NCBI RefSeq assembly: GCF_001310085.1
Contig: NZ_CP012643.1
Location: 3,455,501-3,519,500 of the forward strand
Source: Rufibacter tibetensis
Lineage (GTDB): Bacteria > Bacteroidota > Bacteroidia > Cytophagales > Hymenobacteraceae
Length of the DNA stretch: 64,000 nucleotides
Reading direction: 5' to 3'
Shown: piece after piece, positions 1-64,000 of the stretch
How positions within the stretch are numbered: position 1 is the stretch's first letter
Layout: every line of letters starts with the position of its first letter
Translations under genes and position numbers: made by a program
Notes under the pieces: model-generated
Told to the model about the DNA's origin: nothing
What the model saw: only the letters and a program-made list of their open reading frames with translations
The model's database searches: none

Positions 1-44
1 TTTATGCCTTATCTACATGCTTTTACATATAGATAAGGCATAAA
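1..44. terminator. Inverted repeat, probable terminator
   Basis: A perfect 14-bp inverted repeat has arms at 1-14 and 31-44 around a 16-nt loop. It sits at the window edge, beyond the end of the giant minus-strand gene, so it may end a gene lying outside the window or act in both directions. A run of A follows the right arm, which would be a T run for minus-strand transcripts. Confidence 0.5.
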
Positions 45-46
45 AA

Positions 47-81
47 AAAGGATAGAGCCTTTTTAAAAGACTCTATCCTTT
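47..81 (-). terminator. Terminator hairpin after the giant secreted protein gene
   Basis: An 11-bp perfect stem has arms 47-57 and 71-81. It lies about 55 bp past the stop codon of the giant minus-strand gene, and an A-run at 42-49 gives a U-tract on the minus transcript. It is a good candidate intrinsic terminator for that gene. Confidence 0.65.
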
Positions 82-134
82 GGATAAGTTAACTGCTTTG
101 AATAGTTAACCAGGTGTGGACAACATTCTAAGGG

Positions 135-3100
135 TTATTTGACTTTAAAGAACTTCTTCACTTCTTTTTTATCTCCCTGGATTACCTCAATCACATAACC
201 ACCTACTGGCAGTGATTTCAGATTTAACTTCTGTTGGAAGGAAAGGGAAGTTTTCTCAAAGTTGAACGTATTGTAAAGTTTACCAGAGGTAAGGTGAGTA
301 ATTTTCACTTCCACCTTGTTATCTGTATCCTCGCTCTGAAGCTCAATGTTGATAGACTCTGAGGTTGGGTTAGGGTATAATTTGAATGACCCTAAGTCAG
401 TGTTCAGCATGCGAGTCCCGGTAGACGAAATGGTAGTTGCAGTTTCCATTGTTTTAACGAAGATAGGTGTCTCAGTTACATTGATGGTCACTTTGCCGCC
501 TGCCGTTGGAACCTTCTGCATGGTCATTGTAGCGCTTCCGGCTTTAGGAGTGTAGATGTACGCATAAGCAGCACCTCCTAAGTCTAACTGGTAGGTAGCT
601 GTTCTGCCTACTTCATCAGGAATCCAGCAAGCATATACTTTCTCAGCACCATTTACGCCTTCAATAATGTAAGGATCTGTATTAAGGGTTCTGTTGTATG
701 TGAATTTGCCTATAAGATCGCCTGTTTGCTTGAAGAAATCAGCCGCCGCACGTGGGGTTTGGTCGTTGTTTACAAAACCTGAACGTGTGTAAAGATCCCA
801 CTCAGTGTTTAGAGGTGTGTCATACAGCATGTAGTACATGGTTCTGTCTATTCCCAACTTCCAGTTGATCAAAGAAATTCTCAGGTTCCAGTCTGCCTGG
901 GTTATATCCTGGCTTTTAGAGCCAATGGCAAGTGCTGCCTGAGAAGAAGTAGAACGGGTGTCGTATCCTGCTTCTGTTTGCCACAATTCTACACCTGGTA
1001 GTTTCTCCTTTACAAACTTCACAAAACGACCACTAATCTCTTCAATCTTGCCAATCTCTGGCGCTACGCCTCTTGAGCCGCTGTGTTGCTGACCGCCGTT
1101 GTTGAGGTAGTTGTGGAAGGCAATGACATCAGCAGGGAAGTCGATGATGGCAGCTCCGTTTTTATCAAGTAATATATTGCCATTGCGGTCTTTCTTGTAC
1201 CCTCTGTGCTCTCTGCACCAGTCAAGCATACCTTGGTAGTAATAAGTGTTAGCCAAAGCAATGCCAGTCGTCACTACTTTCATGTTAGGATCTGCGTCTT
1301 TTACGCCTACTCCTGGTCCTAAAGCTCCTTTGTGACCATCATAGAAAGCACTCATGTTAGCGGCGTACTCACGGCCAGTTTGGTAGCCTTGTCTTCCTTT
1401 CCACCACTTGTCGCGCTCATTGTCATGCTGAACGTAGGTCAAGGTTCCTAAGCCAACTTTCACATCATTGATACAAGAGAAGTTTTCGCCTTCGCTGTTG
1501 GTGAACTTGGTTGTCTGCACTTTTACTTTAGAAAGCAGGTAAGCACTTCTATCAGATCCATCGGCATTTAAACCTGTTCCGTAACGGGCTGCCGTCTGGA
1601 ATCCTAGCTGAGCGTTATCCTTGTAAGAAGCTGGGTCTTCATAGTTGCTGCCATAGTAAACCGGTACTTTTTCCATGTCGCGTTCTCCGGAAGGGTAGGA
1701 ACGCAGCATCGGAATAGATTGACCGCGAACACAGGCTAACGCTGGAAGATTATTTTCTTTCAAAGTAGAGAACAACAAGTCATAATTCCACCAGCCGGCA
1801 GAGGTAGGGTTAAAGGTGTAAACCTCGCGGTTCGCCTCAAATGTGGTGGCATCCATGTAAAACCTGAAGCCTCCCTTGAACGTTTTCGCCACTTCCAATT
1901 TGGCTGGAACTACATAGTTCTGAGCGTCTCCGTTGGTGAAATCCCAAACGAAACTGTTGATGCCTAATTGGTTTTCAAATGGTTTCTTTTCTCTGGCTTC
2001 ATAAACCTTGGCAGGTTTTGGAATGTAAGACCCTACAATAGAAACTTCTTTAGGAAGGTAAGTTGGACCTTTTCTGATAATCCAGCTTATTTCTATTCCT
2101 TCTGCTAACGGAACTTCAGGGAAGTTAGAGTACCCGTTGAATGGTCTTCCTCTGTGTTTGCCAAGCAGCACTCTGTCTTTAGGGAACTTGCCTTTTGGAA
2201 CATAATACCATTCTGCGTCTACTCCATAATCACCGTAGCTGTGGTTGGCTATTCTTAGCTGCGAAAGCTTTACGTGGTAATCTCTTACGTCAAAATACGT
2301 CTCAGCAACATCCAGCAGCATTCCGTAGCCATACTCGGCATGGTTTGTAGTTCCATCCACCAGAGCATCTAAATACATGGTGTTGTTCAGGTTGTATACA
2401 TCATACTTGTCTAATGGAACAACCCCGGTTACTCTATTAGCCTCGTTGCCATTTTTCAGTGCTGGGTCCTCATCAATGCTTCCAGCAGGGGCCGGTGCAG
2501 GTAAAGGAGCAACAGAAGAAGTGACAACCTGAGCTCTAACCACACTTACCGCCTCTTTGAAAGAAGTGCTGGCAGCTTGTGAGGCAGTAATGTTAGCAGT
2601 GCCTGCGCCTACCACTTTGGCTAACCACTTACCCGTGGCATTAGAAACGGAAACAATCGCAGCGTTAGAAGAAGTGAAGGTAATAGGAGTAGCCGTGTTT
2701 GTGCTGGTGGCAACCAGTTCAAAAGGAAGATCTCCCACTTTTCTGTCTGGCAAGGCATTGAACGTAATCACAGACTGAGGTAACTCAACTGGCGTTACAA
2801 CGCTTGTGCTTGCTTCAACAGGGTGTTCAATATAAGAAGTAACCTTCATGCCATTTCCGGCTGCGTTGCCTTGGTGCATGCGGTACGTTAACTTCTGGCC
2901 TGTAGCCCAATTGTTCTGCAACGTAAGGGTCCAGGTGGTGCCGCTTCCTGCCATGCCAGTTACGGTGTTTCCAACTACCTCGTAGCCTGCAATGCCTGAC
3001 TGAGTCACTGTTTTGTCATAGGTGATTGTTAAGGTGTTGCCGCTGGCTTTCACAGAAGTGATTTGGGGCGGAGTTGGATCGTTGAATGGAGAAGCTACGT

Positions 3101-6100
3101 TTTCGTTTGCTTCAAATACATTGATCAGTTTGGTGCCCAGGTTGTAAGAATAGCTATCAGCTCCTGTAACGGTGATGCCGTTGATGGCTGCGTCGCTGTT
3201 CACCAGCAAAGACATGTCTCTTAGTTTGTTGCGGTTAGAGATTTTAGACAAGTCCAGGGTGATGGTTAAGGTATTTCCTGAAAGTGTCTCAGATTTCACC
3301 ACGTTAGACTTGGTCTCATAGTACTCGGCAAACTCCTGAGTTCCTGCCATCCAAACCCGGTCATTGTTAGACGGGTGGTTTTTGATGTAATTCACAAACT
3401 GCTGGAAATACTGCACCTCGGCTGCTCCGCCTGGACCATGAGAGAAGGCGTGAGCCATGATCTTGTTCCCATTGGCTGCGGCAGTAAACATATTATCCAC
3501 CCATGTATCGGCGCTGCCCAATTCTGCATTCCACATACCGTCCATGGTAAAGCGGGAAACTAACAGGTAGTCAGTGTTCATGCTTCTGATGATGGCACGG
3601 TCATTCCAGTTTACATAAGCGTCATACCCGTCACGAGAGGCGGCAACCCCAAAGGTGCTACCTATGAACTTGTACCCTTCCTGTATCCAGGAGGAAACGA
3701 ACCCTTCATCTGCAGTTGGAATGACGCCGGTTCTGGTTCTGTAGCCGGTGTGCTGGAAGATTTCCTTCTCCAGTTCCTTTATTTCTTGGTATCTGTTATA
3801 GCCTCCATGATTGCGGGTGTGGTTCATTACGTCAAACCCACTCTTGATCATTTCGGCATACTGAGGGTATTGAGTGTAAGCAGAGCCCGGCTCATCACCA
3901 CGACCATTGATGGCGAAGCTTGCCTTGTAGCCCACTGGGTTACCGGCACCGTCGGTGTAAGTGATTCTAGGGTATGTTTTTCCGTCAACGGCAACACCGC
4001 CGTTCAGTACTTTATACACAAGGTTGTAGTCGCCAGGATGCGCATCGTCTTTCACGAACAGGAAGCCTAAAGACTTATTGTACTTCATGTCAGCAAAAGA
4101 AGCAGTTGCAGTGGAAGGGGTTGAGGCGAATGTTACCTGAATGGTAATGCTACCCGGAACAGTTGGTGGTGCTACAAAAGGTGAACTCACTGTGATGGTC
4201 TGGGTCACGTCAGCGGCGGCGGCGAAGCCGGGGCTGGCGAGCTGGGAGGCGGTGATGGTGGCCGATCCGGCGCCCACGACGGTGGCTTTCCAGCGGCCGG
4301 TGGCGTTGGACACCGACACCACCCCAGGGTTGGAGGAGGCGAAGGCGATGGGCGCGGTGGTGTTGGTGCTGGAGGCGATCAGGTCGAAGGCGGCGTCGCC
4401 CACGGTCTTGCCAGGCAGGGCCGGGAAGGTGATCACGGCTTGGGTCAGGGCGCTGGTGGCCGAGGCGCTTGCCTCGAACCAGTTGAGGTTCCAGCCGCCC
4501 TTCTTGGCGTAGAGGCGCAGGGTCTGCTCGCCGGCGGAAAGGCTAACAGGCACCCGCAGGGTGGTGTAGGCCTGCCAGCCGCCGGTGTGGGGCACGTTCA
4601 CCGAGCCGAGCACGGCGCCGGCGGCGTTGCGCACCTCGATGATGCCGCTGGTGTTGGGGGAGGCGGCCCGGAGGGCGACGGTGTAGGCGCCCGCGGAGGC
4701 GACGTTCACCCTGTACTCCATCCAGTCGTTGTCGTCGATGTAGCCCACGTTCTGCCCGCCGCCCGTGTCGCCGGTGGTCTCCTTCTGCACGCCCTGCATG
4801 GCGTCGTAGGCCTCCGCCTGGATCTGGCCGGGAAGAGGCTTGGAGGTGGAGATGATTAAAGGAGCTGATGCTACTGTGATGGTCTGGGTCACGTCAGCGG
4901 CGGCGGCGAAGCCGGGGCTGGCGAGCTGGGAGGCGGTGATGGTGGCCGATCCGGCGCCCACGACGGTGGCTTTCCAGCGGCCGGTGGCGTTGGACACCGA
5001 CACCACCCCAGGGTTGGAGGAGGCGAAGGCGATGGGCGCGGTGGTGTTGGTGCTGGAGGCGATCAGGTCGAAGGCGGCGTCGCCCACGGTCTTGCCAGGC
5101 AGGGCCGGGAAGGTGATCACGGCTTGGGTCAGGGCGCTGGTGGCCGAGGCGCTTGCCTCGAACCAGTTGAGGTTCCAGCCGCCCTTCTTGGCGTAGAGGC
5201 GCAGGGTCTGCTCGCCGGCGGAAAGGCTAACAGGCACCCGCAGGGTGGTGTAGGCCTGCCAGCCGCCGGTGTGGGGCACGTTCACCGAGCCGAGCACGGC
5301 GCCGGCGGCGTTGCGCACCTCGATGATGCCGCTGGTGTTGGGGGAGGCGGCCCGGAGGGCGACGGTGTAGGCGCCCGCGGAGGCGACGTTCACCCTGTAC
5401 TCCATCCAATCGTTGTCGTCGATGTAGCCCACGTTCTGCCCGCCGCCCGTGTCGCCGGTGGTCTCCTTCTGCACGCCCTGCATGGCGTCGTAGGCCTCTG
5501 CCTGGATTTGGCCGGGAAGGGGCTTGGAAGAGGCGATGCTAGTAGTTGTGGTTGCCTCAAACCAGTTTATGTTCCAGCTGCCTTTCTTGGCGAAAAGGCG
5601 CAGGGTCTCCTCACCGGCTGAAAGGCTTACGGGCACTCGCAGGGTGGTATAGGTTTGCCAGCCGCCGGTGTTGGGCACGTTCACCGTACCGAGCACGGCG
5701 CCTGCGGAGTTGCGCACCTCGATGATGCCGGTATTGCTAGTGGAAGCCACTCGTAAGCCAATGGTGTGAGGACCTGTGGAAGCTACATTTACCTTGTAAT
5801 CCATCCAATCATTGTCGTCAATGTAGCCAAGGTTCTGGCCTCCGCCTGTGTCGCTAGTTGTTTCCTTTTGTACGCCTTGCATGGCGTCATAGGCCTCCGC
5901 CTGGATCAACCCTGGAATGAGTTTAGAGGCAATAGTAGTTGTCGGAGTGGTGGTGGTAACTGGATACCCGTAAGCTTGAATTTTCTGAGGTATATTATTG
6001 CCGTATTTATAGACAATGATTGCGTCAGCAACAATGGGTTGGCTTGGTTTGATCGTAATCCATGAAAGATAGGCTTCACCAGTAAAGGTTCCTATCAAAG

Positions 6101-6416
6101 TCTTCTGGGTTCCATTCAAAGCATAAATTGAGGCTGGGTTTGTAGTAAAAGTGCCTTGATGGTCATATAGAGAAATCTTCGTAATAGTAGCCTTTGTTGC
6201 AAGAGGTAGTTTTACATCTACATAGGTCATGTTCTGTGATCCCCATACGCTTGCGACCAGGTTACTAAGATTGTCGTCAAGCCAAGGACTATAGTTCTGA
6301 CCTGTATTTATGTTAGAAGATACAGAGGTAAAATTTATTCTTGTTTCGGTTTGTGAGTAGACTAGTTTGTTTATACAGAGAAGGAATAGTAGTAATAAAT
6401 AGGTTTGCTTAAACAT
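135..6416 (-). CDS. Giant secreted CBM6 / polysaccharide deacetylase / glycosidase-like protein with T9SS sorting domain
   Basis: I chose the start at 6416 because it opens a clean signal peptide (MFKQTYLLLLFLLC..., cleavage after about residue 21); the longer frame from 6461 puts 15 polar residues in front. The protein has about 2093 residues. Domains in order: a discoidin-like beta domain (about 30-150), a first CBM6-like module (165-295), a second CBM6 (299-430), an Ig-like module (430-515), a third CBM6 (525-652), a second Ig-like module (655-743), a NodB-type polysaccharide deacetylase (about 755-1040, metal motifs KDDAHPGD and NHTRNHGG), two linker beta domains, a third Ig-like module, a TIM-barrel glycosidase-like region (about 1325-2000, candidate acid/base in HDNERD and nucleophile in QTEAGYD) and a T9SS type A C-terminal domain (last 85 residues). 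It should be exported and attached to or released from the cell surface, acting on an acetylated glycan. The substrate is unknown. It lies downstream of a glycan-export cluster, but 1.9 kb of non-coding DNA separates them. Confidence 0.85.
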   Translation of the reverse strand: MFKQTYLLLLFLLCINKLVYSQTETRINFTSVSSNINTGQNYSPWLDDNLSNLVASVWGSQNMTYVDVKLPLATKATITKISLYDHQGTFTTNPASIYALNGTQKTLIGTFTGEAYLSWITIKPSQPIVADAIIVYKYGNNIPQKIQAYGYPVTTTTPTTTIASKLIPGLIQAEAYDAMQGVQKETTSDTGGGQNLGYIDDNDWMDYKVNVASTGPHTIGLRVASTSNTGIIEVRNSAGAVLGTVNVPNTGGWQTYTTLRVPVSLSAGEETLRLFAKKGSWNINWFEATTTTSIASSKPLPGQIQAEAYDAMQGVQKETTGDTGGGQNVGYIDDNDWMEYRVNVASAGAYTVALRAASPNTSGIIEVRNAAGAVLGSVNVPHTGGWQAYTTLRVPVSLSAGEQTLRLYAKKGGWNLNWFEASASATSALTQAVITFPALPGKTVGDAAFDLIASSTNTTAPIAFASSNPGVVSVSNATGRWKATVVGAGSATITASQLASPGFAAAADVTQTITVASAPLIISTSKPLPGQIQAEAYDAMQGVQKETTGDTGGGQNVGYIDDNDWMEYRVNVASAGAYTVALRAASPNTSGIIEVRNAAGAVLGSVNVPHTGGWQAYTTLRVPVSLSAGEQTLRLYAKKGGWNLNWFEASASATSALTQAVITFPALPGKTVGDAAFDLIASSTNTTAPIAFASSNPGVVSVSNATGRWKATVVGAGSATITASQLASPGFAAAADVTQTITVSSPFVAPPTVPGSITIQVTFASTPSTATASFADMKYNKSLGFLFVKDDAHPGDYNLVYKVLNGGVAVDGKTYPRITYTDGAGNPVGYKASFAINGRGDEPGSAYTQYPQYAEMIKSGFDVMNHTRNHGGYNRYQEIKELEKEIFQHTGYRTRTGVIPTADEGFVSSWIQEGYKFIGSTFGVAASRDGYDAYVNWNDRAIIRSMNTDYLLVSRFTMDGMWNAELGSADTWVDNMFTAAANGNKIMAHAFSHGPGGAAEVQYFQQFVNYIKNHPSNNDRVWMAGTQEFAEYYETKSNVVKSETLSGNTLTITLDLSKISNRNKLRDMSLLVNSDAAINGITVTGADSYSYNLGTKLINVFEANENVASPFNDPTPPQITSVKASGNTLTITYDKTVTQSGIAGYEVVGNTVTGMAGSGTTWTLTLQNNWATGQKLTYRMHQGNAAGNGMKVTSYIEHPVEASTSVVTPVELPQSVITFNALPDRKVGDLPFELVATSTNTATPITFTSSNAAIVSVSNATGKWLAKVVGAGTANITASQAASTSFKEAVSVVRAQVVTSSVAPLPAPAPAGSIDEDPALKNGNEANRVTGVVPLDKYDVYNLNNTMYLDALVDGTTNHAEYGYGMLLDVAETYFDVRDYHVKLSQLRIANHSYGDYGVDAEWYYVPKGKFPKDRVLLGKHRGRPFNGYSNFPEVPLAEGIEISWIIRKGPTYLPKEVSIVGSYIPKPAKVYEAREKKPFENQLGINSFVWDFTNGDAQNYVVPAKLEVAKTFKGGFRFYMDATTFEANREVYTFNPTSAGWWNYDLLFSTLKENNLPALACVRGQSIPMLRSYPSGERDMEKVPVYYGSNYEDPASYKDNAQLGFQTAARYGTGLNADGSDRSAYLLSKVKVQTTKFTNSEGENFSCINDVKVGLGTLTYVQHDNERDKWWKGRQGYQTGREYAANMSAFYDGHKGALGPGVGVKDADPNMKVVTTGIALANTYYYQGMLDWCREHRGYKKDRNGNILLDKNGAAIIDFPADVIAFHNYLNNGGQQHSGSRGVAPEIGKIEEISGRFVKFVKEKLPGVELWQTEAGYDTRSTSSQAALAIGSKSQDITQADWNLRISLINWKLGIDRTMYYMLYDTPLNTEWDLYTRSGFVNNDQTPRAAADFFKQTGDLIGKFTYNRTLNTDPYIIEGVNGAEKVYACWIPDEVGRTATYQLDLGGAAYAYIYTPKAGSATMTMQKVPTAGGKVTINVTETPIFVKTMETATTISSTGTRMLNTDLGSFKLYPNPTSESINIELQSEDTDNKVEVKITHLTSGKLYNTFNFEKTSLSFQQKLNLKSLPVGGYVIEVIQGDKKEVKKFFKVK
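4189..4844 (-). repeat. Long near-identical direct repeat, copy 1 (CBM6 + Ig-like module)
   Basis: This 656-bp block recurs at 4873-5528 at an exact 684-bp (228-codon) offset. I could see only four base differences between the copies (4725/5409, 4815/5499, 4824/5508, 4836/5520). Both copies are strikingly GC-rich compared with the rest of the gene, and the third, older CBM6 copy (about 5530-5930) is clearly more divergent and less GC-rich. The block encodes one CBM6 plus one Ig-like module in frame. Confidence 0.95.
4873..5528 (-). repeat. Long near-identical direct repeat, copy 2 (CBM6 + Ig-like module)
   Basis: This is the partner of the block at 4189-4844, with the same frame and almost the same bases. 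The unit length is a whole number of codons, so copy number could change by recombination without breaking the reading frame. Confidence 0.95.
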
Positions 6417-8298
6417 GATTAAGGGTTTAGTTCTAGGGTTTGGGATGAGGTAAACTACCATGTCCTGTAATTCTCAAGACTGATGGTAATAAGTGTTGCT
6501 GCTGAGGAAATCACATCAATAATAGGTGTGTTGTGTGGCAGCTGGTCTGGGATAAGTTCAAGTACTTGTTATGTCATAGGTTTATAATTTTTTCACGAAA
6601 ATAAAACCATAACTAGATAAAGCAAGTAGTGTGTATCAAAAATAGAAAATATTTAATGTACAATGGATGATATGAAGGATTGTATTGTATTATTCGGTGT
6701 ATTTTTCTTTAATGAGCTCGATATTATCAAGATGTTATGCTATGAATTTTGATAATCCTAAGGTTAGAGGAATGTAATATTGCAGGTTCTTTGAAAAGAA
6801 TTTAAGGAGGTGAATTAAAGGTTTTAACATACTTTCTAATTTTATTTAGTTTAGAAAGTAGAAACTGTAATAATTTTAATAATATTAGAATTATATATAT
6901 AGAATGAAAATTTATATATTATAGGGGTATAAAGAATTTTTATTATTATTTTGGTTAATTTAAATCTTGAAATAGAATATTCCGTGGTTACAAATTTTCA
7001 ATCTGAAATTAAAGCTTTACCTGGGCGGTAGACTTGCCTTTAGCTGATAAGTACTAAACTGGTTCTTGAGTGATTTATGGGTTCAATATTTGATACTTTA
7101 CTAACCTAGAAGCTTTTTCAATAACAGATATGTTTTTTAGATAAAAGTTACTGTCAAGGTTCTAACAAGATCAAGAAACTCTAAAGTGATTTATTTATAA
7201 ATATGATTATTTAGGGTGGGGTATATTGATTTACCTGTTTTATATCAATAAAGTGACTTTTTACATAGCTGAAGTTGTTGTAAGTAGTTGTGTTTTAGGT
7301 TGTTGATATATATGCCTGGAAGAAGTACATAATCAGAAATTTGAACACTACCCTTTACTCTCTTCATTGTTGATTTTGCTTAGAGGGAGGCGGGTTATAG
7401 ATCAGAGTGCAGCGAAAGGTTTTGGAGTAGCTTGCTCCTCTGCAGGAGGTAAGTGGGGATACTGTTCATCAGAGAAGTTGGCAGCATAGACGAACCCCTA
7501 TCTTTCTCTGGTGATGTTTAAATGCTTACAGTTTCGTATAAGCTGGCGCCTTACTCAAGCATAATTCTTTTAGGTATAGTTAGACGGGAGTGCCCGGATT
7601 ATGGTGGGTGTCTAATGATAGCTTTGGCTTATAAAATAGAGAGCACACTGCGCAAAAAAGCCTTCTGGCTCATGTTTGGTGTGCTCAGCTCTTTCTTTGG
7701 GGAGCATGTAACCGTACCTGACGAAACATATGGTAACTCAATTCAAAGGATTGTTCCAGGAACTGGTCTGTTTGTCTGGTGCTTTTCTATAAAGTAGAGA
7801 GGGAGGTGAAAAGCATTACCCTTCTTTCTTGAGCTATGAAGTTTAGATAAAGTATGCTTGACGTGTTAGCAGCCCTGATTGCTCTTTTGGTTACTCTAGG
7901 CAATATTATTTTGATCGGAGCCTTTCGATTTCCTTTTGTGAACTAAAAACACTTCCTATAAGTCAAAAGGGAGAAAAAGCTTGATGTTTTCTGAGGCAGG
8001 TACCGGGTAGGGATATAGGAGTGAAAAGGAGGCTTAACTTTAACATGGCTAACCAGAAATAACCATGCACTAAGTAAGTCTAACTTTGTTCTCTACAGTG
8101 AAAATCGCTAAGTTCTTTTAAAGCTCTTTTTCTTAAAACTAGTTTAGAAGGAAGTTTAGTCTTTATTGATTGGTAAGTGGCAGTAGTATTGTAGTTGAGG
8201 AGTTGATCTGTTTACTATTAAAGTCCCGGTACTAGGTTACTGATGCTTTAGTTTAAAGCAATTAATCAAAAAAATAAAAAATTCTCCTGCTCTTCTTT
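6417..8298. other. 1.9 kb AT-rich stretch without a convincing gene
   Basis: The region between the giant secreted gene and the last glycosyltransferase is AT-rich, especially 6560-7000, and all three frames on both strands are broken up. A 91-codon frame at 7522-7797 shows no recognisable domain and I do not accept it. The only short frame I note is a hydrophobic peptide at 7854-7946. The giant gene must take its promoter from the part near 6420-6700, but I see no clear match to the Bacteroidota consensus. Confidence 0.6.
7854..7946 (+). CDS. Possible 30-residue single-membrane-span peptide
   Basis: An ATG frame of 30 codons encodes a short acidic start (MLD), a continuous hydrophobic stretch over about residues 4-24, and then a short end containing Arg, Pro and Asn. 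This composition would fit a small membrane peptide. There is no Shine-Dalgarno site, which means little in this phylum. No homologue is recognised, and a chance frame is quite possible. Confidence 0.2.
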   Translation: MLDVLAALIALLVTLGNIILIGAFRFPFVN

Positions 8299-9279
8299 TT
8301 ACGTTATGTTCAGCAACATCTTGATGTACACCTTTGCGGTGGTAAAAAGGAGCATAGGGTCTAAATGCATTCTGAGAGCTAGTCTAATCTGGGTTTTGAC
8401 GCCTTGCTTGTGGTGGATACTATGCCACACTTGATTAGCAACGCTTACTCCGTAATGAGCATAAAACTTCTTTGACTTTTTTAATACCAACTCTTTTTGA
8501 TGGCTGGGTAAATGATCTTGGATCATCTCCATCACCTTGATGATATCTTTTTGGTTTTGACCAGTAAGGAATTTAGTGCCCGAAATCGAATTGGAATGCA
8601 AACGGTAGTCAGCTAACATCTTGGGAGTGTAAGCCACAGGATAGTGCTTTGCGATTCTTACCCACATTTCCCAGTCTTCCCCATAAGTGATGCCGTAAAA
8701 ACCTCCTAAATTCTCATAAACTTCTCTCCGTACCACGGTAGCTGCATATTGAGAAGGGTTTTTCACTGCAACCTGAACTAGCCAATCCTCTAAAATGCCT
8801 TCTCTTTCCATTTCCAGATGTTGGTCATATAACCGTTTGCCGGTTTCATCTATATAATGAAAGCGACAAATAGAGGCGCCTGCCTCTGGATATTGTTGAA
8901 AAAGGTTACCCATTGTTTGGTAAAAACCGGGTTTCACCCGATCATCTCCATGCAGTAAATGTACTAGCCTGCCTTGGGAACGATTGAGACAGGTCTCGAA
9001 GTTTTTAAGACTTCCAATGTTCTCTTTTTGTCGGAAGTATTTGATTCTGCCTTTTCCAATCCTGGTAACTATTTCTTCTACATCAGCATCTTTGCTTGCG
9101 TCATCAATCACCTCAATCTGCATCTCACTTTCCCCTAAATCCTGCATTAGCACACTTTCTAATGTTTCAGTAAGATAATGTGCACAATTATATACTGGAA
9201 TCATGACCGACCATAAAGGTCGATCATGTTGATGAATCAAAGAATTGATTATTGGAGGTTTTTCTAAAATTTGACTCAT
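8299..9279 (-). CDS. Glycosyltransferase family 2
   Basis: The 326-residue protein has a GT-A fold glycosyltransferase domain: the nucleotide-binding strand WSVMIPVYN (23-31), VIDDAS (57-62) and the metal-binding GDD (111-113). It should transfer a sugar from a nucleotide-sugar donor to a growing glycan on the cytoplasmic side of the membrane. A C-terminal region of about 100 residues is basic and amphipathic and may contact the membrane. It is the last gene of the minus-strand glycan cluster and is separated from its upstream neighbour by a decayed glycosyltransferase gene. Donor and linkage cannot be read from the sequence. Confidence 0.9.
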   Translation of the reverse strand: MSQILEKPPIINSLIHQHDRPLWSVMIPVYNCAHYLTETLESVLMQDLGESEMQIEVIDDASKDADVEEIVTRIGKGRIKYFRQKENIGSLKNFETCLNRSQGRLVHLLHGDDRVKPGFYQTMGNLFQQYPEAGASICRFHYIDETGKRLYDQHLEMEREGILEDWLVQVAVKNPSQYAATVVRREVYENLGGFYGITYGEDWEMWVRIAKHYPVAYTPKMLADYRLHSNSISGTKFLTGQNQKDIIKVMEMIQDHLPSHQKELVLKKSKKFYAHYGVSVANQVWHSIHHKQGVKTQIRLALRMHLDPMLLFTTAKVYIKMLLNIT

Positions 9280-9345
9280 ACTAAGATGGTAATCAGGTAA
9301 GGGGTAATTTATTAAAGCGTAATAATTTAAGAAAAATTTTATTAA

Positions 9346-9941
9346 TTATAATATAAATGCAATTAAATTAATTAAAAGTTTGATACAGGTGTACTTGCTA
9401 GAGTTTGACAATGGCTTATCCGCAGTGATAAATTCCATCTGGGCAATGAAGCTTTCCTTTAAAGTAAGGAATACTGAATTTTCCCTATGATAGGCAACCT
9501 CTTCTAAAGACATCGAAGTTGGGTCATAAATCGAGCTGATTAAATTTAGATTGTAGTAGAGGAGCCTGCTTTCAATTTAATAAGGCCATACCTCTTCAAC
9601 AGTTTCTGAATTTAGATAGGTCTTTATGAAAGAATATTGTTTCTCGAAAGGATTGGTCAGGTCGATATCATCATCAAAATCTACTTTGACGATGGTGTTG
9701 GTCTGAGCAATTTGAATGCCTTTTTCATGAGTATAGTAAATCTCTGATTCATGATTGTTTTGGAGAAAATGCACTTTAATATTCTTGTATAATTGTATGA
9801 TCGCCTGACTCTGATTTTTAAAGCCATCAATCAAAATAGAGAACTAAAAATTATGAACGGTTTGGTGCAGGAAGCTTTCAATAGCTTCTGCCAGGTGCTT
9901 TTCAGAATTATAAACAGCATCAAAATCGTTATTGCAGCCAT
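9346..9941 (-). pseudogene. Decayed glycosyltransferase family 2 gene
   Basis: Reading the minus strand from an ATG at 9941 gives MAAITILM. One missing base near 9918 then shifts into the frame VYNSEKHLAEAIESFLHQ, which is the classical GT2 start. An in-frame TAG at 9844-9846 follows where the domain should continue, and the same frame goes on with LIDGFKNQSQAIIQLYKN (the normal DDGSxDxS segment, with key acids lost) and KVDFDDDIDL (the normal metal-binding DAD segment). It stops at 9577. A further open stretch in another frame runs to a stop at 9346 and may be more of the same gene. At least one frameshift and one nonsense codon make this a pseudogene inside the glycan cluster. Confidence 0.8.
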
Positions 9942-9975
9942 GGCTTTTGCCTCTAATTATCTTTGTTCTCTTTCT

Positions 9976-10908
9976 TTAAACTTTGGATGGAGAGGTGGCT
10001 AATAACCTTTTAGAATACTGAACAACAGCTTGTGGTAAGATGTGGGTGATTCGGTAAACTAAAGGGTGGTGATAGGGGAGCAACGCTCTCTTTAATAACT
10101 TAAGTACCTCTTTATTTTGTAATCCCTGCTTCTTCATGTATGCTTGCAGCCACTCTAAAAAATATTTCCTAACTACATGATAATGACCTTTCTCTTTAAC
10201 CCAATAAACAGTAGAATCAGGGCGCTGGCGGTAGAGGTTATTACAGGCAGAGGATATATATACTGTGCAGTTTAGGTAAATCTTGCAAAGGAATGCCTGA
10301 TCCTCATAAAGTTGGTATTGCTTAATGAAAGATTCCTCAAAGCCCCCAACTTTTAATATGGCTGATTTTTTTACTAACAAAGCACTAGGGCAGGGGGCGT
10401 CACCTTTTTCTAAAGGATATAGGTTGAGCATCAATTGACCGGGACCATATACTTTATCAGGTTGAACTCCTACCGGAATCAGAATGTCCTCCTTGGATGG
10501 ATCGCACCAACTGAACCAGTAAAGGGAAGCTTCGGCCACCATCTCAATGGAAGGATCAGATTTAAATACAGCCGTTTGTATAGAGAGTTTCTGAGGCAAC
10601 CATGTGTCATCTGCATCTAAAAGTGCTATAAGAGCACCCTTTGACTTTTCAACTCCTAGATTTCTGCTTACAGTAGCTCCTTTATTTATATGCCCTTCAT
10701 GTTCTATGTAAAAAATCTTATCCGGGTACTTTGCCGCATAATCTTTAGCTATCAATGTGCTTCCATTTGTGGAGCCATCATCCACCAAAAGCAATTCCCA
10801 ATCTGTAAAGTCTTGCTGAAGGACACTCTCAATAGCCTCGCTCAGGTACTTCTCCTCATTCATAAATGGGATAATAACAGACACAAGAGGAAAAGAAGCA
10901 ATACTCAT
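9976..10908 (-). CDS. Glycosyltransferase family 2
   Basis: This 310-residue GT2 enzyme carries VSVIIPFMNEE (9-19), VDDGS (42-46) and DADD (98-101), the nucleotide and divalent-metal sites of the GT-A fold. The C-terminal 80 residues are basic with aromatic residues. It lies 24 bp after the polysaccharide deacetylase and should be co-transcribed with it. Its likely job is adding one sugar to the lipid-linked surface glycan that the ABC exporter of the cluster moves across the inner membrane. The exact sugar is unknown. Confidence 0.92.
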   Translation of the reverse strand: MSIASFPLVSVIIPFMNEEKYLSEAIESVLQQDFTDWELLLVDDGSTNGSTLIAKDYAAKYPDKIFYIEHEGHINKGATVSRNLGVEKSKGALIALLDADDTWLPQKLSIQTAVFKSDPSIEMVAEASLYWFSWCDPSKEDILIPVGVQPDKVYGPGQLMLNLYPLEKGDAPCPSALLVKKSAILKVGGFEESFIKQYQLYEDQAFLCKIYLNCTVYISSACNNLYRQRPDSTVYWVKEKGHYHVVRKYFLEWLQAYMKKQGLQNKEVLKLLKRALLPYHHPLVYRITHILPQAVVQYSKRLLATSPSKV

Positions 10909-10932
10909 AAGCTTGGATTTAATTACTTAAAA

Positions 10933-11934
10933 TCACCATTGGTTAAATATGGAACTGGACTCATGAAAAGGTAAATTCTTAACCTGGTACCTGCCCAATC
11001 GGTATTGGTGCGCTTGTTTGTTTATAGGTCGCTCTTCAGTAGTAAAGGCGGCTTTGAAATTTAAACTGGCTACTGAGTTCAAGGTGTCTTCATTGTAATT
11101 TCCGTAAGGATAAGCTATCAAATTAGCTTCCTGGCCAGTTATCTCTTGCAGGCACTTCCTATTCTCAAATATTTCCTGTTTTTGAAAGGCAACATCATGG
11201 AAGGCCAAAGCCGGGTGAGTGACGGTGTGTGTGCCAATCTCTAGTAGATTGCTTCCCAAGTTCTTCAGCTGATCAACTGACATGCTTTTAAGTTCAGGAT
11301 GTGTCACAACATGACCTGCCCACTCTCTGATTAATTTCATTCTTGCCTGCTGCTCTTGATAGGGAAGAGGCTTAAGCTGTTGCCAAAGAGAATAATATAA
11401 GTGAGCCCGCAAAGTAGGCGGTTCTACCTCACATGCTTTCCAGGTGGTATGTTTTAGCCGTAATTCAGGACTTAGAAAGCTTTCTTCCTTTAGGTCGGTT
11501 TTGCCGCCGTTTTCGTAAAAAGGCAGGGAAAACACTTGAGGCAACATTTCTGCAAATAGAATCAACTGTTCAAGTTCATCCCACCAAAAGGGTGTTTCTT
11601 GTCCAATATTCCCGGAGGCAATAAAGAAGGTAGCAGGTAAGCCGTACTTCTCCAAAAGTGGTTTAGCTGTCACATAATTGTCAACATACCCGTCATCAAA
11701 AGTAATAGAGACAGTTTTCCTTTTAATCTTTTTGCGGGCTACTACTTCTGCCAACTCACTTAATGGAATAACATTGAAGTGTCTCTTCAGAAAAGTAAGC
11801 TGTTGCTCAAAGTTGCTGGGGCTTACTGCAATATCCCAAATATCAGATTCCGGAGTAGCGATACGATGGTACATGAGCACTACCGCCCTGTTTACTAAAA
11901 ACTTTTGATATAGGTAGTGTAACCTTGCTTTCAA
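10933..11934 (-). CDS. Polysaccharide deacetylase (NodB family, CE4)
   Basis: The 333-residue protein has the CE4 signature: SITFDDGY (76-83, catalytic base and metal Asp), a His pair in HTVTHPAL (metal ligands, about 236-243) and a late YPYGNYN segment. Members remove N- or O-acetyl groups from glycans. There is no clear signal peptide, which suggests action on a cytoplasmic lipid-linked intermediate or membrane association through the basic N-terminus. The start overlaps the end of the GT2-methyltransferase gene by 4 bp (ATGA arrangement), so translation of the two is probably coupled. A role in trimming or modifying the exported glycan is inferred from this context. Confidence 0.88.
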   Translation of the reverse strand: MKARLHYLYQKFLVNRAVVLMYHRIATPESDIWDIAVSPSNFEQQLTFLKRHFNVIPLSELAEVVARKKIKRKTVSITFDDGYVDNYVTAKPLLEKYGLPATFFIASGNIGQETPFWWDELEQLILFAEMLPQVFSLPFYENGGKTDLKEESFLSPELRLKHTTWKACEVEPPTLRAHLYYSLWQQLKPLPYQEQQARMKLIREWAGHVVTHPELKSMSVDQLKNLGSNLLEIGTHTVTHPALAFHDVAFQKQEIFENRKCLQEITGQEANLIAYPYGNYNEDTLNSVASLNFKAAFTTEERPINKQAHQYRLGRYQVKNLPFHESSSIFNQW

Positions 11935-13598
11935 GAATGAGAGGCTTTAATGGCTTTCACTGTATTGATAACTTGATATTGGGGGTCATACAGATCAAAA
12001 TCAGCTTGGGAAAGCTCTGGTTTGCCCATGCCATACAGAAAAGCAGATGCTACAAACACATTACCGTGGGAGCCTACTTCCACCTGCCCAGATGGGAAGG
12101 TGTCGGCCATGATTCTCTTCAGAACCTTGTCCGTGAAAGCCCAGTACCAAGTTTCGCCCCATTCATCTTTGTCAATAGAAGTGATGTAAGGGACTGTGAG
12201 TAATAAAGCTCCGCCTGGCTTCAAAATGCGGTGGCAGGTTTCTAAGGCACCTTTGAAATCATAGATAAGGTGCAAGGTTTGAGTTAAGACAATACAATCA
12301 AAACTATTGTCTTGTATCTGGGGAGCAGCGCTGATGTCTCCAATAATGGTGGCAATAGGGTTTTTGTCATTCACATGGAGTATGTCACTTTTAGTGACAT
12401 TTTTGCCTCCATACTGCATGGTGTATTCATTGTCTCCAATCTCTAAAACCCTTCCTTTAATAGCAGCTGCCTCTTTTTGTAAGAAGTTTTCAATGTAGTA
12501 TCTATCTACTGGACCTCCCCGGTCATACCCAAATTCTCTACTGAAAGGAGAAGTACGACCAAAATCCCCTAAAGCAACATGGCCTACTGCCGGTAAGTGG
12601 TTTTGGTATAGGCCAACTTTATGTAACCATCTAAGCCCAAAAGAAGGTGTTGTCTTTTTTATAAGTGTTTTGATCATAGCCGCTTTTTTAAGGTAATGCT
12701 TAAACAATAAAGTTGGTTGGTGCCGAAGGAATGTCAATTGGTCTTGTAGAAGAGGTGCAGTGCCTTCTGAAATTCTTTTATCCCATAGTTGGTGACAGTA
12801 GTACTCTTTCCATATCTGTTTTCCCCTGGTGAAAGCAGCACGTTCTGGGGCAGAGGTTAGCACATTTTGTTGCCGGTCCAGCACCATCAATACAGAGGAC
12901 AACATTTTAGGAATGTTCCCGGACATATTGGACGAATGAAGCCTATAGGCCGCTATTTTCTGGGTATGATGGGCAATAGGATACTTGCGTGCTATATTCA
13001 GATACAAATCATAGTCTTCACAAGTCCGAAGGGAAGTATTGTAAAGAAATTCATCAAAAACCCACCGGTTGTACATGACAGTGGCATGCATGCCAATGTA
13101 GTTTCCCTGCAGTAGCTGCTGATAATGATTAGAAGGCACTTCCCAAATTTCTTCTTTAGAAAACCCTTCTCGTTCAAATACCTTATCGTGCGCTCCAGAC
13201 ACAAACGCCAATTCTGAGTTTTGTTTTAAGTATGCTGCGTTAATGGAAATGGCTCCTGGGAGCAGCCAGTCATCGGCATCTAAAAAAACGAGAAACTGCC
13301 CTTTTGCATGTTTGATTCCGGTATTTCTGGCGGCGGAAAGTCCTTGATTTTCCTGGTGGATGTAAATTATCCCCTCTATTGCTTGGGCTATTTGACGTGT
13401 ATTGTCTTTAGAACCATCATCTACCACAATAATTTCAATAGCCGGATAATCTTGTCTCCAAATGCTCTCAAAAGCTTCAAGAAGGTAATTACCATGGTTA
13501 TAGCAGGGAATCACAACAGAAACCAAGGGCATAGCTGCCTGAGGCTGCTCAGAAGAACTGCTTTTTGACTCTGGTTTTGGTTGCAATGTTATTGCCAT
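11931..13598 (-). CDS. GT2 glycosyltransferase fused to SAM-dependent methyltransferase
   Basis: This 555-residue protein joins two enzymes. Residues about 24-300 form a GT2 domain (VSVVIPCYN, VVDDGS, LDADD at 106-110). Residues about 380-545 form a class I methyltransferase-like domain: GRVLEIGDN (SAM motif I), then FDCIVLTQTLHLIYD (motif IV region) and LKPGGALLLTVP. A linker of about 80 residues contains a conserved-looking stretch, FGYDRGGPVDRYYIENFL, which commonly precedes such methyltransferase domains. The fusion suggests that a sugar is added and that the same or a neighbouring sugar is methylated, possibly as a cap that ends chain growth. That role is inferred. It overlaps the downstream deacetylase by 4 bp. 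Confidence 0.9.
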   Translation of the reverse strand: MAITLQPKPESKSSSSEQPQAAMPLVSVVIPCYNHGNYLLEAFESIWRQDYPAIEIIVVDDGSKDNTRQIAQAIEGIIYIHQENQGLSAARNTGIKHAKGQFLVFLDADDWLLPGAISINAAYLKQNSELAFVSGAHDKVFEREGFSKEEIWEVPSNHYQQLLQGNYIGMHATVMYNRWVFDEFLYNTSLRTCEDYDLYLNIARKYPIAHHTQKIAAYRLHSSNMSGNIPKMLSSVLMVLDRQQNVLTSAPERAAFTRGKQIWKEYYCHQLWDKRISEGTAPLLQDQLTFLRHQPTLLFKHYLKKAAMIKTLIKKTTPSFGLRWLHKVGLYQNHLPAVGHVALGDFGRTSPFSREFGYDRGGPVDRYYIENFLQKEAAAIKGRVLEIGDNEYTMQYGGKNVTKSDILHVNDKNPIATIIGDISAAPQIQDNSFDCIVLTQTLHLIYDFKGALETCHRILKPGGALLLTVPYITSIDKDEWGETWYWAFTDKVLKRIMADTFPSGQVEVGSHGNVFVASAFLYGMGKPELSQADFDLYDPQYQVINTVKAIKASHS

Positions 13599-13625
13599 AA
13601 GGAAGATGATGCAGGTTATCCTTTT

Positions 13626-14948
13626 CTAATTTGTAACCACTTCAGCTGTGGTAAGCTTTCTTTTTGCGGAAGCAGTCTGATTACGGGGTATAGAAGAATG
13701 CTTTCCATTTCTGAGGTAAAAGGCTAATCCAGATATTATTCCCTTCATCTCTGCCCATATGGTCCTGCTGCGTCCCCGGAATCTTGGAAACCCTCTTGCC
13801 ACAAGCAAAAAATAAAATTTAGGGTAAACCTGTAGTAGGAGCCTTTTGTAGTCTGCCTGAGGATTTAGTTTTTGTTGCAAAAGAGCGGCGGCGATAAACC
13901 CCCGCATGTAAAAGAAAATCTGCTTCTTTAAACCACTGAGTTCCTTTCTATGCTCATGGTACACGACCGCTCTTGGGTTGTAGTAGATGGTTAAGCCATC
14001 AGCAAGAATCCGGTACCACATTTCTGAATCTCCGTTACAGCCCGCAGCCCCTACATCCAATAGTTCATCAAAGTACCCCACTTTCTCAAACACAGACTTT
14101 CTGAAAGCCATGTTTGCACCAGCTCCTATTTCCCAAACCGGAGGGCCGTGATGAAGATTTGAACTAAAGAAGTTTGAATCATAAACTTTGTCTTCATAGC
14201 CTCTGTTGAAGCTCCAATGTTGCTCAAAAATCTGTTGAGCCTCGGTGTTAAGCTCTGAAGCTATAACCAAGCCAGTCATGGCAGCAATATTGGGGTTCTG
14301 AAACGTTTTCCAAACCTGATGTACCCATAAAGGGTGCACTTCTACATCATCATCCACAAAAGCCACTATGGGTGAAGTGGCTTTCATGATACCGGTGTTG
14401 CGGGCTATATCTAATCCGGGGCGGGGTTCTTTTACATAAAGTACTTCTTTAAAAAGCTCCACGACTCTGTGGCTGCTGTCATCAGAAGGTGCATTGTCTA
14501 TTACAATTATCTCAACCGGGACACATTTAAGTTCCTGGAGCATTACAAGACAACGCTGTAAGTGGGAAGCCCTGTTGCGTGTGCAGATGACTACAGAGAT
14601 ATCTACTCTATTGGGGATGGTTTGAGAGTGATGGGCCTGCAGAATTGCTTGCATCCATACTGCCCAATCTTCTGGCTTTTGGTTCACTATCCATTGCTGC
14701 CAATCAACCATATAGTTTGAAGAATTAGCATACTGATTTACAGCAGGCTCAATGGCCTTAGCTAATTTTTGCAGATATTCTGTGAGGGGTAGTTCTTGAT
14801 CAGGTTCTAAAAACACATGCCCTAACGCTATCTGATCCCACCAAAACACAAGATAGTTACCCTGTTGCTCTGTCTTAAGCTTAGGAAGGGTAAGCAGTTG
14901 CTTGTCCAGATAGACGTGCGAAATATGGTATGGGGCATGTACTTCCAT
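13626..14948 (-). CDS. Glycosyltransferase family 2 with N-terminal extension
   Basis: I chose the ATG at 14948 (MEVHAPYHIS...), 13 bp after the wzt stop, rather than the longer frame from 15038 that would run into wzt. The 440-residue protein has an N-terminal region of about 115 residues that I do not recognise (LVFWWDQIALGHVFLEP), followed by a GT2 domain: DISVVICTRNRA (117-128), VIDNAPSDD (149-157), and the metal site VDDDVEV (198-204). The second half (GAGANMAFRKSVF, GDSEMWYRI) matches the acceptor-side motifs of GT2 enzymes in glycan clusters. It is co-directional with and tightly packed among the exporter and the GT2-methyltransferase. Confidence 0.88.
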   Translation of the reverse strand: MEVHAPYHISHVYLDKQLLTLPKLKTEQQGNYLVFWWDQIALGHVFLEPDQELPLTEYLQKLAKAIEPAVNQYANSSNYMVDWQQWIVNQKPEDWAVWMQAILQAHHSQTIPNRVDISVVICTRNRASHLQRCLVMLQELKCVPVEIIVIDNAPSDDSSHRVVELFKEVLYVKEPRPGLDIARNTGIMKATSPIVAFVDDDVEVHPLWVHQVWKTFQNPNIAAMTGLVIASELNTEAQQIFEQHWSFNRGYEDKVYDSNFFSSNLHHGPPVWEIGAGANMAFRKSVFEKVGYFDELLDVGAAGCNGDSEMWYRILADGLTIYYNPRAVVYHEHRKELSGLKKQIFFYMRGFIAAALLQQKLNPQADYKRLLLQVYPKFYFLLVARGFPRFRGRSRTIWAEMKGIISGLAFYLRNGKHSSIPRNQTASAKRKLTTAEVVTN

Positions 14949-14961
14949 GGCAGAACAATTG

Positions 14962-16254
14962 CTATTCCTGAATGACCAGTTCTTTTTGAGAAATATGGAA
15001 GGGGAATTTAGGACGTACGGCTCCCATCCATTTGCCAAACCATTTGATGTCGCCTCTGTAATCTTCTATCTCAAAGGAGAGGCATTCTTCGTAATAAAAA
15101 AGGTTTACAGAGGTGTCTTTTACTACAATGAGAGAGATGTAATAAGAACCGTCATTCAGGAAGTTGCCGGGTATAGTACATTCGCCTTCCACAATGCCTT
15201 TTTTGCACATGAAAGAAGGAGACGGGACATCAAAAATGCATTCGCCTCCATATGAAAAAAGGTGTAGGCCCACGCTCAGGTCTTGATCGTCTAACAGGTT
15301 CCAGAACTGAAACTTGACAGTAAGGGGAATTCTGATATCTAAAGGAGCATCTTCATCAGTAAACTGAGGTATCAACCTAATGCTTTTGAACCGGACAAAT
15401 TCATTGCCTGGAGCTTCCACCAAGTTGTTCCAGGTGTGGTGGAGTTGGAATTTTCTTATGCCTTTAATGTAGTTGTTGATTACAGTTGTGGCTGCTCCGG
15501 TCTCCATGAGTTTGCCCTTCTGTAACCAAAGCGCATGGTCACAAAGATTACTCACTGCCTGCATGCTGTGGCTTACAAACAGAATTGTACGGCCTTCGCT
15601 TCTTGAGACATCTTTTACTTTCCCCAAGCATTTCTTCTGAAATTCAGCATCGCCTACCGCAAGGACTTCATCTAAAATAAGGATATCTGGTTCCAGGTGG
15701 GCAGCTACTGCAAAAGCCAACCGAACGTACATGCCCGAGGAATACCTTTTTATTGGAGTATCCAAGAACTTTTCAATACCAGAAAAATCAACTATCTCGT
15801 CAAACCTGGCTTTAATCTCTCCCTTGCTCATACCCAGGATATAACCGCTCAGGAAGATGTTCTCCCGTCCGGTAAGTTCCTGGTTAAATCCAGTTCCAAC
15901 TTCCAAAAGGCTGCTTACTTTGCCTTTACCCCGCACCACGCCTTTAGTGGGTTTCACTATACGCGAAATGATCTTCAGTAAAGTTGATTTTCCAGCTCCG
16001 TTATTTCCAATAATGCCCCATACTTCCCCTTGTTTAACGTCAAATGAAATATCCTGTAAAGCCCAATACGCTTTTGGGCGGTCATTGCCGGAGACAGTTT
16101 CTCCGGAAGGATGCGGAATATGAAAAGGATCTTCTTTTTTGAGCACGGAGGTGGTCCACCAACGGCTAAAGTCCTGCCTCAGCGTTCCAGTGCCAATGGT
16201 ACCTAACTGGTATACCTTAGACAGATTTTCAACTTGAATGGCTACTTCTCCCAT
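14962..16254 (-). CDS. wzt: ABC transporter ATP-binding subunit for polysaccharide export (Wzt-like)
   Basis: This 430-residue subunit drives export of a lipid-linked polysaccharide. The N-terminal 250 residues form the ATPase: Walker A GNNGAGKS (83-90), signature YSSGMYVRLAF, Walker B ILILDEVLAVGD and the H-loop in LFVSHS. The C-terminal 150 residues form a beta-rich domain of the Wzt-C type (RFKSIRLIPQF... KFQFWNLLDDQDLSVGLHLF), which in studied systems recognises the modified end of the glycan. This fits the methyltransferase encoded two genes downstream. It starts 1 bp after the permease stop, so the pair is clearly one transcription unit. Confidence 0.92.
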   Translation of the reverse strand: MGEVAIQVENLSKVYQLGTIGTGTLRQDFSRWWTTSVLKKEDPFHIPHPSGETVSGNDRPKAYWALQDISFDVKQGEVWGIIGNNGAGKSTLLKIISRIVKPTKGVVRGKGKVSSLLEVGTGFNQELTGRENIFLSGYILGMSKGEIKARFDEIVDFSGIEKFLDTPIKRYSSGMYVRLAFAVAAHLEPDILILDEVLAVGDAEFQKKCLGKVKDVSRSEGRTILFVSHSMQAVSNLCDHALWLQKGKLMETGAATTVINNYIKGIRKFQLHHTWNNLVEAPGNEFVRFKSIRLIPQFTDEDAPLDIRIPLTVKFQFWNLLDDQDLSVGLHLFSYGGECIFDVPSPSFMCKKGIVEGECTIPGNFLNDGSYYISLIVVKDTSVNLFYYEECLSFEIEDYRGDIKWFGKWMGAVRPKFPFHISQKELVIQE

Positions 16255-16255
16255 G

Positions 16256-17119
16256 TTAAACTACGTCTATTAGTTTGTCTCCTTGTTTGTTGAAGACAGA
16301 AATAGAGATGATTAAAAGTAATAAAGTTACCGCTATGCTATACCCAATGCTCCAACTGGAAGTCAATCCTTCTCCCAAGAGAGCTAACCGAAATAATTCG
16401 AAGTAGGAGGTGAGCGGATTGAATTGGACTATCCATCTGACCTTCTCTGGGACAAAGTTGACGGGGTATAGCACAGGGGTTAAAAACATAAGCAAACGTA
16501 CTCCAAAGGAGACCAGGTTAACTATGTCTCTGTACTTTGCTGTAATGACAGAAAAGATCAACCCTAGTGCCAACCCTGTGAGCCCTACTAATATTATTAT
16601 AAATGGTAAACTGATGGTCAGGTACGTAGTGGGAAGTTCATAACCCATGAAAACTACGTAGAAACCAAGCATGGCCAAAAGCATAGCAAACTGAATGCCA
16701 AAACGGAAAATTTGAGTTCCTAATTGAGAAAAGGGTATGACAAGCCGGGGGAAATACACTTTGTTGAAAATCTGGGCATTTTCCCTGAAAATAAATGAAG
16801 TGCCTATTAGAGTATCATGGAAGAAGTTCCAGATGACTATACCTGACAAGTAGAAAAGTACAGGCGGTAATTTACCTGTAGAAACCCCAATAAGTTTATT
16901 GAATACAAGTATGTAAGTAGCAAGGGTTAGTAATGGCTGTAATAAAAGCCATAAAGGACCCAGAACAGTTTGCTGGTAATTTAATAGAAAATCTTTGCGG
17001 ACTAGACTGGAAGATAAATGCCGATAGTGCCAAAGTTCTTTGACATTCAACCCCCAATAATGTGTTTTAGAATTGATTTCCCAATCCCAGTTGCCTTTGT
17101 TAACCGTATTATTAGGCAT
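16256..17119 (-). CDS. wzm: ABC-2 type permease for polysaccharide export (Wzm-like)
   Basis: The 287-residue integral membrane protein has about six hydrophobic segments. It has the hallmarks of the ABC-2 export permeases, including VRKDFLLNYQQTVLGPLWLL near residue 40 and the late motif LTPVLYPVNFVPEKVRWIVQ followed by NPLTSYFELFR. It forms the channel partner of the adjacent Wzt-like ATPase for moving an undecaprenyl-linked O-polysaccharide across the inner membrane. It is the first gene of the minus-strand cluster, and the promoter should lie in 17120-17430. Confidence 0.92.
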   Translation of the reverse strand: MPNNTVNKGNWDWEINSKTHYWGLNVKELWHYRHLSSSLVRKDFLLNYQQTVLGPLWLLLQPLLTLATYILVFNKLIGVSTGKLPPVLFYLSGIVIWNFFHDTLIGTSFIFRENAQIFNKVYFPRLVIPFSQLGTQIFRFGIQFAMLLAMLGFYVVFMGYELPTTYLTISLPFIIILVGLTGLALGLIFSVITAKYRDIVNLVSFGVRLLMFLTPVLYPVNFVPEKVRWIVQFNPLTSYFELFRLALLGEGLTSSWSIGYSIAVTLLLLIISISVFNKQGDKLIDVV

Positions 17120-17434
17120 AAGTATTCGGTAAAAGTATAATATGCATCAGTTAAGCTAACTTATATGCATCATTATATGAAAATTTTTGTTTAAAAATAG
17201 ATTATTTAATTATAAAGACCAAGCTTTAATGTCTGTTTCTTATGAAAGATTGGATAACAACTGCAATACTTCCCTTATTGTTAAAGTATGCATTACCCTA
17301 AAAAAGGGTATACCTCGCCCTAGTGACTCTTTAATAAAAAGAAGAGATTAAGGTAAATTGAATCACCTTAACAAGATGTTTAAATAAACTTGAGTAGCAG
17401 ATTCTCTCAAATCAGAAAGTAGGGTGGAGGTATA
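17120..17434. other. Intergenic region upstream of the glycan cluster
   Basis: This stretch of about 315 bp is AT-rich and separates the end of the receiver-protein gene from the start of the wzm-like gene. It must hold the cluster promoter, but I find no convincing match to the Bacteroidota -33/-7 pattern and no strong terminator hairpin. Confidence 0.5.
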
Positions 17435-17998
17435 TTATCTATTCTGCTTTTGAGTGTCTTCTTGAGGGGCGTCTTCAGTTTCAAAATTCTGATTTGCCTC
17501 TTTTGTAAGTTCTGCCACTTTTCTCTCCAGACTTTCCTTCGCCGCTTTCAACTCTTCCACCAGTTGCCTGTTTGCTTTGCGGGTGTTAAGTTCTATAATG
17601 GCATTCTCCATAATGCGTCTAAGGTTTTCCCTGTCCCAAGGTTTCATGATGTACCTGTACACTTTCCCGCTATTAATGGCCTCAAGCATTGACTCTGGGT
17701 CACTATAGCCAGTGAGGATCATCCTTATTATTTCAGGGTCATCTGGCAAACTTTTTAGAAAATGTACTCCAGACATTTTAGGCATGCGTTGATCTATGAT
17801 GACGATGGAGATGGGTTCTGAAGCAAGAATCTTCAGTCCCTCGTCACCAGACATTGCCGTGAAAACTTTGAAGAACTTTCTGAAAGTTGATTTAAAAACT
17901 ACAAGATTATCTTCCTCGTCATCTATGTATAAGATACTAGGCTTCTCAGTTCCTTCGGCCGGTGAAGTGTTATGCGGTGTAGGTGTGGTGTTATCCAT
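17435..17998 (-). CDS. Response regulator, receiver domain with C-terminal coiled coil
   Basis: The 187-residue protein has a single receiver domain (about 20-140). SILYIDDEEDN holds the acidic pocket, Asp69 in IVIIDQRMPKMSG is the phosphoacceptor, ILTGYSD supplies the conserved Thr, and the Lys is in YIMKPWD. The remaining 50 residues (LVEELKAAKESLERKVAELTK) are a predicted coiled coil with a polar tail and no DNA-binding or enzymatic output domain. The MKPW variant is common in receivers that work with phosphodiesterases or as separate relay modules. No cognate kinase is adjacent. The nearest is the propeller/PAS sensor 3.4 kb to the right. Confidence 0.9.
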   Translation of the reverse strand: MDNTTPTPHNTSPAEGTEKPSILYIDDEEDNLVVFKSTFRKFFKVFTAMSGDEGLKILASEPISIVIIDQRMPKMSGVHFLKSLPDDPEIIRMILTGYSDPESMLEAINSGKVYRYIMKPWDRENLRRIMENAIIELNTRKANRQLVEELKAAKESLERKVAELTKEANQNFETEDAPQEDTQKQNR

Positions 17999-18617
17999 GC
18001 CTTTTAAAGCGTTGAGTAGTTTGGTTAGTTCTGACGTTATTCTGGTAAAGGGCAGGTGCTAGTGTTGGGGGACCGAGCTCTTCTGCTAAAGCAAGGTTAT
18101 CTGGTGGCGAGGATCTTTGGTTAGCAATTGTCTATTGCATCATGTCTTTTCATGTAGCTATGCTGTTGAATAAACGTATCCTGGTGTATGGTTAGCATCT
18201 TCAATATACATTAGGTAAGGTTTGTAACTTACCCCTGAGTAGCATTCTGCAGCCCCACTTTAATGTTGTGCTGCATTACTAGTAACGTAAACATCTATCT
18301 AATATAGTAGATATTATATAAACAAACTTTAAAAAAATAATACTGTTGGTTAATAATCTGCAAGTTAGTATAAAATATATTCAATTTAAATTTTTTATTA
18401 GATTATAATGGTCTTCATATAGATCATCTTTGACAATTACGTGTCTTAGTTTACTTTAATGAATAATTCTTCAATTATTTTTTTAAATAACTGAGGTTCA
18501 ATCTGAAAACGTGTGAACAGAGAAAAAAAGTCAAGCCATCAAAAGAAAATCAGAGAACTGGTTTGACTTTACAGGTTGTAGGAAGTTCAAAAAAACTCCT
18601 TAAATATGGCAGAGTCA
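17999..18617. other. 620 bp non-coding, AT-rich
   Basis: The sequence upstream of the receiver-protein gene has no open frame worth reporting. The section 18290-18490 is very AT-rich and could hold the promoter of that gene. An imperfect hairpin near 18528-18572 is weak. I see nothing else here. Confidence 0.5.
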
Positions 18618-18663
18618 GAGGCGTCTCCTATAAATAGCCTTTATGGTTTATAGGAGACGCCTC
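18618..18663 (-). terminator. Terminator hairpin after the DUF2628-like gene
   Basis: A perfect 17-bp stem (arms 18618-18634 and 18647-18663) with a 12-nt loop lies about 40 bp beyond the stop codon of the minus-strand membrane protein gene at 18700-19215. There is no long U-tract, but stem strength and position fit transcription termination. Confidence 0.6.
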
Positions 18664-18699
18664 ATTAATACTTAGATTCTTTGGATGGCATTAGTTGTC

Positions 18700-19215
18700 T
18701 TACATAGACAAGCCAGTTTGATACACTAAGATAAGGAGTAGTATGAGTGCAGCAATAATGATATGCGGAATCAAGGTGATATTTCCTTCGGCGGTAAGTC
18801 TTGAAATAATTTCTGATTCTTGGTCTTCCTCTTCCAGCGCCTGCTCTACCTTGGCTTGCGCCTGTTTCAAGTAAAGCCAATTACCCAGAAAACCCACTAA
18901 TGTGCTCCAGAACAAAGTGGAGATATTGTTTAGCATTCTCGCGTCAGATTCTGAAATGCCATACTGCTGGATGGCCAAACTCAATAAGTACGATTCCACG
19001 GTCAAGGCAACCATTATAATGAGTCCTTGTTTATACATTCTCCGGTACAGCATCCAGAAAATCCCGAAGAAGAAGGCGGCAATGTTAAAAGTGATTTTTC
19101 GGCCTTCTCTGTACTGTTCCAATTTCTGTAAGTAGTACTCGGCATCATTCCCGAAATAAGCCCTGTAATACTCTTCGTGGTCTTCCTGCTCTGGCGTTTC
19201 GGTGTCTGGTAACAT
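18700..19215 (-). CDS. DUF2628-like membrane protein
   Basis: The 171-residue protein has a soluble N-terminal part (YYRAYFGNDAEYYLQKLEQY), then FNIAAFFFGIFWMLYRRMYK, the hallmark entry of DUF2628-type small membrane proteins. Two more hydrophobic segments follow, then a charged coiled-coil-like linker (KQAQAKVEQALEEEDQ) and a final membrane span. The function of the family is not known to me. It stands alone between a terminator on one side and a divergent gene on the other. A TACCTTTG box (minus strand, 19251-19258) lies 36 bp upstream and is a good -7 candidate. Confidence 0.75.
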   Translation of the reverse strand: MLPDTETPEQEDHEEYYRAYFGNDAEYYLQKLEQYREGRKITFNIAAFFFGIFWMLYRRMYKQGLIIMVALTVESYLLSLAIQQYGISESDARMLNNISTLFWSTLVGFLGNWLYLKQAQAKVEQALEEEDQESEIISRLTAEGNITLIPHIIIAALILLLILVYQTGLSM

Positions 19216-19529
19216 ACTTGCTCGGTTCTGGTGATTTTATAGGTGATGGACAAAGGTAGTTAGACCTAAATGGATTTAGGTTATACGTTTCGGTACGTTC
19301 ACCTGGCTTTTGTAAGCAGTTTATGAGCAGATTTTTGAAAAAAGGTAGTAAACTAAAATTTGGATTAGGTATTTATAATAACCTTGAAATGCGAACACGG
19401 CATGAGGGTCGTTGAACAAGTCAAGCATCTGTCCAGCAACGCACTTTTGCCATTTATTTCTCAAAATGTGCGGTAAATACGATTGCTCCCAATCAGGCTG
19501 CGTACAAGAGGCCGAACCAAGTTTGTGTC
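19216..19529. promoter_or_regulatory. Divergent intergenic region with a -7 box for the leftward gene
   Basis: This 314-bp spacer separates two divergently read genes. On the minus strand a perfect TACCTTTG (19251-19258) matches the Bacteroidota -7 element TAnnTTTG at a sensible distance from the ATG at 19215. I see no equally good element for the rightward gene. Confidence 0.45.
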
Positions 19530-21191
19530 GTGGAACAAGAAGCAAAACATACCTCAAAAAGTAAGAAGTACCTGGCTGTTGGCGCCACGGTTCTTGTAGT
19601 CATCCTAGTGCTTCTACTGTTTGTATCCCAGAACCTGAATACATGGGCCGAACAGAAGTTAAAGAAACAGATAAGTACCCAATCAAAAGGCTTGTATGCC
19701 CTGCAAATGTCCCGCATGAACGTTTCTCTGCTCACAGGATCTGTTGCGCTCGATTCACTAGAACTTACTCCAAGTGATTCTGTCTGGAACCACCTGCAGA
19801 GAACTACTCCAGAAGATGCACCAGCCAGTATTTCTCACCTGAAAGCCTCCAAAGTACAGGTGCGCGGAATTAGTTTTGTCAAATTGCTTTTTGGGGGGGC
19901 TTTTGGGGTAAGTTCTATCCAGTTAAATCATCCTGATTGGACGCTTCAACAGATGAAGAAAGACACTACTTCTAAGCCCCTGCATGAAACGGTGGGAGAG
20001 AAGTTCCGGGAAATTGGCATCAATGAAATCAATATCAAAGAGGGAGCATTTCGGTTCAGGAACAAACCAGACAGCAAAGCAGAGCTGTTTTCATTATCAG
20101 GCGCTGATGTTCAGGCCGAGGGGGTGCAACTGGACAGTGTTTCATTCCAGGACGAAACTCGTGCTTTCTACAGCAAAAACATTACGGCATCTGTAAAGAA
20201 AGCCTCCTTTATGTTGCCTGATGGAAATTATAAAATCAAGAGCGGTCTTTTACAGGCATCTACTAAAGACAAAGTATTATCAGTCACTCAACTCCAGCTT
20301 ATTCCTTTGCGCAGCGCCACGGAGATGTCCAGGGAGGCAGGACAGGCCGTAACCAGGTTTCACGTGCAGGTGCCGGAGCTAAGGCTAGGCAAGGTGGATT
20401 TTGGAACCATGTCCAGGAACTCGAACATTTATATTGGGTCATTGGTGGCTCAGAAGCCTAAGGTGAATGCCTATAAAGACGGGAAGATGTATCCCGCTAA
20501 AGGATCAGGTATTATGCCCCATGAACTGATTCAGAAACTGACTTTTGGGGTGAACATACGCACGGCTAAGGTGCGCGACCTGTATGTCAGATACGAAGAA
20601 CTTTCTGAAAAAGCATTTAAAACCGGGTACGTCACGGGCAGCAACATTGATTTGACGCTCACCAACCTCACTAATGACAAAAACCTCATCTCCAGAAAAC
20701 GTCCGGCTGTTTTAAAAGGCAGTGGCTTGCTCATGGGCAAAGCGCGTTTGCAAGCTACGGTGCGGCTGGCCTTGCTTGACCCCAACTGGTACCATTCCAT
20801 AGAAGGAACCATCGGGAAGGGATATCCCGCCATTCTGAACCCGATGGTAGAGCCTAGTATGTTTGTGAGTGTGAAAAGCGGGGTGCTGCAAAGTGGTTCG
20901 TTCAGAGTGGAATTAACAAAAACCTCTGCCCAAGGCTCCATGAAGCTGCAGTATGAAGACTTCAAAATTGACATGCTGAACAAGGATGAAGAGAATAAGC
21001 AGTCATTAGGAAACAAAATCAAATCATTGGTGGCTAACAAGGTGGTGCTGAAGTCTGCAAGTGAGGAGGACGGGAAAGCACCCCGCGAAGGTAAAATTCA
21101 AGTGAAGCGTCGCAGTGAACGTTCCTTTCTCACCTACTGGAAAGATTGTCTGGCGAACGGAGTTCTCTCGGTCATTGGAGCCCCCATGTAA
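19530..21191 (+). CDS. Membrane-anchored AsmA/DUF748-like protein
   Basis: The 553-residue frame begins with GTG at 19530. A charged N-terminus (KHTSKSKKY) is followed by one membrane span (about 16-33) and a long periplasmic part without catalytic motifs. Features such as SLLTGSVALDSLEL and the repeated pattern of beta strands (KVQVRGISFVKLLFGGAF, IRTAKVRDLYVRYEELS) resemble AsmA/DUF748-like proteins, which are thought to act in envelope lipid transport or assembly. I assign the family with low certainty. The C-terminus ends abruptly at VIGAPM. It is a single-gene unit reading away from the DUF2628-like gene. Confidence 0.7.
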   Translation: MEQEAKHTSKSKKYLAVGATVLVVILVLLLFVSQNLNTWAEQKLKKQISTQSKGLYALQMSRMNVSLLTGSVALDSLELTPSDSVWNHLQRTTPEDAPASISHLKASKVQVRGISFVKLLFGGAFGVSSIQLNHPDWTLQQMKKDTTSKPLHETVGEKFREIGINEINIKEGAFRFRNKPDSKAELFSLSGADVQAEGVQLDSVSFQDETRAFYSKNITASVKKASFMLPDGNYKIKSGLLQASTKDKVLSVTQLQLIPLRSATEMSREAGQAVTRFHVQVPELRLGKVDFGTMSRNSNIYIGSLVAQKPKVNAYKDGKMYPAKGSGIMPHELIQKLTFGVNIRTAKVRDLYVRYEELSEKAFKTGYVTGSNIDLTLTNLTNDKNLISRKRPAVLKGSGLLMGKARLQATVRLALLDPNWYHSIEGTIGKGYPAILNPMVEPSMFVSVKSGVLQSGSFRVELTKTSAQGSMKLQYEDFKIDMLNKDEENKQSLGNKIKSLVANKVVLKSASEEDGKAPREGKIQVKRRSERSFLTYWKDCLANGVLSVIGAPM

Positions 21192-21445
21192 AGAGGCACT
21201 TTTTGAGGCGGTGCTCTTTTCCCGACTCTTATGTAGCAGCCGCCTGTCACCAACACCGCGCGGCCTTGTTGAAACACATGAGAAAAGAAGGAAAAGCCAA
21301 ACAGGAAGCTTTGCGAGCAACAAAATTTTATGTGAAGGTGAAAAACTAATTCACTAGGATAGAACTAGTTTACAGAATCAAGGCAAACTCTATTAATGTC
21401 TAATAGTGCACTTGTACATCAATTTCTCCCTTATTGAGTATTGGG

Positions 21446-24400
21446 TTAAAACATTACTTCTACCTCTTTCTCTACTTCTTCGGTTCTCTTCACAATGTCT
21501 CTAATGATAGTGTCCAGTTCCAGGCCCGATGATTTAATGTACCCATATATTGTCTGCAGATCCTCTTTAGAGTGGGGACCATCTTCTAGCAGGTAGATTA
21601 ACCCTAGAATACGGGCTAACGGTGCCCTTACCACGTGCGACTGTATCCAGGCAATTTCCCGCAACTTGCTGTTCTGGTCTTCTATGGCCTTCAGGTATTC
21701 CCGGCGCTCGGTGAAATCACGTTCAATAGAAATAAAATGCGTGAGGTTTCCTTTTTGATCAGTTACCGGCGAAACATTCATATTTACAATGAATTCTTCA
21801 CCGTTTTTGCGGTAGTTCACAACATCAATCTCACATGGCTCTCCAAGTAGAAGGGCCGCTTTCATGCGGTCTAGTTCCTCTCTATCTGAGTTTGGACCTT
21901 GTAAGAAACGCGGAGACTGACCAATTGCCTCTTCTTTTGGGTAGCCGGTCATTTTGGTGAATGCTTTATTTACATAGAGGATTTTGGGCCCAAATGCATC
22001 TACTTGAGCATCTGTGATAATAACAGCGTCTGTGGCATTGGTAATCACAGATTCTAACAATTTCAGTCTTTGCTCTTCTTCTTTGGCCTTAGTCACATCC
22101 TGGATTGAACCTAACATGCGGGTGGCATTGCCCTGGTCATCTCTTAATATATAAGCTTTGTTAATAATGCTGGCGTACTGACCATCTCCTTTCCTGAACC
22201 TGTATTCTTCCTGCCAGGTCAGAGTATCACTTTTGATCGCTTTATCAAATGAGGACATAACCCTTGTTGCATCTTCCGGATGCAGGTTGTCATACCATAT
22301 TCGCATGTTCTCTTTTTTGTCGGCAGATCTGTGGCCCAGTATACTTTCAAAGCTTTCGCCCCAGTAGAGTTCTTCCTGTGCCAAATCATACTCCCAGATA
22401 ACCAGGAATGTAATCTTGTTCACTAGTTTAAAGCGGGCATTGCTTGTATTCAGTTCTTTGGTGCGCTCTGCTACCAATTGCTTCAAAGCTTTCTCCTGCT
22501 GATCTTTCGTGAGAAATTTTTTTACAAAAAAGCCGGCCAAAAACAGCGTAAGAACTATGAGCGCTGTAAACCAATTGGTTTGGTAAAAGAAAGGGTCTAT
22601 TTCAAAAGTAAGCTGCGCAGGTTTTGACCAAACGCCATTCATTTCAGCTTTCACTTCAAAAGTGTAAGTGCCCGGTTCCAGAGAGGTGAAATAAGCAGTC
22701 CTTCTCTTATCAGCAAACTCCCAGGTATCACTCAATTCTTTAAGCCGGTAATAAAAGTTAACTGAGGCAGGTTTGTTGAATTGAATGCTGGTGTAATCAA
22801 TTTGTATGGTATTTACGCCTGCTGGCAGCACAATGCCTTGCAGAAAGTCTAATTCTTTATTGCCAACCCTGAAAGCTTTCACAAGTGTGTTAACTGGCTC
22901 TTTCTGCATCTTGAGAGAAGCAGGATCCACAATAGCTACCCCCTCTACCGTAGGAAACCACAGGGTGCCATCTTGTAATTTGTAGCCTGCTGGAAAAATG
23001 CCACCGTTTGTTTCCGCATTGTACATCCCGTCTGAGGTGTCAAACAACTGAGCAATGATCTGGGTGTTTTTAGTCTTAGACTCTTTTGCTTTTTGTAGTT
23101 CCTGGAGCGCAATGCGCTGCAAACCAAAAGTGCCGCTTAACCACAGAGACCCTTTGCCATCATCCAGAATTCTGTAGATACCATTGAAATGAAGGCCATT
23201 GGTTTTATTAAATAAAATGAACCTGTTGCCAGTAAAACACACCAGTCCCTTGTCAGTGCCTAACCAAAGATCTCCCTCAGGGTCTTGGTAAAAGCAATCT
23301 ATAATGCCGGCAGGAAGTCCTTGCGTGATTGTGAAATTAGTAAGTTCTCCCTGGGCAGAAATTCTCACCATACCTGCACCCCGACTGCCAAACCACATAT
23401 TTTGTTGGCGGTCTTCAAAAATGCTGACAAAATCAATATTAGCGAAAGCCTTAGGCAGTTGCGCCTTCTGAATTTCACCAGTAGGGAGCAATAAGTGGAT
23501 TCCGCCAGAACGGGTTGCTATCCAAAGCTTTTCTTTGCTGTCAGCGTAAATAGCCTGGATGATATCACTTCTTAATCCATCTTGCTGGGTGTAAGTTCTG
23601 TCTATTTTTCCAGTGTTCAGATTGAAACGGTTTAAACCGCTGGGAGTGCCAATAAAAACTGCTCCTTTGGTGCCAGCAATACTAAGAGCCAAATCCGTTG
23701 CTAAACCTTGCAGTTTGGAGTAGCTAAAGCTTTTTCCTTTTGAGATTCTGGTAACACCTGTGCCATTGGTGCCCATCCAAACATCTCCATTTGGGTGCTG
23801 GTAAATAGGAAGAATAACCTTATTAGACTCCTTGAATGTGGGGGAAAGCATCTGTACCTCGGCGGGCTTTAACTGAACTAACCCAGAGGCAGCGGTGCCT
23901 AACCACATTATGTTTGGGGAGCTGAACAGAATGGCCCTCACTCCGTCTTCAGGTACCCCCTTAAGCTGCACGGGGGAAAACCTGCTTTTTTCTAATTTGT
24001 GAAGGCCAGATGTGAGTGTCCCTGCCCAGAGAGTGCCGTCTGGTGCTATGGAGAGAGCAGTAATAAAATTCTCAGCCAGGCCATCTTTTACAGTATAGTT
24101 TACATCCTGCCCTTGAGTGTGGTGAAACACTCCATGTTCTTTGGTGCCAATCCAAAGAGAATGGTCTTGGGCAACGGCTAACGTGCGGATGTACTTAGTT
24201 TCATACCCTGGAACTTGTGTTACTTTTTTTAACTCTTTGTCTAATTGGTATAATCCACCATCTGTTCCAATGTACAGTCCATTAGGAGATGTGACCAGAG
24301 CCTGAATAGATTTCTTGCCGCTGAACGCCCAGGCTTTCACAAGAAAAACCGAGTTGTTTAGCAAGTAGAACAATTCGCCAGACTGGGTTCCAACCCAAAG

Positions 24401-24844
24401 CCTGCCTTGTGCATCTTCGGTGATGCAGCTAATTCTAGAGTTTTTGACATGTTTTTTTAAATCTACTACCAAAAACTTGTTCTGATGGAAACGCACAATG
24501 GCGTTGTCAATCGCAGCCCAAATGCCACCTTTTCTTGAAGGGCTTATTGCGTAAAAAGAACTGGAGGCTAGGGCAGCAATATTGAAGTCATTGTACACTT
24601 CAAAAGTATTTCCATCAAATCGAGCCATACCCTCTTCAGTTGCCACCCATAGAAATCCCTGATGATCTTTTTGGAGGTCAAAAACCGTATTCTGTGGCAA
24701 GCCACTTTTGTTATCCCAAACTTTTGAAACAAAAGTCTTCTGGTACCAAGGAGAACCCACTGGGTTAGCCATGGTATTAGTAAGGCATGCAAAAAGCAGT
24801 ACCACCAGAAGTAGTTTAAAGTCAATCAGCCTAAAAAAGAGCAT
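21446..24844 (-). CDS. Two-component propeller / double-PAS sensor with a DHp-like end and no ATPase domain
   Basis: The 1132-residue sensor has a signal peptide (1-26) and a large periplasmic beta-propeller of two-component-regulator repeats (about 30-650; recurring LWIGT/MWFGS motifs). A Y_Y_Y-type beta domain (about 690-755), a membrane span (WFTALIVLTLFLAGFFV, about 757-775) and two PAS/PAC domains (about 790-920 and 930-1050) follow. It ends with a helical hairpin resembling a histidine kinase dimerisation domain (REIAWIQSHVVRAPLARI), and translation stops before any HATPase domain. It therefore probably senses an extracellular glycan-like ligand but cannot phosphorylate by itself. Whether it is a decoy, a partner or a phosphatase is not known. 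Confidence 0.85.
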   Translation of the reverse strand: MLFFRLIDFKLLLVVLLFACLTNTMANPVGSPWYQKTFVSKVWDNKSGLPQNTVFDLQKDHQGFLWVATEEGMARFDGNTFEVYNDFNIAALASSSFYAISPSRKGGIWAAIDNAIVRFHQNKFLVVDLKKHVKNSRISCITEDAQGRLWVGTQSGELFYLLNNSVFLVKAWAFSGKKSIQALVTSPNGLYIGTDGGLYQLDKELKKVTQVPGYETKYIRTLAVAQDHSLWIGTKEHGVFHHTQGQDVNYTVKDGLAENFITALSIAPDGTLWAGTLTSGLHKLEKSRFSPVQLKGVPEDGVRAILFSSPNIMWLGTAASGLVQLKPAEVQMLSPTFKESNKVILPIYQHPNGDVWMGTNGTGVTRISKGKSFSYSKLQGLATDLALSIAGTKGAVFIGTPSGLNRFNLNTGKIDRTYTQQDGLRSDIIQAIYADSKEKLWIATRSGGIHLLLPTGEIQKAQLPKAFANIDFVSIFEDRQQNMWFGSRGAGMVRISAQGELTNFTITQGLPAGIIDCFYQDPEGDLWLGTDKGLVCFTGNRFILFNKTNGLHFNGIYRILDDGKGSLWLSGTFGLQRIALQELQKAKESKTKNTQIIAQLFDTSDGMYNAETNGGIFPAGYKLQDGTLWFPTVEGVAIVDPASLKMQKEPVNTLVKAFRVGNKELDFLQGIVLPAGVNTIQIDYTSIQFNKPASVNFYYRLKELSDTWEFADKRRTAYFTSLEPGTYTFEVKAEMNGVWSKPAQLTFEIDPFFYQTNWFTALIVLTLFLAGFFVKKFLTKDQQEKALKQLVAERTKELNTSNARFKLVNKITFLVIWEYDLAQEELYWGESFESILGHRSADKKENMRIWYDNLHPEDATRVMSSFDKAIKSDTLTWQEEYRFRKGDGQYASIINKAYILRDDQGNATRMLGSIQDVTKAKEEEQRLKLLESVITNATDAVIITDAQVDAFGPKILYVNKAFTKMTGYPKEEAIGQSPRFLQGPNSDREELDRMKAALLLGEPCEIDVVNYRKNGEEFIVNMNVSPVTDQKGNLTHFISIERDFTERREYLKAIEDQNSKLREIAWIQSHVVRAPLARILGLIYLLEDGPHSKEDLQTIYGYIKSSGLELDTIIRDIVKRTEEVEKEVEVMF

Positions 24845-25482
24845 GGTTGGTTTTTGTGTATGGTAATTATTCTACAGGTAATCTATTTTCAAAAGCAGAT
24901 AAGTGGCTCTAGTCGATTACCTAAGAAGTAGTGATTAGTGTTTGGGGAGAACACTTTCATAATTAATGTACCTAATAAAAGAAATTAGTTTAATAATAAA
25001 AATTATAAGGTATCATTTGAGGTGAATAGGTTTGATCTTCTTTTTTTAATTCAAATAATGATTGGATTGATGAAGTGAGTTTATGCTTAGTTCTGATGGA
25101 TATGTGAGTGAGTGATAGGAGTCGGTATTTTCAAAATAGTGCTGAAAATAGCTTTATAGCTACCACTACTCATCAAAATCAAAGGTGTACTCACACAGAT
25201 ATAGCTTGTTTGTGGAAGCGTAGATAGGCCGGAATACTAATAAATTATGACACTCATCTTATGATTGCATTTTTAAGAAGGTTGCGTGTAAGTGAAACTT
25301 TACTTAAGCAAGTGCTTTGACTTGCCTAGTGTTGACTATTACATAGTTTAGGCTAAACCCAAGGTTGATAAGTTGGTTATGAAATTAGTCGCAAAGTCAC
25401 TTAGTGTGAAGAGGTGTGCCCTATGTTTCTGCGAAGGCGTTTGATTGTTGATAAAAAAAGCTTTTTAAATGCTTCTAAATCA
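24845..25482. other. 640 bp intergenic, nothing recognised
   Basis: AT-rich DNA between the propeller sensor and the M3 peptidase terminator. No frame with recognisable content and no strong hairpin is seen before 25483. The promoter of the sensor gene must lie in the left part. Confidence 0.5.
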
Positions 25483-25520
25483 AATCGGCTCCTTCCAGTT
25501 TTACCTGAAAGGAGCCGATT
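25483..25520 (-). terminator. Terminator hairpin after the M3 peptidase gene
   Basis: A 12-bp perfect stem (arms 25483-25494 and 25509-25520) lies about 57 bp past the peptidase stop. The inner bases can extend the stem with one mismatch. A-rich DNA to its left gives a U-tract on the minus strand. This fits an intrinsic terminator. Confidence 0.7.
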
Positions 25521-25576
25521 CCTTTATTACTCCATCAGAAAGTCTTGGTTCTTTACTTTCTGTCTATAAGTATGAA

Positions 25577-27673
25577 CTACAAACTCACCGGAGTCAAGCC
25601 GCGTTTCTTTAGCAAAGGTTGTATGCTTGGCTCAGCGCCTCTGAACTTTTTGTACAATTCCATAGGGTCTACGGTACCGCCTTTCTCCAGGATGTTCTTC
25701 CGGAAGGACTTGGCTTTCTCTTTGTTGAACAGACCATTTTCCTTGAAGACCTGGAACGCATCTGTGTCCAGCACGCCCGACCAGATGTAGCTGTAATAGC
25801 CCGCTGAATAGCCGCCAGAGAAGATGTGGCTGAAGTAGGTGCTTCTGTAGCGCGGAAGGATTTGCTCCATCAAACCCACTTTGGCCATGGCCGTTTTCTC
25901 AAACTGGTTGATGTCACCTTCCAGGTTCTGGGTTTGGGTGTGATATGCCAAATCCAGCAAAGAAGCGGCCAGGTACTCAGTAGTTTCAAAGCCTTGGTTG
26001 AAGGTGCCGGCTTTCTTCATTTTCTGAATCAACTCTTCTGAGATTAACTGACCCGTTTTGTAGTGCGTGCCGTACATTTTCAAGACGTCCGGCTCAGCGG
26101 CCCAGTTTTCCATGATCTGTGAAGGTAGTTCCACAAAGTCACGAGGTACCGAGGTGCCGGCCATGCTTTCATAGGTCACATTAGACAGCAAACCGTGCAA
26201 CGCGTGGCCGAACTCGTGGAAGTAGGTGGTTACTTCATCAAAGGTGAGCAGGGCAGGAGCTTCGCCGGTTGGTTTGGTGAAGTTGCAGACAATAGACACT
26301 ACGGGTGCAAAACGTTTGCCTTTCTCCATTTTCTGGGCACGATAAGACGTCATCCAGGCGCCGCTTCTTTTAGAGGCGCGCGGGAAAAAGTCCATGTAGA
26401 TGATTCCTACTAGTTTGCCATCAGCTTCGGAAACTTCATAAACAGTTACATCCTCGTGATATTTAGGCAGGTTGGGCAGTTGTTTAAACTTGAGGCCATA
26501 TAGTTTCTCTGTAACCGTGAACACGCCTTTTCTAATGTTGTCCAGGCTGAAGTACGGTTGCAGATCCTGCTCATTCAGGTCAAAGCGCTCTTTCCGGATC
26601 TTCTCTGTGTAATAGCGCCAGTCATACGGGGTCACTTTGAACTTGGCGCCCGAGGCATCTACCATTTTCTGGATGTCCTGCTCTTCTTGTTTGGCTACAG
26701 CCAAAGCTGGCGCCCACAGTTGGTCCAGGAGTTTGTTCACGTTCTCCGGGTTCTTGGCCATGCTTTCTTCCAACACGTAGTGCGCGTAGGTTTTGTAGCC
26801 CAGCAATTGTGCTTTCTCACGGCGCAGGTTTACAATCTTGCGCAACACCTCTTTGTTGTCGTGGTCATTGTTGTTGTTGCCGCGTAGCGAGTAGGCCTCC
26901 CAGATTTGCTTGCGCAACTCCCGGTTGTCGGCGTACTGCAGGAACGGCATCACGCTGGAGTTGTGCAGGGTGAACACCCACTTGCCTTCTTTACCAGCTT
27001 GCTTGGCGGCATCAGTGGCGGCAGCTACTACGCCTTCGGGCAAGCCAGCCAGGTCTTTCATGTCGTCAATGACCAGTTGGTAGGCATTGGTTTCCGCCAG
27101 GATGTTTTGCCCGTACTGAAGGCTGAGGAGCGACAGTTCGCCGTTCATCTTCTTCAGCTTCTCCTTGTCGGCATTGTTCAGGTTGGCACCGCTGCGCACA
27201 AAAGACTTGTAGGTTTCTTCCAGCAGTTTCTCTTGCTCAGAAGTTAGTTTCAAGTTCTTTTTGTTATTCCAGACCGTTTTCACGCGGTCGAACAGCTTCT
27301 TGTTCAGGATGATGTTGTCACTGTGCGTGGAAAGCTCCGGGGCTATTTCGCGGGCGATTTTCTGAATCTGCTCATTGGTATTAGCCGAGTTCAGGTTGTA
27401 GAAAACGGTAGACACGCGGCCCAGCAATTGCCCGGTATTCTCCATGGCCAGAATGGTGTTGTCAAACGTGGCCGGCTTGGCGTTATTCACGATGGCGTCA
27501 ATCTCCAGCTGGTGCTGCCGAATTCCTTCCTGCAAAGCAGGTTTGAAATGCTCATCCTTGATCAGGTGAAAAGGCGGAACCTGGTGCGGAGTAGTGTACT
27601 TCTGTAAAAGAGGGTTGTTTTTGTCAGTGGCCTGACCTGCCGTTTGTTCACTTGCCAGTAGTCCGATTGCCAT
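25577..27673 (-). CDS. M3 family metallopeptidase (Dcp/oligopeptidase A type)
   Basis: The 698-residue zinc peptidase matches the full length of the peptidyl-dipeptidase/oligopeptidase A family. The zinc site is HEFGH at 486-490, with the third ligand Glu in the family-typical position further on (SQIMENWA region). Members cut short peptides, releasing C-terminal dipeptides, and in this phylum they usually carry a signal peptide. Here the ATG at 27673 gives only MAIGLLASEQTAGQA before the mature part. The in-frame codons upstream continue the hydrophobic signal-like stretch up to a TGA, and an out-of-frame ATG sits at 27704. A two-base loss near 27700 would explain this. The enzyme core is intact. 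Confidence 0.92.
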   Translation of the reverse strand: MAIGLLASEQTAGQATDKNNPLLQKYTTPHQVPPFHLIKDEHFKPALQEGIRQHQLEIDAIVNNAKPATFDNTILAMENTGQLLGRVSTVFYNLNSANTNEQIQKIAREIAPELSTHSDNIILNKKLFDRVKTVWNNKKNLKLTSEQEKLLEETYKSFVRSGANLNNADKEKLKKMNGELSLLSLQYGQNILAETNAYQLVIDDMKDLAGLPEGVVAAATDAAKQAGKEGKWVFTLHNSSVMPFLQYADNRELRKQIWEAYSLRGNNNNDHDNKEVLRKIVNLRREKAQLLGYKTYAHYVLEESMAKNPENVNKLLDQLWAPALAVAKQEEQDIQKMVDASGAKFKVTPYDWRYYTEKIRKERFDLNEQDLQPYFSLDNIRKGVFTVTEKLYGLKFKQLPNLPKYHEDVTVYEVSEADGKLVGIIYMDFFPRASKRSGAWMTSYRAQKMEKGKRFAPVVSIVCNFTKPTGEAPALLTFDEVTTYFHEFGHALHGLLSNVTYESMAGTSVPRDFVELPSQIMENWAAEPDVLKMYGTHYKTGQLISEELIQKMKKAGTFNQGFETTEYLAASLLDLAYHTQTQNLEGDINQFEKTAMAKVGLMEQILPRYRSTYFSHIFSGGYSAGYYSYIWSGVLDTDAFQVFKENGLFNKEKAKSFRKNILEKGGTVDPMELYKKFRGAEPSIQPLLKKRGLTPVSL

Positions 27674-27704
27674 AGTTGCTAGTACGCAGAAGGTTTGTGA
27701 TCAT

Positions 27705-28031
27705 TTAATATTATGTAAAAACTAAAAAAGCTTTTCCCGTTGGAAGGTTGGAAAAAGGCAAGCTTGAAATTAGTGTATAAACGTTTGGGGCAAAAATCCC
27801 TGTATATACATTTTTTCTTTTGTAACCGTAGAACGTGATCCTGAGCAAATCAATTCACCATGGATTGGCCTTTCCCGCTTCGGTGCTTAAAAATGGAAGG
27901 TAGGCCGGGGTATTTTTTATTTAAATAGGAGGGTCAAAGGTGTTTAGAAGACCATTTCTAGAAAACAGCCCTAAAATGCATCAACGACTTTCTAGTGCGG
28001 ATTTTAATAACTGGACCTAAGAGAGGTGCTT
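27705..28031. other. Intergenic region upstream of the M3 peptidase
   Basis: About 330 bp without a gene. A TTTCTAGAAAAC core (27955-27966) belongs to a motif that recurs in several spacers of this window. No terminator is evident for the GNAT-like gene that ends at 28032. Confidence 0.5.
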
Positions 28032-28477
28032 TTAGGAGGCTTTCTGTTTAACCCAATCCGCAGAAGACATTTCAAACTTAATCTCATCATTGCCGTGGGT
28101 ACCAACTTCCTGCCAACCTGCTGTTCGGTAAAAGGTTTCTGCTCTGGTGCCAGGACCAGTGCCTAGCCAGACGGTCTCAGTGGTTTGACTGAAATACCAC
28201 TCCAGCATTAGGTCATGCAAATGTCTACCTATACCTTTCTTTTCATATTCCGGATCAACAAATAAGGCCCAGATGTTATGGTCCTGTAAATCGGCAATGG
28301 CAAAGCCCACCACCTTGCCTTCCGCTTCACAGACCCAGCCTTTGCCCCGGTTGGTGATATACTCCTCCACATCAGCATCGGTCACCAAAGCAGGATTGGA
28401 AAGCACATTCTCTTTTACGGCATGGCTACTACCTGCATCTGGGGTATGTCTGCTTTCGTAGCCTCCCGGAAGATCAT
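28032..28477 (-). pseudogene. GNAT acetyltransferase with a one-base frameshift near the N-terminus
   Basis: Reading from the ATG at 28477, the frame gives MIFREATKADIPQMQVV, a typical GNAT first strand and helix, then runs into AMP and a stop. Shifting by one base near 28423 restores RHAVKENVLSNPALVTDADV and the rest of the fold: GWVCEAEGKVVGFAIADLQ, the acetyl-CoA loop segment EKKGIGRHLHDLML (Q/RxxGxG/A) and FYRTAGWQEVG. A single missing base would explain the break, so this is either a fresh pseudogene or a sequencing error. The remaining frame alone (124 residues from an internal ATG at 28406) lacks the first strand. Members acetylate small amines or antibiotics; the substrate is unknown. 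Confidence 0.8.
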
Positions 28478-28705
28478 GGAGCTAGGGTTTCGTATTTTGA
28501 GAATGAAAGATAGGAGAGTCTGAAGAAAGCCACAAAAGGGGATGGTTGAAACAGTTCTCTTCCTTTTGTAGCGTTCTTTTATGAAAGGGAGCCCTAAACA
28601 GCAGATAAGGCGCGTTTTTTTTAAGGCCAAAGGGATAGTATCCCTCCCTTTTTCTAGGGCAGGTTGAGTCAGAAAGTTACTAGGTGGCAGTTTGTAGAGT
28701 CTCTG

Positions 28706-29788
28706 TTACTTCGTGATCACATACCAGTTATTTTGTATGTCATGCGGTAGTTTATGGGTTTCAATATTGCTGAAGCCTGCTCTTTTCAAATACTCAAGGG
28801 TCACTTCCTCTCCCCACATGGCACCAAGGCCTTCGCCATGCTGGGCTAGAGATACGGTCATGCAATGCATGCAGGAAAGGGTATACAGAAAAGGAGCAAT
28901 GGGGTGTGCAATGTCTTCTTCCAAATGGCTTGTGCCACTGATATCCTGCATCAGGAAAACCCCGTCTTTCTTCAGGGCCCTGTAAATGCCCTTCAGCACG
29001 TTCAGCGGTTGTCCCTGATCATGGATGGCGTCAAAGGCACTAATAACATCATACTTTTCCTCAGGCGCATCATGGTGGAAGTTAGACAAGCTTTTAAGCT
29101 TGAAATGCACATTTTCTACTCCATAGGTGGCTGTTCCGGCGTTGGCATTGGCAATGGCTTCGGTGGAGAAATCAATGCCGGTAAACCTTGACTTTGGAAA
29201 CAGGGAAGCCAGCCGAATCAGGATGCTGCCTGATCCGCAGCCCACATCCAACATGGAGATGCCTTTCTCCAGTTTTTCGCGTAAATCTGGTACCAATGGC
29301 AAAATATGACTCTCCAGGGAAGATAACACAGACTGGCTGCTGTCTTCGTCAATTACTTCATAGAAGCGGTGGTGTTCTCCGTAAGGCACGCCGCCGCCAT
29401 GCTTAAAACAATCCACAATTTTATCTTCTACCTTGCCCATCATGGCGCTGTATTGCAAAAGAACCGACATGTTGTCTGGCCCTGCTTCACGGGTCAGGTA
29501 AGCGGCGTGCTCTGGGGGTAGAAAATAGGTGTGGGTTTCTGGGGCATAAATGACAATACCACCAGTTACCATGGCTCCGAGCCATTCCCTTACGTACCGC
29601 TCATTCAGGTTGGCCCGTTCGGCAATGTCCATGGAGGTTGCGAAGTCCATCTGGCGCATGGTGTCAAAAAGCCCCACGCGGTGACCAATGGAGATCATGA
29701 AGGAAAGGGCACTTTTGTTGAGGGTGTCCAGCATAGCACTTCCGAAGGCCTGAGCCCGGGAGGTGTCAAATTCCTGATCAACTTTCAT
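28706..29788 (-). CDS. SAM-dependent methyltransferase with N-terminal winged helix
   Basis: The 360-residue protein has an N-terminal helical/winged-helix region (about 20-95; MDIAERANLNERYVREWLGA), as found in O-methyltransferases of the Rv2258c type. A class I methyltransferase domain follows, with ISMLDVGCGSGSILIRLASL as SAM motif I, the acidic residue in FTGIDFS, and then DVISAFDAIHDQGQP and LKKDGVFLMQDI. It probably methylates a small molecule; the substrate cannot be inferred. It is a single gene with no functional link to its neighbours. Confidence 0.85.
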   Translation of the reverse strand: MKVDQEFDTSRAQAFGSAMLDTLNKSALSFMISIGHRVGLFDTMRQMDFATSMDIAERANLNERYVREWLGAMVTGGIVIYAPETHTYFLPPEHAAYLTREAGPDNMSVLLQYSAMMGKVEDKIVDCFKHGGGVPYGEHHRFYEVIDEDSSQSVLSSLESHILPLVPDLREKLEKGISMLDVGCGSGSILIRLASLFPKSRFTGIDFSTEAIANANAGTATYGVENVHFKLKSLSNFHHDAPEEKYDVISAFDAIHDQGQPLNVLKGIYRALKKDGVFLMQDISGTSHLEEDIAHPIAPFLYTLSCMHCMTVSLAQHGEGLGAMWGEEVTLEYLKRAGFSNIETHKLPHDIQNNWYVITK

Positions 29789-29954
29789 AATGGTTTGCGT
29801 TAATGATGCTCATCCACTATAGCAAGATCAGCAGCCCTTTCGTACGGGAGAAAAGTTGGGTATCTGGTTTTTTAGGGCTGTTCTACGGGAGCGTACTCTT
29901 TGTATTTCAGGTAAGTTATTATACGGAAACTCAGCAGAGAAAGTGATTACCAGC

Positions 29955-30003
29955 ATAAAGCGTTTGGGGGCTGTTTTACAAAAACAGCCCCCAAACGCTT
30001 TAT
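29955..30003. terminator. Strong bidirectional-looking hairpin
   Basis: A 23-bp perfect stem (arms 29955-29977 and 29981-30003) with a 3-nt loop lies between two minus-strand genes, about 80 bp after the DUF4383 gene. It is probably that gene's terminator. Confidence 0.75.
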
Positions 30004-30083
30004 AGGTTTATCTGGTTAAGAAGGGGAAACTCCTTAAACCGATTCGGTATAAAATTTTCGTACAGGAGTACTCTTTTGAAATC

Positions 30084-30485
30084 CTATATTCTGGATCCAA
30101 TACCGGCAATTCTTCTTCTAGGCAGCATTCCGGCCAAAAAGATTACAACGCCTAAGGCAATGTGCAGGTAATTATCTGCGCCATTAACAGGTAAGAAACC
30201 CAACAGGTGCGTCATGCCCTCTGACCCAATGGCGACAAAGCCAATGACGCCTAATAGAAAATACACAACCCCAAACACCTTCAAAAAGGTTGCCGCCCGC
30301 TCTGGTGCTGCCAAGGCCACTAACACAAACAAAGCCCCACTTGCCAGGTGCACCATGTTGTGCACCGCATCAGTATGAAAAATAGCGTTGTGTGAATCAC
30401 CAATAATGGGGTTTGGAACAAAACCTAAAAGCCCCACAGCTAGAAACGTGAATCCAATGAGAAGAGAAGCAGTTTTAGTAGTCAT
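30084..30485 (-). CDS. DUF4383 family membrane protein
   Basis: The 133-residue protein has four hydrophobic segments: residues about 7-25, 43-60, 67-85 and 105-122. The early motif FLAVGLLGFVPNPI, the central HNMVHLASGALFV and the late NYLHIALGVV are typical of DUF4383 proteins. They are found in envelope stress and general stress contexts, but the function is unknown. It ends with a basic tail (RRRIAGIGSRI) and stands alone between its own terminator and the UbiB-like gene. Confidence 0.85.
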   Translation of the reverse strand: MTTKTASLLIGFTFLAVGLLGFVPNPIIGDSHNAIFHTDAVHNMVHLASGALFVLVALAAPERAATFLKVFGVVYFLLGVIGFVAIGSEGMTHLLGFLPVNGADNYLHIALGVVIFLAGMLPRRRIAGIGSRI

Positions 30486-30661
30486 AGAGTTAAATATATT
30501 TGGTTTATAGTATTTTACGGAATTTTTATATGAATAACCGAAATCATTATAAACAGTTTACCTGATCTTTTTTACCTCAACTGATTCGCTTTCACTGGTT
30601 CCACAAAATCTGGTAGTCTGCTGCTCTCAAGAAAAGAGACAACCAACCAATTGGCTGCTTT

Positions 30662-31981
30662 TTATTTCAGCCAGTCGGGTTTAGTAGTGTTAATGTGGGC
30701 TCCAAGCTGGTTCAACAAACTATACAGCCCAAAGTAGGTTCTATTAATAAACAGACCGTGCCTAGAGCCCCGGGCTTGCCGTGAGTTCCGGAACATCTTA
30801 TCTCTGGCTACCCGGTCGCCCAGCGAGTAAATCTGGCTGAAGTAGGCGTCATCAGCAAAGTCAAAGGCTTCGGAATGAAACGGCTTGCCTAACAACGAGA
30901 TCATTTCCTTGAAAACACCCTTGAAATAGGCTTGCTCCTCAGCAGAGTCCAGGTCGCTGATAAAGTCCAGGTCAAAGAAGATCTGGTTTAGTTCGTCCTC
31001 ATTCAGCAGAGAATCCTTTCTGATCAGGGAGAAATAACCCCGGTAGAAATCCTCCGGAATAACTTTAACGCACCCAAAATCAATCACGCCCAAGGTCACG
31101 TTTTCCTGCACGATGAAGTTGCCTGGGTGCGGATCTGCATGTACCTTCTTTAAGTTGTGAACTTGATGGTGGTAGAAGTCCCAGAGCGCCTGCCCAATCT
31201 GGTTGAGGGCTTCCTGCGGGGGGGTGGTCTGGAGCCATTCTTTCAAATGGTCGCCTTCCAACCAGTCCATGGTGATAATGCGCTCGCTGCTGAGTTCAGG
31301 GTAATAGGTCGGAAAGTTCAGATGCGGGATATGGCTGCAGGCCTGGGAGATTTCGGTGGACCGTTTTACCTCCAGTTTGTAATCAGTTTCCTCCAGCAGT
31401 TTCTCTTCCACCTCTTCCATGTAGTGGTCCATCTCCTTTTCGTTCATGTTGAGTAAACGGTAGGCAAACGGCTTCACCATGCGCAGGTCAGAGGTAACGC
31501 TATCGGCCACGCCGGGGTACTGCACTTTTACCGCGAACGTTTTGCCGTTCTTAGTGGCTTTGTGGACCTGCCCAATGGACGCGGCATTTACCGCCGAAGT
31601 AGTAAAGGTGTCAAACATGCCTTCTGGTGCTACCCCAAAGGCTTTTTGAAAGGTTCTCACCACCAACGGGTAGGAGAGCGGCGGCGCGCTGTATTGCGCC
31701 ATGGTAAACTTGTCCTGATACGCTTGCGGCAAGATGTTCTTGTCCATGGACATCATCTGCGCCACTTTCAGGGCACTGCCTTTTAGCTCGCTCAAAGAAG
31801 CATAGATGTCTTCGGCGTTGCTGTTGTGAAGTTCCTCTTTGCTCAGAGAGGGGTTCACCATCTTTTTGGCGTAATGCTTTATGTAATTTCCACCTACTTT
31901 GGCGCCGGCTCCTATGAATTTAGAGGCCCGCTGTACTTTGGAGGTGGGAATATGGTTTTGCTCTGGTTGGCTACTGCTCAT
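30662..31981 (-). CDS. ABC1/UbiB-family atypical kinase
   Basis: The 439-residue protein matches the AarF/ABC1/UbiB atypical kinase family. It has the N-terminal motif region LKGSALKVAQMMS (KxGQ-like, here KVAQ), the Ala-rich loop AASIGQVHKA with lysine VKVQYPG, the catalytic HADPHPGNF and the metal-binding VIDFGCVK. Family members are ATPases linked to quinone or lipid biology. It begins 6 bp after the TetR-type regulator, so the pair is one operon and the regulator probably controls both. Confidence 0.88.
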   Translation of the reverse strand: MSSSQPEQNHIPTSKVQRASKFIGAGAKVGGNYIKHYAKKMVNPSLSKEELHNSNAEDIYASLSELKGSALKVAQMMSMDKNILPQAYQDKFTMAQYSAPPLSYPLVVRTFQKAFGVAPEGMFDTFTTSAVNAASIGQVHKATKNGKTFAVKVQYPGVADSVTSDLRMVKPFAYRLLNMNEKEMDHYMEEVEEKLLEETDYKLEVKRSTEISQACSHIPHLNFPTYYPELSSERIITMDWLEGDHLKEWLQTTPPQEALNQIGQALWDFYHHQVHNLKKVHADPHPGNFIVQENVTLGVIDFGCVKVIPEDFYRGYFSLIRKDSLLNEDELNQIFFDLDFISDLDSAEEQAYFKGVFKEMISLLGKPFHSEAFDFADDAYFSQIYSLGDRVARDKMFRNSRQARGSRHGLFINRTYFGLYSLLNQLGAHINTTKPDWLK

Positions 31982-31987
31982 GAAGGG

Positions 31988-32653
31988 TTATTTAGACTGG
32001 AAAAGGAATTTGGCTAAATCCACGAAAGAGTCCACGGCAGTTCTCCCAATCAGATCAAAAGTCAGGCGTACGGACTTCTCTATGGCTACATCAGTTTTCT
32101 CAAAGGAAACGGAGGTGTCCTTCAGCCAGAACTGGAAGACGAACAATGTCTCCAGCCACAAGGCCTCGTCATACTTATCTGAAATGTACTTGCGGTCCAC
32201 GATCTCGTCGTTGGCTTTGCCTTCCTGAATGATGCCTTTGGCGAAGTTCCTGAACTTGTCCCGGAAGCTTCTCACTTCCTGGGGCGTTACCTTCTTGAAG
32301 TCGGCGTGGCCCTCATACAAGGCGAGCTGGTAGCTTCGGTTCTTCTTCAGGACTTCTATCCAGGTGTAGTAGAATGACAGGAGTTTCTCTTTAGCCGAGT
32401 ACGATTGGTACACTTCCTGAGCGTGCATCATGGCGAAAGTCTCGTCAAAAATGCGCTCCCACACGGCGCCTTTTACCCCCTGAAACGAGGTGAAGTAACG
32501 GTAGAACTCCTCTTCCGGAATGCCAAGGCTCTGGGCAAACTTGTATACTGAAACAGGTGGTTTACCGGTCTCCAGCACGTGCTCAATGAAGGCATCTATG
32601 ATTCTGTTTCTGGTCTCAGCTTGCTGATTTGTATTGAAATTTGTGTTTTCCAT
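31988..32653 (-). CDS. TetR/AcrR family transcriptional regulator
   Basis: The 221-residue protein has an N-terminal TetR-type helix-turn-helix (about 13-60: TRNRIIDAFIEHVLETGKPP, then VYKFAQSLGIPEEEFYRYF). A long helical ligand-binding and dimerisation domain follows. It is the first gene of a two-gene operon with the UbiB-like kinase. A perfect 11-bp inverted repeat spaced by 11 bp (32657-32689) sits directly before its start codon and is the obvious site for autoregulation. The ligand is unknown; the partner suggests a lipid or quinone signal, which is inference. Confidence 0.88.
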   Translation of the reverse strand: MENTNFNTNQQAETRNRIIDAFIEHVLETGKPPVSVYKFAQSLGIPEEEFYRYFTSFQGVKGAVWERIFDETFAMMHAQEVYQSYSAKEKLLSFYYTWIEVLKKNRSYQLALYEGHADFKKVTPQEVRSFRDKFRNFAKGIIQEGKANDEIVDRKYISDKYDEALWLETLFVFQFWLKDTSVSFEKTDVAIEKSVRLTFDLIGRTAVDSFVDLAKFLFQSK

Positions 32654-32656
32654 CTT

Positions 32657-32689
32657 CTTCTGTTTGTCTATAAATCAAACAAACAGAAG
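32657..32689. promoter_or_regulatory. Palindromic operator in front of the TetR gene
   Basis: Arms 32657-32667 and 32679-32689 form a perfect 11-bp inverted repeat around an 11-bp AT-rich spacer. It lies 4 bp from the TetR start codon. Total length (33 bp), symmetry and position fit the operator of a TetR-family repressor overlapping its own promoter. Confidence 0.6.
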
Positions 32690-32775
32690 CGGGCAGAGGT
32701 TTAGTAAATCAGGATTATTTACCCTCTTTCTGCCAAATAAAACACAGCTTTGGCGTGCTTTTAGAGGCACTTTGG

Positions 32776-33168
32776 TCAAGCAGTTTTGTTGGTTCTGTTC
32801 AGCGCCAGAATGGCCGAAAAAGCTGCTAAGATGAAAGTGACAGGAGTAAAGATAAGCTTCTCTAAATGGCTGTTAGAAAAGAGATTGCCTACCGTGTTCA
32901 ACAGGAAAATGCCAAATATAAACCAAAGTACCCCGGATAGAACCTTGGGAGAAACTCGCAGGCGTACGTACCCTGCTTGCACAAGGGCAACAAACAGGAA
33001 AAAGACGTTCAGCAGGGCCGGTGTTTCTACCTTGTACATCTCAGTTTGGTTTGTGACTCTGCCACCACCCACAATGGTAAACGGGATCACCGAGGTGAGA
33101 ACCAAAAGGTGAAAGACAATTGTGCAAGCAAAAATGAAGACCATGCCTTTTGATGCAATCCTGCTCAT
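32776..33168 (-). CDS. Hypothetical four-span membrane protein
   Basis: The 130-residue protein consists of four hydrophobic segments (about 8-30, 50-67, 77-95 and 103-122) with short loops. Loop residues include GGGRVTNQTEMYKVE and NLFSNSHLEKL. No enzyme motif is visible. Similar short proteins occur in Bacteroidota, but I do not know a function. It lies upstream of, and in the same direction as, the TetR/UbiB pair, separated by 120 bp that contain the TetR operator. Confidence 0.7.
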   Translation of the reverse strand: MSRIASKGMVFIFACTIVFHLLVLTSVIPFTIVGGGRVTNQTEMYKVETPALLNVFFLFVALVQAGYVRLRVSPKVLSGVLWFIFGIFLLNTVGNLFSNSHLEKLIFTPVTFILAAFSAILALNRTNKTA

Positions 33169-33291
33169 TGGTTCTGAAGGAGTATGGTGAAACTAGCAGG
33201 TTATTGAAACCTGAATCTGGCAATTTTCTGGTAATATTATTAAATAACTATATTTATTGCAAAAAACCTATTCCCCTCCTAGGATTGGTTT

Positions 33292-33344
33292 GGCCGTCTT
33301 TCAGGATTATGACGATATACCACCATAAAGCCTGAAAGACGGCC
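33292..33344. terminator. Terminator hairpin after the six-PAS kinase gene
   Basis: A perfect 14-bp stem (arms 33292-33305 and 33331-33344) with a 25-nt loop lies just beyond the stop codon (33355) of the minus-strand kinase gene. Its position fits termination. Confidence 0.6.
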
Positions 33345-33354
33345 TGGAAATTGT

Positions 33355-36300
33355 TTAAAGTTTGAAGCTAGCCTTGAACGTACTTCCCTTGCTTGGTTCG
33401 CTTTCCACCTCAATCTTTCCTCCGCTGTTATCAATAATCTTTTTCACGATGTACAACCCAATGCCGGTTCCTTCCACGTGGTCATGCAAGCGTTTGAACA
33501 TGGAGAAAATTTTGTTGTGCTGAGAAGGATCAATACCCAGGCCGTTGTCTTGAACCGTTAGAACGCAAAACTCCTGCTCTTGCCGGGCGGAAATCCTGAT
33601 CAAAGGTGCCCGAAGGGGAGAAGCATATTTAATAGCATTGGATACCAGATTGTACAGGACGCTTCTCAGGTTCTTTTTGGAAAACTGCAACGCCGGGAAT
33701 TGACTGAAATCAGCTTCTATCTTAGCACCTGAACTTTGTACCTGGAATTCCAGATCCTGGCAGATTTCGTCTAAAACCTCATGAAACTGCACCAGGCTGA
33801 TGTCTTCTTCCATCTTGCGCTGGAGCTTTGTCAGTTCAGTCAGGTCATTGATAGTGTTTTTAAACCGGCTTATGGAACCCCTGATCATCGGAATAATAGG
33901 GGCAATATCAGGCAGCTCCGCTGTCTCAGGAGGAAGGTCCATGACCAAGGTGTTCACCAATCCTTCAATGTTGGTGATAGGCGCTTTCAGGTCATGAGAG
34001 GCCGTGTAGATGAAGTTGTCCAGGTCATTGTTGGTGCGCTGAAGTTCCTCGTTTCTGCGTTTGAGAGTTTCTTCGGCCTGTTTTCTTTCTGTTATGTCAC
34101 GGGCTACCGCAAACATGTGGGGCTGCCCATCCAGGATGATGCCTCCCATGCTTACCTCCACCGGGTAAATGCTGCCATCTTTGCGTTTGTGAAGGGTCTC
34201 AAACGGAGGCAGGGCGCCTAACTCCTGAGCTTGGGCAAAAGCAGCGTTAAACTCCTCTTCCTGGTAAATAGGGTCCACATCAGGAACCCGCAGGGTCAAG
34301 GCTTCTTCTTTGGTGTAGCCCCACCGTTGCAACGCCAGGTCATTCAGGTACGCAAAAGTACCGTCTTGCCGCATGAGAATAAAGGCGTCAAAAGCGTAGT
34401 CACTGATGATTTTAAATTTGATTAACTCAGCTTCAGCTTTTTTCTGCTCTGTGATGTCAGTGTTGGTGCCAATCCAGCGTTCTACATGACCTTTATCGTC
34501 TTTTATAGGAACGCCACGTGTCAGGAACCACCGGTATTCGCCATTTGCGGCTTTCAAAGGGATCGTCAGCTCCCAGGTTTCCTTTTTTACCCAAGCCTCT
34601 TTCGCGAAATTTACCACCCATTCCTGATAGTCGGGGTGCTGAATCTTATCCCATCCCCAGCCCTGCATTTCTTCAAAAGTGCGACCGGTGAAATCATACC
34701 ACCGCTGGTTGTACCAAGTTATCCAGCCATCGGGGTTTGCCATCCAGGCCAGGTTCTGGATGTTGTTTGCGAAGGTTTTAAACCAGTTTTCACTTTCTGC
34801 CAGGGCTTCCTGAGCTTGTTTGCTTTCAGTGACATCTATACACGAGCTGATGTACCCGGCAAAGGTTTGGTTAGGACCAAATCTGGGAGACACCACGGCT
34901 AGTTGCCAGCGGTAGTTTCCTTCTTTGTTCTGGAGCCTGAACTCCCGCTTCAGGACCTCTCTTTTTTCAAAGGCCGTTCGGTACGCTTCAATAAAGCTTT
35001 CGCGGTCATCCGGGTGGAGGAACTCACCCCAACCGTAGTCAAGTAATTCCTCCATTGTTCGGCCGGTAAGAGCCATCCATGCTTTGTTGAAGTAGATGGC
35101 ATTGCCTTCCAGATCGGTTTGGGCGATGAGCAATCCAGAAGCCTCGGCCATGGTCCGGAATCGTTCTTCGCTTTCCTTCAGAGCTTCTTCGGCGCGTTTC
35201 CGTTCTGTGATGTCCGGACTAACCGTGGCTATCCCTAGAACTTCTCCCGTTTCGGGGTCTTTTACCAAAAACTGGTTATAAGCAACGTCAATGGTTTCCT
35301 TGGTTTTGAAGTTTCTGAAACGGAATTCTCCTTTCCAGTAGCCATTTTCTTGCTGAGAGGGTAAAATGACTTCTTTGACAAAAGCTTTGTCTTCTTCCTG
35401 AAAGTAATCCAGAACGGTGGTGCTCTGGGCTTCCTCCAGGCTGTCTAACCCTACCATTCTCCGGCCGGCGGGGTTCAAATACATCACTTCCCCTTCAGTG
35501 TTGGCAATGCCGATGAAGTTGGTGGAGTTCTCGCTCATGGCCATGAGCAACTTCTGGTGTTTTTCAACCAGCTTTCTTTGGGTAATTTCATGGCAAACAG
35601 CCACTATGAAAGAAGGTCTGCCGTCTGCTGTTTTAACCAAGGAAACATTGTTGTGCACCCAAACCTCAGAACCGTCTGGGCGGATGTAGCGCTTCTCAAT
35701 GTCAAAGGGAACCCCATTGGTGACCGCCTCTTTGAACATTACCACATTGTGGGGTAAGTCCTCCTGGTGGCTAATGTCTTGCATGCGCATTTGGTAAAGC
35801 TCCTCTTTAGAGCGCCCTACCATTTCACAATAGCGGTCATTCACCAGAATGAATTTTCCTGTAAAATCGGTTTCTGCAATGCCCACAGACTTTTGGTTGA
35901 AGACACCATTCATCCGTTCTACATGCTCCTTAAAGGCCTGGTCTACCTTTATTTTTTCAGTGATTTCATTGGTGATAATCAAGGTGCCTGCTGGTGAGCC
36001 GTTGTCATCCAGGAGAGGGCTGCAGTCCAGGTCCAGCCAGATCTCTTCTGCACAGTTATTGCGGTAAACGGTAAATGGGATTTTACGGTAAGAAAGCGCT
36101 TTTCCCTGTAAGCTTTTGGTAATCACCTGCCGGACAAAAGAAGCCGTTTCGGGCCAGCTTTCCTCGTATCTGATGCCCAGCATGTAGGGGTGGCGTTGCC
36201 CTGCCAAAGCCCTGTAGGCATCATTATAAAGCACAATTCCCTCTTCACCCCACAGCATTACCATGGGCATGGGAGATTGCAAGATCAGGTTCACAGATAT

Positions 36301-36450
36301 CCGGAGGCTGGGTTTCCAACCAGATAGTGACCTCAATGGGGTAGAAGACCAGTCAAAGCTTCTAATAAGATCTCCCATTTCGCCGCCCCCAAGAATGATT
36401 TGGGTTTTGTGTTCTGATGCGCCTTGGATGGGTTTTGCGGTGTCTGCCAT
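33355..36450 (-). CDS. Six-PAS sensor histidine kinase
   Basis: The 1031-residue protein has no membrane span and no signal peptide, so it should be a soluble sensor. Six PAS-type units can be read (starting near residues 25, 165, 300, 425, 555 and 685), most followed by a PAC segment (for example GTLIITNEITEK, FIVAVCHEITQRK). The kinase core follows: H-box NFIYTASHDLKAPITNIEG (phosphoacceptor His), N-box NLVSNAIKYASP, G1 VQDNGLGID, G2 GTGIGLYIVKKII. The core closely resembles that of the kinase at 50755-53313, so the two are paralogues. No response regulator is adjacent. PAS ligands cannot be inferred. Confidence 0.92.
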   Translation of the reverse strand: MADTAKPIQGASEHKTQIILGGGEMGDLIRSFDWSSTPLRSLSGWKPSLRISVNLILQSPMPMVMLWGEEGIVLYNDAYRALAGQRHPYMLGIRYEESWPETASFVRQVITKSLQGKALSYRKIPFTVYRNNCAEEIWLDLDCSPLLDDNGSPAGTLIITNEITEKIKVDQAFKEHVERMNGVFNQKSVGIAETDFTGKFILVNDRYCEMVGRSKEELYQMRMQDISHQEDLPHNVVMFKEAVTNGVPFDIEKRYIRPDGSEVWVHNNVSLVKTADGRPSFIVAVCHEITQRKLVEKHQKLLMAMSENSTNFIGIANTEGEVMYLNPAGRRMVGLDSLEEAQSTTVLDYFQEEDKAFVKEVILPSQQENGYWKGEFRFRNFKTKETIDVAYNQFLVKDPETGEVLGIATVSPDITERKRAEEALKESEERFRTMAEASGLLIAQTDLEGNAIYFNKAWMALTGRTMEELLDYGWGEFLHPDDRESFIEAYRTAFEKREVLKREFRLQNKEGNYRWQLAVVSPRFGPNQTFAGYISSCIDVTESKQAQEALAESENWFKTFANNIQNLAWMANPDGWITWYNQRWYDFTGRTFEEMQGWGWDKIQHPDYQEWVVNFAKEAWVKKETWELTIPLKAANGEYRWFLTRGVPIKDDKGHVERWIGTNTDITEQKKAEAELIKFKIISDYAFDAFILMRQDGTFAYLNDLALQRWGYTKEEALTLRVPDVDPIYQEEEFNAAFAQAQELGALPPFETLHKRKDGSIYPVEVSMGGIILDGQPHMFAVARDITERKQAEETLKRRNEELQRTNNDLDNFIYTASHDLKAPITNIEGLVNTLVMDLPPETAELPDIAPIIPMIRGSISRFKNTINDLTELTKLQRKMEEDISLVQFHEVLDEICQDLEFQVQSSGAKIEADFSQFPALQFSKKNLRSVLYNLVSNAIKYASPLRAPLIRISARQEQEFCVLTVQDNGLGIDPSQHNKIFSMFKRLHDHVEGTGIGLYIVKKIIDNSGGKIEVESEPSKGSTFKASFKL

Positions 36451-36929
36451 TTATACTTTCTGAAAACGGGTAATAAGCACCTGGGCTGGTAAGAAACAAA
36501 TGATTTCTTGCCTGGCGTCCAGTTTGCGTTAGCCAAGCAAAACTAATCCTTTTTCTGATTCCAGAATCTGGTTGATACCCTGTTTTGCTGGGCAAATGAT
36601 TTATAAAAAGATTTAGTTTTATAAAGCTGAAGATTTGTCTCTAAGCCCTTTTACAACCCACTTCCTTATCTTTATTAAAACCGGAAGATACTTATGAGAG
36701 AAATGGTTTTGGGTTTGTTTTCCAGAAAAGAGGGCTAAAAGAAAATAGATTCTTACACATAAGGGAGCCAACACCTAAACTGTTGTTATCTATGTGTTAT
36801 TACTTCTACTCACAGGGCAACATCTGTAAAACCCGGAAAGAAATCGCACCTTTGTAAAAGGTTTTGGCTTGTACTTCGTACAAGGAGAAACCGCTTCTAT
36901 TATCGGCTTCCGCCGAAACACCCGCGATC
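36451..36929. promoter_or_regulatory. Divergent spacer with a -7-like box for the DEAD-box helicase
   Basis: This spacer of about 480 bp lies between the divergent kinase and helicase genes. A CACCTTTG element (36847-36854), one base off the TAnnTTTG consensus, lies about 75 bp before the helicase ATG. A partial copy of the recurring TTTTC-AGAAAA motif is at 36715-36728. No gene is seen. Confidence 0.4.
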
Positions 36930-38174
36930 ATGAAATTCGAAGATTACCATATCAACCCCGCCATCAAGAAAAGCTTGGATAAACTGGGCTTCAAGAAACC
37001 CACCGATATCCAGTTCAAGGCCATTCCGCCTATACTAAGGGGGGAAGATGTGCTAGCTATCGCGCAGACGGGTACCGGTAAAACGGCGGCCTTCGCTATT
37101 CCGGTGCTGCACATGCTGCATGAGCGCAAGCAGTACGCCCGGCAAGATGGTATCAAGTGCCTGGTAATGGTGCCCACGCGCGAGTTGGCTATTCAGATCA
37201 CCGAGGTGTTCCATACTTTGGGCAAGCACACCCGGGTTGAAACCATGACCGTATTTGGCGGCGTTGAGCAGGCTCCGCAAATCACTAAACTGGAAGATGG
37301 CATCGATGTGCTGGTAGCCACACCGGGCCGTATGTTTGACCTGGTAAGCCAGGGCCACATAAGGCTGGAGCGGGTAGAAATTCTGATCCTGGATGAAGCT
37401 GACCACATGCTTGACCTGGGTTTTATCAAAGACATCAGAGACGTTTTACGCCACCTGCCCCGCAAGCGGCAAACGCTGTTCTTCTCGGCTACCATCAATG
37501 AGTACATCAAAGATTTGGCGTACTCGCTGGTGACCAAACCCATTCGTATCCAGATCTCGCCCAAGGACCCGGTTTCCAAGAACGTGGACCATTCTGTGGC
37601 CTATGTGAGCATGGATGATAAACGCTTTTTCCTGGAGCGGGTAATCAAAGAAAACGAGGGCAGCAAGATCCTGGTGTTTGTGCGGACCAAAGTACGGGCC
37701 GAAAGGGTGCATTCCGCTATGGAACGGGTAGGTATTAAATCAGACACGCTGCACGGTGACAAGGAGCAGAAAGACAGATTGGCAGCGCTAAACCGTTTCA
37801 AGAAAGGAGATGTAAAAGTCTTGATTGCTACAGATGTAAGCTCCCGCGGTATTGATATTCCCAGCGTAGAATACGTGGTGAACTATGACTTGCCAGATGT
37901 GCCTGAAAACTACGTGCACCGCGTAGGCCGAACTGGCCGTGGTACCCAAAAAGGAAAATCTGTGTCTTTCTGCAGCCCAGAGGAAAAGCCAATCCTGGAT
38001 GAAATTGAAAAGTATTTAGGAAAGCCCGTCAAGGTGCTGGAAATAGACAAGCAGGATTACACCGCTACCATCGACTTCTCTTCGGAGGTAAAGCCTGACC
38101 TCAAGTCTTTGTTGAAAGAGGTAGAGGATTTTGAGAGTGCCGCTAAGAAAAAGAAGAAGCCTAAGAAGAAGTAG
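36930..38174 (+). CDS. DEAD-box ATP-dependent RNA helicase
   Basis: I chose the ATG at 36930 (MKFEDYHINPAIKKSLDKLG), the standard start of this family; the frame open from 36864 adds a non-homologous leader. The 414-residue enzyme carries the full motif set: Q motif PTDIQFKAIP (25-34), motif I AQTGTGKT (45-52), Ia PTREL, Ib TPGR, II DEAD (155-158), III SAT, and in the second RecA domain VFVRTK, TDVSSRGIDIP and HRVGRTGR. It unwinds RNA in ribosome assembly or mRNA turnover, often during cold growth. The tail ends in a Lys-rich stretch (AAKKKKKPKKK) typical of RNA contact in Bacteroidota RhlE-like proteins. It is a single gene ended by a strong hairpin. Confidence 0.95.
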   Translation: MKFEDYHINPAIKKSLDKLGFKKPTDIQFKAIPPILRGEDVLAIAQTGTGKTAAFAIPVLHMLHERKQYARQDGIKCLVMVPTRELAIQITEVFHTLGKHTRVETMTVFGGVEQAPQITKLEDGIDVLVATPGRMFDLVSQGHIRLERVEILILDEADHMLDLGFIKDIRDVLRHLPRKRQTLFFSATINEYIKDLAYSLVTKPIRIQISPKDPVSKNVDHSVAYVSMDDKRFFLERVIKENEGSKILVFVRTKVRAERVHSAMERVGIKSDTLHGDKEQKDRLAALNRFKKGDVKVLIATDVSSRGIDIPSVEYVVNYDLPDVPENYVHRVGRTGRGTQKGKSVSFCSPEEKPILDEIEKYLGKPVKVLEIDKQDYTATIDFSSEVKPDLKSLLKEVEDFESAAKKKKKPKKK

Positions 38175-38252
38175 CCACTTGGCAGGGTTCACAACTCAAT
38201 GAGGCTTGTAAAACAGCAGATTTTCTTAGTAGTAGAGAACAACTGATGACAT

Positions 38253-38303
38253 CATTAAAAAGAGAAAGCCGCAGGTGCATCCTGCGGCTTTCTCTTTTTA
38301 ATG
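38253..38303. terminator. Bidirectional terminator between helicase and desaturase
   Basis: A perfect 23-bp stem (arms 38253-38275 and 38281-38303) with a 5-nt loop sits between two convergent genes. It has T-rich and A-rich flanks, so it can end transcription from both sides. Confidence 0.85.
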
Positions 38304-38335
38304 TGTTTTTGAAAATCAATGCCAAACGCCAGCAT

Positions 38336-39457
38336 TTACTTTACCAGTGTAAGCTGGGCTGAACTGGCTTGAATAAGGTAAGCCTCCTTGCCCAGTTTTC
38401 TAAGCATGCGGTAGTGAGAAGATAAGGCCGCTTTAAAGCTATCAATTTCAATATAAGGCAAATCAAACTCAGCTGCGGTCTGTTTTACAATCTTAGAAAT
38501 AGCGGGGTAGTGAACGTGACACACCTTCGGGAAAAGGTGGTGTTCAATCTGTCTGTTCAGGCCACCCAAAAAGAAACTAGCCACAGCACTTCTTGGAGCA
38601 AAGTTGGCGGTAGTGCGCATCTGGTGGTTAGCCCAGGCCTCTTCCACGTTGCCCTGCTCATTTGGTACCGGGAAATGTGTGCCTTCTACCACGTGTGCTA
38701 ATTGAAAGACCAGACCCATTACCACGCCTTCGGCTAAGTGCATAATCAAAAAGCCAAGGGCCGCTTGCCACCAAGTTAAGTCCAATACTATAAAAGGAAC
38801 CCCAATAAAAAGGAAGTAATGGACAAATTTGAAGAAGAACAGGTTAAAGTACTCGCGCTTGGGGTGGTTGTTGGTGTGCTGACCGATCTGCTTTTTGAAA
38901 AATTTGATGTAATCTTTGCGCAGGGCCCAGGAAAGGGACGCCAGACCATACAGCCAAAAGGCATATAAGTGCTGAAAACGCTGGATCTTGTTTACCTTCT
39001 CACTTTCGTCCAGGCGAATCAAGCCGGGGGCAACCTCTATGTCCTCGTCATGGCCGGGTATGTTGGTATAGGTGTGGTGCACCACATTGTGCGAGATGTT
39101 CCAGAGATAGGGATTTGCGCCAATGATATGGAATAGATAACTCAGGCTCTTGTTTACCCGGCTGCTTTTGGAAAAAGAGCCGTGAATGGCATCATGGCAG
39201 ATATTGAAGCCAATAAAGGCCCCAAATGCTCCTAAAACCAAGGTCATTCCTACCGTAACCCACGTTCCGAACCAGCCGGAAAGGATAAGAAGGTACAGTG
39301 AAAAGAAGCCAATCAGGTAGAAAGCGGTTTTGATCCACATTAACGTGTTGGCGTTTTTTGATATTCCCTGCTCTTGAAAATAACTCTCCACATTTTGGCG
39401 AACCGTTGGAAAGAAGGCAGATTGATTGATGTTGACGAATCTTAATTTTTGTGACAT
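38336..39457 (-). CDS. Membrane fatty acid desaturase (acyl-lipid/acyl-CoA type)
   Basis: The 373-residue membrane enzyme has the three histidine boxes of the di-iron desaturases: HDAIH (88-92), HNVVHH (123-128) and QIEHH (303-307). The Gln-type third box is that of front-end desaturases, but there is no cytochrome b5 domain. Hydrophobic segments lie at about 42-60, 68-87, 208-226 and 232-255. It introduces a double bond into membrane acyl chains, using electrons from ferredoxin or a similar donor, and so adjusts fluidity. It stands alone; a hairpin-rich 280-bp spacer lies upstream. Confidence 0.93.
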   Translation of the reverse strand: MSQKLRFVNINQSAFFPTVRQNVESYFQEQGISKNANTLMWIKTAFYLIGFFSLYLLILSGWFGTWVTVGMTLVLGAFGAFIGFNICHDAIHGSFSKSSRVNKSLSYLFHIIGANPYLWNISHNVVHHTYTNIPGHDEDIEVAPGLIRLDESEKVNKIQRFQHLYAFWLYGLASLSWALRKDYIKFFKKQIGQHTNNHPKREYFNLFFFKFVHYFLFIGVPFIVLDLTWWQAALGFLIMHLAEGVVMGLVFQLAHVVEGTHFPVPNEQGNVEEAWANHQMRTTANFAPRSAVASFFLGGLNRQIEHHLFPKVCHVHYPAISKIVKQTAAEFDLPYIEIDSFKAALSSHYRMLRKLGKEAYLIQASSAQLTLVK

Positions 39458-39736
39458 GTACGCTGTGATGACTTTGGATTAACTTCTGGATTTAGTAATC
39501 CCAGAGCCTGTAGCGCTGCAAAAACACGAATCAGAAATGAAAAAGAAAAGAGATTGCTTTTGAGAAAAAAAGGGTAAAAGCACTGCCTTTTCGGAAATAG
39601 GGTAAGAGGTATTCTTACCCTTTAACGTTTATTTTGATAAAATAGTACCACAACCATGCCAGTATTTTTGTCTAGTAAAGGCAGACAGGATAGTGGTACT
39701 ATAGATTGGGTAAACCTCAGTCTAAGGTAAGTTGTT
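39458..39736. other. Spacer with two hairpins between desaturase and FAD/Rieske gene
   Basis: An 8-bp perfect hairpin (arms 39599-39606 and 39614-39621) and a looser 10-bp repeat (arms 39642-39651 and 39693-39702, 41-nt loop) lie in this spacer after the FAD/Rieske gene. Either may act as terminator of that minus-strand gene. A weak TTTTTG-type -7 box for the desaturase is near 39518-39525. Confidence 0.45.
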
Positions 39737-41362
39737 TTATTTATTCCGCTTTTTTGATTTACCTTTTGTGTTATATTTTTTGAAAAAGTAGATCCCCATT
39801 GCCACAGATGCGCCAATGAAGGCCGCAGAGGTAAGCTTCTTATACCGGTTAGAGGAAGAGGGTTTGTCCTGCATTCTGGAGAGGTCTAAATAGGCAGGCC
39901 CTTCTAGCACACGACCATCTACGTCAAAGCGACTTCCGTGGCAGGGGCAATCCCAGCTTTTCTCGGCTTTGTTAAAGTGAACAAGGCAAGCCATGTGCGT
40001 ACAGACTGCTGAAACCACGTGCAGTTTCCCAGTCTCATCGCGGTACGCCCCGTAATTTTTCCCGTCCAATTCAATGTTTTTGCCTTCCCCGGAATCAATG
40101 TCGGCAAGTTCTTCTACCTGGCTGCGGTAGGGCAGGTCTTTAAGGTACTGCACCATCACATCTACGTTTTCCTTGATAAACTTAGGAGCGGCTTTTAAAG
40201 GTTGGTGCCGGGTAGGGGAGTACATGTCGGCCCACTGGTTTTCCTTTCCAAGGATCAGGTCACTCAGGATCATGGCCGATAAGGTACCGTAGGTCAATCC
40301 GTCGGCTTCAAAACCAGTCGCCACAAAAATCTCTGAGCCGCTGTGCTTCCGTCCAATATACGGTAAGCTGTCGGCGGGTTTGTATTGCTGGGCAGCCCAG
40401 CGGTACTCCACTGCTTTCACGTCAAACCGCTGGCGCACGTACTCTTCCAGTTTCTGGAAGTTTTCTTCGTTGTCTTCTTTATGTCCTACCTTGTGAGATT
40501 CGCCCAAAACAAGCAGGAAATGTTCTCCGCGGTCATTGGTGTACGGACGCATGGAGTGGTGGTGCATGGCATGATAAGCCCAAAACGTACCCTCGAGAGG
40601 CAGAGAATTTAAGGAGACACCTAAGGCGTACTCGCGGTACGGGCCTAAGAGCGTGTGTAGAAACCAGATACCTTTGGGGGTATGGGTGGCGTGCACTACC
40701 TGTTTTGCCCGAACGCTGCCGTACTCAGTGCGCACCACGTTCATTTTGCCTTCTTCAATTTCCAGCACCTTGCTGTTCTCAAAGATGAGGCAATTGGATC
40801 CGGAGGTATGGGCTGCCAGTTCTTTCACGTAGGCCATGGGGTTGAACTGCGCCTGGTGGTCAAGCCGCATGGCAGAACTGATGGGGAAGGGCAGGGAAGA
40901 AGTAGTATCAAAATGCACGGGCAACCCGGCTGCCTGAGCTGTTTCAAACTCGTTTCTGATAAACGAATCCTCTTCCTGGTGCTCGGTCAGAAAGTAAAAG
41001 GGCACCCGTTTAAAATGGCATGCGATGGAATACCGCTGAACCAGGCTCTCTATAAAGTTTACCGCTGCATTTCTGGAGGCCGTTAACGCCGAAACGGTTT
41101 CCTGGTCATACTTGTCTTTGAGCTGGTGTAGGTATTCGCCCACGGGCGCGTACAGGTTTCCGGTGGAATGCCCGGTGGTGCTTTCGGCTACGTGCAGGGC
41201 TTCCAGAACCACCACCCGCTTTCCAGCCTTGGCCAGTAAATGCGCGGTGGTAATGCCCGTGATGCCTCCTCCAATCACAACGACATCAGCTATCAATTCT
41301 CCCCGAAGCGTGGGGTAAGGGGTTTCTTCGGCATCTTGTCGCCAGATAGAGGTTGTTTTCAT
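39737..41362 (-). CDS. FAD-dependent oxidoreductase with C-terminal Rieske domain
   Basis: The 541-residue protein starts with the DAO-type FAD fold: IADVVVIGGGITGITTAHLL (24-43), then the second dinucleotide strand VVVLEA and the STGHSTGNL segment. A second FAD-contacting segment, GFEADGLTYGTLSA, lies near residue 350. Residues about 420-510 form a Rieske [2Fe-2S] domain with the ligands in CTHMACL and CPCHGSRFD. A final hydrophobic stretch (AAFIGASVAMGIYFF) and a basic tail suggest membrane anchoring. Fused DAO-Rieske proteins are common in Bacteroidota but their substrate is unknown. It is divergent from the SDR gene. Confidence 0.9.
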   Translation of the reverse strand: MKTTSIWRQDAEETPYPTLRGELIADVVVIGGGITGITTAHLLAKAGKRVVVLEALHVAESTTGHSTGNLYAPVGEYLHQLKDKYDQETVSALTASRNAAVNFIESLVQRYSIACHFKRVPFYFLTEHQEEDSFIRNEFETAQAAGLPVHFDTTSSLPFPISSAMRLDHQAQFNPMAYVKELAAHTSGSNCLIFENSKVLEIEEGKMNVVRTEYGSVRAKQVVHATHTPKGIWFLHTLLGPYREYALGVSLNSLPLEGTFWAYHAMHHHSMRPYTNDRGEHFLLVLGESHKVGHKEDNEENFQKLEEYVRQRFDVKAVEYRWAAQQYKPADSLPYIGRKHSGSEIFVATGFEADGLTYGTLSAMILSDLILGKENQWADMYSPTRHQPLKAAPKFIKENVDVMVQYLKDLPYRSQVEELADIDSGEGKNIELDGKNYGAYRDETGKLHVVSAVCTHMACLVHFNKAEKSWDCPCHGSRFDVDGRVLEGPAYLDLSRMQDKPSSSNRYKKLTSAAFIGASVAMGIYFFKKYNTKGKSKKRNK

Positions 41363-41532
41363 AGTTTGGGGGTTCGGTTGCGGTTCAAAATGAGTGCTCC
41401 TATTTTTTTAACGCGATGTAGGAGAAAAGGTAGAGGTAATTGGAAGCAGATAAGTAAATTTGGAAGAAGAAAAACCATGTTTTTAAAACCTTTTTGGCTT
41501 TTCTTCCTCTAACCGGCGTTACCCCCAGACAA

Positions 41533-42315
41533 ATGCAGAACTATTACACTTCCAAAATCATACTTATCACCGGTGGAGCCCAAGGTATTGGCCGTGGACT
41601 GGCCCAGGCGTTCGCGCTGGAAAAAGCCCAGGTGGTTATTACTGACCTGGATTGGGAGGCAGGGGCAGATGCTATGGCCTGGTTGCGGAAGCAGAATCTT
41701 CTGGTGGATTTCATGCCCTGTGATGTAAGCAAAGAAGAGCAGGTGCAGCAACTCATGAACAAGGTGCGGCAGCAATATGGCAAGCTGGACGTGCTCATCA
41801 ACAATGCCGGCATTGCCTCACCCACCCGCAAGCCGTTAGCCCAACTCAAAGTAGAAGAATTTGACCAGGTACTGGCGGTAAACCTGCGGGGACCTTTCCT
41901 GTGCAGTAAGTACGCCTTGCCACTTCTAGAAAAGGGCACCAATCCTACTATCCTGAACATGACTTCTACCCGTGCCTTTATGTCAGAACCAGATACGTTT
42001 GGGTACACTGCCGCCAAAGGAGGCCTGGAGGCGCTTACACATTCTCTGGCCGTAAGCCTGGGACCTCAGCGGATTCGGGTGAACGCCATTAGCCCCGGTT
42101 GGATAGAAACCGGTCTCTGGCAGAAGGAAGGCCAGAAAGTAGAGCCACACCATAGCCAGGAAGACAAAGAGCAGCATCCTGTAGGGCGGGTGGGCACCCC
42201 CGAAGACATTGCTGAGGCAGCCCTTTTTCTGTGCTCAGACAAAGCCGGATTCATAACCGGCCAAAGCCTTACTATTGACGGCGGCATGACCGTGAAAATG
42301 GTTTACCACGAGTAG
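41533..42315 (+). CDS. Short-chain dehydrogenase/reductase
   Basis: I chose the ATG at 41533 (MQNYYTSKIILITGG). The 260-residue classical SDR has the cofactor motif TGGAQGIG (13-20), NNAG in the central strand, the catalytic Ser in LNMTSTRAF and Tyr158/Lys162 in YTAAKGG, and the late SPGWIET. The Asp ending strand 2 (VVITDLDWEA) favours NAD. The substrate is unknown; glucose dehydrogenase-like and 3-oxoacyl-reductase-like enzymes share this pattern. The gene is divergent from the FAD/Rieske gene and followed by a weak hairpin. Confidence 0.92.
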   Translation: MQNYYTSKIILITGGAQGIGRGLAQAFALEKAQVVITDLDWEAGADAMAWLRKQNLLVDFMPCDVSKEEQVQQLMNKVRQQYGKLDVLINNAGIASPTRKPLAQLKVEEFDQVLAVNLRGPFLCSKYALPLLEKGTNPTILNMTSTRAFMSEPDTFGYTAAKGGLEALTHSLAVSLGPQRIRVNAISPGWIETGLWQKEGQKVEPHHSQEDKEQHPVGRVGTPEDIAEAALFLCSDKAGFITGQSLTIDGGMTVKMVYHE

Positions 42316-42349
42316 TTTAGGCCTTGTTTTCTAAAAACTGTCGCTAAAC

Positions 42350-42378
42350 TTCAAGCCTGAGGAAAAGCCGGGCTTGAA
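42350..42378 (+). terminator. Short hairpin after the SDR gene
   Basis: An 8-bp perfect stem (arms 42350-42357 and 42371-42378) lies about 35 bp after the SDR stop codon. It is a possible but weak terminator; there is no T-run right behind it. Confidence 0.35.
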
Positions 42379-42452
42379 CTGATTTTAAGTGCTGGGACAA
42401 ACCTTTATGGCTTGGTTTTCGCTAAACAGAACGGACCAAGTGAAGAAAGCCA

Positions 42453-43094
42453 ATGCAAAGACCACCCGAAAATCCGCTCTTGTTGTATGTAACTGACCCC
42501 ATGTGTGCCTGGTGTTATGGATTTACCCCCGTTGTCAGGAGATTAAAAGCACTTTGGTATGGCAGGCTTTCAGTGCAGGTGCTGGTAGGTGGTTTGAATC
42601 CATATGCGCAGGATGCCCTAGCTCCCGCAGACAAAGACAAGCTGGCCGTCAACTGGCACCGGTCACAACGGAAATCAAACCTGCCTTTTGATTACAGTTT
42701 TTTTCTGCAGAGAGACACTATCTATGACACAGAGCCCGCCTGCAGGGCCCTGCTGACCGTACGCCACCTTCGGCCTGGGTTATCCTTAGAAGTTCTGCGG
42801 GCTCTCCATTCTGCCTTCTTTGCCGATGGGCTGGATATCTCTGATCCTCATGTATTAGTGGAGGTGCTACGGCCTTTCGGGATTCCAGAGAACCTGTTCC
42901 TGGCCGTTTTTGAAACTGATGAAATCTACCACCAAACCCAGGAGGAGTTTCAGATGGTGACCCAAATGGGAGCCACCACCCTGCCTAGCGTGTACCTGGA
43001 TCACGCTCAAGGACCGCGCCTTATCTCCCGAGGCTTCTGCGAACTCCCTGAACTAGAGGAGCGTCTGTTGCAAGCGTTGCAGATTCCTTATTAG
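42453..43094 (+). CDS. DsbA-family (FrnE-like) thioredoxin-fold protein
   Basis: The 213-residue protein begins with LLLYVTDPMCAWCYGF, placing a CxxC redox centre at Cys18 and Cys21 after the first beta strand. A helical insertion and the cis-Pro segment ATTLPSVYL follow. This is the pattern of the cytoplasmic DsbA-like/FrnE proteins. There is no signal peptide, so it should act in the cytoplasm as a disulfide reductase, isomerase or related thiol enzyme. It follows the SDR gene by about 140 bp; no functional link is evident. Confidence 0.85.
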   Translation: MQRPPENPLLLYVTDPMCAWCYGFTPVVRRLKALWYGRLSVQVLVGGLNPYAQDALAPADKDKLAVNWHRSQRKSNLPFDYSFFLQRDTIYDTEPACRALLTVRHLRPGLSLEVLRALHSAFFADGLDISDPHVLVEVLRPFGIPENLFLAVFETDEIYHQTQEEFQMVTQMGATTLPSVYLDHAQGPRLISRGFCELPELEERLLQALQIPY

Positions 43095-43242
43095 GGATCA
43101 ATGGGGAAAGGCTAGAAACATTTAGTAATCCCTGATCTCTCTTTTACTTCCGGCTCTTAATGAGATAGAAGAGAAACATAATGGAGAATTTTAATTAGTT
43201 ACAATGACTGCTGAATTGGAATTTAGCAGAAGTTCCAGAAGT

Positions 43243-43410
43243 ATTTTGGTTGACAAAATCTACCGCGTTTTCTAAGGCAGCTTGCATAATGTGAAAGGCA
43301 TTGGCTTAAGTTACGTGAAAGCCAACATGGAAGCGTTCCAAGGCCAAGTAACTGTAGAAAGCACTGGGCAGCAGGGTACCTGTTTCCGGTTGGTGTTACC
43401 AGTTATTTAG
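43243..43410 (+). pseudogene. Remnant of a histidine kinase ATPase domain
   Basis: The frame ending at TAG 43408-43410 reads ILVDKIYRVF, a stop (TAA at 43273), then GSLHNVKGIGLSYVKANMEA and a C-terminal beta strand pair ending TCFRLVLPVI. This is the G1-G2 part and end of a HATPase domain of the type with FDKFYRV...HNVKGFGLGLSYVK, with a nonsense codon and the loss of a few residues in the G2 box. Nothing upstream continues the gene, so only the last 55 codons survive. It does not closely resemble the two complete kinases of the window. Confidence 0.75.
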
Positions 43411-43444
43411 AAAGATAGTTTAGGGTTGTTTTTAGGAAAAGGGG

Positions 43445-43756
43445 TCACTTTTTCAGCACCTCGTGGATCTTGTCCGAGACCTTGCTTACCTCCTCTGGGG
43501 TATGGTCTGGGAAGTAGTCAATGGCGCAGATTGATTTCTGCAAATCCAGTCTGCGGGCATAATGAATGGCAATTACGTGGTCTTTTTCATTCACGTAGAA
43601 GACGAGCGGCTGGTTCCCGAGGGACATGCCTACCTGTTCTAGTTTTTGGCAAAAGATGGTTTGCTCCTCGGTGAGGTAACCGCCGGCAATCACCTGAACC
43701 TCCTGCATGAGGGGTTCCAGATCGGTTAACAAGGTATTCAATTGCACCACTTTCAT
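43445..43756 (-). CDS. Hypothetical protein, 103 residues
   Basis: This small soluble protein has no recognised family. It begins MKVVQLNTLLTDLEPLMQEV and contains EQTIFCQKLEQVGMSLGNQP, FYVNEKDHVIAIHYARRLDL and FPDHTPEEVSKVSDKIHEVL; alternating helix and strand are likely. Codon use and composition are normal for the window, which supports a real gene. It sits next to the kinase remnant, reading toward it. No function is proposed. Confidence 0.6.
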   Translation of the reverse strand: MKVVQLNTLLTDLEPLMQEVQVIAGGYLTEEQTIFCQKLEQVGMSLGNQPLVFYVNEKDHVIAIHYARRLDLQKSICAIDYFPDHTPEEVSKVSDKIHEVLKK

Positions 43757-43946
43757 AACGCTCCGTTTAGAAAGTTAAATTACTTTTTCATTTCCTTCTT
43801 CATGTAACCGAATTGTTAACAATCTATTGAATATGTTATCTTATTGTTATCAATATTTTAATGATAATGAGTCATTCGGGTTTGGTGCGGAAAAACAAAA
43901 ATGATTTAAATGATGTATCATCAAAAGAGCCATAACGCCTGAAACC

Positions 43947-44429
43947 ATGGGAAAAAAGCCAGAAAGAGAAAAGAAACCTAAAGGTGCGGAGGGAGACAAC
44001 CTGCTGAAGCAATTGAAAAAGCCGCTGAAGAAGATGGTGAAGCTTCAAGGACCGGAAAAAACCAGAGAGTTGGTTCAGAGCCTTATTTCTTCTATTGAAA
44101 CCAAGCTTGAAGTAAAAGCGGCTAAGGATAAGATTGAGAAAGAGGCAAAAGCTGCTAAAAAGGCTATAGACAAAGAAACAAGAGAGGCACTTGCTGCTCT
44201 TGAGCAGCCTTTTTCAGCTGTTTCTGATACGGAAGCTAAGCCTCAGGAAGAAACCTTCCAAACTACTCCTGAAGCTACAACTGAAGAGAGTGAAACTCTA
44301 GCTGCCGAGGCTTCTCCTTCATCCGCAGAGGTTCCTCAAACAGAAGAGGTATCAAAAGTACCAGCCCAAAGAAGAGAAACCAAGCCCAGGACTGATGCCA
44401 CACCAGTCAATGATCAGAGCGAAGGCTAG
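43947..44429 (+). CDS. Lys/Ala-rich helical protein with disordered acidic tail
   Basis: The 160-residue protein splits into a basic helical half (1-90; repeated KKPLKK, KAAKDKIEKEAKAAKKAI), probably a long coiled coil, and a Thr/Glu/Pro-rich half that should be disordered. No domain or catalytic motif is seen. Such two-part proteins can bind nucleic acid or act as stress proteins, but I cannot assign a role. It has its own terminator, and the upstream 190 bp is AT-rich. Confidence 0.65.
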   Translation: MGKKPEREKKPKGAEGDNLLKQLKKPLKKMVKLQGPEKTRELVQSLISSIETKLEVKAAKDKIEKEAKAAKKAIDKETREALAALEQPFSAVSDTEAKPQEETFQTTPEATTEESETLAAEASPSSAEVPQTEEVSKVPAQRRETKPRTDATPVNDQSEG

Positions 44430-44492
44430 GTTTTATATTTGCCCTGTACTGTACTATAGTCTTCTCCTTAAATTAATTTGGAAAGGCCTTAC

Positions 44493-44530
44493 TGCCCTTG
44501 CCCTTTGTGTATAAACAAGAGGCAAGGGCA
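44493..44530 (+). terminator. Terminator hairpin
   Basis: A 10-bp stem (arms 44493-44502 and 44521-44530) with an 18-nt loop, followed by a T-rich stretch, lies about 65 bp after the Lys/Ala-rich protein gene. It is a typical intrinsic terminator. Confidence 0.65.
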
Positions 44531-44660
44531 TTTATTTGTCTGCCTTGCATTCCCCAGCTACACACTTTTAACTATTCCTGGCGTTTCTAACCCATGATGT
44601 CCTGGAATTTGCCAGTTAATAAGGTTGCTTTGTGTTTTAAATGGTTTATTTAATTAATAT

Positions 44661-44677
44661 CTTGACTATCAGTCAAG
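44661..44677. promoter_or_regulatory. Short perfect palindrome upstream of the lipoprotein hydrolase
   Basis: Seven-base arms (44661-44667 and 44671-44677, CTTGACT / AGTCAAG) around a 3-nt centre lie 40 bp before the start codon at 44718. The size and symmetry fit the binding site of a dimeric repressor of the TetR or MarR type. The corresponding regulator is not identified. Confidence 0.45.
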
Positions 44678-44717
44678 AGTGTCTAACCCAATCAAGTCAT
44701 GTGTAATAGGAATAGTT

Positions 44718-45917
44718 ATGAAAAAGAACTTACTAAACTTGCGTTGGGTAGTACTGGCGCTCTTTGTATTTACCAGTTGCGATTTTTCAGATGATGATCC
44801 GCAGCCAAATAGTAATGAGTATTTTGTTTCGGCTACCCCATTAAACACTGTCCCCAAACAGGCTTTGCAACTGTATGCCACAACCGCAGGGTTTGCCAAT
44901 TTTGTCTCGTACATTGACTATGATGTAGAATTCTACCGCGTCATTTACAACACCACTTATAAAGGAAGTACCGTGCAGGCATCTGGACTGTTGTGTATTC
45001 CCAAAGATACCCCGGCACCTCCGGCTTTGGTCAGTGCCCAGCACGGAACCATGTTTGTTGACGATGATGCCCCTTCCAATTTCCCTAAAACCTTTTCAGG
45101 CTTTGAGCTTTTTGCCACGGTAGGCTACATCACCGTCATTCCAGATTACATAGGATATGGAAATACCAAAAACATTGTGCACCCTTATTATGATGAAGCG
45201 CACACCGCAGGTGCAGTAGTGGACATGATTAAGGCGGTGAAATTCTACCTGGACCGGGAAGATATTGCAACCAACAACAACCTGTTTCTGGTAGGGTATT
45301 CTGAGGGTGGGTATGCTACCCTGGCTGCCCAAAAAGAGATAGAAAGCAACGCAGAGCATGAGTTAGAACTGACCGCCGTGGCAGCTGGCGCCGGAGGGTA
45401 TGATCTAATTGGGATGATGAACACCATTGCCACCGTGCCCACTTACGGGGAGCCTTCGTTTCTGCCTTTAATCTTGCACGGCTACAACGTTACCTACGGC
45501 TGGAACCGCCCTTATACCGATTTCTTCCAACAACCGTATGCAGGGAAAATTCCAGGACTGCTGGACGGCACCAAAGACCGGGAAGAAATTAACAGCGAAC
45601 TAACCATTTTACCCGCTGACTTGTTTAACCCTACCTTCTACGCCAACCTAAGAAACCCCTCCGGTGAGCCTGTGTTGAAACAAGCATTGATTGACAACAG
45701 CCTGCTGGATTGGGTACCCAAAGCGCCCACCCGCCTTTACCACGGCACCCAAGACGAAGCCGTTTTCTACCAAACCACGGTTACTGCCTACGACCGTTTC
45801 AGGGCCGCCGGTGCCACTAACGTTTCTTTTGTTTCCATCCCGAACGGCACGCACAGAGGCAGCATTGAGCCTATGTTCCTTGATGCCCTGCCTTGGCTGG
45901 CTTCCTATGACAACTAA
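44718..45917 (+). CDS. Lipoprotein alpha/beta hydrolase (secretory lipase/peptidase-like)
   Basis: I chose the ATG at 44718 because it opens a lipoprotein signal (MKKNLLNLRW... FVFTSC, Cys21 as lipid anchor). The mature part of about 380 residues is an alpha/beta hydrolase. The nucleophile elbow is GYSEGGYA, the acid is probably in GTQDEAVFYQT and the catalytic His in NGTHRG. Before the elbow, VIPDYIGYGNTKNIVHPYY and the start SAQHGTMF match the secretory lipase/cephalosporin esterase-like group. It should sit on the outer membrane or periplasmic face and hydrolyse esters or small peptides. A palindrome upstream suggests repression. Confidence 0.88.
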   Translation: MKKNLLNLRWVVLALFVFTSCDFSDDDPQPNSNEYFVSATPLNTVPKQALQLYATTAGFANFVSYIDYDVEFYRVIYNTTYKGSTVQASGLLCIPKDTPAPPALVSAQHGTMFVDDDAPSNFPKTFSGFELFATVGYITVIPDYIGYGNTKNIVHPYYDEAHTAGAVVDMIKAVKFYLDREDIATNNNLFLVGYSEGGYATLAAQKEIESNAEHELELTAVAAGAGGYDLIGMMNTIATVPTYGEPSFLPLILHGYNVTYGWNRPYTDFFQQPYAGKIPGLLDGTKDREEINSELTILPADLFNPTFYANLRNPSGEPVLKQALIDNSLLDWVPKAPTRLYHGTQDEAVFYQTTVTAYDRFRAAGATNVSFVSIPNGTHRGSIEPMFLDALPWLASYDN

Positions 45918-46031
45918 GAAATTGGATACCAGCATCAGGTGTTGAAGGTAGGAGGGGGAGCATGGCAAGAGAAAGGTTAGCCTTTCCAGGCACTTTTTCT
46001 GAAATTGGACAGTAAACCGCTAGTCCTCCGC

Positions 46032-47138
46032 ATGAGTACGCCTCTTAAAAACGTCTATTCCTTTCAGTTCTTTGACCAGTTGGCAGACGTTCTGCAAACT
46101 GTGCTTCCGTCTTTCTATAAAGAAGAATTCTTCAGCCGAATCTTTTCTGAGGAGTGGGAGAAGAAAGAATTGAAGGAACGCATGCGGCATACTGCCCAGG
46201 TCTTGCATCATTTTCTGCCACCTGCTTTCCCTGAGGGAGCGCAGGTGATACAGCACATCATCCGAAGGTTGCAGGAAGAGCAGTTTCCGGTGCAGCACGT
46301 AGAGTTCATGTTCTTGCCAGATTACGTGGAGTTGTATGGGCTGGAGGAGGTGGAGACGTCCCTTCGGGCCATGGAAACCACTACGCAATTCATTAGCTGT
46401 GAATTTGCCATCAGGCCATTTTTACTCCGTTATCCGGCGAAGGTGATGGCTCAAATGCAGGTATGGTCCCTCCATGAGCACCATGCAGTGAGAAGGTTCG
46501 CAAGTGAAGGATGTCGTCCCCGATTACCTTGGGCTATGGCTTTGCCCTTCCTGAAGCGTGATCCATCGCCTATTCTGCCTATCCTGGAAAACCTGAAAGC
46601 AGATACTTTTGAGTTTGTGCGCAGGAGCGTGGCCAATAACCTGAATGACATCTCCAAAGACCATCCGGCCTTGGTGCTGCAGTTGCTGTCACAATGGAAA
46701 GGGCAAAGTCTGCAAACAGATTGGGTAGTAAAGCATGGTTGCCGCACCTTGCTTAAACAAGGGCACCCAGAGGCGCTGCGGCACTTTGGCTATGACGGAG
46801 ACACCCACCTGCGCTTACAAGACTTTCAGGTATTAACCCCAGAAGTAGCTTTAGGGAAAGACTTGCAGTTCTCTTTTGTGCTGAAAAACACGTCAGAACT
46901 TCCCCAAAAAGTCAGGCTGGAATATGGCGTGTATTTTCAAAAGGCGAATAAAACTCTATCCCGTAAAGTTTTCAAGATCAGCGAGCGAGTATACGCCCCA
47001 GTGGAGGAAACCAGCATTACCCGGCGGCAGAGTTTCAAATTGATCACCACCCGCAAGTACTACCCCGGACCACACCGCGTGTCCCTGATTGTGAACGGAC
47101 AGGAAAAAGAAATCGCAAATTTTACATTACTCCCTTAG
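46032..47138 (+). CDS. DNA alkylation repair-like HEAT-repeat protein with C-terminal beta domain
   Basis: The frame opens at a TTG (46005), but I prefer the ATG at 46032 (MSTPLKNVYSFQFFDQLADV). The first 260 residues are helical HEAT-like repeats of the AlkD type (FFSRIFSEEWEKKELKERMR, LPWAMALPFLKRDPSPILPI, DTFEFVRRSVANNLNDISKD). AlkD-type proteins excise bulky cationic alkylated bases. The last 100 residues (VLTPEVALGKDLQFSFVLKN...) form an Ig-like beta domain, seen in a longer Bacteroidota subgroup. Whether it is an active glycosylase cannot be judged from here. It is single and on the same strand as the hydrolase. Confidence 0.85.
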   Translation: MSTPLKNVYSFQFFDQLADVLQTVLPSFYKEEFFSRIFSEEWEKKELKERMRHTAQVLHHFLPPAFPEGAQVIQHIIRRLQEEQFPVQHVEFMFLPDYVELYGLEEVETSLRAMETTTQFISCEFAIRPFLLRYPAKVMAQMQVWSLHEHHAVRRFASEGCRPRLPWAMALPFLKRDPSPILPILENLKADTFEFVRRSVANNLNDISKDHPALVLQLLSQWKGQSLQTDWVVKHGCRTLLKQGHPEALRHFGYDGDTHLRLQDFQVLTPEVALGKDLQFSFVLKNTSELPQKVRLEYGVYFQKANKTLSRKVFKISERVYAPVEETSITRRQSFKLITTRKYYPGPHRVSLIVNGQEKEIANFTLLP

Positions 47139-47531
47139 CACCACGGCACAGATTCAATTGGAAGATGACCCTCGCCCCACTGAAGTTACAAACTTCAGGT
47201 CATGGTAGGTCCAAGTTAAAAACTTGAACCATGGAGAGTAGAGGAGATTAAGAGGGAAACAGCCTTTGCTTTATATTTCTACTTTCCCTTGTTCCAGTCT
47301 TTCCATCGAGCGCCTCGCTTTTGGCCATGGATAAACAGAAACTAAGAGAGATCTACTGCTCAGGCCGAAAGGGCAGTGCGAGAGGGGAAGACGAGGCCTC
47401 GCGGCCGTGAGCACTCGGAGGGCAGCTATAAAACAACCAAGCATAAGGGCCTCGCATTAACCTGTTCCTACGCCAGCAAAAGCCAACCAGGATTACACAT
47501 GGAAGTGTAAACTATAAGATTTATCATCAAA
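47139..47531. other. Spacer with twin hairpins and a GC-rich structured block
   Basis: Two small perfect hairpins (47180-47198 and 47212-47226), each followed by a CATGG, lie right after the AlkD-like gene. Then a GC-rich block at about 47300-47500 contains a perfect 10-nt palindrome (47392-47401) and several smaller complementary stretches. A 27-codon frame (47327-47410) lies inside but has no recognised content. The block contrasts with its AT-rich surroundings and may be a structured RNA or a repeated element; I cannot identify it. Confidence 0.45.
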
Positions 47532-48479
47532 TCATTCCGTCTCTGGTTTCCGCTGTTTCTTTTCTGCTTTTTCTGCTTTTCTCTCCGCCTTCTTATCATT
47601 ATTAATCTTCTTCATTTCCTGAACCACATTGATTTCCCCCGTTTTCACCGCATCCATGTGAATAGTGCCCACTACATCACTTTTAGGCTCCAGCACCATA
47701 TAGGTTTTCATGTTGTACTTCCAAACCTGGTCGCCGGTAAGAGTTTTGAAGGTGGTTTTAAGTGGTTTCTTCACATCTGAGACGGCCGGAATATGGATAG
47801 AGGTGACGCTGCGGGCTTTAACCAGGTAATCTTTACCAGTTCCGCCAACAGAACTCATTTTCTCGGGGAAGTCAAGGGTCATCTTCATGTCCCGAATGTA
47901 GAAGTCAAAGTCATTCGGGTTGTCCAGGTTCATGGTCATCACCATTTCCATTTCATCCAGCCCAAAGTCAGTGATTTTGATATTGGAAACAGTGGCGCCG
48001 GGCAAGGCCGGAATGATCATGTCTAAATCCTCGTTAATATCAAACTTCCGTCTGCCAAACAGGGGAACATCAGCATATGCCTCTATGTGCGCCCGTACTT
48101 TTTCCCCTTCCTTCACCTGCCGCCGAACAAGTTCGCGGGTTTTGTTGTGGTTCATGGTCATGGGAATTTTCATGGTCTGCTTTTTCTGGCTCGCATCGCG
48201 TTCAAAGCTTTTCTGCCCTTGCGCCACACTGGTGTTGTAGAGTTTGAAGTCATAGGTGACGCTGTCCACAAAAGAAGATACCAGTGAGGGAGTGACATCC
48301 ATCAAAACATTCATGGTGGCGGTTTCCTCATTGATGCGCGTATCCGTTACCCGTATGTTGTCAATTTTAGGGGCAAGCAAAGAGACCAGTTTTTTGGTAG
48401 GGGTAGTAACAATGATCACGCCTGCTATCACTATCAGTAACAAGAGGAGCAGTAATGTAACTTTGAGAGCTTTTTTCAT
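47532..48479 (-). CDS. LEA type 2 (WHy domain) family protein
   Basis: I chose the ATG at 48479 (MKKALKVTLLLLLLLIVIAG), which gives a normal signal anchor; the frame from 48545 adds 22 residues. The 315-residue protein has two beta-sandwich WHy-type domains: NIRVTDTRINEETATMNVLM near 45-65 and VSNIKITDFGLDEMEMVMTM near 160-180, each followed by the Asn-Pro turn (LDNPNDFDFYIRD in the second). LEA2 proteins act in stress and desiccation responses, here probably at the periplasmic face. The C-terminus is Lys/Glu-rich (KKAERKAEKAEKKQR). It is not linked to neighbours. Confidence 0.82.
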   Translation of the reverse strand: MKKALKVTLLLLLLLIVIAGVIIVTTPTKKLVSLLAPKIDNIRVTDTRINEETATMNVLMDVTPSLVSSFVDSVTYDFKLYNTSVAQGQKSFERDASQKKQTMKIPMTMNHNKTRELVRRQVKEGEKVRAHIEAYADVPLFGRRKFDINEDLDMIIPALPGATVSNIKITDFGLDEMEMVMTMNLDNPNDFDFYIRDMKMTLDFPEKMSSVGGTGKDYLVKARSVTSIHIPAVSDVKKPLKTTFKTLTGDQVWKYNMKTYMVLEPKSDVVGTIHMDAVKTGEINVVQEMKKINNDKKAERKAEKAEKKQRKPETE

Positions 48480-49026
48480 TTTAAATAGTTTTGCAGTAGG
48501 GGTTTGCAATAGAAAGCAAAGAGCTATTAAAATAACGGTAAGCAACTGAAGGAGTTAAGTGATAAGTAGTATTCCCGTATTTATTCAGACCTACTTCGTG
48601 GTTTCTCTGTACAGGAGCTTGTTTTCCTTCATGATAATTGGCAAATACATGTAGTGCCGCTTTTAAATTTTTTGGTTTTTGACAGGGGGTATATCTAGTA
48701 TCTGTTGATTTTGATGTAGGTTCTGTAAAATGAGCAGAAAACGCCCACTAGACTCCTCTTGCCTCTGCCACCCTAAGGCTTTTAAGTAAGCTTAGCATCA
48801 TCTCGTTTGAGGTGCTTTCTGGGAAAACTGCCACAAATGAGGTAGCCAGAAGATTTGCGTGTTTGTAGGTTTACAAAACCTGCGCCAATTTCTTCAAAAT
48901 GAGTTTGAAAGCTGAATTCTCTATTACAGGAGGTAGTCGGGCAAATAATAGGGACAGCCTGATGTAAATGATGAGGCTGGGCTATTAGGGGGATTACAGA
49001 AATGAAGCAGAACTGCTTTTTAAGCA
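48480..49026. other. 550 bp intergenic, nothing recognised
   Basis: The region upstream of the LEA2-like gene contains no convincing gene. A minus-strand frame at 48782-49051 (89 codons) has no recognised motif and runs into the terminator hairpin of the next gene, so I leave it out. Confidence 0.5.
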
Positions 49027-49090
49027 GAACGCCTGCCCAAAACTCTAGCAAGACGAAATCTTATCTTGATAAGAGTTTGGGCAGGCGTTC
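49027..49090 (-). terminator. Terminator hairpin after the Lys-rich periplasmic protein gene
   Basis: Arms 49027-49046 and 49072-49090 pair over 19 bp with one bulged A. The hairpin lies 20 bp past the stop codon of the minus-strand gene at 49112-49444. The 25-nt loop is longer than usual. Confidence 0.6.
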
Positions 49091-49111
49091 CGGAGTATAC
49101 CAGACTAAAGC

Positions 49112-49444
49112 TTAGTCAATTTTCTCGTCTACTTTCTCTACACCTTTCTTAGTAGTGTTCTTTACGGCTGAACCAGCTTTCTTGGCGCCTTTTCCTACCG
49201 TTTTCCCTGCCTTTTTAACGCCTTTGCCAGTAGCTTTGGCTCCGCTTACGGCTAGGTTCTTGGTGCCTTTCCCTACGGACTTGGCTCCGTGGCCTACCTG
49301 GTGTGCTCCGGTTTTGGCACGCTCCTTATTGGTCGTTTTTACCTGAGTAGTGTCCTGTACCGTTGGGACAATAGAGGCCTCGGCAATATTTGCTCCTAAG
49401 AAGGTAGCAATCCCAAATGCTGCTATAAACGCAAATTTTTTCAT
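49112..49444 (-). CDS. Secreted Lys/Gly-rich repetitive small protein
   Basis: The 110-residue protein has a clear signal peptide (MKKFAFIAAFGIATFLGANI, cleavage near AEA-S at 23). The mature part is made of short degenerate repeats around GKGxKKAGK: HGAKSVGKGTKNLAV, SGAKATGKGVKKAGKT and VGKGAKKAGSAVKN. It is strongly basic and without Cys. Similar repeats occur in histone-H1-like and stress-related proteins, but here it is exported, so a periplasmic or surface role in binding acidic polymers is conceivable. No family is recognised. Confidence 0.7.
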   Translation of the reverse strand: MKKFAFIAAFGIATFLGANIAEASIVPTVQDTTQVKTTNKERAKTGAHQVGHGAKSVGKGTKNLAVSGAKATGKGVKKAGKTVGKGAKKAGSAVKNTTKKGVEKVDEKID

Positions 49445-49888
49445 GTCTATATCTGTTTTTAATGTTCTTACTTGATTGCCCTATGAAACGGGACTGATTA
49501 GGTAAAGTTGCATTTTTCATAGGAATTGCAAAGTGGCTCACATTGTTTCCAAAAGGGATTTCTGAGTTGCAGGTTTTAAAGGTTTATTTTGGAAAACAGC
49601 TTAGAAACAGATGTAGGTCACTTGCAGGAAGTTGGGCCAGTACCTCAAAATTAACAGTGTACTTTTGTTGATGGAGAAGTCTATGTTTCTAATGAGGGGA
49701 AGAGCCTTTACTTATTTTATCAAAAAGGGGACTTTAGAATGAACTTTGAAAAACTGGAAGAGCTTAACCCTATTTGAAATCTGGTTTCTTTGTAAGGAGG
49801 TTTTATGAGTAGGTGAAAATCAAAACGAATAGAAAGAACTAGATCTATCCCTCTAAAACTCCAGATACCTTAAAGCAGTTATATCTCC
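49445..49888. other. 440 bp intergenic, nothing recognised
   Basis: The divergent spacer between the Lys-rich protein and glutathione peroxidase genes has no gene and no strong hairpin. A GGAAAACAG motif near 49591 is a half-copy of the recurring spacer palindrome. Confidence 0.45.
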
Positions 49889-50488
49889 ATGGATTTGAAG
49901 AAGAAAATATTAAAGATGCTATACCCCCTGATCATGCGGTTATCTAAGTCAACTGCAAAGGGGAGAGTGTTGAAAAACGAGCAAAAAGTGAAACCTGCTC
50001 AGCCATTCCACGCATTAACTACTGTCTTGAATAACGGCGCATCGCTGGATTTTAGCCATTTGAAGAATAAGAAAGTGTTGCTGGTGAACACCGCGTCTAA
50101 TTGCGGTTACACTGGCCAATATGAAGAACTGCAGCAGTTGCAGGAGCAGCAGAAAGAGTCGTTGGTCATCATCGGGTTTCCGGCCAATGATTTTAAGGAG
50201 CAGGAAAAAGACAATGATGAAACCATTTCTCAGTTCTGCCAGGTAAACTTCGGGGTCAGTTTTCCATTGGCTAAGAAGAGTGTGGTAGTGAAAAACCAGA
50301 ACCAGAATCCGGTGTACCATTGGCTTTCCAATGCGCAAGAAAATGGCTGGAACAACCACCAACCCGACTGGAATTTCAGCAAATACCTTATTGATGAACA
50401 GGGTGTCCTGACGCATTACTTCGGCCCAGCCATTTCTCCTGTGGGCGAAGAGGTGAGAAATGCGCTTCAAGAAAAAGGGAATAGCTAA
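49889..50488 (+). CDS. Glutathione peroxidase family protein
   Basis: The 199-residue thiol peroxidase has a long N-terminal extension of about 38 residues (rich in Lys, with one hydrophobic patch at 9-16). The family core follows: FSHLKNKKVLLVNTASNCGY, with the peroxidatic Cys72 in NTASNCGYTGQY, then IIGFPANDFKEQEKDNDETI and NQNPVYHWL, and the tetrad Trp/Asn in WNFSKYLID. It uses Cys, not selenocysteine. It reduces hydrogen peroxide or lipid peroxides, most likely with thioredoxin. It is a single gene. Confidence 0.92.
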   Translation: MDLKKKILKMLYPLIMRLSKSTAKGRVLKNEQKVKPAQPFHALTTVLNNGASLDFSHLKNKKVLLVNTASNCGYTGQYEELQQLQEQQKESLVIIGFPANDFKEQEKDNDETISQFCQVNFGVSFPLAKKSVVVKNQNQNPVYHWLSNAQENGWNNHQPDWNFSKYLIDEQGVLTHYFGPAISPVGEEVRNALQEKGNS

Positions 50489-50754
50489 ATTTGCATAACT
50501 ATCACACGTTCACATGCTGTTAAAGAAAATACTCGAAGGTCAAAGGTGAACGTGAATAGGACTGGCGGCTAGGTATAATAGAAGAGTGCTTCATAAGTAC
50601 AGACCAGCAGAAGGTAAAGAGGTGAGCTTTGTTTAGATGGTTTTTTTAAGCTAGTAAAAACAAAAGACTTTTTAAAAACTAATCACAAAACCCAAATTCC
50701 GGGGCGCAGTAAGGGAGAACGGGGTCAATTTCAGGCTACATTCAGGAACAAGAC

Positions 50755-53313
50755 ATGGATAGCGCATTAGCCTCCGCAAGGGAGGAAACCGCAAGAGGTG
50801 AAAACCCGCCTTTTCTAAAGATATTTGAAGCCCAGGCCGGACTAGTTTTACTTCTTAACCCTGAATTAAAGATACAGGCTGCCTCAGATGCCTACCTGAG
50901 AGAGACGCTCACCAAACGGAAAGATATCATAGGCAAACATGTATTCACGGTTTTCCCTGATAATCCTGAGGAAGCAAATGAATCTCCCACCAAAAACCTG
51001 ATGGCTTCTTTTGAGCAGATCTTTGCTACCGGCAAGAGCCACAAGATGGAGATCATAAGATATGACATTCCTGACCCAGAGCGGCCCGGCTATTTTGTGG
51101 AACGCTACTGGAGTACCTGCAACACCCCCGTGTTAGATGACCAGGGAAACATCACCTGCATCATACACGAGACAAATAATGTAACTGAAAGCGAGAAAGC
51201 CAAAAGACAGCTGCTGAAAAGCCAGCAAAGGGAGCAAACTGCCTTGGCACAGGCCGAACAGCACCGCATACGCCTGGAGCGGCTCTTTGACCAGGCTCCC
51301 GCAGCCCTGGCAATACTGGAGGGACCGGAGCTGGTGTACAAGGTGATCAACAAAGCATATCAGCATCTTTTCCCGGGTAGGCAACTGATGGGATTGGGTT
51401 TGTTTGAAGCACTTCCGGAACTCAAGAACCAGCCCATTGACAACATCATCCGGACGGTATATGAAACCGGCGAAACGTTTGAAGGAAAGGAAGTGCTGAT
51501 TCCGGTTGCCCGCTATGAAGGTCAGGCACCAGAAGACATTTACTGGAATTTCATTTACCAAGCTCTTTATGATACCCAAGGACAAATAAACGGAGTACTG
51601 ATCTTTGCTCTGGATGTGACAGAATTTGTGAAGGCGCGCCAGCAGGCGGAGAAAAGTGCTGAGATTTTGCAAACCCTTAACCAGCAACTGGAAGAAAAGG
51701 TAATACAAAGAACAAAAGCCTTGCAGCTAGCCCAGGCCGAAGCCGAAAAGCAAAAGCACCGCTTAGAGCGCCTTTTCACCGATGCCCCGGCTGCCATCTG
51801 TATTCTGGATGGCTCTGACATGGTGTTTGAATTGGTAAACCCCACCTACCAGCAACTATTTCCGGGCAGGCAGCTGGGCGGAAAACCTATCCTAGAAGGC
51901 TTGCCAGAGGTAGAGGGGACAGTTGTTCATCAAACCTTGCTGCAGGTGTACGAAACCGGTATCACGCACCAGGAAGAGGAAATGTGCGTTCCGTTCGTCC
52001 GGCCCCTCGACGGAGTGGTAGAGAACCGGTACTTCAAATACATTCAGCAGCCCCGCTATAATGAGCATGGGCTTATAGATGGCATTTTGGTGCTGGCGTT
52101 TGAAGTCACTGAACAGGTAGAATCACGCAGAGCAGTAGAGGCAAGCGCCCGGCAATTGAGGCTCATCACAGACTCTTTGCCGGTGCTCATCGGGTATTTG
52201 GACAAAGACGAGGTGTACCGGTTTACGAACAAGGCTTATGAAACCTGGTTCCCTCACAAAGCCGAGAGTATTTTGGGAAGAAAGGTGCGGGACGTTGTGG
52301 GTGACAAAGCTTACCAGAACGTGAAGGTGTACATTGAGCGCGCATTGGCCGGTGAGCGGCTTGACTTTGAGGCAACCATGCCGTACAAAGATGGCTTCAC
52401 AAAGCACATCCGGACCAGCTACGTTCCAGACATTCAGGAAGGCAAAGTGGCTGGTTTTTATACCCTGGTGACAGACGTAACTGAGCAGGTGGAGTCGCGC
52501 CTGGCTATAGAGAAAAGTGAAAAGGAGGCCAAAGCCATGGCCGAGGAACTGGCGGCCACCAATGAAGAATTAGCTTCCATCAACGAGGAACTCCAGGACA
52601 CCAACCAGCAACTCACCCACACCAACTCAGACCTGGATAACTTTATCTACACGGCCTCGCATGATTTGAAGGCTCCTATCTCCAACATAGAAATGCTCAT
52701 GGCAGAACTGTTGGTGGAACTGCCCAAGGATAGCCTGGCACAGGGAGAGGTAGAAACCATCATCGGCATGATGAAGGGCGCCATTGACCGCTTCAAAAAA
52801 ACCATCAAAAACCTGACAGAAATCACCAAGCTGCAGAAAGACCACCTCATTGAAACCAAGGTGGTAAGCGTCAAAGAGGTAGTGCAGGAGGTAATACTGG
52901 ACATGGAGCAAATGATCCAGAAATCAGAGGCTCAACTAGACGTTGAGTTAAACAAATGCCCTTTTATCTCCTTTTCAGAGAAAAACCTGCGCAGCATCTT
53001 CTATAACCTGCTTTCCAACGCCATCAAGTACCGTCACCCAGCTCGTAAGCCATTCATACAGGTGAGGTGCCATCTGGAGAAAGAGTACCTGGTGCTCACT
53101 GTACAGGACAATGGACTGGGATTGAGTTCTGACGAGCAAAAGAAGCTCTTCACCATGTTCCGCCGCTTCCATGACCACGTAGAGGGATCTGGCGTAGGAC
53201 TGTATATGGTAAAGCGCATGGTAGACAATGCAGGAGGAAAGATTGAGGTTGATAGCCAAAAAGGAGAGGGTGCCACGTTTAAGGTCTACCTTAAAAATAA
53301 TTCTTTTGTCTAA
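50755..53313 (+). CDS. Four-PAS sensor histidine kinase
   Basis: The 852-residue soluble kinase has four PAS units (starting near residues 20, 170, 325 and 460). The second and third share RLERLF..APAA..IL and the hallmark LFPGRQL, so they arose by internal duplication. A coiled-coil signalling helix (about 585-625; AATNEELASINEELQDTNQQ) leads into the kinase core: H-box DNFIYTASHDLKAPISNIEM, N-box NLLSNAIKYRHP, G1 VQDNGLGLS and G2 GSGVGLYMVKRMV. The core is close to that of the kinase at 33355-36450. There is no response regulator nearby. Signals are unknown. Confidence 0.93.
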   Translation: MDSALASAREETARGENPPFLKIFEAQAGLVLLLNPELKIQAASDAYLRETLTKRKDIIGKHVFTVFPDNPEEANESPTKNLMASFEQIFATGKSHKMEIIRYDIPDPERPGYFVERYWSTCNTPVLDDQGNITCIIHETNNVTESEKAKRQLLKSQQREQTALAQAEQHRIRLERLFDQAPAALAILEGPELVYKVINKAYQHLFPGRQLMGLGLFEALPELKNQPIDNIIRTVYETGETFEGKEVLIPVARYEGQAPEDIYWNFIYQALYDTQGQINGVLIFALDVTEFVKARQQAEKSAEILQTLNQQLEEKVIQRTKALQLAQAEAEKQKHRLERLFTDAPAAICILDGSDMVFELVNPTYQQLFPGRQLGGKPILEGLPEVEGTVVHQTLLQVYETGITHQEEEMCVPFVRPLDGVVENRYFKYIQQPRYNEHGLIDGILVLAFEVTEQVESRRAVEASARQLRLITDSLPVLIGYLDKDEVYRFTNKAYETWFPHKAESILGRKVRDVVGDKAYQNVKVYIERALAGERLDFEATMPYKDGFTKHIRTSYVPDIQEGKVAGFYTLVTDVTEQVESRLAIEKSEKEAKAMAEELAATNEELASINEELQDTNQQLTHTNSDLDNFIYTASHDLKAPISNIEMLMAELLVELPKDSLAQGEVETIIGMMKGAIDRFKKTIKNLTEITKLQKDHLIETKVVSVKEVVQEVILDMEQMIQKSEAQLDVELNKCPFISFSEKNLRSIFYNLLSNAIKYRHPARKPFIQVRCHLEKEYLVLTVQDNGLGLSSDEQKKLFTMFRRFHDHVEGSGVGLYMVKRMVDNAGGKIEVDSQKGEGATFKVYLKNNSFV

Positions 53314-53458
53314 GAAGGCGAGTTGAATTGGGGCTACTTTCTGGAAAATAAACTGAAAACCAGTTTTTTCTCTTTTTGGCAACTTTCAGGTGGGCTGAGG
53401 GGTATTTGGTACCTTGCGGCCTAAAGACTTTTTCAGGTCTGCCTGAAGTATATTTTCT

Positions 53459-54271
53459 ATGGATTTTTCAAAAATAAAGCTGGTGGCCACAGACATGGAT
53501 GGCACCCTGCTAGACCCTCAACATAACTTAAACGAAGAGTTCTATACAGTTTACCAGGCCCTCAAAGAAAGAGGAATTCTGTTTGCCGCCGCTAGCGGAA
53601 GGCAGTACTACAACCTGGTAAACCTGTTTAAGCCCATCAAAGACGAGATCATCTTCCTGGCCGAGAATGGAAGCTTTGTGGTGTACCAGGGTGAAGAATT
53701 GTCTGTTCAAGCGCTTGACCTTGCTGAGACCAAAAGGCTTTTAAAGAAAGCCCGAGAAATTGAAGGTTCTTACATGGTGTTATGCGGAAAGAAATCAGCT
53801 TACGTGGACAACACCGCCCCTGAATTCATGGCTCAGGTAGAACTGTACTATGATAAAGTAGAGGTGGTAGACGATCTTTTGCAGGTGGAAGATGACCAGT
53901 TCCTGAAGATTGCAATCTGTGAACTGAAAGGGGTGGAAGATAGCAGTAACCTGCACTTCCGGGAGGAGCGGGAACACCTGCAAATCACGGTATCCGGAAA
54001 AATCTGGCTGGATATCTGCGACAAACTCGCCAATAAAGGGCGCGGCATGGAAGTAGTGCAGGAAAGATTCAACATCACCCCGGAAGAAACTATGGTGTTT
54101 GGTGATTACCTGAACGACCTGAAGATGATCCAAAAAGCTCATTACAGCTTCGCCATGGAGAATGCCCACCCAGACATTAAGGAGGCCGCCCGTTACAGAG
54201 CCAAAAGCAACAGCCAGAACGGTGTCATTGAAGTGCTGCAGCAACTGGTTTCCAGCGAAAAAGTAGCTTAA
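53459..54271 (+). CDS. Cof-type HAD family hydrolase
   Basis: The 270-residue phosphatase shows the HAD motifs: VATDMDGTLLDP (nucleophile Asp12 and acid Asp14), a Ser/Thr in AAASGRQ, Lys in the cap-proximal region, and GDYLNDLKMIQKA holding the metal acids. A type IIB cap lies between about 85 and 200. Members dephosphorylate sugar phosphates or flavin precursors; the substrate is not predictable. It reads in the same direction as the kinase, 145 bp after it, with a weak hairpin between them (about 53346-53366). Confidence 0.92.
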   Translation: MDFSKIKLVATDMDGTLLDPQHNLNEEFYTVYQALKERGILFAAASGRQYYNLVNLFKPIKDEIIFLAENGSFVVYQGEELSVQALDLAETKRLLKKAREIEGSYMVLCGKKSAYVDNTAPEFMAQVELYYDKVEVVDDLLQVEDDQFLKIAICELKGVEDSSNLHFREEREHLQITVSGKIWLDICDKLANKGRGMEVVQERFNITPEETMVFGDYLNDLKMIQKAHYSFAMENAHPDIKEAARYRAKSNSQNGVIEVLQQLVSSEKVA

Positions 54272-54387
54272 TTAACGTTAGATGAGAACATTATTCAAGC
54301 TAGGTTTTTAGGGGTGTTTTCAGGAAAAGAAACCAAAAACAACCCACGCGTATAAGACTACTCTAGTAGAACCAACCCCGAAATACC

Positions 54388-54636
54388 ATGGATGAGCAAT
54401 TGTTGCAAGCAGTAAACGAAGCCGTTTCTAAAAAGAAGTTCCTGAAGATTCAGTACCGCACCGACCTGAATGAGTTCTTAACCGTAACGGCGCTCATCAA
54501 GAAAGTGGAAGAGAATGAGGGAAGCTTGAAAGTGGAACTTGCCACCGGAGAGGAAATCCCCTTTGACCATTTGGTAAAAGTTGGCGACGTAGCTTCTAAT
54601 CAATTCACCAATCGTGATTTCACCTGTGACTGTTAA
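54388..54636 (+). CDS. Small conserved-looking protein, Rof-like beta-barrel possible
   Basis: The 82-residue protein begins MDEQLLQAVNEAVSKKKFLK, followed by five likely strands (IQYRTDL, LTVTALIKKV, SLKVELATG, EEIPFDHLVKVGD). The last motif resembles the small beta-barrel end of Rof/WYL-like proteins (RxDxLVxVD), but I cannot assign the family. It has a Cys-containing end (FTCDC). It is followed by a very strong terminator and may be co-transcribed with the HAD gene 115 bp upstream. Confidence 0.6.
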   Translation: MDEQLLQAVNEAVSKKKFLKIQYRTDLNEFLTVTALIKKVEENEGSLKVELATGEEIPFDHLVKVGDVASNQFTNRDFTCDC

Positions 54637-54705
54637 GTTGAAAGTCTTCGCCTTCTCATACAAAGCTCTATGAAATGCTTTTAGCTTTGAGCAAGCTTTA
54701 ATTTC

Positions 54706-54772
54706 AATAAGCATAAAAGAGTAAGGGGTAAGCTGATCCAATCAACTTACCCCTTACTCTTTTATGCTTATT
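54706..54772. terminator. Strong bidirectional terminator
   Basis: A perfect 27-bp stem (arms 54706-54732 and 54746-54772) with a 13-nt loop, flanked by T-rich and A-rich sequence, lies between convergent genes. It is the strongest hairpin in the window. Confidence 0.88.
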
Positions 54773-54808
54773 CTCTTTTTACAAACTAACGTGCCTCCTG
54801 GAGGGGGT

Positions 54809-55219
54809 TTAGCGCGAGAACGATGTTCGTGAGGAGCCTCGGCGAGCGCCATCTACACTCCAAATCCCCGATCCTTGGGCGGCGATGTACAGAAAGATGA
54901 AGCAGTACAGTACCGCTAGTTCGCCTTGATTCACTACAGGTGACCAACCTTGTGAGGCATGTGCCATAAAGTAGGCCACAGCCATGGTGCCACTGGAAAT
55001 AAATGCCGCCCAACTGGTGAATAGGCCAATTGTGATCAAAAAGCCAGCTACAAATTCAATGATGCCAGCCACTCCCGCAATGGAAGCTAACTCCATGGGG
55101 TCTTTCTCTCCCGGCCAGCCAAACAGCTTCTGGGTTCCATGCATCATAAACATCAATCCTGCTACTATGCGCAGGAGAGCATAAAAGTGAGGAGCGTATC
55201 TTCCTAGTATTCTATCCAT
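54809..55219 (-). CDS. DoxX family membrane protein
   Basis: I chose the ATG at 55219 (MDRILGRYAPHFYALLRIVA); a TTG lies three codons further upstream. The 136-residue protein has four membrane spans, with the family motifs RIVAGLMFMMHGTQKLFGWPG in the first loop region, IEFVAGFLITIGLF in the second span and the final basic tail (GARRGSSRTSFSR). DoxX proteins are found with thiol/quinone enzymes and in oxidative stress units, but biochemical roles vary. The remnant of a GH3 gene lies immediately upstream. Confidence 0.88.
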   Translation of the reverse strand: MDRILGRYAPHFYALLRIVAGLMFMMHGTQKLFGWPGEKDPMELASIAGVAGIIEFVAGFLITIGLFTSWAAFISSGTMAVAYFMAHASQGWSPVVNQGELAVLYCFIFLYIAAQGSGIWSVDGARRGSSRTSFSR

Positions 55220-55346
55220 GGTAATCAAATGTTACAATTCTTAAAAACCCACTATACCTTGTAAGCACATTTGGTATTTACGAAGTGCTTGTTATATAGT
55301 TCCAGAGTAATATTAAGGTTTGTATTCCTGAGAACCTAGAAAGTAC

Positions 55347-55508
55347 CTATTCCAAAATGGTGATTTCTTTACTGGTCCTGATGTCTTCTGACGAGGAACC
55401 CGCCCTTATTATAAATGTTCCCGGTTTAATCTTGAATCTGTCCTTCTTGGTTTCGCCTAGGTTAAGGGTCACGCGCACAAAACCTCTAAGCACTGACTCA
55501 TAGGAAGT
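55347..55508 (-). pseudogene. Remnant of a GH3 beta-glucosidase, C-terminal Fn3-like domain
   Basis: On the minus strand, 53 codons read TSYESVLRGFVRVTLNLGET followed by FKIKPGTFIIRAGSSSEDIR and end at TAG 55347-55349. This is the family signature of the fibronectin-III-like domain that closes GH3 beta-glucosidases (LKGFxRVxLxPGET ... VGSSSxDIR), with the linker between the two parts shortened. An in-frame stop precedes the first codon, and no other GH3 part is found upstream, so only the very end of the gene is left. Confidence 0.75.
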
Positions 55509-55777
55509 TTAGTTGGTCTTAGAAAGGTAAAGCTATCTAGTGAAAAGATAAGAGGTTCAAGATAGTCTGCCAATAATGAGCAATGAGGTCTCTGTCCTAT
55601 ATAAGTACCGTGGAGAGGAACCTGAGGAGGCCAATTACTATAATTAGCTGAAATAGAATTTAGCTTATGTTTTTTTGTAAAAGCAGGTAGATTTGGTATA
55701 GTTAGTTTGTATTTATATAGAAAACTATATCTTTAGAAAATCTAACTGACCAAACCACCTAACTAACCCTTTTCAAC
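55509..55777. other. Spacer between the GH3 remnant and DUF805
   Basis: AT-rich DNA without a gene. It should hold the promoter of the DUF805 gene; no clear box is seen. The GH3 remnant shows that this spacer was once coding. Confidence 0.45.
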
Positions 55778-56134
55778 ATGTTTAAAGCTCCATTTTCCTT
55801 TAAAGGAAGAATCAGAAGATTAGAGTATGGCCTCAGCTGGCTAATTTACATTCCTTTTGCCATCATACTTAATGTATTGGCTGCATCATCAGACATAACC
55901 ACTATTCTGATTATGTTTGTATTGTATATTCCCTTGGTGTGGTTCGTTTGGGCCCAAGGTGCAAAAAGATGCCATGACAAGGGTCGGTCAGGATGGTTTC
56001 AAATTATCCCTTTCTATTGTTTAGTCTTGCTTTTCAGCGATGGCGAACCTTACGAAAACGACTACGGAGCGAACCCCAAGGGGAAAGAAGAACAAGCGGC
56101 AGACTTCTTCAATCAAGAACCTGTTATGGAGTAA
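55778..56134 (+). CDS. DUF805 family membrane protein
   Basis: The 118-residue protein has the family start FKAPFSFKGRIRRLEYGLSW, followed by two or three hydrophobic segments (about 20-38, 45-62) and the conserved AKRCHDKGRSGWFQIIPFY near 71-89. The polar tail is acidic. DUF805 proteins are small inner-membrane proteins without a known activity. It is a single gene with its own terminator. Confidence 0.9.
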   Translation: MFKAPFSFKGRIRRLEYGLSWLIYIPFAIILNVLAASSDITTILIMFVLYIPLVWFVWAQGAKRCHDKGRSGWFQIIPFYCLVLLFSDGEPYENDYGANPKGKEEQAADFFNQEPVME

Positions 56135-56156
56135 AATCTACTATTTTTTCTTAACG

Positions 56157-56194
56157 CATTTCAGGCCTGTTTTGTAGAAAGCAGGCCTGAAATG
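56157..56194 (+). terminator. Terminator hairpin after the DUF805 gene
   Basis: A 13-bp stem (arms 56157-56169 and 56182-56194) lies 22 bp past the stop codon. The loop contains the recurring TTTTGTAGAAA-type motif. Confidence 0.65.
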
Positions 56195-56547
56195 TTTATA
56201 AACCATGCCTTTCTGAAAATACTAGAAACAATCTCCAGTACTCCATGAAAGACAAAAAGCTGAGAAAGTAGCCGCAGGAGAAATCAACTCAACAAGGGCC
56301 TAAGTAAAAGGACAGTTTGCCTGCATAGTGATTTCAGGAGTGTGGGTGAAAACAGCTGGATATTTCTTGATTAGTGATACTTTTTTAACCTCTTTTTCTG
56401 AAAACCCTTACAAAAAGTATCGGAGTCTGGAAAAATAACTATTGAAATCAGAAATATTCTTCAGATTAACATTCTATCAGGTAAATTGATGGATTAAAAT
56501 AATTCTTTTAAGAAAGAAGCTCTGAAAGGCTGGTTAAAAAGAAATCT
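56195..56547. other. 350 bp spacer before the GMC dehydrogenase operon
   Basis: No gene is seen. The promoter of the downstream two-gene operon should lie here, but I cannot point to a clear -33/-7 pair. Confidence 0.4.
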
Positions 56548-57084
56548 ATGAACAGGCGTACTGCGGTCAAAGGGTTGCTGGTTTTTACGGGAGGGCTGGT
56601 GCTGCTTCCGTCCTGCCTCACCAGGGAAGGAAAGGCATTCATCCCACTAAAACACTTGGAGGTGTCCGCGGAGGAGGAAAAGATGCTGGGCGAGATAGTG
56701 GAAACCCTCATCCCAACCACTGACACGGCCGGAGCCAAGCAGTTGGGTCTGCACAAGTTTACCTTGAAAATGGTTGACGACCTCCACAGCCCCGAAGACC
56801 AGAAAACCTTTATGGACGGCATGGAAGCTTTCCAGAAAATGACCAAGAAGCAGACGGGCAACTCGTTTGTGGAATGCAGTCCTCAGGAGCGCCAGGAACT
56901 GATTGCCGCAATTAACAGCGGAAAAGCCTCCAAAGAAGTAATAGATTTCTACCAGATTCTGAAAAAGCATACCGTCACTGGTTACCTCAACTCAGAGCTG
57001 GTCATGACCAAGTTGCGCATTTATGAACTGGTACCCAGCCGGTACATCGCCTATTATCCGGTGAAAGCTTCAACCAAGAACTAA
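56548..57084 (+). CDS. Gluconate 2-dehydrogenase subunit 3 family protein (Tat signal, lipobox)
   Basis: The 178-residue protein begins MNRRTAVKGLLVFTGGLVLL, combining a twin-arginine motif (RRTAVKG) with a lipobox LPSC (Cys at about 23), so it should be exported folded by Tat and lipid-anchored. The mature part shows the family pattern MLGEIVETLIPTTDTAGAKQ near 50-69 and ...VVTKLRIY-like end (MTKLRIYELVPSRYIAYYPV). Subunit-3 proteins accompany membrane GMC dehydrogenases and help folding or transport. The GMC gene follows after 2 bp, confirming the pair. Confidence 0.88.
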   Translation: MNRRTAVKGLLVFTGGLVLLPSCLTREGKAFIPLKHLEVSAEEEKMLGEIVETLIPTTDTAGAKQLGLHKFTLKMVDDLHSPEDQKTFMDGMEAFQKMTKKQTGNSFVECSPQERQELIAAINSGKASKEVIDFYQILKKHTVTGYLNSELVMTKLRIYELVPSRYIAYYPVKASTKN

Positions 57085-57086
57085 GT

Positions 57087-58802
57087 ATGGCTTATATAAA
57101 CGTAGACAGTGTAAAGCAGCGCACCTTTGATGCCATCGTGATAGGGTCAGGGATGAGCGGCGGATGGGCAGCCAAGGAGTTCACCGGGAGAGGTCTGAAA
57201 ACCCTGGTGCTGGAGCGCGGCCGCGATGTAAAGCACATCAAGGATTACCCTACCACCAACATGATGCCCTATGAGTTTGAGCACCGAAACGAACTCACCT
57301 ACGAGATCAAGCAAAAAGAACCAGTAATCAGCCGGTGCTATGCGTTCCGCGAAGATGCCATGCACTTCTTCGTGCGGGATTCTGAGCAGCCGTACGTGCA
57401 GGAAAAACCCTTTGACTGGATCAGGGGCCAACAGGTAGGCGGAAAGTCACTGCTTTGGGCGCGGCAAACACAACGCTGGAGCGACCTGGATTTTGAAGGG
57501 CCCGCCCGAGACGGCTTTGCCGTAGACTGGCCCATCCGGTACAAAGACCTGGCACCCTGGTACAGCTACGTAGAGAAATTTGCCGGTATCTCCGGCAATA
57601 ACGATGGTCTAGAGGAACTGCCCGATGGCGAGTTTTTGCCTCCTTTTCCGCTGAACAGCGTGGAAGACCATTTCAAGAAACAACTCAAAGCCCAATACGG
57701 AAACCGTCACGTGATCAGTGCCCGGTGCGCGCACCTTTCCAAGCCCAACCAAATTCACTTGGACCAGGGACGGGCGCAGTGCCAGAACCGGATCCTGTGC
57801 CAACGCGGTTGTCCGTTTGGTGGATATTTCAGCAGCAACGCATCCACGCTTCCGTGGGCCGAGCGCACCGGGAATCTGACCTTGGTGCCGCATGCTGTGG
57901 TGCGGGAGGTAATCTATGACGAGAAAGCTGGCAAAGCCACCGGCGTGCGCGTCATCAACAGCCAAACCAAAGAAGAAACCGAGTATTACGCGCCGGTGAT
58001 TTTCGTAAACGCCTCGGCCTTCAGCACAAACCAGATTCTACTGAACTCCACCTCGTCGCGCTTCCCGAATGGGCTGGGCAACGATAATGGGTTGTTGGGC
58101 AAATACGTAGCGTTCCATAACTACCGAGCCAGAATCACTGCGGAGTACGAGGGCATGCAAGAATACGCCACCGATGGCCGTAACCCCGCAGGTGGCGGCT
58201 ACATCCCACGCTTCCGGAACCTGCATAAACAGGAAACGGACTTCCTGCGGGGCTACGCGGCAGGGTTCCGGGCCAACCGGAGCATGCAGGAAGATACCAC
58301 TGGTTTTGGGGCAGAATTGAAAAAACAGCTTCTAAACCCCACGTGGGGCACCTGGAAAGTGGGTTCGCACATGATGGGCGAAACCATTCCTAAAGAAGAA
58401 AGCCGCATTAGCTTGAGCAAAGAACAGAAAGACGCCTGGGGCATTCCGCTGCTGAACATTGCCATTGACTATGACGAGAACGATAACAAAATGGTGGCCG
58501 ATTATCATGCGCAGATGGAGGAGATGTTCACTAAGGCTGGTTTCACCAACATCCAGAAAACCGATTCAAAACAAGCCCCTGGCCTAGACATTCATGAAAT
58601 GGGCGGTGTACGCATGGGCCATGATCCTAAGACATCCTTGCTGAACAAGTACAACCAACTGCACGCCTGCCCTAATGTGTACGTGACAGACGGCGCCTGC
58701 ATGACGTCTACCTCCACCCAAAACCCTTCTCTAACCTACATGGCTTTGACGGCTAGGGCTGTTGATCACGCCGTGAGTGAACTGAAGAAGCGAAACATTT
58801 AG
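57087..58802 (+). CDS. GMC family oxidoreductase, catalytic subunit
   Basis: The 571-residue flavoenzyme has the Rossmann motif AIVIGSGMSGGWAAKEF (16-32), with the FAD ribose acid in LVLERG. The substrate domain includes RGCPFGGYFSSNASTLPWA and the C-terminal catalytic region has HEMGGVRMG and CPNVYVTDGACMTST. Long GMC enzymes of this kind oxidise sugars or polyols and pass electrons to quinone or cytochrome, often in the periplasm with the Tat-exported subunit 3 as carrier (this protein has no signal of its own). It is the second gene of a two-gene operon ended by a very strong hairpin. Confidence 0.93.
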   Translation: MAYINVDSVKQRTFDAIVIGSGMSGGWAAKEFTGRGLKTLVLERGRDVKHIKDYPTTNMMPYEFEHRNELTYEIKQKEPVISRCYAFREDAMHFFVRDSEQPYVQEKPFDWIRGQQVGGKSLLWARQTQRWSDLDFEGPARDGFAVDWPIRYKDLAPWYSYVEKFAGISGNNDGLEELPDGEFLPPFPLNSVEDHFKKQLKAQYGNRHVISARCAHLSKPNQIHLDQGRAQCQNRILCQRGCPFGGYFSSNASTLPWAERTGNLTLVPHAVVREVIYDEKAGKATGVRVINSQTKEETEYYAPVIFVNASAFSTNQILLNSTSSRFPNGLGNDNGLLGKYVAFHNYRARITAEYEGMQEYATDGRNPAGGGYIPRFRNLHKQETDFLRGYAAGFRANRSMQEDTTGFGAELKKQLLNPTWGTWKVGSHMMGETIPKEESRISLSKEQKDAWGIPLLNIAIDYDENDNKMVADYHAQMEEMFTKAGFTNIQKTDSKQAPGLDIHEMGGVRMGHDPKTSLLNKYNQLHACPNVYVTDGACMTSTSTQNPSLTYMALTARAVDHAVSELKKRNI

Positions 58803-58815
58803 AAGAGGATGTTTG

Positions 58816-58877
58816 AAAGCCCAGGCCTGTTTAAGAACTGCTTTCTAGAAAACAGTTCTTAAACAGGCCTGGGCTTT
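58816..58877. terminator. Terminator hairpin after the GMC operon
   Basis: A perfect 25-bp stem (arms 58816-58840 and 58853-58877) lies 14 bp after the GMC stop codon. The loop holds the recurring core TTTCTAGAAAA. Confidence 0.85.
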
Positions 58878-58968
58878 ATGTATGGCTAGAGGTTGAAGGT
58901 AAGTTTCCTATCTAACAACTAATAACCATATATTTCAATGCTGTGCGGTAATAGCGTTTCAAAGAAGG

Positions 58969-59128
58969 GATTCTCTCCTTGAGGGGAGATAAAGAGGGGT
59001 GTTTACACAGGAGATGCAATCATTGCTGATTTCAGTTATTCCTAAAACAGTTAGTGTCGCCCCTGCAAAGCATAAATGATTTCGAGCACATGTAAACACC
59101 CCTCTACGCTCCCCTCAAGGGGAGAATC
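58969..59128. repeat. Inverted-repeat element with 38-39 nt arms
   Basis: The left arm (58969-59007) and right arm (59091-59128) are imperfect inverted copies of each other. Each itself contains a CCTTGAGGGG-type palindrome and ends in TGTTTACA / TGTAAACA on its inner side. About 83 bp lie between the arms. A shorter related segment (GATTCTCCCCTTGAGGAGAG...) occurs at 63802-63827. It looks like a small non-autonomous mobile element or a REP-like intergenic repeat. No target-site duplication was searched for. Confidence 0.65.
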
Positions 59129-59208
59129 TGCTTTAAATAGATGTGGATGGGGTTAAAGAAAAGTACTTGCTACTAAAATCAAATATAAATTTTGGAGTTT
59201 ACATGACC

Positions 59209-59697
59209 CTAAAAAGCCATTTCAACGCGCAGTACAGAGTTGTACTTAAAGCGTCTGCAGGCGGCGTATAGCTTTTCATTCTCACCCAGTAAGTTGTAGA
59301 TTTTAGCGTCTTCAAAGCCGGGACGCCAGAAGGAGCCGCCTGCTGGGAGGTAAGGGTTGCTTACAGAAGTAATATCTTTTGATTCATTCACCTGGAGTAG
59401 TCCCCAGTTTGCAGGTACTTCCTCCTCCAGGATTACTCCGGCTGGGGCATATAGAAAGCGGTACTGGCCTAAATCCATACCGGGTATGTCATGGAATTGT
59501 GTTTGCTTGTCCTCCAGAAAGTCGGGGCGGGAGAGGTAGGGTTTTAGGGTGATGCTTCTGCCAAAAGAACCTATTCCAATAAGATAAGGGGCCTGTTCTT
59601 TTTCTTCATTTCCAGGGGTCACCCTAAAAGCGGTGACGCAGCCGCCCTCCTTTACAAGCCACTTACAGGCAGGTGCAATAATATCTTCGTGCGTCAT
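59209..59697 (-). CDS. MmcB/PD-(D/E)XK-nuclease-like protein with apparently lost active site
   Basis: The 162-residue protein starts MTHEDIIAPACKWLVKEGGC and contains SRPDFLEDKQTQFHDIPGMD, YRFLYAPAGVI and EEVPANWGLLQVNE. This order matches a PD-(D/E)XK-like family read as: MTHxDI helix, D-x-IGF strand, IEVKxSRxDFLxDK, pGMGxYRYYxxPxGLI, LPxxWGLLxV. Here the catalytic strand reads SITLKPYLSRPDF. The Glu of ExK is gone, and the preceding acidic residue is replaced in APYLIGIGSFGRS. It is thus probably a non-catalytic relative. I recall the family pattern from memory; the name is tentative. Confidence 0.6.
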   Translation of the reverse strand: MTHEDIIAPACKWLVKEGGCVTAFRVTPGNEEKEQAPYLIGIGSFGRSITLKPYLSRPDFLEDKQTQFHDIPGMDLGQYRFLYAPAGVILEEEVPANWGLLQVNESKDITSVSNPYLPAGGSFWRPGFEDAKIYNLLGENEKLYAACRRFKYNSVLRVEMAF

Positions 59698-59852
59698 CTC
59701 ACTCTAGTCTCCATGGTACTAGCCTGCAAAGAAAGCAAGTAACCGGGGATTCTTCGCAGAATTTTTTCTGGTGTAGATGGTATCCCAGGTGAAAGCGGTT
59801 CCTGGTACGGCCTAATCTTCCTTTCAAATTCATCACCAGCTTAGGTGTAGGT

Positions 59853-59913
59853 TGTAGGAATGGGCGCTTAGGAGCATTTTCTTTAAATGAACCCCTAGGC
59901 GCCCATTCCTACA
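59853..59913 (-). terminator. Terminator hairpin after tyrS
   Basis: Arms 59853-59872 and 59894-59913 pair over 20 bp with one G-U position. The hairpin lies 13 bp past the tyrS stop codon; an AT-rich loop of 21 nt separates the arms. Confidence 0.8.
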
Positions 59914-59925
59914 TGATATAGGTAG

Positions 59926-61149
59926 CTACGGTACTATTTCAAAATAGCCGCGCTTGCCAATTCTCACCTTCACCGGACTTTTGCCTAACTCCACTGAGTC
60001 CTGGGCATCTGTAACTTTAGTGCCATTTACGGTGACGCTTCCGGCTTCAATAAGCTTTTTGAGGTTAGACCGGCTTTCCCCGGCTTTCAATTCCTTGCAT
60101 AGGTCCAACACCCGTAGAGTACCCGTTTGGTCAAGACTTAGCGAGCTGAGGGAAACGCTGGTGAACTCCTTTTCCTCAAACCGCTTGTTTTGAAACTGGT
60201 TCTGGAAAAACTCCTGGGCTTGTTCTGCAGCCTCAGTTGAATGGTATTGTTGAACTACGTTCAATCCAATCCTCTTTTTGAGAACCATCGGGTTATCGCC
60301 TTGCTCCAGTTGCTGAAGCAGTTGCTGCTTTTCTTCCGGGGTGAAATCCGTGACCAAGTGCAGGTACTCCGCCAAAAGGGCATCTGGAATGGACATGATC
60401 TTCCCGAACATCTCGTTAGGTGCATCGGTAAGGCCTACAATGTTTCCTTCAGACTTACTCATCTTCGCTGACCCGTCAATGCCTTTTAGCAGCGGCATAC
60501 AAAGTACTGCCTGGCCATGCTGTCCCTGTCCTTCCTGCAGCTGACGGCCCATGGAACAGTTGAACAACTGATCGGTGCCACCCATTTCAATATCGGCGTG
60601 AATCATGACAGAATCATGCCCTTGCAGAAGCGGGTACACCAACTCGTGCAGGGAAATAGGCAGGCTACCTGAGAAACGGTTGTTAAAATCAGTGCGCTGC
60701 ATGATTTGGGCCAGGGTCACCTGCGAGAGGAGCTTGATGGTTTCGGTCATGTCCATGCTGCCCAGCCACTCAGAGTTGTAGCGGATCTCGCACTTGCTGA
60801 CGTCCAGAATCTTGGACAACTGGTTCACGTAGGTCTGGGCGTTGAGTTGAACCTGATCGGCATTCAAGGGCGGGCGCGATTTGTTTTTGCCGGTAGGGTC
60901 ACCAATGCGGGCTGTGAAATCCCCGATGATGATGACAATGGTGTGCCCAAAATCCTGGAACTGGCGCAATTTCTTCAACACCACCGCGTGCCCCAGGTGC
61001 AGGTCTGGTGCGGTAGGGTCAAAGCCTAGTTTGATAATGAGGGTACGGTTTTCTTTTTCGGCGAGCTGTAGCTTTTCTTCCAGCGCATTATCTGGGAGGA
61101 AGATCTCTACGTTTGCTTTCAGTACATTCAATTGTTCTGCTGCTTTCAT
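59926..61149 (-). CDS. tyrS: Tyrosine--tRNA ligase (TyrS, type with S4 domain)
   Basis: I chose the ATG at 61149 (MKAAEQLNVLKANVEIFLPD) over a GTG 48 bp upstream. The 407-residue class I enzyme carries the signatures HLGH (51-54) in IKLGFDPTAPDLHLGHAVVL and KMSKS (229-233) in the mobile loop, with the tRNA-binding S4-like domain at the end (from about 345; SRSNLKKLIEAGSVTVNGTK). It charges tRNA-Tyr for protein synthesis. Upstream are a Tyr-rich short frame and a terminator-like hairpin, so expression is probably controlled by tyrosine supply. It ends at a strong hairpin. Confidence 0.97.
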   Translation of the reverse strand: MKAAEQLNVLKANVEIFLPDNALEEKLQLAEKENRTLIIKLGFDPTAPDLHLGHAVVLKKLRQFQDFGHTIVIIIGDFTARIGDPTGKNKSRPPLNADQVQLNAQTYVNQLSKILDVSKCEIRYNSEWLGSMDMTETIKLLSQVTLAQIMQRTDFNNRFSGSLPISLHELVYPLLQGHDSVMIHADIEMGGTDQLFNCSMGRQLQEGQGQHGQAVLCMPLLKGIDGSAKMSKSEGNIVGLTDAPNEMFGKIMSIPDALLAEYLHLVTDFTPEEKQQLLQQLEQGDNPMVLKKRIGLNVVQQYHSTEAAEQAQEFFQNQFQNKRFEEKEFTSVSLSSLSLDQTGTLRVLDLCKELKAGESRSNLKKLIEAGSVTVNGTKVTDAQDSVELGKSPVKVRIGKRGYFEIVP

Positions 61150-61220
61150 GCTTAATGATTGATTAATTGAAGAGTTGGATTTGCTTTGAAAAAGCACAGG
61201 CAGGACCGGGCAGAAAACAA

Positions 61221-61250
61221 AGAAGCCCAGGTCCGTGAACCAGGGCTTCT
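61221..61250 (-). terminator. Attenuator hairpin in the tyrS leader
   Basis: On the minus strand AGAAGCCC (from 61250) pairs with GGGCTTCT (ending 61221). A T-T mismatch and three more pairs lead to a 6-nt loop, and TTTGTTTT-like sequence follows directly (61214-61220). It lies 71 bp before the tyrS ATG and 26 bp after the stop codon of the Tyr-rich leader frame. In shape it is an intrinsic terminator placed inside the 5' leader. Confidence 0.75.
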
Positions 61251-61275
61251 GTATGATGGGTTTATTTTGTACCGA

Positions 61276-61362
61276 TCAACTATAGCAATCCCAGGCTACG
61301 GCCATTGGGTAATAGGTAGAGTAGGCTGAGTAAGGATAAAAGGATTGCTGATGAAGGGTCAT
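61276..61362 (-). CDS. Tyrosine-rich leader peptide of tyrS
   Basis: The 28-codon frame from ATG 61362 to TGA 61276-61278 encodes a peptide with tyrosine at positions 9, 11, 14, 17, 18 and 27 (6 of 28 residues; the core reads FYPYSAYSTYYP). It begins about 14 nt after the predicted transcription start and ends 26 nt before the terminator hairpin. Such enrichment in the residue charged by the downstream synthetase is the mark of a leader peptide in transcription attenuation. Ribosomes stalling at Tyr codons when tRNA-Tyr is poorly charged would let an antiterminator form. The peptide itself probably has no function. Confidence 0.7.
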   Translation of the reverse strand: MTLHQQSFYPYSAYSTYYPMAVAWDCYS

Positions 61363-61382
61363 CTGTTTTCTATAGAATGATG

Positions 61383-61414
61383 CAAAGGAAAGAACTCTTT
61401 TTTTAACCTCCAAA
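61383..61414 (-). promoter_or_regulatory. Candidate promoter of the tyrS leader
   Basis: On the minus strand TTTG (61411-61414) and TTCCTTTG (61383-61390) are separated by 20 bp, close to the Bacteroidota -33 (TTTG) and -7 (TAnnTTTG) elements with normal spacing. The start of transcription would fall near 61376, leaving a leader of about 225 nt before the tyrS ATG. Confidence 0.55.
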
Positions 61415-61503
61415 TGGCTGCGTTTCAGAGGTGTTTTCAGGATTAAGGATTACAAAGAGTTGAACCATGTTTTAAGGAAAGAAATCCTGCAAAGAACCTC
61501 CAC

Positions 61504-61543
61504 CTGTTTTAGGCCTTATTTTCTAGAAAGAGAGGTAAAACAG
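61504..61543 (-). terminator. Weak hairpin after the small membrane protein
   Basis: Eight outer base pairs (arms beginning 61504 and ending 61543) with an imperfect inner part and the core TTTTCTAGAAA in the loop. It lies about 30 bp past the stop codon of the gene at 61572-61823 and separates it from the tyrS promoter. Confidence 0.35.
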
Positions 61544-61571
61544 AAACATCTGTAATTGTTGAAAAAAGCGG

Positions 61572-61823
61572 TTAGGCTAAGAACACTTTGATCAAGGCTA
61601 TGGCAGTTATTAAAAGCCAGATAGAATTCAACACCCAACTGGCGTACGCTTTCTTTGACACGCCGTAGAGAATCAGTAAAAAGCAGCCTATCACGTTCAT
61701 CAGCAAATATTCCATAGATTGGCTGCTAATCACGTTGAGGCTGTTCAAACTGAACGCAGTAAGTGAAAAGAAGGCGCCCGCCCACCCAATGGCTTCTCGT
61801 AAATATTTCTGTAAGGACAACAT
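61572..61823 (-). CDS. Small three-span membrane protein (CBU_0592-like)
   Basis: I chose the ATG at 61823 (MLSLQKYLREAIGWAGAFFS). The long frame that continues to 62198 runs through the LysR gene on the other strand and is not supported. The 83-residue protein has three hydrophobic segments (about 11-30, 39-55, 65-82). The pattern EAIGWAGAFFSLTAFSLNSL, then LLMNVIGCFLLILYGVSKKA, matches small CBU_0592-type membrane proteins of unknown function. It is divergent from the LysR gene, the normal arrangement for a LysR target, but this link is inference. Confidence 0.7.
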   Translation of the reverse strand: MLSLQKYLREAIGWAGAFFSLTAFSLNSLNVISSQSMEYLLMNVIGCFLLILYGVSKKAYASWVLNSIWLLITAIALIKVFLA

Positions 61824-61914
61824 GTGCTTGCTATTTTGCACAAAGTAAAGGCAAGTACCAGGCCTGAGAAATGCTACTATTGAGTTAACTAATGCATAAA
61901 TCAAATCACGAGCG

Positions 61915-62823
61915 GTGGACTTACAGCAAATAAAGTATTTTTTGGCCCTTGCAGAGGAGTTGCATTTCTGGAATACCTCCGAAAAAATGTTCATTACGCA
62001 ATCGGCGTAAAGCCGGCAAATCAAGGCGCTGGAAGAGGAGTTAGGCGTACAGCTATTTGAGCGGAGCAAGCGCAGCGTGAAACTCACCGAGGCCGGGGCT
62101 TTCCTGCGTGACCGCTGGCTTCCTTTAGTGGAGGAAATTAACCGCACGCACCGGCAGGCCCGCAAAATACACGAAGGCGCCTTCGGGTCTATCAGCATTG
62201 GGTACCCTGGCTCGGTGGCCTATACCTTTCTGCCCGAAGTGGTCTCAAAGATTGCTCAAACCTTGCCTGAGCTGAAAGTAGAACTGGTAGAACCCACTGA
62301 CATCAGTTTTGAAGAATTGTTGCTGAACTTCCAGATGGATCTGGCCATCCGGCGCGACCCTGCCGAGAATCCTGCGCTGCTTTCTTTGTGCCTGTACTCA
62401 GAGCCGTTCGCATTGATTGTACCCCAGAACCATCCCTTAACCGAAGAGAACTTCACCGGACTTCAGGACGTGCGCGAGGAGAAGTTTATTTTGTCTGGGC
62501 TGCACCACAGAACCTTGTATGTGAAAAGCCTACGGCAGATGTTCAAAGACAATAATTTCACCCCCAACGTGTACATTGAGTCTGACTTCGGGGCCATGAT
62601 CCTGGGTCTGGTAGGCCGCGGATTGGGAATATCAGTAATGCCTAGTTCTTATGCCTTTGGGGCACCACCTAATGTGCGGTTCATCCACCTCCCGCAGAAA
62701 GTGAACCTCTACGTGACCTGGCGGAAAGACGACACCAGCCCGGTGCTCAAGAACGTGCTGGAACTGGTGCAGCAAGTAGCACAGGAGTACAAAAACAGCA
62801 CTGGCGGGAGCTTGCTGTTCTAA
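61915..62823 (+). pseudogene. LysR family regulator broken by a stop codon in its HTH
   Basis: From a GTG at 61915 the frame reads DLQQIKYFLALAEELHFWNT, then EKMFITQSA, TAA (62008-62010) and SRQIKALEEELGVQLFERSK in the same frame. This is exactly the LysR winged helix-turn-helix with the invariant Leu codon (TTA) of TQSALSRQ turned into a stop. The rest is intact: the linker and a full substrate-binding domain up to 62823 (GSISIGYPGSVAYTFLPEVV, LVEPTDISFEELL). The part after the stop could start at ATG 62077 as a 248-residue protein without a DNA-binding domain. A single T-to-A change, or a sequencing error, would account for it. Confidence 0.85.
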
Positions 62824-62915
62824 GAAAAGATTAAAGCTTGGTAGAAAATTAGAAAAGGAACCGTTTAAAGCAGTTTTTCAATAACCTAAATACAAAACAA
62901 CAGGTCATAAAGTTA

Positions 62916-62965
62916 GAGCCCTCCACCAACAGAGATTATAAATAATCTCTGTTGGTGGAGGGCTC
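62916..62965. terminator. Strong convergent terminator
   Basis: A perfect 23-bp stem (arms 62916-62938 and 62943-62965) with a 4-nt loop lies between the convergent LysR and SnoaL-like genes and can serve both. Confidence 0.85.
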
Positions 62966-62992
62966 CTGAAATCAAACCAAAAGGTAGAGAGC

Positions 62993-63382
62993 TCATGCTT
63001 GAGAATCGCTGTTCCAGATGTCTTTCTGCATTTTCCAGGTGCTGTTTTCTCTTTTCCAGACAGCCATGTACTTGCCATGATCCAGCGATTGGCCATTTTC
63101 TGCTTTGAGCGTGTAGGTGCCCAGTTCTATGGCGGTAAGCTCCAGTTGTTCTACTTCTATTGTGTCCAGCACCATTTCGGTTACGCCCATTTCGCGGGCG
63201 TTTTGCCAATACTGACCAATGGCTTCTCTGCCTTTGAGGGTTTCACTTCCGGCAGGCAATAGCAGCGCGGTTTTCGTGTACAGCTCGGCGACGCTCCCAA
63301 CATCACCCTGGTTAAAGGAAGAAACAAATTTTGAATTAAGGCTCTTGATTTCGTCGGTGATGTCAGTGCTGAGTGCTTCCAT
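62993..63382 (-). CDS. SnoaL-like/DUF4440 nuclear transport factor 2-fold protein
   Basis: The 129-residue protein has the NTF2-like pattern: an N-terminal helix (DEIKSLNSKFVSSFNQGDVG), then SVAELYTKTALLLPAGSETL and KGREAIGQYWQNAREMG, and a beta-rich second half ending VWKRENSTWKMQKDIWNSD. Typical members are small cytoplasmic proteins or SnoaL/steroid isomerase-like enzymes; no catalytic residues can be assigned. It is a single gene. Confidence 0.88.
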   Translation of the reverse strand: MEALSTDITDEIKSLNSKFVSSFNQGDVGSVAELYTKTALLLPAGSETLKGREAIGQYWQNAREMGVTEMVLDTIEVEQLELTAIELGTYTLKAENGQSLDHGKYMAVWKRENSTWKMQKDIWNSDSQA

Positions 63383-63696
63383 AAAGTAGAGAGTTGGGAA
63401 AAGGTGGGTTATAAAATATACGCCAAAACTTCAGGAGCCTTGCAGACGCTAGCAAATGTGCTGTCTGCGGTAACTCCCACCAGTGGAGCCCAAGGTAATT
63501 GTCTGAATCACCCTGTAAGAAAATACTTAAAATGGTAGTACGGGTAATTAGGAAACCGGTATGCAATCTTAGTTAGGGGCTAATCAAATAGAAGAGCTTT
63601 GGAATATGGTCCTGCTCTTTCCATACCACAGATATATGCTGTTTTTGAGAAAACAGCGCCAAAAGAAATTTTCTCGAGGGTGCTCCACTAACATAA
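63383..63696. other. 310 bp spacer upstream of the SnoaL-like gene
   Basis: No gene is seen. A copy of the recurring spacer palindrome (CTGTTTTTGAGAAAACAG, 63639-63656) lies near its right end. Confidence 0.45.
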
Positions 63697-63730
63697 AAGA
63701 ACCCGACTGATTGGGGCTAGTCGGGTTCTT
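63697..63730 (-). terminator. Terminator hairpin
   Basis: A perfect 12-bp stem (arms 63697-63708 and 63719-63730) with a 10-nt loop. It lies about 160 bp past the stop codon of the SDR/NmrA-type gene that ends at 63890 and probably terminates that gene. Confidence 0.65.
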
Positions 63731-63801
63731 GGTTCTTTAGGCAGGTAATTCAAATGGGATAGTGGAATTGACCATAACTCACCAATATCATTTCACCATT
63801 G

Positions 63802-63827
63802 AGATTCTCCCCTTGAGGAGAGAATCT
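63802..63827. repeat. Partial copy of the CCTTGAGGGG-type repeat
   Basis: GATTCTCCCCTTGAGGAGAG and the following bases repeat the outer end of the arms of the element at 58969-59128. Here only one arm end is present, itself an imperfect palindrome. Confidence 0.55.
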
Positions 63828-63889
63828 AATTACGTAGATCCAGTTGGTGTTTTCACTTCTTTGAAGCAAATACCTTCCTTCACCTCCAA

Positions 63890-64000
63890 TTAAGAAAGTC
63901 CCTTCAGAGCCTCCGCCACGGTGGTGGGCATGGGAGTAGTGGGGTGCCCGATGAGGGTAGAAAGTTGGCGGCTGTCATCAAACAGATCGTCCTGGGAGGC
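63890..64000 (-). CDS. C-terminal end of an SDR/NmrA-type oxidoreductase (partial)
   Basis: The last 36 codons of a minus-strand gene enter from the right edge. They read DDLFDDSRQLSTLIGHPTTP, then TVAEALKGLS and a stop at 63890-63892. The pattern LSxLIGRPTTPxxxxVxxAL is the typical end of NAD(P)H-binding SDR family (NmrA/quinone reductase-like) proteins. The rest lies outside the window. Confidence 0.65.
   Translation of the reverse strand, partial: ASQDDLFDDSRQLSTLIGHPTTPMPTTVAEALKGLS

Follow-up and report, generated by a model that had tools for sequence, protein, structure and literature searches.

A conserved tyrosine-rich leader and putative transcription attenuator upstream of an auxiliary tyrosyl-tRNA synthetase gene in Bacteroidota

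The tyrS2 locus and its neighborhood

The minus strand of the window (the whole 64,000-nt stretch of Rufibacter tibetensis DNA that was analyzed) carries a promoter-like site, a short tyrosine-rich ORF, a terminator-like hairpin and a tyrosyl-tRNA synthetase (TyrRS) gene, tyrS2. Its features, including the RNA segments (1 to 4) predicted to pair with one another, are as follows.

61383..61414, minus strand: promoter-like site of the Bacteroidota type (TTTG, 20 nt, TTCCTTTG), matching the consensus at 4/4 and 5/6 positions and ending 20 nt before the leader start
61276..61362, minus strand: leader peptide ORF of 28 codons, MTLHQQSFYPYSAYSTYYPMAVAWDCYS, with stop codon TGA
61309..61314, minus strand: tandem Tyr codons 17-18 (TAT TAC), the putative control codons common to all clades
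61342..61349, minus strand: possible segment 1, AGCAATCC, uncertain; the minimum-energy folds of G000, G011 and G010 pair it with segment 2, in the 3′ half of the latter
61284..61297, minus strand: segment 2, AGCCTGGGATTGCT; its CCTGGG and the left arm of the terminator make up the predicted antiterminator, and its GGGATTGCT would pair with segment 1
61238..61250, minus strand: segment 3, the left arm of the terminator; CCCTGG at 61245-61240 doubles as the antiterminator partner
61212..61233, minus strand: segment 4, the right arm of the terminator, plus a U-rich tail
59926..61149, minus strand: tyrS2, auxiliary tyrosyl-tRNA synthetase with a KMSKS motif and an S4 domain, 29% identical to the housekeeping TyrS1

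A preliminary description of this DNA had listed a 28-codon frame with tyrosine at codons 9, 11, 14, 17, 18 and 27, a stop codon, a hairpin at 61250-61212 and then tyrS, all of which are present as described on the minus strand; codons 9, 11 and 14 come before the doublet at 17-18. Counting both strands in every frame, the window holds 737 ATG-started frames of 15-60 codons, and the leader is the only one as rich in tyrosine (at least six Tyr at such density). A chance Tyr-rich frame was ruled out, as only this one of the 737 frames qualifies and all 146 homologous entries (see below) carry it. The region 61375-61190 folds 4.0 standard deviations below its dinucleotide shuffles, none of 200 being equally stable. 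A consensus promoter and terminator scan listed neither a terminator hairpin nor a sigma-70-type promoter at the leader, and the hairpin probably escaped it on account of a U-U mismatch within the stem. In the window copy, this mismatch is found in both the terminator and the antiterminator, the segment 3 core being CCCTGG where relatives have CCCAGG.

Several other features of the neighborhood were recorded. On the plus strand, an in-frame TAA (62008-62010) breaks a LysR-family regulator gene at 61915-62823; the TAA is flanked, in the same frame, by a substrate-binding domain and by a helix-turn-helix piece that scores just below the Pfam cut-off, and the gene is either a pseudogene or the result of a sequencing error. 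A small hydrophobic ORF of 83 aa lies at 61575-61823 on the minus strand, and its C-terminal part recurs in G010, G011 and G003, where it also precedes the leader. A Pfam search returned nothing for two small neighboring ORFs, this one among them. Lastly, a perfect inverted repeat (two 24-nt arms, 2-nt loop) was seen by eye between two genes at 62916-62965 and is perhaps a bidirectional terminator.

Distribution of the second synthetase and of the leader

The TyrS2 protein of the window has an S4 domain besides its class I catalytic domain and matches the sequences of solved TyrRS enzymes. It is an accessory enzyme, with the housekeeping tyrS1 located elsewhere in the genome, because TyrS1 was found in all 26 genomes examined and the 13 of them that encode TyrS2 have both. 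The preliminary description was right in naming tyrS as the gene behind the hairpin, except that this tyrS is the auxiliary one of two in the genome and not the housekeeping copy. TyrS2 is carried by 9 of the 16 genomes of the host genus (Rufibacter, Sabulibacter), by 11 of the 204 genomes of the host family, those 9 included, and by 116 of the 173 genomes of Chryseobacterium, the genus of G431. In a sample of the class, a search for TyrS2 at E up to 1e-120 returned only the window's own genome out of 395 and no further carriers. The tyrS genes of other classes of the phylum are 41-47% identical to TyrS2, such genes also occur elsewhere, and the five read upstream (L021-L025) were without the leader.

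TyrS2 is not intact in every carrier. In G010 (L005), the tyrS2 behind an intact leader is interrupted at codon 63 by an in-frame TAG, and in G699 (contig C3, L328) an intact leader precedes a truncated tyrS2 remnant; both cases are in keeping with dispensability of TyrS2. The TyrS2 tree placed 58 of 59 proteins (L005 was left out on account of its in-frame stop) and was midpoint-rooted for drawing. A member of the host genus, G015 (L011), fell on the Weeksellaceae side of a split with 100/100 support. Its leader is also of the Weeksellaceae type, and since both placement and leader type are Weeksellaceae, enzyme and switch probably moved together.

The upstream regions of 126 TyrS2 genes were read, along with two repeats from named records (L019 = G212, L020 = G707), giving 128 entries; 18 later additions brought the total to 146 entries from 144 genomes. 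One of the 116 Chryseobacterium matches, G744, was left out because it lies at a contig end, and pieces of its leader are among the matches of the covariance model described below. A leader ORF precedes TyrS2 in all 146 entries (127 with ATG, G689 with GTG, and the 18 added later). Three forms were distinguished: the Weeksellaceae type, mostly MKHLNSILRLPFFSEYY with a variable tail; the Rufibacter type, MTLHQ(Q/L)(S/T)FY(P/K)YSAYSTY(Y/C) with minor variations; and that of Pontibacter, MTKQQHILP(Y/F)PFYNDYY. The motif [FY][SNT]xY[YCDL] occurs in 146/146 leaders. The first codon of the Tyr doublet is TAT in every one of the 146 and never TAC, whereas the second is TAC in 76, TAT in 65 and another codon in 5 (Tyr in 141/146). 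Terminators were detected in 105 of the 128 entries at the first thresholds and in 124 with relaxed ones, and in the other four they are visible by eye. The frame and the hairpin, whose absence from close relatives the preliminary description had regarded as evidence against attenuation, are both conserved.

None of the 26 tyrS1 upstream regions has the leader. A frame with YY or dense Tyr was present in nine of them, some hairpin in four, and both in three (L241, L248, L260). The same leader on tyrS1 was ruled out, as the frame of L248 and of L260 contains the hairpin and that of L241 is a long one.

The leader element was then represented by a covariance model, R1. In Chryseobacterium, R1 at E up to 0.01 matched 144 of 171 genomes, 115 of them strongly (<1e-8), and 114 of these 115 encode TyrS2, the other being G699 with its remnant. 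The search covered 171 of the 173 genomes; the carriers G685 and G698 are probably the other two, and the leader of each was identified by reading its upstream sequence. At E up to 0.01, R1 matched 28 of the 204 host-family genomes, and the 11 strong matches (<1e-7) are exactly the 11 TyrS2 carriers. In Weeksellaceae, the family of G431, R1 at E up to 1e-6 matched 35 of 178 genomes, 17 in G431's own genus and 18 in four other genera. All 18 of the latter precede a protein 56-63% identical to TyrS2, and the prediction from R1 that TyrS2 lies beside new copies of the element held. In a sample of the class, the only match at E up to 1e-4 among 174 genomes was the window's own element. Eight matches were inspected (L309, L328-L334): L328 is strong and beside the truncated tyrS2, and the other seven, all weak, are hairpins close to other genes and lack a leader of this kind. 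A search of the window with Rfam release 15 at gathering scores gave 0 matches, ruling out a known Rfam RNA.

The site upstream of the window leader includes a TTTG box, a promoter element of the Bacteroidota type. TAnnTTTG is the −7 consensus reported for a flavobacterium (PMC9723704). In 60 of the 128 entries this sequence falls in the 40 nt that precede the leader, compared with 1, 0 and 0 of 128 in three control stretches. A looser −7 box ends 4-8 nt before the start codon in 104 of the 128 entries (the gap in the window is 20 nt), so that the Weeksellaceae-type transcript would probably be nearly leaderless. No −7 box was scored in 13 of the 128 entries. The boxes and spacings of the window site recur in G011 and G010; in G014 and G212 promoter boxes were scored for and none was found. 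The preliminary description had held that a transcription start downstream of 61250 would speak against attenuation, and the predicted promoter sits upstream of the leader.

Alternative RNA structures and the predicted switch

Segment 2 starts 19-22 nt past the start of the Tyr doublet. Its core is CCTGGG in Rufibacter, TTCGGG in most Chryseobacterium, CTCGGG or CTCGGA in others and TCTGGG in Pontibacter, and the left arms of the terminators are complementary (CCCAGG, CCCGGA or CCCGAA, CCCGAG). As judged by this complementarity, segments 2 and 3 would form an antiterminator, the element that the preliminary description overlooked. Structure counts were made on 50 representatives, of which 47 were chosen at 90% identity from 120 unique leaders and three were added. 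The antiterminator (2:3) is paired in 99.1% of 350 cells, and pairing drops to 53-57% when the partner is slid by one column. Twenty cells are changed on both sides against a shuffle mean of 4.9, although related sequences may exceed shuffles without any structure. In the same 50 representatives there is no excess over shuffles in pairs with a double change (2 vs. a mean of 1.9) or in pair types (6 vs. 6.8). The compensations at the level of clades, U-A to C-G at one position of 2:3 and C-G to U-A at another, therefore weigh most, since two other measures fail against shuffles and kinship alone can beat them.

All six pairs of the antiterminator core can form in 125 of the 128 entries and five of six in the remaining three, which include the window copy. 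By plain counting, non-cognate cores also reach four to six of six pairs because G-U is allowed; by duplex energy, the own partner is stronger than the mean of the partners from other classes in 77 of 78 unique entries. The terminator is paired in 97.1% of cells of the 50 representatives, with double changes at six of nine pairs. By comparison of the sequences, the segment 2 stretch is selected as RNA, because small indels in G643, G693 and G724 shift the frame past the Tyr doublet and leave its nucleotides largely unchanged.

These data bear on whether the hairpin might simply be the terminator of the gene upstream, with the Tyr-rich frame a chance occurrence or a relic. The nearest upstream ORF on the same strand ends at 61572, and the seven weak R1 matches inspected are themselves hairpins after other genes. 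Yet the frame, the antiterminator and the promoter-like site are conserved jointly before tyrS2, the upstream gene varies between clades, and the covariation of 2:3 contradicts an upstream gene's terminator, so that we regard this explanation as scarcely credible.

The folding predictions depend on which segments are available. With the ribosome on the first codon of the doublet and segment 4 absent, the antiterminator (at least four of six pairs) appeared in all 50 predicted folds, and the sequence downstream of segment 2 alone gave the terminator in 50/50. With all segments present, the terminator won in 49 of the 50 predicted folds; since it wins once segment 4 exists, antitermination must be kinetic. 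For the window copy, placing the ribosome at Tyr 9, 17 or 18 gives the antiterminator as the minimum-energy fold, and placing it at Tyr 11 or 14 does not; in the seven relatives every Tyr tested gives the antiterminator.

The protector stem (1:2) is the weakest part of the predicted switch and is uncertain. In Weeksellaceae-type leaders, segment 1 is GTCTTCC at codons 9-11, a possible pairing partner for the 3′ half of segment 2. The stem is paired in 82.6% of cells, shows double changes at four of seven pairs, and is present in 35 of 50 full-length folds. Its predicted position is not conserved among the eight Rufibacter-type leaders: three of them, with the window copy, have the segment 1 partner at nt 14-21, and the other five have it at nt 29-45. 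Among the 42 non-Rufibacter representatives, 32 have their stop codon 17-30 nt beyond segment 2, and a ribosome at the stop may therefore not cover segment 2.

The element combines the parts of a ribosome-mediated attenuator: a conserved, Tyr-rich short ORF, an intrinsic terminator before the structural gene, a compensated antiterminator that shares a segment with the terminator, and Tyr codons at a position where, in the predicted folds, a stalled ribosome lets segment 2 pair with segment 3. From this anatomy, its conservation and covariation and its specificity for tyrS2, we infer a switch that would operate as follows. The promoter just upstream would give rise to the RNA, and a ribosome would translate the leader. 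When Tyr-tRNA is scarce, the ribosome would stall at the Tyr codons and block the part of the leader that otherwise holds segment 2, which would then pair with segment 3 before segment 4 is made; the terminator would not form and tyrS2 would be transcribed. When Tyr-tRNA is plentiful, the ribosome would proceed to the stop codon and segment 2 would be covered, or held by upstream leader RNA, allowing segments 3 and 4 to form the terminator and stop transcription.

Control might instead be exerted on translation of tyrS2 or on the stability of its mRNA, and alternative structures alone do not tell which step is controlled. The last hairpin ends in a U tract, however, and the window stem ends 71 nt before the tyrS2 start and not over it, making such control improbable. 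Taken as a whole, these comparisons argue strongly for a ribosome-mediated transcription attenuator that senses tRNA-Tyr charging and controls the auxiliary TyrRS. Attenuation of tyrS by tRNA-Tyr charging, as proposed in the preliminary description, thus gains comparative support from the conserved frame and Tyr doublet, the terminator, the covarying antiterminator, the promoter-like site just upstream, and the strong R1 matches, which occur only at tyrS2 or its remnant.

The leader peptide and comparison with known systems

In order to compare constraint on the leader with that on the enzyme, pN/pS was calculated from 48 Weeksellaceae-type genomes, using TyrS2 from its HLGH motif on; the calculation was also run on unique Weeksellaceae-type leaders (70/126). 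The ratio was 0.209 for leader codons 2-17 and 0.206 for TyrS2. At codons 12-13 (Phe-Phe), where synonymous change is saturated, it was 0.006, and at codons 18-21 and 22-25 it was 0.97 and 2.1, respectively, which agrees with selection on the segment 2 stretch as RNA, both values being inflated by indels. The preliminary description had named conserved Tyr codons, frame and hairpin in relatives, with neutral drift elsewhere, as support for attenuation; these parts are conserved, and conservation extends beyond the Tyr codons, codons 2-17 being as constrained as TyrS2. Judging from these ratios, conservation of the peptide exceeds what a simple counter of Tyr codons would need. The 1:2 stem accounts for part of the constraint on codons 9-11 and does not extend to codons 2-8 and 12-13. 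The constraint might reflect help from the nascent chain in stalling, an additional response to Phe, or a role of the peptide in its own right.

One such explanation is peptide-dependent arrest, in which the nascent chain (ILRLPFFxxYY in Weeksellaceae) would stall or slow the ribosome at the Tyr doublet and the same RNA switch would follow; the signal may then be free tyrosine, a translation inhibitor or a shortage of aromatic amino acids, instead of or besides uncharged tRNA-Tyr. The enzyme-like constraint on codons 2-17, the near absence of replacements at Phe-Phe, the release of constraint at codons 18-21 and the motif shared by all 146 leaders are consistent with arrest. Against it, the Rufibacter-type leaders have a different N-terminal half and five to seven Tyr codons, which looks like codon sensing, codons 9-11 are also part of the 1:2 stem, and indels displace codons 18 onward and raise pN there. 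We consider arrest rather unlikely. A combination of the two is a tentative possibility: the tandem Tyr codons would serve as the sensor of tRNA-Tyr charging, and the stall at the always-TAT codon would be actively promoted by the conserved nascent chain, which is ILRLPFFxxYY in Weeksellaceae and has [FY][SNT]xYY in nearly all leaders. The element would then be a peptide-assisted attenuator on an almost leaderless RNA in Weeksellaceae, serving an inducible backup TyrRS and moving between bacterial families together with its switch.

If attenuation by tRNA-Tyr charging is correct, Bacteroidota gain a tyrosine-specific attenuator before a synthetase gene, with main parts that can be read from the sequence and more than 140 natural variants. 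It would also predict when the second TyrRS, which is common in Chryseobacterium and apparently undescribed, is used. By analogy, TyrS2 is most likely a reserve enzyme for failure or inhibition of TyrS1; induction of a backup synthetase when Tyr-tRNA fails is what would be expected if the enzyme protected cells against a shortage of tyrosine or natural inhibitors of TyrRS. With the constrained leader peptide, nascent-chain help in classical attenuation would become directly testable. A search of open-license papers found no Tyr leader for tyrS in Bacteroidota and no report of the leader element.

An auxiliary, antibiotic-resistant TrpRS gene of Streptomyces coelicolor is reportedly under ribosome-mediated attenuation, in work attributed to Vecchione and Sello in 2010. 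Both it and tyrS2 would be duplicate synthetase genes for one amino acid that are controlled by an attenuator; it differs in the amino acid (Trp), in belonging to Actinobacteria and in the antibiotic resistance of the enzyme, TyrS2 being without a known inhibitor. In a comparative study, candidate attenuators were predicted for Streptomyces trpS2 and leuS, the latter with a leader peptide, antiterminator and terminator, and tyrosine operons of Actinobacteria were described as lacking conserved upstream RNA structures (PMC1262725). The genes trpS2 and leuS share with tyrS2 a predicted attenuator upstream of a synthetase gene and differ in the amino acid. The E. coli pheST leader attenuates a synthetase operon in the classical manner, in response to the amino acid that the enzyme itself uses; it differs from that of tyrS2 in responding to Phe, in serving a housekeeping enzyme and in being proteobacterial. 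The comparative study of attenuators also names pheST (PMC1262725).

Other second TyrRS genes are regulated differently. Bacillus subtilis TyrZ is a second TyrRS under charging control by a T box and also has a MarR regulator (PMC9437257, citing Williams-Wagner 2015). Its gene is like tyrS2 in encoding a second TyrRS, with charging control that for tyrS2 is predicted, and unlike tyrS2 in having a T box and a MarR regulator. A T-box RNA binds the tRNA directly, without a leader peptide. The tyrS of the Enterococcus durans tyramine cluster is an extra TyrRS-like gene, with transcription that is highest without tyrosine and also depends on pH (PMC3315439). It resembles tyrS2 as an extra TyrRS-like gene and differs in its Firmicutes host, its tyramine cluster and its pH dependence.

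Within the phylum, the Bacteroid-trp RNA is linked to trp genes. It is presented as a candidate structured RNA of Bacteroidetes (RF01692; PMC2864571). Both it and the tyrS2 leader are structured RNA candidates of Bacteroidetes; Bacteroid-trp concerns Trp, and the window has no Rfam match at gathering scores. Work on Flavobacterium psychrophilum describes signs that leader peptides attenuate amino-acid operons, as well as mRNAs for synthetases with structured 5′ regions; its section 19 names alaS among the latter and does not name tyrS (PMC9723704). Leader-like short ORFs are likewise noted for Bacteroides thetaiotaomicron (PMC7366714). Set beside these systems, the tyrS2 element has the appearance of a conserved, tyrosine-specific member of the classical attenuator class, and its predicted mechanism is itself classical.
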